A stretch of DNA of 32,589 nt from Lachnospiraceae bacterium (GTDB lineage: Bacteria; Bacillota; Clostridia; Lachnospirales; Lachnospiraceae): positions 1-32,589 of the forward strand of contig JAFXGP010000044.1 of assembly GCA_017521195.1 (NCBI GenBank), written 5' to 3'. The translations under genes and the position numbers were made by a program. Of the stretch, positions 1 through 32,589 are shown one piece after another. The first letter of the stretch is position 1. Every line of letters begins with the position of its first letter. The notes beneath the pieces were generated by a model, which saw nothing but the letters and a program-made list of their open reading frames with translations, was not told the DNA's origin and did not search any database.

Positions 1-211
1 CCATGTTGATCATAACATATCCAGGGAATAACTTCTTCTGGCTTACTTTCTTAGTACCGTTCTTCACTTCTACGACTTCTTCCATAGGAACGCGAACTTC
101 TAAGATTTCTTCATGAAGGCCTCTGTTTTCGATTGTTTTCTCAATATTGGCTTTGACTTTGTTTTCATACCCGGAATAGGTATGCACTACATACCAGTTT
201 GCTTCTGCCAT
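1..211 (-). CDS. nusG: Transcription termination/antitermination protein NusG (N-terminal part)
   Basis: The 70 residues visible begin MAEANWYVVHTYSGYENKVK, the canonical start of the NusG NGN domain, which binds the RNA polymerase clamp and modulates pausing, termination and transcription-translation coupling. The start is the ATG at 209-211, preceded by a GAGGTGG ribosome binding site at 216-222. The C-terminal KOW domain lies beyond the left edge. It is the third gene of the rpmG-secE-nusG operon, 15 nt after secE, the standard bacterial order. The partial state is due only to the window boundary. Confidence 0.97.
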   Translation of the reverse strand, partial: MAEANWYVVHTYSGYENKVKANIEKTIENRGLHEEILEVRVPMEEVVEVKNGTKKVSQKKLFPGYVMINM

Positions 212-226
212 ACAACCACCTCACGC

Positions 227-445
227 TTACATTGTTAAGAAATTTACACCATACTGTATAATTGTATCTAATACACTGATGACTAATCCTAACACAACTG
301 AAATACAAACAACTGCTACAGATTGTTTAAACAGTTTGCTTTTGTCCGGCCATGAAATTTTCTTAAATTCAGCTTTCACACCTTTGAAGAAACTTGATTT
401 CTTATCTTTCTTAGGTGCTTTTTCTGTCTTTACGGAATCTCCCAT
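227..445 (-). CDS. secE: Preprotein translocase subunit SecE
   Basis: A 72-residue single-span SecE of the short Gram-positive type, which clamps SecY in the SecYEG translocon of the plasma membrane. A lysine-rich cytoplasmic N-terminus is followed by the conserved amphipathic stretch FFKGVKAEFKKISWPDKSKL, with the hallmark W-P, and one hydrophobic helix near the C-terminus. An in-frame ATG exists 21 nt upstream, but the AAAGGAG ribosome binding site overlaps that position and is correctly spaced for the ATG at 443-445, so that start is chosen. The gene lies between rpmG and nusG. Confidence 0.96.
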   Translation of the reverse strand: MGDSVKTEKAPKKDKKSSFFKGVKAEFKKISWPDKSKLFKQSVAVVCISVVLGLVISVLDTIIQYGVNFLTM

Positions 446-489
446 TTGAACTCCTTTCATATGCACTAACGTGCCCGAGTCAACGACAA

Positions 490-639
490 TTATTTTGTTT
501 CTTTGTGGATTGTGTGAGTTTTACAGAATCTACAATATTTCTTTGTTTCCATTCTGTCCGGATGCGCTTTTTTGTCTTTAGTGGTATTGTAGTTACGCTG
601 TTTGCACTGTGTACATGCTAAAGTAATTCTTGTACGCAT
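490..639 (-). CDS. rpmG: 50S ribosomal protein L33
   Basis: A 49-residue L33 of the zinc-binding type: [17 protein letters not shown], then [15 protein letters not shown], ending in K. The two zinc-ligand pairs are C9-x-x-C12 and C36-x-x-C39. L33 sits near the ribosomal E site. The ATG at 637-639 is preceded by GGAGGTGG at 644-651. It is the first gene of the rpmG-secE-nusG unit and directly follows a strong promoter. Presence of the cysteine version suggests the zinc-replete L33 paralogue; a cysteine-free copy, if any, is elsewhere in the genome. Confidence 0.96.
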
Positions 640-724
640 ATTGCCACCTCCTTATTTACTACGAGCGCTTTTGTCTTATTTTTATGCATAAAAAAAAGAC
701 CTCTTTTTCCAATCTCGCTGAATA

Positions 725-753
725 AATGTAACATAGTTGCTACACCTTGTCAA
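725..753 (-). promoter_or_regulatory. Sigma-A promoter of rpmG-secE-nusG
   Basis: On the minus strand a perfect -35 TTGACA (748-753) is separated by 17 bp from a -10 TACATT (725-730). The expected start of transcription is about 85 nt upstream of the rpmG ATG. The promoter lies in the short gap after the last glycan-locus gene and separates housekeeping transcription from that locus. I saw no convincing intrinsic terminator between the glycan operon end at 809 and this promoter, so read-through is possible. Confidence 0.8.
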
Positions 754-808
754 CGATTTTTCTTAGAAAATAAGGACTTTTCTTTGTATTTTTTCAGGTT
801 CAATCTTC

Positions 809-1756
809 TTATTTTAAAACATTACTCTTCTTCAAATCCTCAATCAGCTGCTTTGTTCTCAAATCTGCGCCTTCCGTCGTCAAATGAAGATGCGAATCAT
901 AGAAATATTCATAGTCAAACATATAATCTGTATAATCAGAAATAACTTCGCATTCCAATCTGGTTTCCAACTCATCTTGGAAACGGATAAATTCTTCTTG
1001 GTCTGCAGTCAATTCACCATCCCCTATTGGATATGCAGCAATTACCAACTTTGCACCTCTCTCCTGCAACCACTCGGCTAATTTGTTAATTCTTTGCACT
1101 GTGCTCTCATCAATCACTGGCGGCACTATTGTTTCAGTAAACTTCCATTCGAATTCCGGTTCTTTATAATCAATATCTCCATATTTATTAAAATTACTTC
1201 TGGAATATACATTACTCTCCCCCTGTTCTCCTATCTGTTCCGCCATGCGTTTTATACATTTTTTCAAAAAAGTAGGATACTTCTTTACCACTCTCCATCT
1301 GTCATGCTTCGGAACCAACCCCAACACTTCAAAATCATTCCGCACTGCAGTCCAAACTAACACAGAATCTGTAATTCCATTATATCCGTCAAAAGAAGAC
1401 GGCGCATATATGTAAACATCTCCCGGAACCACATTTAGTTTTGCCATATTTTCGTGAAACACATTTCCTATCCCGGCATGTAATCCCATATTCACTACCG
1501 GTCTCATTGTCGCCTCTTCCAACTGTGCAGAATCTATTCCAAAAGACAAATTGGAATCTCCTATCAGAACAAGTTTGGGCCCTTCAAGACCTTTCAACCG
1601 CTCAACTTTATCTGTCAAAGAAGCACAATATTCATCATCAAATCTTGCATTCATAAAACATAAAAAAAGCAAAATACTTAAAAACAAAAATATTGCTTTA
1701 ATCACGAATACAATGTTCTTATTAAAACTGAAAATAGATAAACTGCGTTTGCTCAT
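809..1756 (-). CDS. Membrane-anchored SGNH/AlgX-like protein, partner of MBOAT 1
   Basis: A 315-residue protein with an N-terminal membrane anchor (about residues 15-36) and an extracytoplasmic SGNH-type domain. Visible motifs are LVLIGDSNLSFG (block I, Ser nucleophile in GDSN near residue 67) and a C-terminal DSHLHLTTEGA resembling the D-x-H block of AlgJ/AlgX-type acetyltransferases. Such proteins accept an acyl group from an MBOAT partner and transfer it to an exported glycan. The gene overlaps the 3' end of the MBOAT gene at 1722-3218, so the pair is probably translationally coupled. An ATG four codons upstream (1768) is possible, but GGAG spaced 6 nt before the ATG at 1754-1756 favours the shorter form. 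Substrate unknown. Confidence 0.75.
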   Translation of the reverse strand: MSKRSLSIFSFNKNIVFVIKAIFLFLSILLFLCFMNARFDDEYCASLTDKVERLKGLEGPKLVLIGDSNLSFGIDSAQLEEATMRPVVNMGLHAGIGNVFHENMAKLNVVPGDVYIYAPSSFDGYNGITDSVLVWTAVRNDFEVLGLVPKHDRWRVVKKYPTFLKKCIKRMAEQIGEQGESNVYSRSNFNKYGDIDYKEPEFEWKFTETIVPPVIDESTVQRINKLAEWLQERGAKLVIAAYPIGDGELTADQEEFIRFQDELETRLECEVISDYTDYMFDYEYFYDSHLHLTTEGADLRTKQLIEDLKKSNVLK

Positions 1757-3218
1757 ATCCTTCTCCATAAGCCCCTAGAAAAACAATTGTAAAAAGCAAT
1801 GCGTAATACAGCATCCATCTCACTATCCATGGTTGCTTAAATACATACCCCACAACATCTATATTTTTATATCTTAAATAATCCACCCCAAAGGCACACG
1901 CGACCAATACTGTAATTAACACCAAATTCTCTGCTGTTACAATTTCTCCCCAAAAAGCAATCTCAAAAAATTTACCAACTTCAACATTTTTAATCATCAT
2001 TCCAAGCATGTCCGCCACTTTTCCAAAGGTTTCCACCCTAAAAAACAGCCATGCAAAATCCACCAATAGAAAGGTAACAAGTCCGGCACAGCATTTGAAC
2101 AAAACACCATTGGTATCTATGCCGAATTTTTCATATACTTTTTCACGCCATTTCTTAGTCAAGTCCTGAAATACTATATAAAATCCGTTTAAACCACCCC
2201 AGATAATGAAATTCCAACCGGCTCCATGCCATAAACCGGAAGTTAAGAATACAATCATGGTATTAAGGTGCTTGCGTACTTTTCCTTTTCGATTACCGCC
2301 CAGAGGAATATAGAGATAATCTCTAAACCAGGAAGTCAGTGAGATATGCCATCTTCTCCAAAATTCCTGAATACTGGAAGAAAAATAAGGAGATGCAAAG
2401 TTAGATTTCAGACCATATCCTAAAATCCCCGCACTTCCTATTGCCATAAGGGAATATCCTTCAAAATCAAAATACACCTGAAATGCATACATCACAACAA
2501 CTACCAGATAACTCATAGCATGATAGTCACCATAGTTGTCAAATACAGGATTAATAACATTGGCAATGCGGTCAGCAACTGCCAACTTCAAAAACAACCC
2601 CCAGGCAAAAGTAAGCAAACCTCTCCGTATCTTTTCCACATCAAATTTTACCGGCTGCTGAATCTGTTCCAACAAGTTTTTGGAACGTTCAATAGGTCCG
2701 GAAATCAAACGCGGAAAAAAGGAAAGATATAGAGCATATTTAAAAAAATTCTTTTCTGCCGCTATCTCTTCCCTGTAAATATCTATCAGATAACCAATTC
2801 CCTGAAAGATATAAAATGACATTCCCACCGGTAACAATACACTTACCTTCGGAACAACCACTTTAATACTTATTTTGTTCAATACTCCCTCTATAGCCTG
2901 TCCAAAGAAATTGAAATATTTAAAGAAAAATAACATTGACAAACTTATAGTTATTCCGCATACCAAACATATTTTTTTATATTTTATTATCTTACTTTTT
3001 TCTGTTTTCAGATTCTTAACATTATCTAAAACCCTACCACAGAGATAAGTTATCACTGTGGTCGCAAACAACCATCCTGCAAATTTTATGCCCCAACAAA
3101 CACAAAAATAATAACTGGCTGCTAATAACCAAAGATATCTTACCTTTATCGGCAATACATAATACAGAAAGCATACTGCCGGAAAAAACAACAAAAAATC
3201 TACAGAATTAAAGACCAT
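1722..3218 (-). CDS. MBOAT family O-acyltransferase 1 (DltB/AlgI-like)
   Basis: A 498-residue polytopic membrane protein of the membrane-bound O-acyltransferase family, which moves acyl groups from cytoplasmic donors across the membrane to extracellular acceptors. Family landmarks are SFYIFQGIGYLIDIYRE, SFFPRLISGPIE, YFDFEGYSLMAIG, EFWRRWHISLTSWFRDYLYI (H291), IPLGGNRKG and SGLWHGAGWNF with the invariant histidine H331. It reads FDFEGYS where the other two MBOATs of the window read FDFSGYC, so it belongs to a different subgroup. GGGGGAG precedes the ATG. It follows the FliD-like gene by 21 nt and overlaps its SGNH partner downstream. Likely donor is acetyl, by family analogy only. Confidence 0.93.
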   Translation of the reverse strand: MVFNSVDFLLFFPAVCFLYYVLPIKVRYLWLLAASYYFCVCWGIKFAGWLFATTVITYLCGRVLDNVKNLKTEKSKIIKYKKICLVCGITISLSMLFFFKYFNFFGQAIEGVLNKISIKVVVPKVSVLLPVGMSFYIFQGIGYLIDIYREEIAAEKNFFKYALYLSFFPRLISGPIERSKNLLEQIQQPVKFDVEKIRRGLLTFAWGLFLKLAVADRIANVINPVFDNYGDYHAMSYLVVVVMYAFQVYFDFEGYSLMAIGSAGILGYGLKSNFASPYFSSSIQEFWRRWHISLTSWFRDYLYIPLGGNRKGKVRKHLNTMIVFLTSGLWHGAGWNFIIWGGLNGFYIVFQDLTKKWREKVYEKFGIDTNGVLFKCCAGLVTFLLVDFAWLFFRVETFGKVADMLGMMIKNVEVGKFFEIAFWGEIVTAENLVLITVLVACAFGVDYLRYKNIDVVGYVFKQPWIVRWMLYYALLFTIVFLGAYGEGYEQTQFIYFQF

Positions 3219-3239
3219 GATTCTCCCCCTCGAAAGTCT

Positions 3240-4547
3240 CTAACAATAATAATTAAACAACAACCCGCTGTAACTACTGATGGCATAAGGCGATGTAAAA
3301 CTCTTACCCGGATTCTTATATGCCACAATTCGCTGATTTGCATAATTCAGAGGATCTCTTGATATCTCCTCTCCTTTATTAAACAGAGATGAAGAAAATT
3401 CTTTTAATGGTGACAACAAATCATAAGCTTCTTCACTTTCTGCTGTCTGTGTCAGTAAACTATCATCAATAGAAAGAGAACCATTTTCCGTAATATTGAT
3501 CCCAATAGCATCTAATTCATTACGATATAATTTGGCAACACTTTTGGTTTCAAAACTTAATTTGTTAGAAGAAGTAAGTATCTTATATTCATCAACAGCC
3601 TGAAGGAAGGTATTATATCCGCTAATCAGATTATAAATATTATCTTTCAAAGAATCGATGTTGGTTTTTAATCCAATGGTTACCGGCTCTCCGAAATCAG
3701 AACTAACCCCTTTTAAAGTCAACTCAAATACTTTATTAATTGTAAACTGATTCGACGCGGTACTATGTTCCTGCCCATTAACCGTAAAATGGGCATCAGA
3801 AGCATTGCGGGCAATATAGTCTATTCCCAAAACTTCCACCACATCTACATCTGCATTCTTATTACTGTTATGGATACTGAATAATGGAGTCCCCGGTGGT
3901 TCCCCATCTCCTGTCTTTGCAGATTCAATTCTCAAGCTGGAAGAATCAGGTGTATCATCCGTAATCGATGCGTCCAAACCAATATTAGCATGATTAAACA
4001 AACGCGCCAGCTTGTTCTGCACATCGATATTGGTATCCTCTTCACTCACTGTAAATTGAAATTCATATGCAATATTATTGGAACTTACATCAAAGGAATA
4101 AGTACCCGGCTTCAAACTTTTTTCCTGATTCGGAAGTGAATAACCTATGTTTACCTGAGAAGATGCAAGATTTTGCACTTCCACTTCGTAAGAATCACTT
4201 TCTTCCGAAGCACTATCATTCTCTCCGATATATTTTACGGAAACCACATCTTCATCCGTGGAAAATGCCACCTTGTTTTTGAACAAATCATTCTCTTTAC
4301 TGCCGGTAGTATTCAAAATCGTCCGTTGTAACTGTCTTGTATTTTCTTTTAATGACAGCGCAAAGGAAGTAGTTGCTTCACCACGGTCATATAGGTACAA
4401 AGGAGCTTCTTTATTCAATTTGGCTATTTTACTACAAATAGTTTTTAACTCGCTTTTGTTATGACTGTCCAGTCTGGCATCACTTTTTCTGGGCGAATAA
4501 GTTGTCATATAATGATTGTATATAGTAGACATAATTGCATTAGCCAT
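3240..4547 (-). CDS. Orphan FliD-like (flagellar hook-associated protein 2-like) protein
   Basis: A 435-residue protein with the signature of FliD-type filament caps but no flagellar neighbours. FliD_N-like sequence is seen near residues 90-150 (KVAFSTDEDVVSVKYIG, then SYEVEVQNLASSQVNIGYSL). FliD_C-like blocks follow: ARNASDAHFTVNGQE, FELTLKGVSSDFGEPVTIGL and a helical NIYNLISGYNTFLQAVDEYK. No signal peptide or transmembrane segment is visible. The extreme C-terminus, SSYSGLLFNYYC, is unusual with a terminal cysteine. It has its own promoter-like sequence and a strong GGGAGGAGGAG ribosome binding site, and leads into MBOAT 1. It could be a true secondary FliD, a paralogue used on another surface structure, or a structural mimic; the family call is by eye. 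Confidence 0.65.
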   Translation of the reverse strand: MANAIMSTIYNHYMTTYSPRKSDARLDSHNKSELKTICSKIAKLNKEAPLYLYDRGEATTSFALSLKENTRQLQRTILNTTGSKENDLFKNKVAFSTDEDVVSVKYIGENDSASEESDSYEVEVQNLASSQVNIGYSLPNQEKSLKPGTYSFDVSSNNIAYEFQFTVSEEDTNIDVQNKLARLFNHANIGLDASITDDTPDSSSLRIESAKTGDGEPPGTPLFSIHNSNKNADVDVVEVLGIDYIARNASDAHFTVNGQEHSTASNQFTINKVFELTLKGVSSDFGEPVTIGLKTNIDSLKDNIYNLISGYNTFLQAVDEYKILTSSNKLSFETKSVAKLYRNELDAIGINITENGSLSIDDSLLTQTAESEEAYDLLSPLKEFSSSLFNKGEEISRDPLNYANQRIVAYKNPGKSFTSPYAISSYSGLLFNYYC

Positions 4548-4608
4548 ATTGCTCCTCCTCCCTTTTCAATATATCCGCAAGGGTATAAAAACCCACTTTC
4601 ATACTTTA

Positions 4609-4637
4609 ATGATACAACTTTTGCTCCCGAAAAACAA
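4609..4637 (-). promoter_or_regulatory. Candidate promoter of the FliD-like gene
   Basis: On the minus strand TTGTTT (4632-4637) and TATCAT (4609-4614) are separated by 17 bp. The -10 matches the sigma-A consensus at five of six positions; the -35 is weak. It lies immediately downstream of the terminator at 4660-4694, which supports independent transcription of the FliD-MBOAT-SGNH unit. Confidence 0.45.
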
Positions 4638-4659
4638 GAAAAAATAAGCCCCCGACAAC

Positions 4660-4694
4660 AAAAAAGGTTATTGCAGTTACATCTGCAACAACCT
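4660..4694 (-). terminator. Intrinsic terminator after the XRE regulator
   Basis: Minus-strand RNA would form a 12-bp stem AGGTTGTTGCAG / CTGCAATAACCT (one G-U wobble) with a 6-nt loop, followed by a run of U. It ends the long unit that runs from about 14.6 kb leftward and precedes the promoter of the FliD-like gene. Confidence 0.8.
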
Positions 4695-4724
4695 CTCTCA
4701 CACTCATAATACAATAACCTTATT

Positions 4725-5060
4725 CTATTTTTCTTTGTATTTGCTGATTTCAGAATAATCTTCCATGATTCCAAGAACTTTATCACGGCCTTCCTGATTT
4801 AATTTCACATAGTACTGCATAACTCTGTTTTCTAATAACTGTTCACTAATAGTAGTATCACGTTCTAAAGATGTAAAATCAACAGGATTTAAGTTAAGCT
4901 TACCACACATTCTGATTACAGTTCCGTATGCCATCCCTTCAATTCCTCTTTCCAATGCAGTAACTAATGTACTGTATGGAATCTCCATTTCAATTGCGAA
5001 CTGACGTAAACTACGATACTGTGTCAAAATCTCTTTTTTCAAGATTTCTGCCTTTGTCAT
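4725..5060 (-). CDS. XRE-type helix-turn-helix protein
   Basis: A 111-residue protein with an N-terminal Cro/C1-type HTH at roughly residues 15-60: SLRQFAIEMEIPYSTLVTAL, then ERGIEGMAYGTVIRMC and KLNLNPVDF. The C-terminal part (YYVKLNQEGRDKVLGIMED) is the short helical tail common in small Firmicutes regulators of this kind. GGAGGG sits 8 nt before the ATG. It is the last gene of the large glycan transcription unit and is followed by a terminator, so it may regulate this locus; the operator is not identified. Confidence 0.85.
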   Translation of the reverse strand: MTKAEILKKEILTQYRSLRQFAIEMEIPYSTLVTALERGIEGMAYGTVIRMCGKLNLNPVDFTSLERDTTISEQLLENRVMQYYVKLNQEGRDKVLGIMEDYSEISKYKEK

Positions 5061-5095
5061 AATGTCTTTCCCTCCGTTGTAATAATATAATTAGT

Positions 5096-5854
5096 TTACT
5101 TTATATTTTCGATATCCACCTGATAATTCCGATAAATATCATAATTGGTTGTTTCACCAATTTTAAATACCTTGAGTCTTTCGAAATCTCCAACGATTTT
5201 TTTCTTCTTCTCTAATATAATATACTGACATTTCTCTTCCGTTGCAAGCCTTACTAACTCAGAAATTCGAATTTCTTCCTGATTCATGACTTTTCTTATT
5301 GGATGATCCCCATAAATCCAATCCGGAGCCAGGTAATCTCTCCCATATGCCATATTAATTCTGTCCGTATACTGTCTTACAAAATGAATCAAGTCATCAG
5401 GAAACACTCCCTTTACCCTTTCTTCATTTTCTTCAGGCATAATAATGTCACACACATCTATCGCTTCCTGTGGAATATGATAGACATTTTCTGCAGGTGA
5501 TATATATACATTATTATACACGCACTGCCCACAGACTACGATCATAACTGCCCCTATCACAATACTCCCAATAGGATATCTTCCCAAAATCTTTACCGTT
5601 GCATAAGCAATAGTTATTGTCATGGGTAAAATCCAAAGAATACGGTAATAGGTTCCTTTGTCCAACAACTGATAGCCGTAAAAAAACACAGGTAAAAAAA
5701 ACAAAATCTGGATAATACTTGCTCCATATACAAAAATCGACCTAAAAGTAGGATTTTTTTCCGCAGTCCATAAATACAGTAAAGTCAGCAAATACAGAAT
5801 GGTAAAAAAACCGCTTCCGGTAAATCCCTGAAATATTTCTAATATATCTCTCAT
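5096..5854 (-). CDS. Polytopic membrane protein, C-terminal half of a split DUF6077-like protein
   Basis: A 252-residue product with four or so hydrophobic segments in the first 125 residues and a hydrophilic C-terminal domain (about 126-252) expected outside the membrane. It is in the same reading frame as the gene just upstream (5867-6913) and separated from it by one TAA and four codons, so the two look like halves of a single protein of about 605 residues. A GGGG-containing ribosome binding site lies before the ATG, so separate translation is possible. Relation to the DUF6077 membrane proteins of Clostridia glycan loci is my impression, not demonstrated; a GT-C-like role is inference. Confidence 0.6.
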   Translation of the reverse strand: MRDILEIFQGFTGSGFFTILYLLTLLYLWTAEKNPTFRSIFVYGASIIQILFFLPVFFYGYQLLDKGTYYRILWILPMTITIAYATVKILGRYPIGSIVIGAVMIVVCGQCVYNNVYISPAENVYHIPQEAIDVCDIIMPEENEERVKGVFPDDLIHFVRQYTDRINMAYGRDYLAPDWIYGDHPIRKVMNQEEIRISELVRLATEEKCQYIILEKKKKIVGDFERLKVFKIGETTNYDIYRNYQVDIENIK

Positions 5855-5866
5855 ACCGCAGCCCCC

Positions 5867-6913
5867 TTATAGCAAAACATACAGCAATGCATACACTACA
5901 CAGGGAATGCAACAAATCGCCATTTTTAACATAATTTTTACATTTTTCTCCTGTAGACTGAACACCACTGCCATAACCGCTATCAAAAAACTATTCAGGA
6001 ACACACTGGCTGTGCTCATCATAGCTGCCGCAATGTTAATCATAAAAAGCAAAAACCACATACCGCCACGCTGACTTCTTTTTTCCGGTTCTCCCTCAAA
6101 AAGCCATAACAATATCATAAAGATACCCGGAATCACTACATTGGCCAGCATAGATTTTCCCTGCCAAGTTCGCATCAAAAGAAATGTAGCATTATTATAA
6201 ACGGATACATTACCAAAAATCTGAAGCAGACATACAAAAATCATGTAAGAAGGAAGTTGTTCTGCCTTTTCTTTAAATAGTTTTTTCCCAATTTCATAAT
6301 AAATAGTATAGGTAAGAGGAATTAAAAAAACAGGCAACACCGTGTGGCTTATTATAGTTGCGTGAATATCTGTCATTCTGGCAATGTAGGCAATCCACAA
6401 CGGAAAAACCGCCATTGCATGACGCATATCCAGTCTGGTACTTCCTCCTGTATAAGGAAGAATCCGGTATAAGGTATTGGTTTCATCGGTAATTACCGAC
6501 TGCACCACATAAAATGCATCATCCCCGTCAAAAGAAGCATGAGTTATCGCCATAAATAACTGTAATCCAATCAATACAAACACCAGAATCCACTGAACCT
6601 GTTCCAGCCTGCTTCTTTCCATCCACCTTGGCTGCTTGTGAAATATCTTCCCAACCCTTCGCCAATAATGCATGGTTACTATAATTCCCATCCCGGTAAA
6701 CAAGGTGGTTACTACTGTAAATATGTCCACTACTGTTTCAAACCCCCATGGATCCATAAAAACAACCGGAACTGCAATTAATTGAAAACTTGCAAGCAAG
6801 GTCAGAAATCCGGCAACATAAGTCACCCCCAAACTTCTGTTTTCCTCATCCATATATCTATTTATAATTAACCCTGTTCCAAAGGGTGCCAAAATCAACA
6901 ATAAAATCAGCAT
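5867..6913 (-). CDS. Polytopic membrane protein, N-terminal half of a split DUF6077-like protein
   Basis: A 348-residue, very hydrophobic protein with eight to ten predicted spans. After about three spans comes an acidic loop ASFDGDDAFYVVQ, followed by YTGGSTRLDMRHAMAVFP. Acidic first-loop residues of this sort are typical of GT-C fold glycosyltransferases using polyprenyl-phosphate sugars, which would fit this locus, but that is inference. It begins 8 nt after the SGNH partner of MBOAT 2 with AGGA before its ATG. It ends at a TAA (5867-5869) that is in frame with the next gene. Confidence 0.6.
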   Translation of the reverse strand: MLILLLILAPFGTGLIINRYMDEENRSLGVTYVAGFLTLLASFQLIAVPVVFMDPWGFETVVDIFTVVTTLFTGMGIIVTMHYWRRVGKIFHKQPRWMERSRLEQVQWILVFVLIGLQLFMAITHASFDGDDAFYVVQSVITDETNTLYRILPYTGGSTRLDMRHAMAVFPLWIAYIARMTDIHATIISHTVLPVFLIPLTYTIYYEIGKKLFKEKAEQLPSYMIFVCLLQIFGNVSVYNNATFLLMRTWQGKSMLANVVIPGIFMILLWLFEGEPEKRSQRGGMWFLLFMINIAAAMMSTASVFLNSFLIAVMAVVFSLQEKNVKIMLKMAICCIPCVVYALLYVLL

Positions 6914-6921
6914 ATTTTTTC

Positions 6922-7983
6922 CTAGTTATACCAATCATCAAAAATAGCTTCATAATCATAATCAGCTGCCAACCGGTATAATACGTCTAATTCCTCTTCT
7001 AAATTCTCTAGCGTCACCTGACATTCGTCATTCTGAAAACATTCTACCATATATTTGCAAATTCTTCCATGATAATGGGTATAATCCGCATAATTGTTTA
7101 AATTGCAAATAATCTCTTCCCTATTTTGGAAAAAGAAAAGTTCCACATTGTCATACTCCAATAATCTTTCAGACATATATCTGTACTTTTCGATTACCGT
7201 TTCCAATTCTTTGCCTCTGCAAACGTCATTCCAATACAAAATACTGTAAGGAGGATAAAATATAGTAAATGTAGTTTCCGGATGTTCTTCTATATAAGGA
7301 ATAATATTCACATCCAAATTAGCTGCAATTCTATCAATAAATACCTGCGTATCCGGTGGATTCTCAGCGATAGGTGCCGGCTCATAATACATTAAAACAG
7401 ATACCTTCTGATAGTGTTCATCCTGCCACCAAGGCTTATAAATCATATTCCAATCAGACTTATCCTTAGGATCTGCTGCTGCCCGCAAGATATAATCTAA
7501 AACCACTTCCTTATTAAACAAATATTTCACATCATTAAAATAATTATTGTCATACAAATATTCCGGTATTGGAAATTTGGTCTGCTCAATGTCTCCGGAA
7601 TAATTCAACTCGTCAATCCCCAAGAAAACCCTCTTTATGGAATCTCCTTTATTCTCAAAAACAATATCCATAATATTGGCCTGATCCTTAGGGTAGGCTC
7701 CGTTATAACTTAATTTCTGAGTCTTAAGTCCACAGATTTCCTCAAACCAGTCCGTATTAAAGCTGACTGTCATGGATGACCCCAGTAAAATACTGTCGTA
7801 ATCCATATTCTTAGCCAATCCGGGATTCATGTTCATTTGATGATCTACAATGTAAGGAAATCCCTGCAACGGCTTATGATATTGAAAAAAAGGATCTACC
7901 AAAAAGACCAGTCCTGCCACTGCCCCTAATCCTAAAACCGCTATTATGCAAAATGTAAGTAGCCAGACTTTTAACTGCTTCAT
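6922..7983 (-). CDS. Membrane-anchored SGNH-like protein, partner of MBOAT 2
   Basis: A 353-residue protein with one N-terminal transmembrane helix (about 7-29), then VDPFFQYH and an extracytoplasmic domain. Block I is SILLGSSMTVSFNTDWFEE with the serine in GSSM (residues 68-71); a C-terminal NYADYTHYHGR provides D300-x-x-H303. This is the SGNH catalytic layout used by acyltransferase partners of MBOAT proteins. It is clearly paralogous to the protein at 18912-19970, sharing GSSM, the LYDxNxxNDVxYxxNKE stretch and the aromatic-rich FYxPYSxxYW segment. It follows MBOAT 2 by 17 nt with AAAGGAGG before the ATG. Acceptor glycan unknown. Confidence 0.8.
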   Translation of the reverse strand: MKQLKVWLLTFCIIAVLGLGAVAGLVFLVDPFFQYHKPLQGFPYIVDHQMNMNPGLAKNMDYDSILLGSSMTVSFNTDWFEEICGLKTQKLSYNGAYPKDQANIMDIVFENKGDSIKRVFLGIDELNYSGDIEQTKFPIPEYLYDNNYFNDVKYLFNKEVVLDYILRAAADPKDKSDWNMIYKPWWQDEHYQKVSVLMYYEPAPIAENPPDTQVFIDRIAANLDVNIIPYIEEHPETTFTIFYPPYSILYWNDVCRGKELETVIEKYRYMSERLLEYDNVELFFFQNREEIICNLNNYADYTHYHGRICKYMVECFQNDECQVTLENLEEELDVLYRLAADYDYEAIFDDWYN

Positions 7984-8000
7984 GGTTATCCTCCTTTCTT

Positions 8001-9515
8001 CTAGAAATTAAAATACAAAAATGTGCTAACTCCGGACAAGGACACCACGCACCATACAAATAAAACCGCTGTTATCACAGCACTCACCACTGTCGGTTTA
8101 AACTTTTCTGCCAACTCATCAATATTTTTACCAAAGAAGGTAATTGCAACCGCAAATGCAGAAAATAAAATCATGATATAATATTCCGCATATGGTAACG
8201 CCGCTACTTTCAGAATCTTTAACACATACCAAAATTCTCCCAGATTAAAAGCTTCCGTAAAACCACTTCCCGGAAGTGCCCACTCTTTTGTAAAAATATT
8301 CATTAACAATGTGTTGGCTTGCGCTACATCAGAAGCACGGAAATATACCCAGGCAATACTCACATATATGAAAGTAAGAAAGCATGCTGTTGCTTTTAAG
8401 ATTCTACTTCCGGCTAATGTTGTACTATCAGAGTCCAATACAGCACTTTTAATAACATGTGTTTTTCTTTTTATTATCCACCACTTAGTTATTACATATA
8501 AAACTCCATGCATCATTCCCCAAAGAATAAAGTTCCACCCGGCTCCATGCCAGAGACCACTTAAGAAGAATACAATCAGATAATTCAGATACATTCTTCC
8601 TTCTCCCCTGCGGTTTCCACCTAAAGGAATATAAATGTTCTTGGTAAAGAAACGACTCAAAGTAATATGCCAACGTTTCCAAAAATCTACAATGTTGATA
8701 GCTTTATAGGGTGAATTAAAGTTATTTGCAATACGCATGCCAAACATACCGGCAATCCCCTTAGCCATATCACAATATCCGCTGAAATCGAAATATAGTT
8801 GTAAAGAATAAAATAAAATCGTAAATAAACTTTCAAAACCATTGATGCCATTCACATTACTGTAAGCAAAATCCACTGCAATTCCAAAGGTATCTGCAAT
8901 CAATACTTTCTTAGCCAATCCCAGAACAAATACATAAACACCCTTGGCGAAAATCTTCGCCTTTTCTTCTTTACTACGGTCATCATTCCCTATTCTGTTA
9001 AACTGGGGAATCATCTCTTCATGTACCACAATGGGTCCTGCAATTAATTGCGGGAAGAAAGATACAAAAAGTGCATAGTCGATAAAGGCAACTCCATCCA
9101 GCTCTCCACGATAGGTATCTACCAAAAAAGAAATCTGCTGGAAGGTAAAGAAACTGATTCCCAGAGGAAGCAGGATATACTTTAACGGAAAACTACTTCC
9201 AAAGAATACATTTACATTATCTATAAAGAAGTCAAGATACTTGAAGTAAAATAATACCGCAAGGTTCAAGATAACGCCTGTTATCAAAATTTTTCTGCTG
9301 TTTGTCGTAACAATCCACCTATGAATCAAATAATTCCCTAAGATACTACATATCATAATCAGCAAATAGCTTCGATTAAAATACCCGTAGAACCATAGGG
9401 AAAAACAAGTAAGCCACACCTTTGCCAGGGTGGCTTGTCTATTTTGTAAAATATAAAATCCAATTAAACATAATGGTAAAAATAGAAATATAAATATATA
9501 TGAGTTAAATAACAT
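8001..9515 (-). CDS. MBOAT family O-acyltransferase 2 (AlgI/DltB-like)
   Basis: A 504-residue polytopic O-acyltransferase. Landmarks: LPLGISFFTFQQISFLVDTY, SFFPQLIAGPIVVHEEMIPQ, LYFDFSGYCDMAKGIAGMFG, DFWKRWHITLSRF (H283), IYIPLGGNRRG and SGLWHGAGWNFILWG with the invariant H323. It is of the same subgroup as MBOAT 3 (20008-21543) and distinct from MBOAT 1. The gene starts MLFNSYIFIFLFLPL, nearly identical to the MBOAT 3 start, pointing to duplication. It lies between the epimerase gene (20 nt) and its SGNH partner (17 nt). It probably acetylates the polymer made by the surrounding genes. Confidence 0.94.
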   Translation of the reverse strand: MLFNSYIFIFLFLPLCLIGFYILQNRQATLAKVWLTCFSLWFYGYFNRSYLLIMICSILGNYLIHRWIVTTNSRKILITGVILNLAVLFYFKYLDFFIDNVNVFFGSSFPLKYILLPLGISFFTFQQISFLVDTYRGELDGVAFIDYALFVSFFPQLIAGPIVVHEEMIPQFNRIGNDDRSKEEKAKIFAKGVYVFVLGLAKKVLIADTFGIAVDFAYSNVNGINGFESLFTILFYSLQLYFDFSGYCDMAKGIAGMFGMRIANNFNSPYKAINIVDFWKRWHITLSRFFTKNIYIPLGGNRRGEGRMYLNYLIVFFLSGLWHGAGWNFILWGMMHGVLYVITKWWIIKRKTHVIKSAVLDSDSTTLAGSRILKATACFLTFIYVSIAWVYFRASDVAQANTLLMNIFTKEWALPGSGFTEAFNLGEFWYVLKILKVAALPYAEYYIMILFSAFAVAITFFGKNIDELAEKFKPTVVSAVITAVLFVWCVVSLSGVSTFLYFNF

Positions 9516-9535
9516 ATCTTTTTATCCCTAATAAA

Positions 9536-10558
9536 TTATTCATAATGATAATATTCCTTAAACCATTCTGCGAATTTAGATAACCCTTCTTGAATAGTGG
9601 TACTTGGTTTAAATCCAAAATCTTCCATCAAATCTGTTACATCCGCATAAGTCTGGTATACATCTCCCGGCTGCATTGGAAAGAATTCTTTTTTTGCTTC
9701 TTTTCCCAAACATTTTTCTAAAGTAGCAATATAATCCATTAATTTTTCCGGCTTATTGTTTCCAATATTATAAATCTTATAATATGCTCCGTTAGCATCT
9801 TCGGCCGGAGGATTACAGAGCAGATTCTCAATCCCCTTTACAATATCGTCCACATAAGTAAAATCACGGTACATATCACCATTATTATATATCTGAATAG
9901 GTTCCCCATTCATAATCTTCTTCGCAAATTTAAAATAAGCCATATCCGGTCTTCCCATAGGACCATACACCGTGAAGAAACGAAGTCCTGTCAAAGGAAT
10001 CTTATACAATTTACTATAGGCATGAGCCATTAACTCATTAGATTTCTTTGTTGCCGCATACAAACTTACCGGTCTGTCCACCTGATCCGAGGTAGAAAAC
10101 GGAATCTTATCATTGGCTCCGTATACAGAACTGGAAGATGCATACACCAAGTGCTCTACCAGATAGTTACGGCATCCCTCTAAAATATGAAAAAATCCCA
10201 TCATATTAGACTGCATATAAGCATCCGGATTATCAATACTATAACGGACTCCAGCCTGTGCACCAAGATTTACCACAATTTCAGGTTTATAGGTTTCAAA
10301 TACATCAAAAACCTCTTCCTTATTTGCCAAATCCCCCTTGATAAAAGTAAAATTATCATACTTTTTTAAGATAGCAAGGCGGTCTTCCTTTAAGGACACT
10401 TCGTAATAATCATTCATATTATCAAAACCGATAACCTTTGCCCCTTTATCCAATAAAGATTTTGATAAAAAAAATCCTATAAACCCTGCTCCACCGGTAA
10501 TAAAATATGTTTTATTAACGTCTAATACTTTCATACTTCCTCTTATCCTGCCTATCAT
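9536..10558 (-). CDS. NAD-dependent UDP-sugar epimerase, UDP-glucuronate 4-epimerase type
   Basis: An extended short-chain dehydrogenase. Near the N-terminus is the Rossmann motif TGGAGFIG; the catalytic signature follows as SSSSVYG and SLYAATKKSNE (Tyr-x-x-x-Lys). GAQAGVRYSIDNPDAYMQSN and VYGPMGRPDMAYFKF are characteristic of the LpsL/Cap1J-type UDP-glucuronate 4-epimerases, which make UDP-galacturonate from UDP-glucuronate. The UDP-glucose dehydrogenase immediately upstream would supply the substrate. Two starts have plausible ribosome binding sites: the ATG at 10558 (GGAG, 7 nt) and the ATG at 10534 (GAGG, 4-5 nt), which would shorten the protein to 332 residues, closer to usual family N-termini. 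Substrate assignment is from family and context. Confidence 0.88.
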   Translation of the reverse strand: MIGRIRGSMKVLDVNKTYFITGGAGFIGFFLSKSLLDKGAKVIGFDNMNDYYEVSLKEDRLAILKKYDNFTFIKGDLANKEEVFDVFETYKPEIVVNLGAQAGVRYSIDNPDAYMQSNMMGFFHILEGCRNYLVEHLVYASSSSVYGANDKIPFSTSDQVDRPVSLYAATKKSNELMAHAYSKLYKIPLTGLRFFTVYGPMGRPDMAYFKFAKKIMNGEPIQIYNNGDMYRDFTYVDDIVKGIENLLCNPPAEDANGAYYKIYNIGNNKPEKLMDYIATLEKCLGKEAKKEFFPMQPGDVYQTYADVTDLMEDFGFKPSTTIQEGLSKFAEWFKEYYHYE

Positions 10559-10626
10559 AGTTCATCTCCGGAACCCCAAGTAATTGCAAATATATAATTT
10601 ACATTTAATTTTAAATACATATATTA

Positions 10627-11940
10627 TTAACGCCCTATACTATAATACTCTACTCCGGCATTTTTCATATCTTCCGTTGTATAAAGATTTCTTCCATCAT
10701 ACACTAACGGAATTCTCATATACTTCTTATAGTCTTCGGGTTTTACCGCTTTTATTTCTCCCCATTCAGTGAACACAAAGCAAATAGCAGCATCCTGCAA
10801 TGCTTCTTCAGGAGTACTTACATAATGCATCTGACCTCTGCCAATATGTCCTTCCGGGAACTGCAATTTAGCTCTTGGAACACCTACAGGATCATACGCA
10901 TAAATATCTGCTCCCTGTTCCAATAACAATTTGATATTTTCTGCTGACGGTGCTTCTCTTAAATCGTCGGTTCCCGCTTTAAAAGTAAGTCCCAGCACTG
11001 CAACTTTTAGTCCATCAAAGGTAATCATTCTGGATTTCGCCTTTTCAAAAAGACGGGTTTTCTGACGGGTATTTACATCCACACAAGCTTCTACTGTCTT
11101 TAATTCGTAGCCATATTGTTTCGCCAAAAACTTCAATGCTTTGGTATCCTTCGGGAAACAACTTCCACCAAAACCAATACCGGCATTTAAGAATCGAGCA
11201 CCTATTCTCTCATCGTAGCTCATTCCCTTTGCCACATCTTCAATATCCGCTCCCACCAATTCGCAAAGGTTGGCAATATCATTCATATAAGAAATCTTCA
11301 GCGCAAGAAAATCGTTGCAGGCATACTTAATCATTTCCGCAGAACGTCTCTTTACAGACACAATCGGAATATTAAATGGCTCATATATTTCCATTAACAA
11401 TTTTTCAGCTTCTTTACTTTCTGTACCAATAATAATTCTGGCTGCATGAAGTGTATCCCTTACTGCAGTCCCTTGTGCCAGGAATTCCGGGTTAGATGCT
11501 ACTTCAATCTTCACATCTCTGATTAAAAAATCATGGATAAATTGCTCCACTTTATCGTTAGTACCAATAGGAACTGTAGATTTTACCACTACCAAACAAT
11601 CTTTTTCCACAGATTCTGCAATCTGACGACAAACGGTTGCTATATAGCTTAAGTTAGCACTTCCATCCGGCATTTCCGGAGTACCCACGCCAATAAAAAT
11701 AACATCCGCTTCTTTATATGCAGCCTTATAATCTGTAGTATAGCGAAGACGCCCTGTAGCATTGTTCTTTTTCATTAATTCTTCCAGTCCATCTTCATAA
11801 ATCGGAGAAACACCGCTCTCCATTAATTTGACTTTCTTTTCATCCACATCCACGCAGGTAACATCATGTCCCACTTCCGCGAAACATACACCGGCAACCA
11901 AGCCTACATATCCTGTTCCTGCTACTGCAATCTTTCTCAT
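10627..11940 (-). CDS. ugd: UDP-glucose 6-dehydrogenase
   Basis: A 437-residue Ugd/TuaD-type enzyme oxidising UDP-glucose to UDP-glucuronate with two NAD+. The N-terminal NAD motif is VAGTGYVGLVAGVCFA (residues 6-21). Other landmarks are GVGTPEMPDGSANLSY, KSTVPIGT, NPEFLAQGTA, and the catalytic GFGGSCFPKDTKAL with C261; the C-terminal domain carries LTFKAGTDDLREAPS. An in-frame ATG 33 nt upstream exists, but AAGGAG placed 9 nt before the ATG at 11938-11940 selects the shorter form. Its ATG overlaps the TGA of the upstream membrane protein by 4 nt (ATGA), indicating coupling. With the epimerase it provides uronic acid donors for the polymer. Confidence 0.97.
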   Translation of the reverse strand: MRKIAVAGTGYVGLVAGVCFAEVGHDVTCVDVDEKKVKLMESGVSPIYEDGLEELMKKNNATGRLRYTTDYKAAYKEADVIFIGVGTPEMPDGSANLSYIATVCRQIAESVEKDCLVVVKSTVPIGTNDKVEQFIHDFLIRDVKIEVASNPEFLAQGTAVRDTLHAARIIIGTESKEAEKLLMEIYEPFNIPIVSVKRRSAEMIKYACNDFLALKISYMNDIANLCELVGADIEDVAKGMSYDERIGARFLNAGIGFGGSCFPKDTKALKFLAKQYGYELKTVEACVDVNTRQKTRLFEKAKSRMITFDGLKVAVLGLTFKAGTDDLREAPSAENIKLLLEQGADIYAYDPVGVPRAKLQFPEGHIGRGQMHYVSTPEEALQDAAICFVFTEWGEIKAVKPEDYKKYMRIPLVYDGRNLYTTEDMKNAGVEYYSIGR

Positions 11941-13649
11941 ATTTTCTTTTCTCCTTGCTTCCGCCATACCCATAAAGATAAGAGTATGGACAAAAAGGTA
12001 ATCATATCAGATATCTTCTGTATCATGGTCCCCCGATACCACACCCGAATATCTCCTATAAAATCTTCTATTTCTACACTAACAAGTCCATTTTCACTTT
12101 TAACAACCGGCAAAAACTCCCCAGTTCCGCTTTCGGCCACATATCCTTTATACATATACAAAGGCAATTCCAATACTCCATCCACTGAGGGATTCTCTTC
12201 TATGCTAATCTTAATCTCATCCTTTTCCCTTCTCCATTGATATCGGATGCCTTCCCTGTTAGCGACTACTATTTCGCCACGGTCCGTATACATATAGAAC
12301 GACACCCCCTCAGGGAGATACAATGCATCTGCAGCATTTTTATCATAACGAATCTGATATTTATGGTAAAATTCCGGATTATTTTCCCGTACATACGCAT
12401 AATCATCCCACTGTACATATACCTGATATGCATATCGTGGGCCAACAACCATACCGGCAATTAACAATGTTCCTATCAACATTGTCCATTGCACCCTTGT
12501 TTGGATTTTAGAATCACATCCTGCATTCTCTATGGTCCAAATTCCGCAAAAGCTAAGCCCTAAAGTAATCAGAGGCAAGATTCTCCAAGGAAACTGTGTA
12601 AAAGCCATAAATTCTTTTGCAATGTTCATGGCGGGCTTTACCGCCAGTAAAAGTAAACACACAATAGAACTTACTGCTACAACCATTTGTTTTTTGTTAA
12701 ATCTTGGTTTAACAACAATTCCTGTAACAATTAGCAATATCACAAACAATCCTATAGCACCCGGATGCCAATATTCAATATCCCAGGAAAGTGAAAACAA
12801 CGATACCAGAATTTTTTTCACTTCATAAGGAATTAAGTAATCTATCCAATCAACGGAATATTCCATAAAGGCCTGTTTCTGGAAATCGTTATTCCCCGGT
12901 GTCTGTACCTTTTGGTACAACATCTGTTCAAACATAGGGAACAAAAAGCTTGCCGAAAGACCTATCATAAGAGCTGCCGCTTTAAGAATCTCAAGCACTT
13001 TTTTTCCAACAAGCACTTCTTTTATCTCTATCAAACACCAGATACACAATACAAAAGTTGTTAATAATAATGTTAACATATGAGACAGTGCTATTCCCGA
13101 CATGGACACTGCCAATAACAACCAATTTTTTCTTCTCTTTTCACCATATATTATATTAACAAAAGAACCGACCACTAATGGTAAACACATCAGTGCCAAA
13201 GATTCTCCCACAGAGCTTCGAATACATAAATTCGATAAACAGCCGGCAGAAAACGTATAGATGTACGCAAAATACAAACAAATATCTTCTCTTTTATTCA
13301 AAAGACGGACCGAATAATAAGCGATTCCAAAAGTCCCCCACAAAATCATTACCACGAAAAGCTTATATGACATTACTTCATTCAACCCAAGGCATACCAA
13401 AACCGCAGGAATGTATAAAAACAAATCTCCATAGTACAAGGCTGCCCCGTATCCATATCCATTAAAGCTGTCAGCCAACATTCTGATAGGAATTCTCCAT
13501 GGCTCTTTTTTTAATTGAGATGCCATGGTGCCTATTCTATATATATGAAACCACAAATCATGCCCTAAAGGTAATATCAACAACAAAACCAAGGAAGCAA
13601 TCATCAGGGTACTGAATATCATTACTCTTTTTAACTTTTTGTCTTTCAA
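11937..13649 (-). CDS. Polytopic membrane protein, PTPS-related/YfhO-like (GT-C type)
   Basis: A 570-residue protein with an N-terminal helix, then GHDLWFHIYRI in the first outer loop, about ten further spans up to around residue 395, an extracytoplasmic segment (about 400-540) and a C-terminal helix followed by a basic tail. The G-H-D/F-H-x-x-R loop is typical of membrane proteins annotated as 6-pyruvoyl-tetrahydropterin-synthase-related (PF10131), a GT-C-like family found in glycan loci. It probably uses a polyprenyl-phosphate sugar donor made by the GT2 enzyme encoded just upstream. The start is TTG at 13647-13649 with AAAGGA 11 nt upstream. It overlaps ugd by 4 nt. No enzymatic function has been shown here. 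Confidence 0.7.
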   Translation of the reverse strand: MKDKKLKRVMIFSTLMIASLVLLLILPLGHDLWFHIYRIGTMASQLKKEPWRIPIRMLADSFNGYGYGAALYYGDLFLYIPAVLVCLGLNEVMSYKLFVVMILWGTFGIAYYSVRLLNKREDICLYFAYIYTFSAGCLSNLCIRSSVGESLALMCLPLVVGSFVNIIYGEKRRKNWLLLAVSMSGIALSHMLTLLLTTFVLCIWCLIEIKEVLVGKKVLEILKAAALMIGLSASFLFPMFEQMLYQKVQTPGNNDFQKQAFMEYSVDWIDYLIPYEVKKILVSLFSLSWDIEYWHPGAIGLFVILLIVTGIVVKPRFNKKQMVVAVSSIVCLLLLAVKPAMNIAKEFMAFTQFPWRILPLITLGLSFCGIWTIENAGCDSKIQTRVQWTMLIGTLLIAGMVVGPRYAYQVYVQWDDYAYVRENNPEFYHKYQIRYDKNAADALYLPEGVSFYMYTDRGEIVVANREGIRYQWRREKDEIKISIEENPSVDGVLELPLYMYKGYVAESGTGEFLPVVKSENGLVSVEIEDFIGDIRVWYRGTMIQKISDMITFLSILLSLWVWRKQGEKKI

Positions 13650-13692
13650 ACTTACAACAATCCTTTCTCAAAAGGAATTCTATTATCATTAC

Positions 13693-14634
13693 CTAACGAT
13701 TATTTTTACTTACAAATTCACTGTAAACACGATTTAAATCCATCTCGAAATTCTTGCGGTCACGCTGCACAATATTGTTCAGGATTAACCCCGAGAAGAA
13801 TGATTGGATTGCTGCCAATACCACAAAACCACACACAATTAAAGTCGGGAATTTCATCACCAAACCGGTCTTCACAAATTCCATAAATACCGGAATAAAG
13901 AAAATTGCCGCCAATAACATCAGCAATAACGATACTATTCCAAAGAACGGTAACGGTTTATATTCTCTAAACAATCTGGCAATGGTTAATAATACCTTTA
14001 TTCCATCAGAGTAGGTGTTTAATTTAGACTCACTGCCTTCCGGTCGGTCACGGTAGTCTACCAGAACATTTTCTACCTGCATGTTATTGTTTACTGCATG
14101 AATAGTCATTTCTGTTTCAATTTCAAATCCCTTAGACATTACAGGAAATGTTTTAACAAACTGGTAGCTAAAAGCTCTGTAACCGGTCATAATGTCCTTA
14201 ATTTCACTTTTAAATAAAAGATTAATACTTCCACGGACCAAAGAGTTCCCGAAGTTATGGAACGGTCTCTTATTCTCTGTGAAATATGTGGTAGACAAAC
14301 GATCTCCCACTACCATATCCGCATTATGATGCAATACTTTATCCACCATTTCACCGGCATATTCCATAGGATAGGTGTCATCTCCATCCACCATTATATA
14401 ACAGTGGGCATCTATTTCACGGAACATTCTTCTGATTACATTGCCCTTTCCCTGCATATATTCATAGCGAACTATAGCCCCTGCTTTTTTCGCCAACTCC
14501 ACGGTTCTGTCTTTGGAATTATTATCATATACGTATACAACAGCTTCCGGTAATGCTGCTTTCGCATCAGCCACTACTTTCGCGATTGTCTTTTCTTCAT
14601 TGTAACAAGGTATCAAAACTGCTATTTTGTCCAT
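13693..14634 (-). CDS. GT2 glycosyltransferase with C-terminal membrane anchor (polyprenyl-phosphate sugar synthase-like)
   Basis: A 313-residue protein with a GT2 fold: VLIPCYNEEKTI near the N-terminus, YDNNSKDRT (36-44), and MVDGDDTYP (81-89) as the nucleotide-sugar and metal site. It has two C-terminal transmembrane helices (roughly 235-257 and 268-293). This arrangement matches the DPM1/GtrB group, which charge polyprenyl phosphate with a sugar on the cytoplasmic face. The neighbouring GT-C-like proteins could use such donors outside. The ATG at 14632-14634 has GGAG 8 nt upstream and is preferred to an in-frame ATG 45 nt further up. It is the first gene of a transcription unit beginning at the promoter 14668-14696. 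Confidence 0.9.
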   Translation of the reverse strand: MDKIAVLIPCYNEEKTIAKVVADAKAALPEAVVYVYDNNSKDRTVELAKKAGAIVRYEYMQGKGNVIRRMFREIDAHCYIMVDGDDTYPMEYAGEMVDKVLHHNADMVVGDRLSTTYFTENKRPFHNFGNSLVRGSINLLFKSEIKDIMTGYRAFSYQFVKTFPVMSKGFEIETEMTIHAVNNNMQVENVLVDYRDRPEGSESKLNTYSDGIKVLLTIARLFREYKPLPFFGIVSLLLMLLAAIFFIPVFMEFVKTGLVMKFPTLIVCGFVVLAAIQSFFSGLILNNIVQRDRKNFEMDLNRVYSEFVSKNNR

Positions 14635-14667
14635 TTTACTTTCTCCATGACGTATTTTTACTACTAA

Positions 14668-14696
14668 ATTATAATACATAACTTAACTTTGGACAA
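14668..14696 (-). promoter_or_regulatory. Sigma-A promoter of the GT2-ugd-epimerase-MBOAT 2 unit
   Basis: A perfect -10 TATAAT (14668-14673) lies 17 bp from -35 TTGTCC (14691-14696, four of six consensus) on the minus strand, about 34 nt before the GT2 ATG. It lies between the CotH-unit terminator and the GT2 gene, consistent with a new transcript starting here. Confidence 0.75.
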
Positions 14697-14718
14697 TCAA
14701 AATCCACAAATTACCATG

Positions 14719-14756
14719 AAAAATGAGCTTATCTTCACCTAAGATAAGCTCATTTT
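14719..14756 (-). terminator. Intrinsic terminator after the CotH-type gene
   Basis: A perfect stem of about 16 bp (AAAATGAGCTTATCTT / AAGATAAGCTCATTTT) with a 5-nt loop is followed on the minus strand by a U run. It begins 3 nt after the CotH-type stop codon. The A/T-rich flanks are symmetrical, so it could work in both directions, but no convergent gene uses it. Confidence 0.9.
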
Positions 14757-14758
14757 AT

Positions 14759-16297
14759 TTATTTTATACTCTCCATATATTTATCCATTGATTCAATCTT
14801 CCTACGGGTATAGTCATAGATATAACTGTCTGACCAATATTCCTCTCTGCTTCCCCAAAACAAACAATCTCTTATATACGAACCGGAGGAATGAATATAA
14901 TTAAATTGCGAATCCAACATAGCATATATATTTTCTTCCGTAATAATACGTTCTCTTAATTCCTTCCATCTGGCATACATTTTCTTATTCATATCATCGG
15001 AATTCAATTCATATAGATACTCCATATCTTTCTGCGTAGCCCATATTACGTCAATGTATTTTTCCTGATACATATTAAAATGATATTTATGTTCCGTATA
15101 CCAGCCATTTCCCCAGGTCATATTTAAATCCCAAGGAATTTTTACAATCTGATAGGTATCATCACTTTGATAATCTGCCCAATAGTAAGTATTCTTTCTT
15201 ATGTTATCTCCACCACTGATAAAATTCAAAAACAACTGATAATCAATGGCATTTTCCATATTCAGTATCTTTGTTGCTTCCTCATAATCGATAATTTGCT
15301 TTTCATTCAACCCATAATACCAATTTTTCAGCGGTTCCCAATGCTCTTTTGTAAAAGTTTGTGGATATTTTAATTCAAAAGTTGGAGTCATATCTTCTGT
15401 CAGTTCAAGATAAAAATCATCTTCCCCAATATCTTTAATATCTACACCTTTATACAGAATATCCTTTTCATTTAATCCTAATGCTTTTTTATCAATTCTT
15501 TCTGACAGGCCATACACACCCAAATATTCGTTATCCACAAACAACTCTACGAATTCCATGGATATTCCTTCGTCATTGGCTACATGGTTACTCTGTGCTA
15601 TTTGCTTCCACAAATCATAGGATATCTTGTTGTGTATTAAACCTTCATCATCATATAACGAGTGTAACATCCAGTCATCATCTTTACGCATGCCTAACAA
15701 AGAATATTGCTTATCTGTAAAAGTAACTTTATAACTGTGTTTCGGAAATGCAAGGCTACTGGCTCCACGTAGCCGAAATTTACAATTACCTTCCTGATAT
15801 CTATGGCTATCACTATACTGGTCATATATCCATATAGTTCCATAATGCTCCTCTTCTTCAGAAACATTTACAGTACTCAAATTCGCCACGGGCATACCGG
15901 TGAAATAAACATTATACATCCAATACTTTTCTTCCCCAATACGAAACAATCGGAATACATGATTGGATGACATGGCACCAGCCTTATCATTCCACAATTC
16001 ATCCGCCAGAAAAACAAGTTTTCCTTCCGCACACTGCAACTTTCCATGAAAATACTTCTCCTCCAATTTTTGAGGAATCAAAAGCATATTCTGGGCTTCG
16101 TCATATCCCAATTCCTGTTCTTCAAATTGTACATCCGTTTCAAAACCTGCAAACTCTTTTTCCAAACACAAAGAATCTATTTCTTCCTGAGAAAGTACTT
16201 CCACTCCTAACTCTTTTCCCGGTTCCTTAGTATCTTTATCTAAAACAACAATACCTATCAGTAGCACGGAAAAGAGTAACATGGCAATTCGCTTCAT
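14759..16297 (-). CDS. CotH-family kinase, secreted or membrane-anchored
   Basis: A 512-residue protein with an N-terminal hydrophobic segment (about 4-19) acting as signal or anchor. CotH landmarks are FRLRGASSLAFPKHSYKVTF (174-193), VYGLSERIDKKALGL (261-275) and KIPWDLNMTWGNGWY (386-400) with the metal-binding Asp390. CotH of Bacillus is an atypical protein kinase phosphorylating spore coat proteins; gut Clostridia carry many exported homologues whose targets are unknown. It is preceded by DUF4956 and VTC-domain genes, a known association. GGAG sits 8 nt before the ATG. It is the last gene of its unit, closed by a strong terminator. Substrate cannot be deduced. Confidence 0.9.
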   Translation of the reverse strand: MKRIAMLLFSVLLIGIVVLDKDTKEPGKELGVEVLSQEEIDSLCLEKEFAGFETDVQFEEQELGYDEAQNMLLIPQKLEEKYFHGKLQCAEGKLVFLADELWNDKAGAMSSNHVFRLFRIGEEKYWMYNVYFTGMPVANLSTVNVSEEEEHYGTIWIYDQYSDSHRYQEGNCKFRLRGASSLAFPKHSYKVTFTDKQYSLLGMRKDDDWMLHSLYDDEGLIHNKISYDLWKQIAQSNHVANDEGISMEFVELFVDNEYLGVYGLSERIDKKALGLNEKDILYKGVDIKDIGEDDFYLELTEDMTPTFELKYPQTFTKEHWEPLKNWYYGLNEKQIIDYEEATKILNMENAIDYQLFLNFISGGDNIRKNTYYWADYQSDDTYQIVKIPWDLNMTWGNGWYTEHKYHFNMYQEKYIDVIWATQKDMEYLYELNSDDMNKKMYARWKELRERIITEENIYAMLDSQFNYIHSSGSYIRDCLFWGSREEYWSDSYIYDYTRRKIESMDKYMESIK

Positions 16298-16361
16298 ATA
16301 ACATTCTCCCCAATCCGGATTCTTTTCCTTAATTATGTAGTCTCAAAACATCCTGTTCCTT

Positions 16362-17036
16362 TTAAAAAGTCACCTCTCCATTATGAGAAACCAACGATGC
16401 AGATGTGACATTTTCCAATTCAATAAGACGGTTTACTAATTCAGTTTCGCCCTTTACTTTTACTTCAATTGCCATATCCAAGTGATCTTTTGTCAAATTT
16501 CTCGCTTTTACTTTATACAAAGAGCAATACTCCCCTACCACTTCCATTATTTGTTTTTCATTTGAGTGACAATCGGAATTAACCAATAAAATCTGAGGAG
16601 CCTTTGCCACCGGCAACCACTCTGCTACCAGAATTCCTATAGTCACTATGGCTGAATATACAATGGCAATCCCAAAACAACTGGCTCCGCACATAATCCC
16701 TGCACTAATGGACCAAAACAAAAATACAAGATCCATGGGGTCTTTCACTGCTGTACGGAAACGTACAATGGATAATGCACCAACCATACCTAAAGAAATT
16801 ACAATATTTGACTGGATTGTAAGAATAATCGCTGATGTAATAATTCCTAATGCCAGAAGGGATGTATTAAAGCTTTTATTATAAAAAGCCTTTTTATTCA
16901 CAAAGCGATAGGCAATAAAAATGTAAAAAGAAACAAGTGCCGTAACAATCGCCACCATTAAAATTGATTTTGTTGTCAGACCGTTAGACGAATATCCCTG
17001 TAAAAATGTTGATTTGAAAATATCTGCAAAATTCAT
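16362..17036 (-). CDS. DUF4956 membrane protein
   Basis: A 224-residue protein with four or five transmembrane helices in residues 20-150 and a soluble C-terminal domain (about 155-224). The stretch GALSIVRFRTAVKDPMDLVF in the membrane region is the recognisable DUF4956 signature. Such proteins recur next to VTC-domain and CotH genes, as here, and the C-terminal part resembles small sensory folds. The GGAGG ribosome binding site lies inside the end of the VTC gene, which stops 2 nt before this ATG, so translation is tightly coupled. Biochemical function is unknown; a membrane partner of the VTC protein is an inference. Confidence 0.85.
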   Translation of the reverse strand: MNFADIFKSTFLQGYSSNGLTTKSILMVAIVTALVSFYIFIAYRFVNKKAFYNKSFNTSLLALGIITSAIILTIQSNIVISLGMVGALSIVRFRTAVKDPMDLVFLFWSISAGIMCGASCFGIAIVYSAIVTIGILVAEWLPVAKAPQILLVNSDCHSNEKQIMEVVGEYCSLYKVKARNLTKDHLDMAIEVKVKGETELVNRLIELENVTSASLVSHNGEVTF

Positions 17037-17038
17037 AT

Positions 17039-17758
17039 TTAAATTCCTCCATGAGTATTGTATTTTCTACATAAATAATATTTTGAAAAACTTGTCCATT
17101 GTAAGGTCTCTAATTGCATATGCTCCTTAATGTAAGAAAGAAGAAATGCATCCCATTTTACTTCTATAATACTTTGTCCTTTTTCTAAAATAGGCCGTGT
17201 GGCAATTCTTTTCTCCAGAAAATTCTGAATATCATCAGATGAACTAATATTTTCGTCAAAGGTAATTCTTACATTTCCATTTTTTTCAACAAAGGGAAAT
17301 CTCCGGTATTCTACAATAACCGTTGGGCGCATTGCTTTTGTCTGCATTTCCAACAGTAATTCTTTTTGAAGCGCGGGCATATCTTCTCCGATTTGCACGC
17401 GCTCATTTTTCATTAATCTTCTACATATTTCTTCACTAATTTGACAGGAGACTTTTGAGGTCATCTGCCTTTCTTTACTTTTTTTCTCCAGCACAATTTT
17501 TCGGGCATCTGCATTATATATTCGTATTCTATATTTATCTCTTTTGTCGCAACCATCTTCATTTTCCTGATAGCATTGATTGTCCGGAGTATCAAAATAA
17601 AGACTTCTGATATCGTAAAACCCTTCAATTCCTGCGTGACTATCCGGACGTAACAATCCTTTTGCTCTCATTTTCAGAATGGCATTTTGCAAACTATTAC
17701 AGATATACTTATATTCATGCCTGTATTTTTTTTCCATTCTATTTTCCATTCTCCTCAT
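17039..17758 (-). CDS. VTC-domain protein (polyphosphate polymerase-like)
   Basis: A 239-residue soluble protein resembling the tunnel domain of yeast VTC4, which makes polyphosphate from ATP. Visible features are KYRHEYKYIC at the N-terminus, IRSLYFDTPDNQCYQENEDG, KYRIRIYN, KIVLEKKSKERQMTSKVSC, VIVEYRRFPFV, RITFDENISS and SIIEVKWDAFLLSYI: alternating basic and acidic residues lining a triphosphate tunnel. It lies between an SGNH gene and DUF4956. The start is uncertain: in-frame ATGs at 17758, 17749 and 17737 cluster around GAGGAG, and the most downstream one gives the usual family N-terminus (MEKKYRHEY). Actual polyphosphate synthesis is not established for these bacterial homologues. Confidence 0.85.
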   Translation of the reverse strand: MRRMENRMEKKYRHEYKYICNSLQNAILKMRAKGLLRPDSHAGIEGFYDIRSLYFDTPDNQCYQENEDGCDKRDKYRIRIYNADARKIVLEKKSKERQMTSKVSCQISEEICRRLMKNERVQIGEDMPALQKELLLEMQTKAMRPTVIVEYRRFPFVEKNGNVRITFDENISSSDDIQNFLEKRIATRPILEKGQSIIEVKWDAFLLSYIKEHMQLETLQWTSFSKYYLCRKYNTHGGI

Positions 17759-17780
17759 TGTACTGTATCTTACATTTTAT

Positions 17781-18803
17781 CTACTGTGTCTGCTGTTTTG
17801 CATTTTCAATTTCGGTTAAATACCAGGCAATCCCCTGAGCATAGATAGTTCTTCCTTCCGCAGATAAATGTACACCATCATCCAAATGTTCAATACGGCT
17901 GTCCGCATCCTCGCCCATAACATGGAACATATCCGCTAATCCGGTATTCATTTCAACAGATACACCTCTCATAGCCTCCACATAATCCCCAATACGATAC
18001 TCTCTTTCGCTTTCAAACAACTGGGAATATGTTGGTGTCACTAACACAATCTGGGCCTGTGGATAATGCTCTCTTAAATGCAATATTCCATTTCTTAAGG
18101 CACCAACGTAACTGTTAATATCATAATAGGCTTCCGGATACACCGGTACCTCGGAAAAGAAATCATTTAATCCATAAGAAACTAAAATATAATCTACTGC
18201 ATTGAAATCCACCTGTTCTATTACTTCGTAAGCTTCCGTATCTCCCATTACCTGTCTGGCTGAAACTACATTATTAGCTACATATACCATGCCATTAAAA
18301 GATTGATTATCCCATTCCCGTATATCATCCGGATTATTTCCCACCAATGCTGCAGAAGTTCCTCCGATAGCACAGTTATATACCGTACTTCCCGTCATCG
18401 CCATTAATTGTTCAGATACCCCATCTTCTCCTCTGGAATCGTTCCAAATACTGTCTCCAAAGACCACAATCTTCTTTCCGTCTAACACAGAAGAATACTC
18501 TTCGATTTCCGGCGCCATCACCAGCTCTTGTTCCTCTTCAGAGGCAACAATATCATTTCCGGCTTCCGATGTTGCCCCACCCAAAATCACTTCTGTAATC
18601 TTCCGTAATCCTAATGCCTTATCATCGTTTTCCACAACTACTTCATAATTTTCAGCACCCTGCTCCTGAGCTGCAGTCTCCTGTGCCTGTGCAATTCTAC
18701 CATCTGACATGGTACCTCTATCACTTATTAACAAACCAATAACGGCAAGTAGAAGCACAATAATAATACATTCGCCAATAAAGTAAACATTTATCTTTTT
18801 CAT
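17781..18803 (-). CDS. Membrane-anchored SGNH/GDSL hydrolase
   Basis: A 340-residue protein with an N-terminal helix (about 9-27), an acidic Glu/Gln-rich linker to about residue 105, and an SGNH domain. All four blocks are visible: VVFGDSIWND (S118), NCAIGGTSA (G near 147), VSYGLNDFF (N213) and LDDGVHLSAEG (D309, H312). This is a complete esterase or acyltransferase site, expected outside the cell. It is the first gene of the VTC-DUF4956-CotH unit, with GGAGGG before the ATG. Unlike the MBOAT partners it has a canonical GDSL layout, so it may remove or move acyl groups on the same polymer; that role is inferred. Confidence 0.88.
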   Translation of the reverse strand: MKKINVYFIGECIIIVLLLAVIGLLISDRGTMSDGRIAQAQETAAQEQGAENYEVVVENDDKALGLRKITEVILGGATSEAGNDIVASEEEQELVMAPEIEEYSSVLDGKKIVVFGDSIWNDSRGEDGVSEQLMAMTGSTVYNCAIGGTSAALVGNNPDDIREWDNQSFNGMVYVANNVVSARQVMGDTEAYEVIEQVDFNAVDYILVSYGLNDFFSEVPVYPEAYYDINSYVGALRNGILHLREHYPQAQIVLVTPTYSQLFESEREYRIGDYVEAMRGVSVEMNTGLADMFHVMGEDADSRIEHLDDGVHLSAEGRTIYAQGIAWYLTEIENAKQQTQ

Positions 18804-18836
18804 CCTAAAACCCTCCGTCTTTCTTTACTGGTTTTA

Positions 18837-18890
18837 AGTATAGACAATCATTTGTTAAATTAACGAATGAATTTATTAAGGTTTTCTTAA
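18837..18890 (-). promoter_or_regulatory. Promoter with palindromic operator-like site before the SGNH-VTC-DUF4956-CotH unit
   Basis: A -10 TATACT lies at 18837-18842 on the minus strand. Where a -35 box would be, the sequence is instead occupied by a 21-bp near-perfect palindrome (18849-18869; half-sites CATT-x-GTTAA, one mismatched pair). Further upstream, 18873-18890 carries TTTAAGAAAACCTTAA, a repeated TTAAG-like motif of the sort bound by OmpR-family regulators. A poor -35 with two candidate operators suggests an activated or repressed promoter; no regulator is identified. Confidence 0.45.
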
Positions 18891-18911
18891 AGCTACAGTA
18901 AATCATTAATC

Positions 18912-19970
18912 CTACTCATACAAACTATCGTAATCATAATTCATATAATATTCTTTTTCCCAATTAATTATGTCCATATAATTCTCTTTTGTAACTAAGC
19001 CTTCGCCCTGATTAATCCACTGCAAAATCATATCATTTACTTCGAAAACATAATGTTCTTTATCACGATAGAGCTCTAAGTTCCCTGTAACATCTGTTTT
19101 GTTATGGAAATTAAATAAGGTTACATTTTCACATTCTAAAAGCATTTCTGTTACAATCCGCTCACACTCTAACTGTCTTAATAAGGTGCCATCCCTGTAA
19201 ATTGATTCCCAATATACAGCACTATATGGTGCATAAAAGAAGACAAATTGTGTGTCCGGATATCTCTGTGTTAGTTCCACAATGTTAGCACCTATGTTAT
19301 CCCGCACAAGAAATTCTTCTTTTTCGCTTAAAATTCCATCTCCCATGGGAGTGATTTCTTCACTCCTGGTATACAACAAAGAAATACTATCCCATCCGCG
19401 TCCGGCATCCCAGGAAGCATATTCATCAAAGGTAGTACTGTCTTGCCCTTGTACAGTCATTAAGAGGTCTGTTGCCAAACCTTCGAATATTAACTCTTTG
19501 TTCAGTACATAGTTAACATCATTCAAAAGATTCTCGTCATACAAATAATCCGGATAGTCCTCATAAGCTCGATATTTTCTATCGCGATAAAATCCGTTAT
19601 AATCCAGTCCCCACAAAACTACTTTAATTTCATTTCCACTGGCAAAGGCTCTATCTAAATTCTGCCCTATTTCTTCAAATCCTCCACCGGAAAACGGCAT
19701 TTTTACCGTTTTGGTTCTCCACATTTTATCTACTGTTGAAGTCTTAAAATTCTGATTCATAGAACTACCCGTAATGACAGCATTGTATTCAAAATTGTCA
19801 GCAATCCCTGAATTAATGTAGCGCTCATTATATAAACGATAACTAATTCCGGGAACCTTGCCATGATAATGAAAATAAGGATCTACAACCACCATAGCTA
19901 ACACTATTAATCCCAAACATGCGATACATCCAAACATCGTACCTAAGAACCACTTTTTTTGTTTCTCCAT
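18912..19970 (-). CDS. Membrane-anchored SGNH-like protein, partner of MBOAT 3
   Basis: A 352-residue paralogue of the protein at 6922-7983. It has one N-terminal helix (about 7-29), VDPYFHYH, block I AVITGSSMNQNFK (GSSM 68-71), a shared LYDENLLNDVNYVLNKELIF segment and a C-terminal YRDKEHYVFEVND giving D303-x-x-H306. As in the other pair, it directly follows its MBOAT gene (37 nt), with AAAGG before the ATG. It probably transfers an acyl group supplied by MBOAT 3 to an exported glycan. Divergence from the 6922-7983 copy in the middle region suggests different acceptors. Confidence 0.8.
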   Translation of the reverse strand: MEKQKKWFLGTMFGCIACLGLIVLAMVVVDPYFHYHGKVPGISYRLYNERYINSGIADNFEYNAVITGSSMNQNFKTSTVDKMWRTKTVKMPFSGGGFEEIGQNLDRAFASGNEIKVVLWGLDYNGFYRDRKYRAYEDYPDYLYDENLLNDVNYVLNKELIFEGLATDLLMTVQGQDSTTFDEYASWDAGRGWDSISLLYTRSEEITPMGDGILSEKEEFLVRDNIGANIVELTQRYPDTQFVFFYAPYSAVYWESIYRDGTLLRQLECERIVTEMLLECENVTLFNFHNKTDVTGNLELYRDKEHYVFEVNDMILQWINQGEGLVTKENYMDIINWEKEYYMNYDYDSLYE

Positions 19971-20007
19971 ATGTTATAACCTTTCACTATTACACATCTA
20001 TACAAAA

Positions 20008-21543
20008 CTAGAAGTTAAAATATAAAAATTCACTTACATCAGATAAGGAAATGACAGACCAAACAATCAGGAAAACTGTAATCAAACTTCGCTTTACTCC
20101 AAATTGATTATTTGCCATTTTTTCCTGAGTATTTTTCATAAAATACACTGCGAATAATAAAACGAGCAAGAGTACAATACAAGGCAATGCCGGATATCTT
20201 TCAAACAGATTCAAAAAACCTAATCGTGCAAGCAAACGTACTTCCACCAAATCATTTACTTTGGATGTAATCGCCTCAGAAATTCCTCCGGTTCTTAAGG
20301 TTAAACTATGATACATTGCCTTTATGTCCGCTACCGACTCAGCTCTAAACATAACTAATGTAATGTTCTTAAATACAAACATATAAATGTATCCTAATAA
20401 CCCTACAGCAATCTTTAAAGTACGGTCTGCCCAAGTAGCAATTTCCTTTTTCACCTTTTTCCTTTTCTTTAACATAGCTGCTATTATCTTTTCACATATA
20501 GAAAAGAAACCATGGGTAATTCCCCATATGAAAAATGTCCAATTGGCTCCATGCCACATACCACTAAGAAGGAAAACTATGGCAGTGTTAACATAGGTTC
20601 TCACCTTACCTTTTCTGCTTCCTCCCAGAGGAATATATACATATTGTATAAAAAAGCGGGACAAGGTCAGATGCCATCTATCCCAAAATCCATTCACAGA
20701 CTTTGCCTTGTAAGGGGAATTAAAGTTAATTGGTAAATCCATGTTAAACATCTTCGCCATACCAAGTGCCATATCACAATACCCGCTAAAATCAAAGTAA
20801 ATCTGTAAGAAGTACGACACCATAACCACAAGAGCCGATGCTGCATTTAAAGAAGAAATATTTCCGTACCCAAAGGTCACTATCTTAGAAAGAGTATCTG
20901 CCAGCAAGACTTTTTTCCCAAGTCCTAATGCCAGCGCATATAAACCCTGACTCAAATTATCAAAGTTTATCTTCTTTTTAGCTTCATCTTTCATTTGTGG
21001 TATTAATTCTGAATGCATAACAATAGGACCTGCTACCAACTGTGGGAAGAAAGTCACATATGCTGCATATTCAATAAATTTATACTTAATGATTTCTTTA
21101 TCTCTATAACTATCTACAATATAAGAAATCTGTTGGAATGTAAAAAAGCTGATTCCCAAAGGTAGGGCAATATTTTTCAACGCCCAATCCTCTTTCAACA
21201 ATACATTCATATTGGAAATAAAAAAGTCATAATATTTAAAGTAAAATAATAATCCTAAATTGAATACAACTCCTGTTATCATCCATGCTTTCGCAATTTT
21301 CTTTTTCTCACACTCTCTATTGGCAGATATTCTTTTGGAAACAAAAAAATTTACAAAAACACTAAATAGAATCAGCACTAAATACTTGGGAACAGAATAA
21401 CCATAAAACCACAGCGACATGGCAAAAATCCACCATAAATCTAAGGTTCCTTTTTTTTCTCCCTGCAATTTATTAATTAAAAAATATCCACTTACCACTA
21501 ACGGTAAAAACAACAAAATAAATATATAAGAATTAAATAACAT
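20008..21543 (-). CDS. MBOAT family O-acyltransferase 3 (AlgI/DltB-like)
   Basis: A 511-residue polytopic O-acyltransferase of the same subgroup as MBOAT 2. Landmarks: LPLGISFFTFQQISYIVDSY, TFFPQLVAGPIVMHSELIPQ, IYFDFSGYCDMALGMAKMF, GFWDRWHLTLSRFF (H291), YIPLGGSRKG and SGMWHGANWTFFIWG with the invariant H331. The loop after H331 differs from MBOAT 2, with a long basic stretch (LKKRKKVKKE). It has its own strong promoter (21604-21632), with a weak purine-rich ribosome binding site. It is followed by the SGNH partner. Acetyl donor and acceptor are not deducible. Confidence 0.94.
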   Translation of the reverse strand: MLFNSYIFILLFLPLVVSGYFLINKLQGEKKGTLDLWWIFAMSLWFYGYSVPKYLVLILFSVFVNFFVSKRISANRECEKKKIAKAWMITGVVFNLGLLFYFKYYDFFISNMNVLLKEDWALKNIALPLGISFFTFQQISYIVDSYRDKEIIKYKFIEYAAYVTFFPQLVAGPIVMHSELIPQMKDEAKKKINFDNLSQGLYALALGLGKKVLLADTLSKIVTFGYGNISSLNAASALVVMVSYFLQIYFDFSGYCDMALGMAKMFNMDLPINFNSPYKAKSVNGFWDRWHLTLSRFFIQYVYIPLGGSRKGKVRTYVNTAIVFLLSGMWHGANWTFFIWGITHGFFSICEKIIAAMLKKRKKVKKEIATWADRTLKIAVGLLGYIYMFVFKNITLVMFRAESVADIKAMYHSLTLRTGGISEAITSKVNDLVEVRLLARLGFLNLFERYPALPCIVLLLVLLFAVYFMKNTQEKMANNQFGVKRSLITVFLIVWSVISLSDVSEFLYFNF

Positions 21544-21603
21544 ATTTTACTCTTTCTTTTATTCTCTAAATAAAACTTCTGTCTCTAATCTTCAAACACA
21601 CTG

Positions 21604-21632
21604 ATAATAAAACGGCTTTATTCCGGTGTCAA
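21604..21632 (-). promoter_or_regulatory. Sigma-A promoter of the MBOAT 3-SGNH pair
   Basis: A perfect -35 TTGACA (21627-21632) and -10 TATTAT (21604-21609) are separated by 17 bp on the minus strand, about 60 nt before the MBOAT 3 ATG. The -35 begins only 7 nt after the stop of the WecG-type gene. The MBOAT 3 pair can therefore be expressed independently of the upstream glycosyltransferases. Confidence 0.8.
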
Positions 21633-21639
21633 TCTTTTT

Positions 21640-22392
21640 CTATTTACCTGTTAATATTAACCACAAAAACTTAGTATTCGTCACCACATATCTCTTAAAC
21701 AACCGCTTGGGATCTTGGGTCAAACGATGTAACCACTCTAACCCACATTTCTGCATCCATATTGGAGCTCTTTTTACAGTCCCCGCATGAAAATCAAATC
21801 CGGCTCCTACGCCCAACATAATTCCGCACAATTTATCTCTGTGAGCATACATCCACTGCTCCTGCTTAGGAGCTCCCAAACCAACCCAGATAAAATCCGG
21901 GGATGCATCATTTATCCGCCGGATTATTTCCTCATCTTCCTCCTTAGTTAAAGGACGAAAGGGTGGTGAATACATTCCTGCAATTTTAAGTTTCGAATAA
22001 CGGGTTAACAAAGCTTCTTTTAACTTCTCTAAAGTTTCTTCTGTAGACCCATAGAAATAATGGATATATCCCTTTTCTTCGGACAACTTAAACATTTCCG
22101 GCATTAAATCCGGACCGGATACTTTCTGTGCCTCTTTATATCCCCTCAATCGGCTTACCACAGACAGAGGTTTTCCATCCGGCAAAACCATTGCCGCACT
22201 GTTTTGAATATTCCGGTATTCTTCATTTTCATAAGACATAACTACTGTATGCACATTGGAAACACAGACATATTTCCCACGTAATTCTTCCAGATTCCGT
22301 GTTAAATACTCCAATGTTTCTGCCATATTGGTAACATTAATATTCGTCTTTAACATCTCACAATATGTGAGCTTTGAATTCTTCTTTTCCAT
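21640..22392 (-). CDS. WecG/TagA/CpsF family glycosyltransferase
   Basis: A 250-residue GT26 enzyme. Landmarks: VSNVHTVVMSY, AMVLPDGKPLSVVSRLRG with the catalytic-region Asp, RVSGPDLM-like KVSGPDLMPEMF, HYFYGSTEET, FIWVGLGAPKQEQWMY, MLGVGAGFDFHAGTVKRAP and GLEWLHRLTQDPKRLFKRY. The family adds the second sugar (often ManNAc-type) to a lipid-linked GlcNAc during wall teichoic acid, enterobacterial common antigen or capsule synthesis, at the cytoplasmic membrane. This suggests a polymer assembled on an undecaprenyl carrier. It lies 27 nt after the GT-C gene and just before the MBOAT 3 promoter. The precise donor is not readable. Confidence 0.94.
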   Translation of the reverse strand: MEKKNSKLTYCEMLKTNINVTNMAETLEYLTRNLEELRGKYVCVSNVHTVVMSYENEEYRNIQNSAAMVLPDGKPLSVVSRLRGYKEAQKVSGPDLMPEMFKLSEEKGYIHYFYGSTEETLEKLKEALLTRYSKLKIAGMYSPPFRPLTKEEDEEIIRRINDASPDFIWVGLGAPKQEQWMYAHRDKLCGIMLGVGAGFDFHAGTVKRAPIWMQKCGLEWLHRLTQDPKRLFKRYVVTNTKFLWLILTGK

Positions 22393-22419
22393 TTTTCTTC
22401 AACACTCAACTAATTCCTC

Positions 22420-24036
22420 TTAATATCCATAGTATACTCTGGATTGGTATGTTTCTGCAATAAATTCAAAAGCCTCAAAGCCAAGTTCCTCACAGATTAT
22501 ATTTAACACGTCTTCATCATTGTGTTCTTTATATATATATATAATCACATCAGAACTTTTGATATCTTCAACAATCTCCTGTAGCGAACTTCTCAACTCA
22601 GACGTCCTAATCGGAATAAATCGTTCTGCTTTCGCCACAAACATCATATCTCGATAAATAGGAAAAGCGTCCTGTGATACATATAACACATCACTATCCG
22701 AATATTGCGCCACTGTTTCCTGTGTCGCGGCATAGCCTTTATATAAGTAATCAATATATCCATTCTTATACTGAGCTACCAACATAAGCGCCCACAGAAT
22801 ACTTACTGCTGCCAAGATGTAACGCTTCTTAGATATGAAACATCTTACCAAGAAGAACGCAAACCAAGTCAGATATAATACAATCAAGGGATATGCCGGA
22901 AAGATATATCGATTGGCAGAAATACTTGACATACTAGCAACAAGTATCGCATAAGCTATTGCTGCAATGAAAAATGAGACATTAACATATTCCGCTTTTG
23001 TTAATTTTAACCTTCCCTGCAAATGATATTCAACTGCAATTCCCTCATCTTTAATCTTCTTAAAACTAATACAATTTCTTATTACAAACCCAACAACTGC
23101 TACTACTATTACCAAAACAATGTATCTTAAGTAGCCGCCTAGTAATTCCAAATTGACATACGTAACATATTCTGATATTTTTCCAAGCAAATTACCGTTT
23201 GCCAGATTATCTACCGCCTCGGTTCCACGATAGCCACTAAATACATGTTCCAATGCACTGGGGAAAACCAGGATAGACGCACCTATACCACCAAACATGG
23301 AAATCACATAACCGCACAATACTTTCCACTTCTTTCCAAACAATAAATACAGACAGAAGAAAGCTGATAAAAAAAAAGCAAACACATAGAAATAATAATG
23401 TGTCAATGTTCCAAACATTGTTGTCATAGCAATAAGCGGAAAATACAGCCTGTACTTCTCTTTTTCATAAACATATGCATGCAACAAGGTAAACAGCAAC
23501 ACAAAGAAAGTTACCATAACGTACATTCTGATATAAACGGCATTACTAACACAACCTGCAGAAAATCCGTAAGCTGTACATACCAATAATGCCCATTCCT
23601 TTTTCTCTTTGAAAACAAAACAAGCTATTCTATATAATAAAATAATATTTAAAATAGAAAATGCAATATTAACAAAGAGGGCATACCAATTAGAAAAGGT
23701 TTCCGGAAAGATGGAACAAACCGTATGTAATATAGCGTAAAACAATGGCGGATGTACGTCTTCCGACTGATTATACCATACAGAATCATAGGCAAATCTG
23801 TGGTCATCAGACACCATTACATAATCCTTAAAATACTCTACATCATGCCACTCCATAAAATAACCCTCGTCCTGATAAAAAGGAAAAGGATCGTAATATG
23901 CATTAGATAATCCATAAGAAAAAATCTCATCAATATGATATCCTTCTTTTTGAGCGCCCCAAAAGATGATATTTGTTATCTGTAATACTATTAAAAGAAC
24001 AAGAATGATTGTATATTTATTCTTGGTTAATTTCAT
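22420..24036 (-). CDS. GT-C type membrane glycosyltransferase (GT39/ArnT-like)
   Basis: A 538-residue polytopic protein with an N-terminal helix, then GYHIDEIFSYGLSNAYYD in the first outer loop, where the H-x-D-E acidic pair is the expected catalytic and metal position of GT-C enzymes. About ten further spans run to about residue 420, ending with a C-terminal soluble domain of about 110 residues. Such enzymes transfer sugars from polyprenyl-phosphate donors on the outer face. The ATG at 24034-24036 has AGGAG 7 nt upstream and is preferred to the long in-frame extension to 24183. Near the 3' end a (TA)7 tract encodes IYIYK. Confidence 0.85.
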   Translation of the reverse strand: MKLTKNKYTIILVLLIVLQITNIIFWGAQKEGYHIDEIFSYGLSNAYYDPFPFYQDEGYFMEWHDVEYFKDYVMVSDDHRFAYDSVWYNQSEDVHPPLFYAILHTVCSIFPETFSNWYALFVNIAFSILNIILLYRIACFVFKEKKEWALLVCTAYGFSAGCVSNAVYIRMYVMVTFFVLLFTLLHAYVYEKEKYRLYFPLIAMTTMFGTLTHYYFYVFAFFLSAFFCLYLLFGKKWKVLCGYVISMFGGIGASILVFPSALEHVFSGYRGTEAVDNLANGNLLGKISEYVTYVNLELLGGYLRYIVLVIVVAVVGFVIRNCISFKKIKDEGIAVEYHLQGRLKLTKAEYVNVSFFIAAIAYAILVASMSSISANRYIFPAYPLIVLYLTWFAFFLVRCFISKKRYILAAVSILWALMLVAQYKNGYIDYLYKGYAATQETVAQYSDSDVLYVSQDAFPIYRDMMFVAKAERFIPIRTSELRSSLQEIVEDIKSSDVIIYIYKEHNDEDVLNIICEELGFEAFEFIAETYQSRVYYGY

Positions 24037-24085
24037 GTTGATTCTCCTATTGTTTCTTCTACTCTTCCGAGTATTCTCTGGTCTT

Positions 24086-24115
24086 AGTTTATCATAAATA
24101 ACTGTCTCTTGGCAA
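24086..24115 (-). promoter_or_regulatory. Candidate promoter of the GT-C/WecG-type genes
   Basis: TTGCCA (24110-24115) and TAAACT (24086-24091) are separated by 18 bp on the minus strand, about 50 nt before the GT-C ATG. It follows an intrinsic terminator at 24162-24191, supporting a fresh start of transcription. Confidence 0.5.
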
Positions 24116-24161
24116 TGTACCTTAACATACAGTCTGTATTTCCCATCATTATTTCCAAACG

Positions 24162-24191
24162 AAAAAGAAGTAGATGCAAACACACCTACTT
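24162..24191 (-). terminator. Intrinsic terminator overlapping the end of the 69-residue gene
   Basis: Minus-strand RNA forms a 9-bp stem AAGTAGGTG / CATCTACTT (one G-U wobble) with a 6-nt loop, then CTTTTTCG. The stop codon TAG of the small gene is part of the stem. Confidence 0.7.
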
Positions 24192-24395
24192 TTCTTTACG
24201 TTTATCTATACGAATAAAAACTTCATTAATAAGTTTATAATCTAAAAATACCTTATCTTTATCAAATCCAAGACTTTCCAGATAATCCTCGAAAATGTCT
24301 GACATATTCGCTAAATACTCAAACTTCTCCGCTCGAGAAGGCTCTCTATATTTGTATACCTTCTTACCATTCTCTTTCTGTAATTCTCCTATCAA
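24186..24395 (-). CDS. Small hypothetical protein
   Basis: A 69-residue charged, soluble protein I do not recognise: it begins MIGELQKENGKKVYKYREPS and is rich in Lys, Glu and Asp. The middle part SDIFEDYLESLGFDKDKVF looks helical. The start codon is TTG (24393-24395), with AAGGAG exactly 7 nt upstream, which makes translation credible. It lies 39 nt downstream of a GT2 gene and is closed by its own terminator, so it probably ends that short transcription unit. No domain assignment is possible. Confidence 0.6.
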   Translation of the reverse strand: MIGELQKENGKKVYKYREPSRAEKFEYLANMSDIFEDYLESLGFDKDKVFLDYKLINEVFIRIDKRKEK

Positions 24396-24434
24396 TGCTG
24401 TTCTCCTTAGTACAATTTCCCGCGAATCATAGAA

Positions 24435-25361
24435 TTATTTCCCCAATAAAAAACATAATCTTAATGCCATTTCTCCCCCTAATGTAGGGCGTAATCTATG
24501 ACCATAACATACTCTCTTAATCTTAGTTACCAAGGAGCATTTTTGTTCCTTGAAGAGTTTGATAAATTCTTTATCCCGAACTTCTAACTCTTCACCATAC
24601 TCTTCTGCAAACCGTTTCAAAAACCAATACCGTTCCCACAGATTCCCCTGAAGAATATCCTTATTAAGCCATTCTCGTATTAATCTCCACTTTGATGCAG
24701 AAGCATGGGTTACTGTAGAACCATGTCGTCTGTATCGAGCCGTTACAGTCTCATCATAAACAACCTTACCAAGAGCTGACGCGACCTTCAGGCACCAAGC
24801 ATCATGAGGAATGTCTGTTAAATCCTTTGCTGATAATGCTTTTTCCCGTAAAGTATCGTTAATCATAATGGTAAATCCAAATGCCGGAGTATAAAATGCC
24901 ACTTTATCAAAAGTAACCTCATAAGGGTATCTGATTCCTTCTTCCTGAAATTCCATTTCCCCGGAGTAATAAGCAAAACGTGAAGTATATAATACAGGAA
25001 TCTTTTCATCTTCTTTCTTAAGATGTTGCACGCCTCTTTCCAATTTGTCAGCTTCCCATACGTCATCCTGATCACAAAAAGCATAAGCATCTGCCTTAGG
25101 ACAATTCTGCAATAAATGCCAAAAACTCTTCATATACCCCACATTGCCAAGATTGTTCGAAACTAACGTAAGTTTCTCAGCCTGCGATAGCTCCAATTTA
25201 CTCTTATATTGTTTGATAATTTCAACAGTATCATCTTTAGATCCATCGTCCCGAATCCATAATTCAAAATTCTGATAACTCTGACGAAAGATACTATCCA
25301 ACTGTTCTTTTATGTACAATGCTCCATTATAGGTAGACATTAAGATGATTACTTTTGACAT
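24435..25361 (-). CDS. GT2 glycosyltransferase (rhamnosyltransferase-like)
   Basis: A 308-residue soluble GT2 enzyme: IILMSTYNGALYIKEQLDSI, WIRDDGSKDDT (35-45) for nucleotide binding, AYAFCDQDDVWEADKL (93-107) with the D-x-D-D metal site, and PHDAWCLKVAS as the acceptor/catalytic region. TARYRRHGSTVTHAS resembles the Y-R-x-H-G motif of RfbF/WbbL-type rhamnosyltransferases, which use dTDP-rhamnose; the rfbA gene at the right end of the window fits that. AAAGGA precedes the ATG by 9 nt. It is divergent from the GT4 gene across 116 bp, where I could not pick a convincing promoter for either direction. Confidence 0.9.
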   Translation of the reverse strand: MSKVIILMSTYNGALYIKEQLDSIFRQSYQNFELWIRDDGSKDDTVEIIKQYKSKLELSQAEKLTLVSNNLGNVGYMKSFWHLLQNCPKADAYAFCDQDDVWEADKLERGVQHLKKEDEKIPVLYTSRFAYYSGEMEFQEEGIRYPYEVTFDKVAFYTPAFGFTIMINDTLREKALSAKDLTDIPHDAWCLKVASALGKVVYDETVTARYRRHGSTVTHASASKWRLIREWLNKDILQGNLWERYWFLKRFAEEYGEELEVRDKEFIKLFKEQKCSLVTKIKRVCYGHRLRPTLGGEMALRLCFLLGK

Positions 25362-25477
25362 GAAAGCTTTTCCTTTATATTTTTCTTTTTTTTCCGTTAC
25401 AAATACGATACAATAACCTTATTAATGTTATTTATACCATATTTTGCTCTAATTTACAATTTAATGAGAGGTTAGGA

Positions 25478-26689
25478 ATGAGAATCGTAGAAATAAATAC
25501 TGTGAATGGTACCGGAAGTACCGGAAAAATAGCTGTAGCATTATATCACATTGCAGAAAATGAAAATTATACTCCATACATTGCTTATGGTCGTGGTTCC
25601 TCCCCTGAAGATGTGAATAGTTATAAGATTGGTAACACTTTAGATTTTGGAATTCACGTTCTTTCCAATTTCTTCTGCGGCAACAGTGGTTTTGCTTCTA
25701 AAAATAACACAAAAAAATTCCTACTTTGGCTGGATAATATCAAACCGGATGTTCTTCACCTCCATAACCTACATGGTTTCTACATCCATGTGGGACTACT
25801 ATTTGATTATATTAAGAAACATGATATTCCGGTTGTATGGACACTTCATGATTGTTGGCCTTTTACCGGACAGTGTGCCTATTTTGATTATGCAAGATGT
25901 AATAAATGGAAAACACAATGCCATAACTGTCCTATTTACCGGAGTGATTATCCTTATTCACTTTTCAAGGATAACAGTAGACAAAATTATAAAAACAAAA
26001 AAAAAGCTTTTATCGGTGTGCCAAACATGATTATCACCACTCCCAGCCACTGGTTAGCTTCTCTGGTTCAAGATTCGTATTTAAAAGAATATCCTGTTAA
26101 AGTTATTCACAATGGGATCGATTTGAATCTGTTCAAACCAACAGATACATTTCTTACAGATGAGAAATACAAAAATAAAAAAATCCTTCTGGGGGTAGCA
26201 AATATATGGGATCGTCGAAAGGGATTAGATTATTTCCTTGAATTAGCTGAAATGATGGAAGATGAATTCCATATTGTTCTAATTGGTGTTTCAAAAAAAC
26301 AACAGGAAATGATATGCAAAAAATATTCCGATATAATTACTGCTATTACCAGAACCTCAAACCAAGCTGAATTGGTAGAATGGTATAACCATGCCTATGC
26401 ATTTATCAATCCCACACTGGAAGATAACTTCCCTACCACCAATCTGGAAGCTCTGGCCTGTGGTACACCTGTGATTACTTTTAACACCGGTGGCAGCCCA
26501 GAAAGTATCACTGAAGAATGTGGCATTGTAGTTGAAAAAGGGAATGTCCAGGAAATAAAAAATGCCATACTTTCTTTGGAAATGAATACTAATATTACAA
26601 GAGAAAATTGCCGGAAACAGGCGATGAAATTTGATAAAGATGTGCTGTTTAGAGATTACATGGAGTTGTATAAAGATATCGTAAGGTAA
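25478..26689 (+). CDS. GT4 family glycosyltransferase
   Basis: A 403-residue retaining GT-B glycosyltransferase and the only intact glycan gene on the plus strand. N-terminal domain: VNGTGSTGKIA phosphate/acceptor loop, LHLHNLHGFYI and the cysteine-containing TLHDCWPFTGQCAYF, then CNKWKTQCHNCP, typical of a capsule GT4 subgroup. C-terminal domain: NIWDRRKGLDYF and NPTLEDNFPTTNLEALACG, the E-x7-E donor-binding motif. GAGAGG lies 6-7 nt before the ATG. The stop codon is embedded in a 9-bp perfect inverted repeat (26686-26708). It adds one sugar to the repeat unit; donor unknown. Confidence 0.93.
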   Translation: MRIVEINTVNGTGSTGKIAVALYHIAENENYTPYIAYGRGSSPEDVNSYKIGNTLDFGIHVLSNFFCGNSGFASKNNTKKFLLWLDNIKPDVLHLHNLHGFYIHVGLLFDYIKKHDIPVVWTLHDCWPFTGQCAYFDYARCNKWKTQCHNCPIYRSDYPYSLFKDNSRQNYKNKKKAFIGVPNMIITTPSHWLASLVQDSYLKEYPVKVIHNGIDLNLFKPTDTFLTDEKYKNKKILLGVANIWDRRKGLDYFLELAEMMEDEFHIVLIGVSKKQQEMICKKYSDIITAITRTSNQAELVEWYNHAYAFINPTLEDNFPTTNLEALACGTPVITFNTGGSPESITEECGIVVEKGNVQEIKNAILSLEMNTNITRENCRKQAMKFDKDVLFRDYMELYKDIVR

Positions 26690-26708
26690 GCGCCTATTTG
26701 GCGCTTAC
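26686..26708. repeat. Perfect inverted repeat at the end of the GT4 gene
   Basis: GTAAGCGCC, a 5-nt spacer TATTT and GGCGCTTAC form a perfect 9-bp hairpin containing the GT4 stop codon. No U-tract follows, so it is a poor intrinsic terminator. Both arms start like the IS66 terminal repeat (GTAAGCG), suggesting two abutted transposon ends. On the minus strand a 21-codon open stretch (starting after a stop at 26758-26760 region and ending at 26695) reads protein-like but is too short to call. Confidence 0.7.
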
Positions 26709-26739
26709 ACTGTACATATCTTCGTAGTATTTCTGATAG

Positions 26740-27071
26740 TCACCGCTGGACAGACGAGATTATATATTGAATAATCAATTATTTGGCATATCACCTAGCC
26801 CTGTATGTCAACAATTTTCTACAAGAACAGTATATGGTTGTTTAAGACAAGATAGTCATATCATAGATTTTGGTACTAATTACAATCATGTAATGCAAAA
26901 CCCAGATAAAAACTTTTTATTAGAAAGATTAAGAAACAGCTTCCGTTTCGTTCCTGCTACATCCTCCGATAAATTCGACCACATCTACACCGATGACGAA
27001 TTATACAAAGCGTTTATCTTCCAAAAAAGTATATTGATGTAATTGAGGCAGTCATCAAAGAAAGAAAATAA
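26740..27071 (+). pseudogene. Decayed, frameshifted ORF remnant of unknown function
   Basis: An open frame from 26740 reads NQLFGISPSPVCQQFSTRTV, then HIIDFGTNYNHVMQNPDKN and SSDKFDHIYTDDELYKAFIF. It stops at 27042 after an A6 run. Adding one A at that run restores a sensible ending, KKYIDVIEAVIKERK, with a stop at 27069-27071, so a 1-nt deletion is likely. There is no ATG or ribosome binding site at the beginning (only a TTG at 26767), so the 5' end is missing as well. I do not recognise the family. It lies between the GT4 gene and the ubiquitin-domain gene, in a stretch that also shows transposon ends. Confidence 0.5.
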
Positions 27072-27112
27072 TACTATTTATTTATTTTATTTATGTTTTA
27101 TGGTAAACTTTG

Positions 27113-27118
27113 TATAAA
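27113..27118 (+). promoter_or_regulatory. Possible -10 element of the ubiquitin-domain gene
   Basis: TATAAA lies 22 nt before the ATG in a very A/T-rich leader; TTTATG 17 bp upstream is a weak -35. The start of transcription would fall close to the ribosome binding site, so the evidence is modest. Confidence 0.3.
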
Positions 27119-27140
27119 ATACAAAAGGAAAATAAAATCT

Positions 27141-28130
27141 ATGAAAAAAATATTGACAATGTTACTTAGCGTATGTATGTTAGTAACACTTATGCCAATG
27201 AGTGTAAGTGCAGCGCAGATATTTGTAAAAACTTTATCTGGGAAACATATAACACTTGAAGTTGAGCCTACAGACAGGATTGAGGATGTTAAGTCAAAGA
27301 TACAAGATAAGGAAAATATATCTCCAGAACAACAATATTTGTATTTTGCAGATAAGGAGTTGGAGGATGGCAACACTTTGCAGGATTATTCTATACAAAA
27401 AGATTCCACAATCATTCTGTGTATTAACTCAAGCATATCTCCTACTACTGTTGAAAATTATGATAAATATGCAGCAATGATGGGATTAGATTTCATACTT
27501 TCAACTGGTGGTTTTGAACTTTCATCTATCATGAATGGAACTGAAGTTCTTATAAGAGGGAATGATTATATAATGGATGACGAATCAAATACAATTACAA
27601 TTAATCAGAGTTACCTTACAGCACAACCAACAGGCAGCCTAACATTGATTTTTGACATGAGTGGTGGAGTTGACCCTATGGTAGCAATTACAATACTGGA
27701 TAGTACTCCATTACAGCCGGAGCCAGAACCTGCTCCTGTTCCTACTCCTACACCAAATCAAAATAACAATAATCATAGTGTAGGAGAAGAATATACAGTG
27801 GTAGAACCTCAATTACCAAAAGAAACTGAAGCACAAATTTTTACAAGAAAACTTTTAGAGAGAGTAGCTGCAGCAAAGAATAATGATAATCTTATTGTTG
27901 ATGCAACAATTTGGAATTCATTCAGTCAAAAAACGTTAAAAAATATTATGTCAAAAGAAGGTGTGTCATACACATTTTACTATAACTATAACAAGGAATT
28001 GTTTAAAGTATTCATTCCTGCTGACTTTATGTTCACAGAAGATTGTGAATGGTATGGACCACTTAAAATGGTTGCATTATTCGGAAAAACACCAGTAACA
28101 AAAGAAGAATTACATAAAGTAATTGACTAA
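27141..28130 (+). CDS. Secreted ubiquitin-domain protein with X2-type module
   Basis: A 329-residue exported protein. Residues 1-24/25 are a classical signal peptide ([19 protein letters not shown], then VSA-A). Residues 26-95 are a ubiquitin domain: [55 protein letters not shown]. By eye about 49 of 68 positions match eukaryotic ubiquitin, and all seven lysines (K6, 11, 27, 29, 33, 48, 63) are kept. R42, I44, G47, H68, V70, R72 and the C-terminal GG are changed or absent. Residues 97-188 resemble an X2 (CBM_X2) Ig-like module ([26 protein letters not shown]). A Pro/Asn linker (192-211) leads to an unrecognised domain (about 225-329) with WNSFSQKTL and [13 protein letters not shown]. No LPxTG or transmembrane anchor is visible. 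The ATG at 27141 is chosen because the signal peptide starts there; AAAGGA lies 11 nt before. Confidence 0.9.
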
Positions 28131-28238
28131 TTATCAAAAGGCTATCCTTTCCGAAAAGATTGAATGTAAGCGACTAATAAAATAGTGCCTATCAAATTAA
28201 ATGGAGATGGATTATAATACCACCTCCAACAATAGTTT

Positions 28239-29833
28239 CTATTTACATTGTTCTTGTACGTCCGTTGACCAGGGCATTAAATCATCCAGTTCTTCTGGAT
28301 GTCTCTGCCACTCTTTACTTTGCATATACAAAAGCAAATGCCGGAGATACGCATAAACATTGAGACCATTCGCTTTAGCAGTCTCAATTAAGCTATATTG
28401 AGTATTCCGGCTTTCTTTGAGCCAGGGGGCTCTGCCGCACGAGAATATTCACTATATACTGCCGCAGATGCAGATGCTCCTTTTGGAGTGTCCGCAAAAA
28501 GCCAGTTTTTACGTCCCACAGTAAAAGGACGAATGGCATTTTCTGCTGCATTGTTTGATAACGAACATCTTCCATCAAGAAGATAGTTCTCCATATATGG
28601 TTTTTGATTCTGTGCATAAGTAATTGCTTTTCCAAGAGCAGAACCTTTTAATGCATTTATAGAATCAAGCCAACACCAAAAAGCCTCAAGAATCGGTTTT
28701 TCCAGTTCGAGATGCTTACAGAATCTTTCTTCAAAAGATAGGTCTTTTAGGTTGTCCTCTATGGCAAAGAGTTTATTGCAGTATTGAAGTCCTATTTCAG
28801 CGCTGGTGAGTCCGGCATCTTTGGCCTTCTTTGCAGGAATTGCTTCTACAAACTTTCGCCTCAGATGGGCCCAGCAACCTATACGGGTAATACCACTTAA
28901 CTTGTTGTATCCGGAATACCCATCGGAATGAACATATCCATGGAAATCTTTTAGGTAAGTGGCAGCATGATTGCCGTTTCTGGAAGGTTGGTAATCGAAA
29001 AGAATGATTGGATTCTTTCCATCATTACCACTTCGGTATAACCACATGTATGATTTCGTTTGTGGCTGTTTCCCTTCTTCTTTGAGAACCTGGACAGGAG
29101 TTTCATCACAGTGGATAACATCCCGTTTCATAAGTTCTTTTCGTAGATGATTTACAACAGGAATTAAATGATCCTCGCTACTACGGATAATCCAGTTGGC
29201 CATGGTAGAACGGCTAAGTCCAATACCGATTTGTTCCCCGTCCTTTTCCTGTCTGTACAACGGAACACTGTTTACGTATTTCTGGTACATAACACGGGCA
29301 ACAGAACTTGGAGATGCAAGTGAATGATTCAATACGGATTTAGGAACATTAGCCTTTTGAATAAAAGGTTTGCCACTATGTTTACAGGCAGGACATTCAC
29401 ATGCCTGTCTCATATACCGGATGATTTTTACCTGGGCTGGAATATATTCCAATTCATCACGTACTTTGACAAAGCCGATTTCTTTGAGTGTAGAGCCGCA
29501 CTGTTTACAGAACATGTCATCAGGATGAACCAGACATGGGAATTCTTCCACCGGAAGATCTTTTAATAATTCTTCCCGTTTAGTTTTAGAATTCTTTTTA
29601 TAGTAACATCCTTTTCGTTCGATAAGTGGCTCAGAAACATCAGCATTTGCTTCTACTTCAGCTTCATTAAAAAGAGACAGTTGTCCTTCGAGTTGCGAAG
29701 AAGTTTTTTCACTGGATGATCCAAACTTTTACTTACGAAGTAAAAGAAGCATTTCGGTGAGATTACTTACCTGATTCTGTAAGTCCATTATGGTGTTTTC
29801 AAGGTGCTTAATATAGGCATCCTTTTCGTTCAT
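28239..29833 (-). pseudogene. tnpC: IS66 transposase TnpC, disrupted by a nonsense codon and a miniature insertion
   Basis: The reading begins at the ATG 29831-29833 with a leucine-rich coiled coil (HLENTIMDLQNQVSNLTEML). It is broken at codon 35 by TAA (29729-29731) in the place where relatives read LRKxKFGSSSEKT. The rest is open: zinc-finger CKQCGS and CECPACKHS, catalytic DDE pieces IHCDETPVQV, HSDGYSGY and NNAAENAIRPF. Near the end, 53 bp plus a 6-bp duplication at 28393-28457 shift the frame. Without it the protein would continue LIETAKANGLNVYAYLRHLL to the native stop TAG at 28239-28241. Reconstructed length is about 511 residues, normal for IS66. The enzyme cannot be functional as written. 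Confidence 0.92.
28393..28457. repeat. 53-bp miniature insertion with terminal inverted repeats and 6-bp target duplication
   Basis: Inside tnpC a 53-bp segment (28399-28451) is flanked by a perfect direct repeat CTATAT (28393-28398 and 28452-28457). Its ends are imperfect inverted repeats: TGAGTATTC at the left, TGAATATTC read inward from the right (8 of 9). The interior contains a GAGCC/GGCTC hairpin and is richer in G+C than the host gene. Removal of 59 bp exactly restores the transposase frame. It has the anatomy of a very small MITE; no second copy was noticed in this window. Confidence 0.8.
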
Positions 29834-29836
29834 TTA

Positions 29837-29875
29837 TGGTATAATTCCTTTGCTTTTTATACTCTAATTATACCA
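29837..29875 (-). promoter_or_regulatory. Inverted repeat covering the tnpC ribosome binding site
   Basis: A perfect 10-bp inverted repeat TGGTATAATT ... AATTATACCA spans the leader just before the tnpC ATG. On the minus strand its upstream arm is also an extended -10 (TGGTATAAT), and its downstream arm abuts AAAGG, the likely ribosome binding site. In a longer transcript the hairpin could restrain tnpC translation; in a short transcript starting within it, it would not form. Confidence 0.45.
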
Positions 29876-29925
29876 CAAAACATGCGAAAAACCCAGTAAA
29901 ATCAAGGCTTTTGGAATATTTATAA

Positions 29926-30281
29926 CTAACAAAAATCAGCCTTTTGCGCCGGTTTGATAGATTGTTTTTGTTCTATCTGAAGACCTTCCATCAGCCATCG
30001 GAATTGCTGCCGGGTAATAGGTTTTACTTCCGATTTATCTTTAGGCATTTGAAGGAGCCGTTTTCTAAACGTTTATAGAGAAGAACAAATCCGTCACCTT
30101 CCCAGAGAAGAGCCTTCATACGGGTTCTGTTTCTTCCGCAAAAAAGAAACAGGGTGTTGGAAAAAGGATCCAGTTGAAACTGTTGCTGTACTATGGCAGC
30201 TAATCCATCTATGGATTTTCGCATGTCCGTATAACCACATGCGATATAAATATTTTCAGCAACAGTAATATCGCCTAGCAT
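29926..30281 (-). pseudogene. tnpB: IS66 accessory protein TnpB, frameshifted
   Basis: The frame starts MLGDITVAENIYIACGYTDM and continues RKSIDGLAAIVQQQF, GRNRTRMKALLWEGDGFVLL and YKRLENGSFK, the standard TnpB (PF05717) sequence. It then departs into an early stop at 30024. Inserting one G near 30044-30047 (AAATGCC to AAATGGCC) restores WPKDKSEVKPITRQQFRWLM and a native end at 29926-29928, giving about 118 residues, the family norm. Thus a 1-nt deletion has inactivated it. It overlaps tnpA by 7 nt, as usual in this family. TnpB is required for IS66 transposition. Confidence 0.9.
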
Positions 30282-30637
30282 ATACTCTGCAGGGCCAGAA
30301 GCACTGCCTGAATGGTCTGCTGGCTGGTGCCTTCCCTGATTTCAAGTGTTGCCTGGGGAAGTTTTATAATAACAGCGGCCCTGGTATCAGGTATAGGAGT
30401 GGTTACTTCCAGTTTTTGAAACACTGCAGGTTTAGTCTCTTCTAAAGTTATTGGTACAGGAAGCTTTGAAAGTTCTTCCTCTCGTATCTTTTTAAGATAG
30501 TAGTAATAAGTCTGCTCCCTAAATCCGTGTTGGGTACACCAAGTTCGAACAGGAAGACCACTTTGTTGACATTCCATAATTAATTTTTTCCATTGTTCGC
30601 GTCGGAACTGAACTTTGGCTTTTGTAACCTGATCCAT
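30275..30637 (-). CDS. tnpA: IS66 accessory protein TnpA
   Basis: A 120-residue small DNA-binding protein of IS66 elements. The N-terminal half has REQWKKLIMECQQSGLPVRT and WCTQHGFREQTYYYYLKKIR, the helix-turn-helix typical of this family. The C-terminal part, AAVIIKLPQATLEIREGTS and IQAVLLALQSIC, is the conserved tail. GGAGG with 8-nt spacing selects the ATG at 30635-30637 over an in-frame ATG 15 nt upstream. It is the only undamaged gene of the element. Confidence 0.92.
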   Translation of the reverse strand: MDQVTKAKVQFRREQWKKLIMECQQSGLPVRTWCTQHGFREQTYYYYLKKIREEELSKLPVPITLEETKPAVFQKLEVTTPIPDTRAAVIIKLPQATLEIREGTSQQTIQAVLLALQSIC

Positions 30638-30879
30638 AATAATTGCCTCCATTTTAGTCTAATAACTTGAAAAACTATAACTCAAAAAACTCTAAAGTTA
30701 TATGGAGACTATTATCTCATGGATTATAACTGTGCCGAAAGGCATCATTTTATTAATCGCTTACAATGAACTAAAACCACATCCTCAAAACAGTTATTAT
30801 TTTTATGATATGAAGGGTGATACATGGTAAGCGGCTTAATAGTCAAGATGCTCATGTTTGAACGATTACTTTAAAACGT

Positions 30880-30907
30880 AAAAATGGAGTGGTTCAAATC
30901 CACTCCA
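30880..30907 (-). terminator. Intrinsic terminator after the ImmA/IrrE-type gene
   Basis: Minus-strand RNA forms a perfect 8-bp stem TGGAGTGG / CCACTCCA with a 7-nt loop followed by a U run, 12 nt after the stop codon at 30919. A further IS66-end-like sequence, GTAAGCGGCTTAATA, lies nearby at 30827-30841. Confidence 0.8.
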
Positions 30908-30918
30908 AAACTATGCAC

Positions 30919-31554
30919 TTATTTTTTTAATTCGTAAACCTCTTTAATTCGACGCAATGCAATCAGTTCACTCACTCCATATATTTTACAAAGACTTCTG
31001 ACTATCGCTACACGCTTTTTGGAAGATTCCTTCGTATAATTATTATTTTTCAAATAATTATACACTGAATCCAAAGGCATCAACAATGCAGCTGCTGTAT
31101 AATCAGCCACCTGTTCAACCAATGGCTTATTTCCCCCATCCGGTCTTGCATTTGGAACGGGGTCATTATTAATTAAATGAGCACACTCATGAGCCAAAAT
31201 GAACATTCTTTCTTCAGCTGTCAAACCATTCTTATACGTAACAACCATCTCGCCATTCACATTCGGTTCACTTAATCGCGCTTGCCCTGCTATCCCCTCT
31301 TCACTTCCACCTTCTTTCACTTTTAATATCTTAGCAATTTCTAAAATTGATTCACCAATTTGCATTTGATTTTCTTCCAAAAAAATCTTAATCTTCTGCT
31401 CTGCCACCTGCATTTGTTCAAGTGAAATATCTAATTTAATTTTATTATTAAATTCATCTCTCACAACTTTACGAGTTATAAAATTAGATAAAATTATTAC
31501 CATCAAACAAATAAATAGAAATAAAGATAGGTACAAATATACATTCATTTTCAT
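30919..31554 (-). CDS. Membrane-anchored ImmA/IrrE-family metallopeptidase
   Basis: A 211-residue protein with one N-terminal transmembrane helix (about 5-26), a linker, and a zinc peptidase domain: MFILAHECAHLINNDPV carries H122-E-x-x-H126, and EQVADYTAAALLMP supplies the downstream metal ligand E147. The family (PF06114) includes ImmA, which cleaves a phage or ICE repressor, and IrrE. These often act in mobile-element regulation or toxin-antitoxin-like systems. A membrane anchor is less usual and may tie it to its neighbour, a small membrane protein encoded 13 nt upstream. A GGGGTGA ribosome binding site precedes the ATG. No XRE repressor partner is adjacent. Confidence 0.85.
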   Translation of the reverse strand: MKMNVYLYLSLFLFICLMVIILSNFITRKVVRDEFNNKIKLDISLEQMQVAEQKIKIFLEENQMQIGESILEIAKILKVKEGGSEEGIAGQARLSEPNVNGEMVVTYKNGLTAEERMFILAHECAHLINNDPVPNARPDGGNKPLVEQVADYTAAALLMPLDSVYNYLKNNNYTKESSKKRVAIVRSLCKIYGVSELIALRRIKEVYELKK

Positions 31555-31567
31555 TTCACCCCATTTC

Positions 31568-32023
31568 TTATGCAGAAACCAATTTTTTTAATTCTATATC
31601 TTTTACAAAACATGCACCAATATCTAGAAACGATACTAAAACAGTTCCAAAATATACACATAATATCCAGTCACACCGACATGCCGTTGTTTGGGTTATC
31701 ATTATACAAATAATCACAACCAAACAATACGTTGCAACGATGCTAGTCATAAACAACATAAAAAATAACTTTGTATTTCGAATTGATTTTTGTTCTTCCC
31801 ATCGGTTAGCACCGTCATATATACAATTAAGAGCACTAATTAAAATACTTATATAACAATATATTGCTGATATATTATCATTTTCTGGGAACGCAACTAA
31901 ACTAACTGCTGTAATTGTAACCGGAATTATTATATAAAATACTAAATAAGCAATCCCATCACCTTTTTTCATATTGAAGATATTATTCTTCAAAAGAATT
32001 TCTGAAACATTTATCTTTTGCAT
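31568..32023 (-). CDS. Small hypothetical membrane protein upstream of the metallopeptidase
   Basis: A 151-residue protein with four predicted transmembrane helices (roughly 24-44, 51-69, 86-108 and 119-139). It has a short cytoplasmic N-terminus (MQKINVSEILLKNNIF) and a CRCDW motif between the last two helices. I do not recognise a family. It is the first gene of a two-gene unit with the ImmA/IrrE-type peptidase. A purine-rich GAGAGAG lies about 10 nt before the ATG, and a TATAAT hexamer at 32078-32083 on the minus strand is a possible -10. The pair could be a signalling or toxin-antidote module; that is conjecture. Confidence 0.65.
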   Translation of the reverse strand: MQKINVSEILLKNNIFNMKKGDGIAYLVFYIIIPVTITAVSLVAFPENDNISAIYCYISILISALNCIYDGANRWEEQKSIRNTKLFFMLFMTSIVATYCLVVIICIMITQTTACRCDWILCVYFGTVLVSFLDIGACFVKDIELKKLVSA

Positions 32024-32213
32024 ATTTTTTCAACTCTCTCTAATAAGATCAGTAGACTACATATATTTCTATCTTTGATTATACAATATATATAATTTGC
32101 CACCTTTATATATAATATCTTCTCATTATTTCACATTTTTAGCAAAGGTCTACAGTTCTAATTACAATTACCTTTTGTTCCTGCTTTATTCTATTTGAAT
32201 TTTCCAGTATATC

Positions 32214-32589
32214 TTACAGCCCTTCGGCAACCTCTACCAAATACTGTCCGTATTCTGTTTTCATCAAAGGTTCTGCCAGTTTTAATAACTGTTCTTTATT
32301 AATAAATCCTCTCTTATATGCAATTTCTTCAATACAGGATACATATAATCCCTGTCTCTTCTGGAATGCTTCCACGAAGTTAGCTGCTTCCAATAAAGAA
32401 TCATGATTTCCGGTATCTAACCATGCGAATCCACGTCCCATAGTTTCTACACGAAGTTTACCTTTTTCAAGGTATGCATTGTTAACTGCTGTGATTTCGA
32501 TTTCACCACGGGCAGAAGGTTTTACATTCTTAGCAATTTCTACTACATCATTATCATAGAAGTAAAGACCCGGTACCGCATAATTACTC
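32214..32589 (-). CDS. rfbA: Glucose-1-phosphate thymidylyltransferase (C-terminal part)
   Basis: The frame is open to the right edge and encodes 125 residues ending the protein: [35 protein letters not shown], then [20 protein letters not shown] and a helical C-terminus ending VEVAEGL. These are hallmarks of RfbA/RmlA, which makes dTDP-glucose, the first step towards dTDP-rhamnose and related sugars. The N-terminal nucleotide-binding part lies outside the window. There is no clear terminator in the 190 bp downstream, which I read as noncoding. It probably belongs to a dTDP-sugar operon to the right that feeds the glycan locus. Confidence 0.95.

Follow-up and report, generated by a model that had tools for sequence, protein, structure and literature searches.

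A predicted secreted ubiquitin fusion of a Lachnospiraceae bacterium groups with ubiquitins of several bacterial phyla and may act as an extracellular binding module

The 32,589-nucleotide stretch of Lachnospiraceae DNA analyzed here (the window) carries a gene for a predicted exported protein in which a ubiquitin domain directly follows a signal peptide and is fused to further domains. The domain belongs to a group of 40 bacterial ubiquitins which share a signature of eight residues and are found in several phyla. Because the domain appears unsuited to conjugation, because export and, in most relatives, anchoring are predicted, and because the ubiquitins of the group are under selection, have given up their E1 contacts and are spread across phyla, we favor the reading that the domain is a ubiquitin turned to use outside the cell as a binding module, with a probability of roughly 45%.

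The coding sequence (P0001, 329 aa) occupies positions 27141..28130 of the + strand, on which all parts of the gene given below are also located. Open reading frame and Pfam analyses confirmed the signal peptide, ubiquitin domain and X2 module that a first-pass annotation, made from the DNA letters, had proposed for this region. An alternative in-frame ATG at 27093 would give a 345-aa product; the start at 27141 was favored because a signal-peptide-like leader begins there and is preceded by an AAGGA box (27125-27129). The predicted signal peptide (residues 1-24, 27141..27212) consists of an n-region with KK and a hydrophobic stretch and has alanine at position -1. Cleavage is predicted between VSA and AQIF and would release a 305-aa mature fusion protein; in the leader as read by eye, it places Ala25 where ubiquitin has Met1. 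By sequence rule, the leader would thus be cleaved right at ubiquitin position 1, as in the secreted ubiquitin BfUbb of Bacteroides fragilis. This agrees with the earlier proposal of a mature start near Gln2 of ubiquitin, and export of the protein is supported as a prediction. A single ubiquitin match was found in the genome from which the window derives.

The ubiquitin domain spans residues 25-96 (27213..27428). Pfam family PF00240 matched residues 27-96 with E=1.8e-22 and 79.3 bits (cut-off 25.4), and 49/72 positions are identical to human ubiquitin. The 49 matches counted by eye in the first-pass annotation were exact, over a stretch slightly longer than the 68 positions given there. Lysine occupies all seven ubiquitin lysine positions, as had been noticed. 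An AlphaFold2 model calculated from a 20-row ubiquitin alignment shows a beta-grasp ubiquitin domain, with ten-residue block mean pLDDT values of 95-97 over residues 31-90, so that the fold presupposed by the annotation was recovered; model confidence was low for the X2, linker and C-terminal parts. Together with the Pfam score and the identity to human ubiquitin, these results support a true ubiquitin far nearer to the eukaryotic protein than to the ThiS/MoaD folds. Relative to human ubiquitin the domain carries the substitutions R42Y, I44Y, H68I, V70C and R72N, three of which (Y44, I68, C70) alter the greater part of the Ile44 patch; Leu8 is retained. The chain continues past position 72 into the X2 module and has no Gly-Gly. 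The predicted loss of Arg42, Arg72, Ile44 and the Gly-Gly end was thereby confirmed. Since Arg42, Ile44, Val70 and Arg72 are replaced and Gly-Gly is missing, the known conjugation chemistry should be unable to use this domain, and the earlier view that it is unsuited as a conjugated modifier (Tyr42, Asn72, no Gly-Gly, fused C-terminus) is supported. A Pfam scan of 24 of the proteins encoded in the window found no E1-, E2- or JAB-type gene beside the ubiquitin gene.

The C-terminus had been described as fused to further domains; these are exactly one X2 module and one unnamed C-terminal domain. The X2 module (CBM_X2, PF03442) covers residues 101-183 (27441..27689; E=2.8e-14, 53.4 bits, cut-off 28.9) and gave no sequence match in the PDB up to E=1. 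X2 matches also occur in the relatives L003, L017, L020, L021, L022, L026 and L030, with a score above cut-off in L021 only. A linker rich in Pro, Thr and Asn follows at residues 186-217 (27696..27791), with low pLDDT, and leads to the C-terminal domain with the motif WYGPLKM (residues 230-329, 27828..28127). This last third of the protein had no match in Pfam, none in NCBIfam and no credible match in the PDB. It was found in 7 of 200 sampled Lachnospiraceae genomes, the window's own and six others, and the proteins that contain its relatives look secreted; one of them also has LysM and another leucine-rich repeats. In L080, L082, L077 and L081 it appears as a recurrent Lachnospiraceae C-terminal domain with a WYGPL or YYGP motif; the copies scanned, which did not include L081, gave no NCBIfam match.

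Flanked by a glycosyltransferase gene and an rmlA-like gene, the ubiquitin gene lies at the margin of a large polysaccharide locus (809-25361, - strand) that encodes three MBOAT acyltransferases, a CotH kinase, a VTC domain, WecG/TagA, a GT2 and a GT87-like protein. An IS66-family insertion sequence with terminal inverted repeats (28166..30764; PF03050, PF05717) begins 35 bp beyond the stop codon. DNA comparison with the congener genome G004 revealed, just upstream of the gene, a 40-bp piece (26710..26749) that matches the 3' end of the congener rmlB-like gene with 97.5% identity and is read as a recombination scar. The two rml-like genes are presumably rmlA and rmlB. In G004 the same glycosyltransferase (86% DNA identity) and rmlA-like gene (90%) flank different, unrelated genes, and a profile search of six congener genomes, 72-89% complete, found a ubiquitin match in none of them. 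The gene is therefore located in a variable island. The homologous interval of G004 (L099:886-6787) contains a large open reading frame that looks like a metallophosphoesterase and other genes, one of which we take to be ThyX-like. Assembly contamination was considered and is not likely: other genomes of the family also have the C-terminal domain, and congeners share the glycosyltransferase gene and the rmlA-like gene on either side.

To find relatives, 84,980 genomes were scanned for six peptides taken from the window, which yielded 55 loci; a plasmid scan added two more. A phage collection contained no relative, nor did viral contigs, for which the window domain served as query so that close relatives only were covered; carriage by phages or viruses was rejected on these results. 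In a profile search of whole genomes, with the window's own genome counted each time, ubiquitin was found in 2/61 genomes of relatives, 7/397 of the family, 6/391 of the class (including the marginal L071) and 2/398 of the phylum. The resulting set comprises 69 ubiquitin domains, window included; L023 (frame breaks), L057 (5' truncated), L071 (marginal) and L049 (no start found) as well as the duplicates L001, L060, L061, L066 and L070 were left out of the counts of domains.

Gln57 is present in 40 of the 69 domains, the window among them, together with most of eight changes relative to human ubiquitin (T12H, S20T, T22R, N25D, R54N, S57Q, N60S, E64D). We refer to these 40 as the KH clade. All eight residues are found in 22 of its rows, seven in 10, six in 6 and five in 2; the 29 other rows score zero (22), one (4) or two (3), and human ubiquitin scores zero. 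Thr20 and Gln57 are constant (40/40 each) and His12 and Asp64 nearly so (38/40 each). The window domain carries all eight, and none of the 14/72 positions at which it differs from the KH consensus belongs to the signature. According to their record titles, the KH rows derive from Bacillota (22), Pseudomonadota (10), Bacteroidota (4) and Actinomycetota (2), plus the window and, as the odd one out, a metagenome-assembled genome (MAG) labelled Nomurabacteria; several titles give goat, deer or buffalo as the animal and the caecum or rectum as the site. A KH-type ubiquitin of a Syntrophomonadaceae MAG (L023:5929-6258) has its frame broken after Gln62; either the gene has decayed or the assembly is faulty there.

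The 29 domains outside the clade, with Bacteroidota, Pseudomonadota, Verrucomicrobiota, Lentisphaerota and archaeal MAGs among their sources, may represent separate captures; some are identical to human ubiquitin at 60-70 of 72 positions. Four neighboring stand-alone genes for ubiquitin with signal peptide were observed in Pedobacter cryoconitis (L041:5198-6597) and three in Flavobacterium sp. 270 (L050:4708-6234), a BfUbb-like layout. Two Euryarchaeota MAGs (L044:80-1702 and L052:4426-6036) encode a signal-peptide ubiquitin followed by about 430 more residues, to which a Pfam scan of L044 gave no name. Gly-Gly is retained in only 2/69 domains: in a Clostridia genome (L067:1417-3213) a secreted ubiquitin keeps LRLRGG and continues into List-Bact, fn3 and SLH domains, and L045 has no signal peptide.

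For the trees L059, L056, L011, L007 and L036 were additionally omitted. A quick IQ-TREE run with 65 rows and all 73 columns recovered the KH domains as one clade (SH-aLRT 97), and FastTree grouped them with a support of 0.43. Without the eight signature columns the clade was not recovered and needed 10 changes; its monophyly therefore depends on the signature. Identity to human ubiquitin reaches 63/72 within the KH clade and 70/72 among the other domains, which supports a eukaryotic ultimate origin of the domain. In its last transfer the window domain most likely came from a bacterium, because the tree places it among ubiquitins of bacteria from other phyla (SH-aLRT 97 when the signature columns are included). 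Hence, the transfer from a eukaryote proposed in the first-pass annotation can be retained for the ultimate origin, not for the last step: a direct transfer from a eukaryote into the window was rejected, as the eight derived residues are common to bacteria of other phyla. Of the idea that the domain could be part of an old, vertically inherited bacterial family, the bacterial family was found and vertical inheritance was not.

Export is predicted for nearly all KH relatives. Ubiquitin position 1 is directly preceded by Ala in 35/39 and by Gly in 4/39 of them, and 37/39 leaders passed a simple signal-peptide rule; L017, with 149 residues in frame ahead of ubiquitin, and L043 failed (L059, L033, L040 and L045, none of them KH, were additionally omitted from the leader counts). 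Across the relatives ubiquitin is fused to many unrelated scaffolds, and the parts behind it are specific to the lineage. Anchors are predicted in 25 of the 35 KH proteins that are complete at the 3' end, window included: a sortase-like motif, read from the tail, plus a C-terminal membrane segment in 12, SLH domains in 3, a membrane segment alone in 1 and autotransporter-type barrels in 9, all from Alphaproteobacteria. The barrels of L004 and L019 scored above the Pfam cut-off, those of L007, L011, L012, L015, L016 and L024 were assigned by similarity to L004, and the assignment of L006 is weakly supported. The tails of 3/35 presumably are type IX sorting signals. No recognized anchor was found in the remaining 7/35, among them the window protein, in which neither sequence inspection nor Pfam revealed a sortase motif, SLH domain or membrane anchor. 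Most complete KH relatives are thus predicted to be tethered to the envelope.

The neighborhoods of the 57 loci and the window were compared for encoded proteins of at least 90 aa. No conserved neighbor was found beyond near-identical loci; the recurring families are sortase kin (a sortase gene adjoins L021, and sortase kin adjoin L020 and L026), a family resembling ABC transporters, present in 5 loci, and two families present in 3 loci, which look unrelated. An operon partner or immunity gene in this size range was therefore rejected.

Selection was analyzed in 17 pairs chosen by the author. L004 and L015, whose silent sites are saturated, have 90% identity in ubiquitin and 31% in the rest of the chain, and L034 and L036 share 99% in ubiquitin and 63% elsewhere, with a dN/dS of 0.022. 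Ubiquitin is not better kept in the close pairs L004/L007 (96 and 98%) and L004/L011 (94 and 94%), for which dN/dS was 0.13 and 0.25, respectively. For the majority of distant pairs, ubiquitin is thus the conserved part, kept by purifying selection, whereas the remaining chain diverges.

Surface patches of ubiquitin were defined according to PMC5135002. Their conservation was compared with that of random surface sets in 28 non-redundant KH rows, the combined patches being picked after a first test with the author's own patches. An assumed list of core positions was excluded from the surface sets; in the first test these positions formed the most conserved class (P=0.0003). The combined Phe4 and Asp58 patches were more conserved than random sets (P=0.0013) and the combined Ile44 and Ile36 patches more variable (P=0.0014), residues 42 and 72 being the most variable (P=0.0008). 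Single patches gave P-values of 0.057 (Ile44), 0.053 (Phe4), 0.009 (Asp58) and 0.0095 (Ile36), and 22 non-redundant non-KH sequences showed a like but weaker trend. Over all 40 KH rows, Gln2 and Phe4 are found in 39/40 each; among the variable sites, Arg42 is found in 10/40, Ile44 in 24/40, Val70 in 16/40 and Arg72 in 6/40.

The loci had been found through exact peptides covering the Asp58 patch and Thr14, and search bias was therefore tested. At the level of single sites, the conservation held in rows found through the respective other peptide. Rows matched via EDGNTLQD have His12 in 26/28 and Thr20 in 28/28; those matched via KHITLEVE have Gln57 and Asp58 in 29/29 each, Asn54 in 25/29 and Asp64 in 28/29. 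When each patch was tested in rows matched through the other peptide, P was 0.064 for Asp58 (20 rows) and 0.084 for Phe4 (18 rows); in the two subsets, greater variability of Ile44 and Ile36 gave P=0.085 and P=0.0019, and residues 42 and 72 remained strong (P=0.0005 and P=0.0025). The patch contrast is thus weaker under this control, and residues 42/72 alone stay strong. In view of these permutations we regard loss of the E1 contacts in the KH clade as firm, a variable Ile44/Ile36 side as likely and a conserved Phe4/Asp58 side as suggestive. Residues 20-25 and 54-60 of ubiquitin pack together; hence, part of the KH signature may be structural.

For the extracellular binding module favored here, signal peptidase would remove the leader and leave a ubiquitin fold whose first residue is the natural one or its neighbor. 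The remainder of the chain would carry the ubiquitin, as a cell-surface anchor in the relatives; in the window protein the X2 module, linker and C-terminal domain may either keep it in the envelope or set it free. The exported domain, unable to be conjugated, would then bind an extracellular partner, which may belong to a competitor, the host or a protist, and it would do so via the side with Gln2, Phe4, His12 and Thr14 and Asn54, Thr55, Gln57 and Asp58, not via the Ile44 side. More tentatively, the KH proteins could be horizontally mobile surface ligands, derived from captured eukaryotic ubiquitin and spread across phyla, which share a receptor in animal guts. In that case, the captured ubiquitin would have kept its N terminus and the Phe4/Asp58 side, gained a fixed bacterial signature and lost the E1 contacts and the tail, and its display would depend on sortase anchors, S-layer domains or autotransporter barrels. 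Ubiquitin is usually seen as an intracellular modifier of eukaryotes; if the reading is true, it has been reused as an extracellular ligand. Such a role would link to the debated extracellular ubiquitin receptors (PMC10892293).

Rather doubtful is an antagonistic function, in which the ubiquitin domain would be toxic to rival bacteria that it reaches through cell contact or once released. A precedent is BfUbb, a ubiquitin with signal peptide and without Gly-Gly, which antagonizes further strains of B. fragilis and apparently requires no immunity protein (PMC5705921). The ubiquitin genes are accessory and patchy, located in a variable site and in one case on a mobilizable plasmid, and the tandem stand-alone copies of Pedobacter and Flavobacterium and the lack of a conserved neighbor of at least 90 aa fit such a function as well; smaller immunity genes would, however, escape a survey of that size range, and the KH proteins are mostly larger and have predicted anchors, unlike a diffusible protein of 76 aa. 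In a cell extract BfUbb also blocks ubiquitination, and in vitro it forms a bond with E1, on which it is proposed to act via its C-terminal cysteine (PMC3352274). Together with the close similarity to ubiquitin, this favors an exported protein that inhibits host E1, E2 or deubiquitinases or serves them as a decoy, an option that we nevertheless judge very improbable. The window protein ends without such a cysteine, variability is highest at residues 42 and 72, and the window domain has lost most of its Ile44 patch; moreover, the tethering predicted for relatives would keep ubiquitin outside host cells, and no route of delivery to the cytosol was seen. The action on host ubiquitin machinery proposed in the first-pass annotation thus stands weakly: ubiquitin similarity and BfUbb speak for it, the variable residues 42/72, the variable Ile44/Ile36 side and the predicted tethering against it.

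Ubiquitin could also be an inert module, a rigid, protease-resistant cap which tips surface proteins and has no specific partner. The many unrelated scaffolds, the absence of a conserved neighbor, the conservation of the core above all other classes and the weaker surface contrast under the search-bias control are consistent with such a cap. Gln2 and Phe4 are exposed in ubiquitin, and their near constancy in the KH clade, like the invariance of Gln57 and Asp58 in rows matched through the other peptide, is not obviously required by the fold; furthermore, the 90% ubiquitin identity between L004 and L015 despite saturated silent sites seems beyond the demand of the fold alone. We regard an inert cap as unlikely. 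Least probable is self-mimicry toward the host immune system, or a role as autoantigen, with ubiquitin as a surface disguise. Predicted surface or secreted display and an identity to human ubiquitin of up to 63/72 would suit a disguise, but the non-host residues at positions 12, 20, 57 and 64 are near constant across phyla, the opposite of tracking a host sequence.

The extracellular binding module suggested here can be compared with several known systems. Like eukaryotic ubiquitin (PF00240), the window domain has the ubiquitin fold, 49/72 shared residues and seven lysines; it differs in its predicted export, the missing Gly-Gly and the replacement of Arg42, Ile44, Val70 and Arg72. With other CBM_X2 proteins the window protein shares an above-cut-off score, and it has neither an enzyme nor a scaffoldin domain. 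An entry annotated as 'ubiquitin family protein' from Ruminococcus albus 7 (WP_013483628.1), also of the Clostridia, resembles it in a leader abutting ubiquitin and a C-terminal fusion; it is unlike the window protein in lacking the KH signature and in being encoded on a mobilizable plasmid. On this plasmid, pRUMAL01, the gene for the secreted ubiquitin fusion (L058:4935-5675) lies among small hypothetical genes and near a transposase.

The closest parallel is BfUbb, among bacterial copies the one functionally studied in the literature found. Its reported target is a periplasmic prolyl isomerase, and a Nature Microbiology paper deals with competition by BfUbb. In both BfUbb and the window protein ubiquitin directly follows the signal peptide, the mature protein is predicted to start at position 1 and Gly-Gly is absent; both genes are located in a variable locus, are found in some strains only and belong to gut bacteria. 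BfUbb is a stand-alone mature protein of 76 aa with a C-terminal cysteine, the window protein a 305-aa fusion with an X2 module and a C-terminal domain; the latter also has the KH signature and an altered Ile44 patch, a comparison for which BfUbb was taken by description, not by sequence. The different architecture claimed in the first-pass annotation thus holds with respect to BfUbb, but the protein is not a one-off, as it belongs to a bacterial group of 40 sequences. Titles and abstract openings, with most subscription papers outside this scope, revealed literature on BfUbb and none describing the KH family. Secreted bacterial ubiquitin is thus already known, and the window protein possibly makes a case for a wider, unrecognized class.
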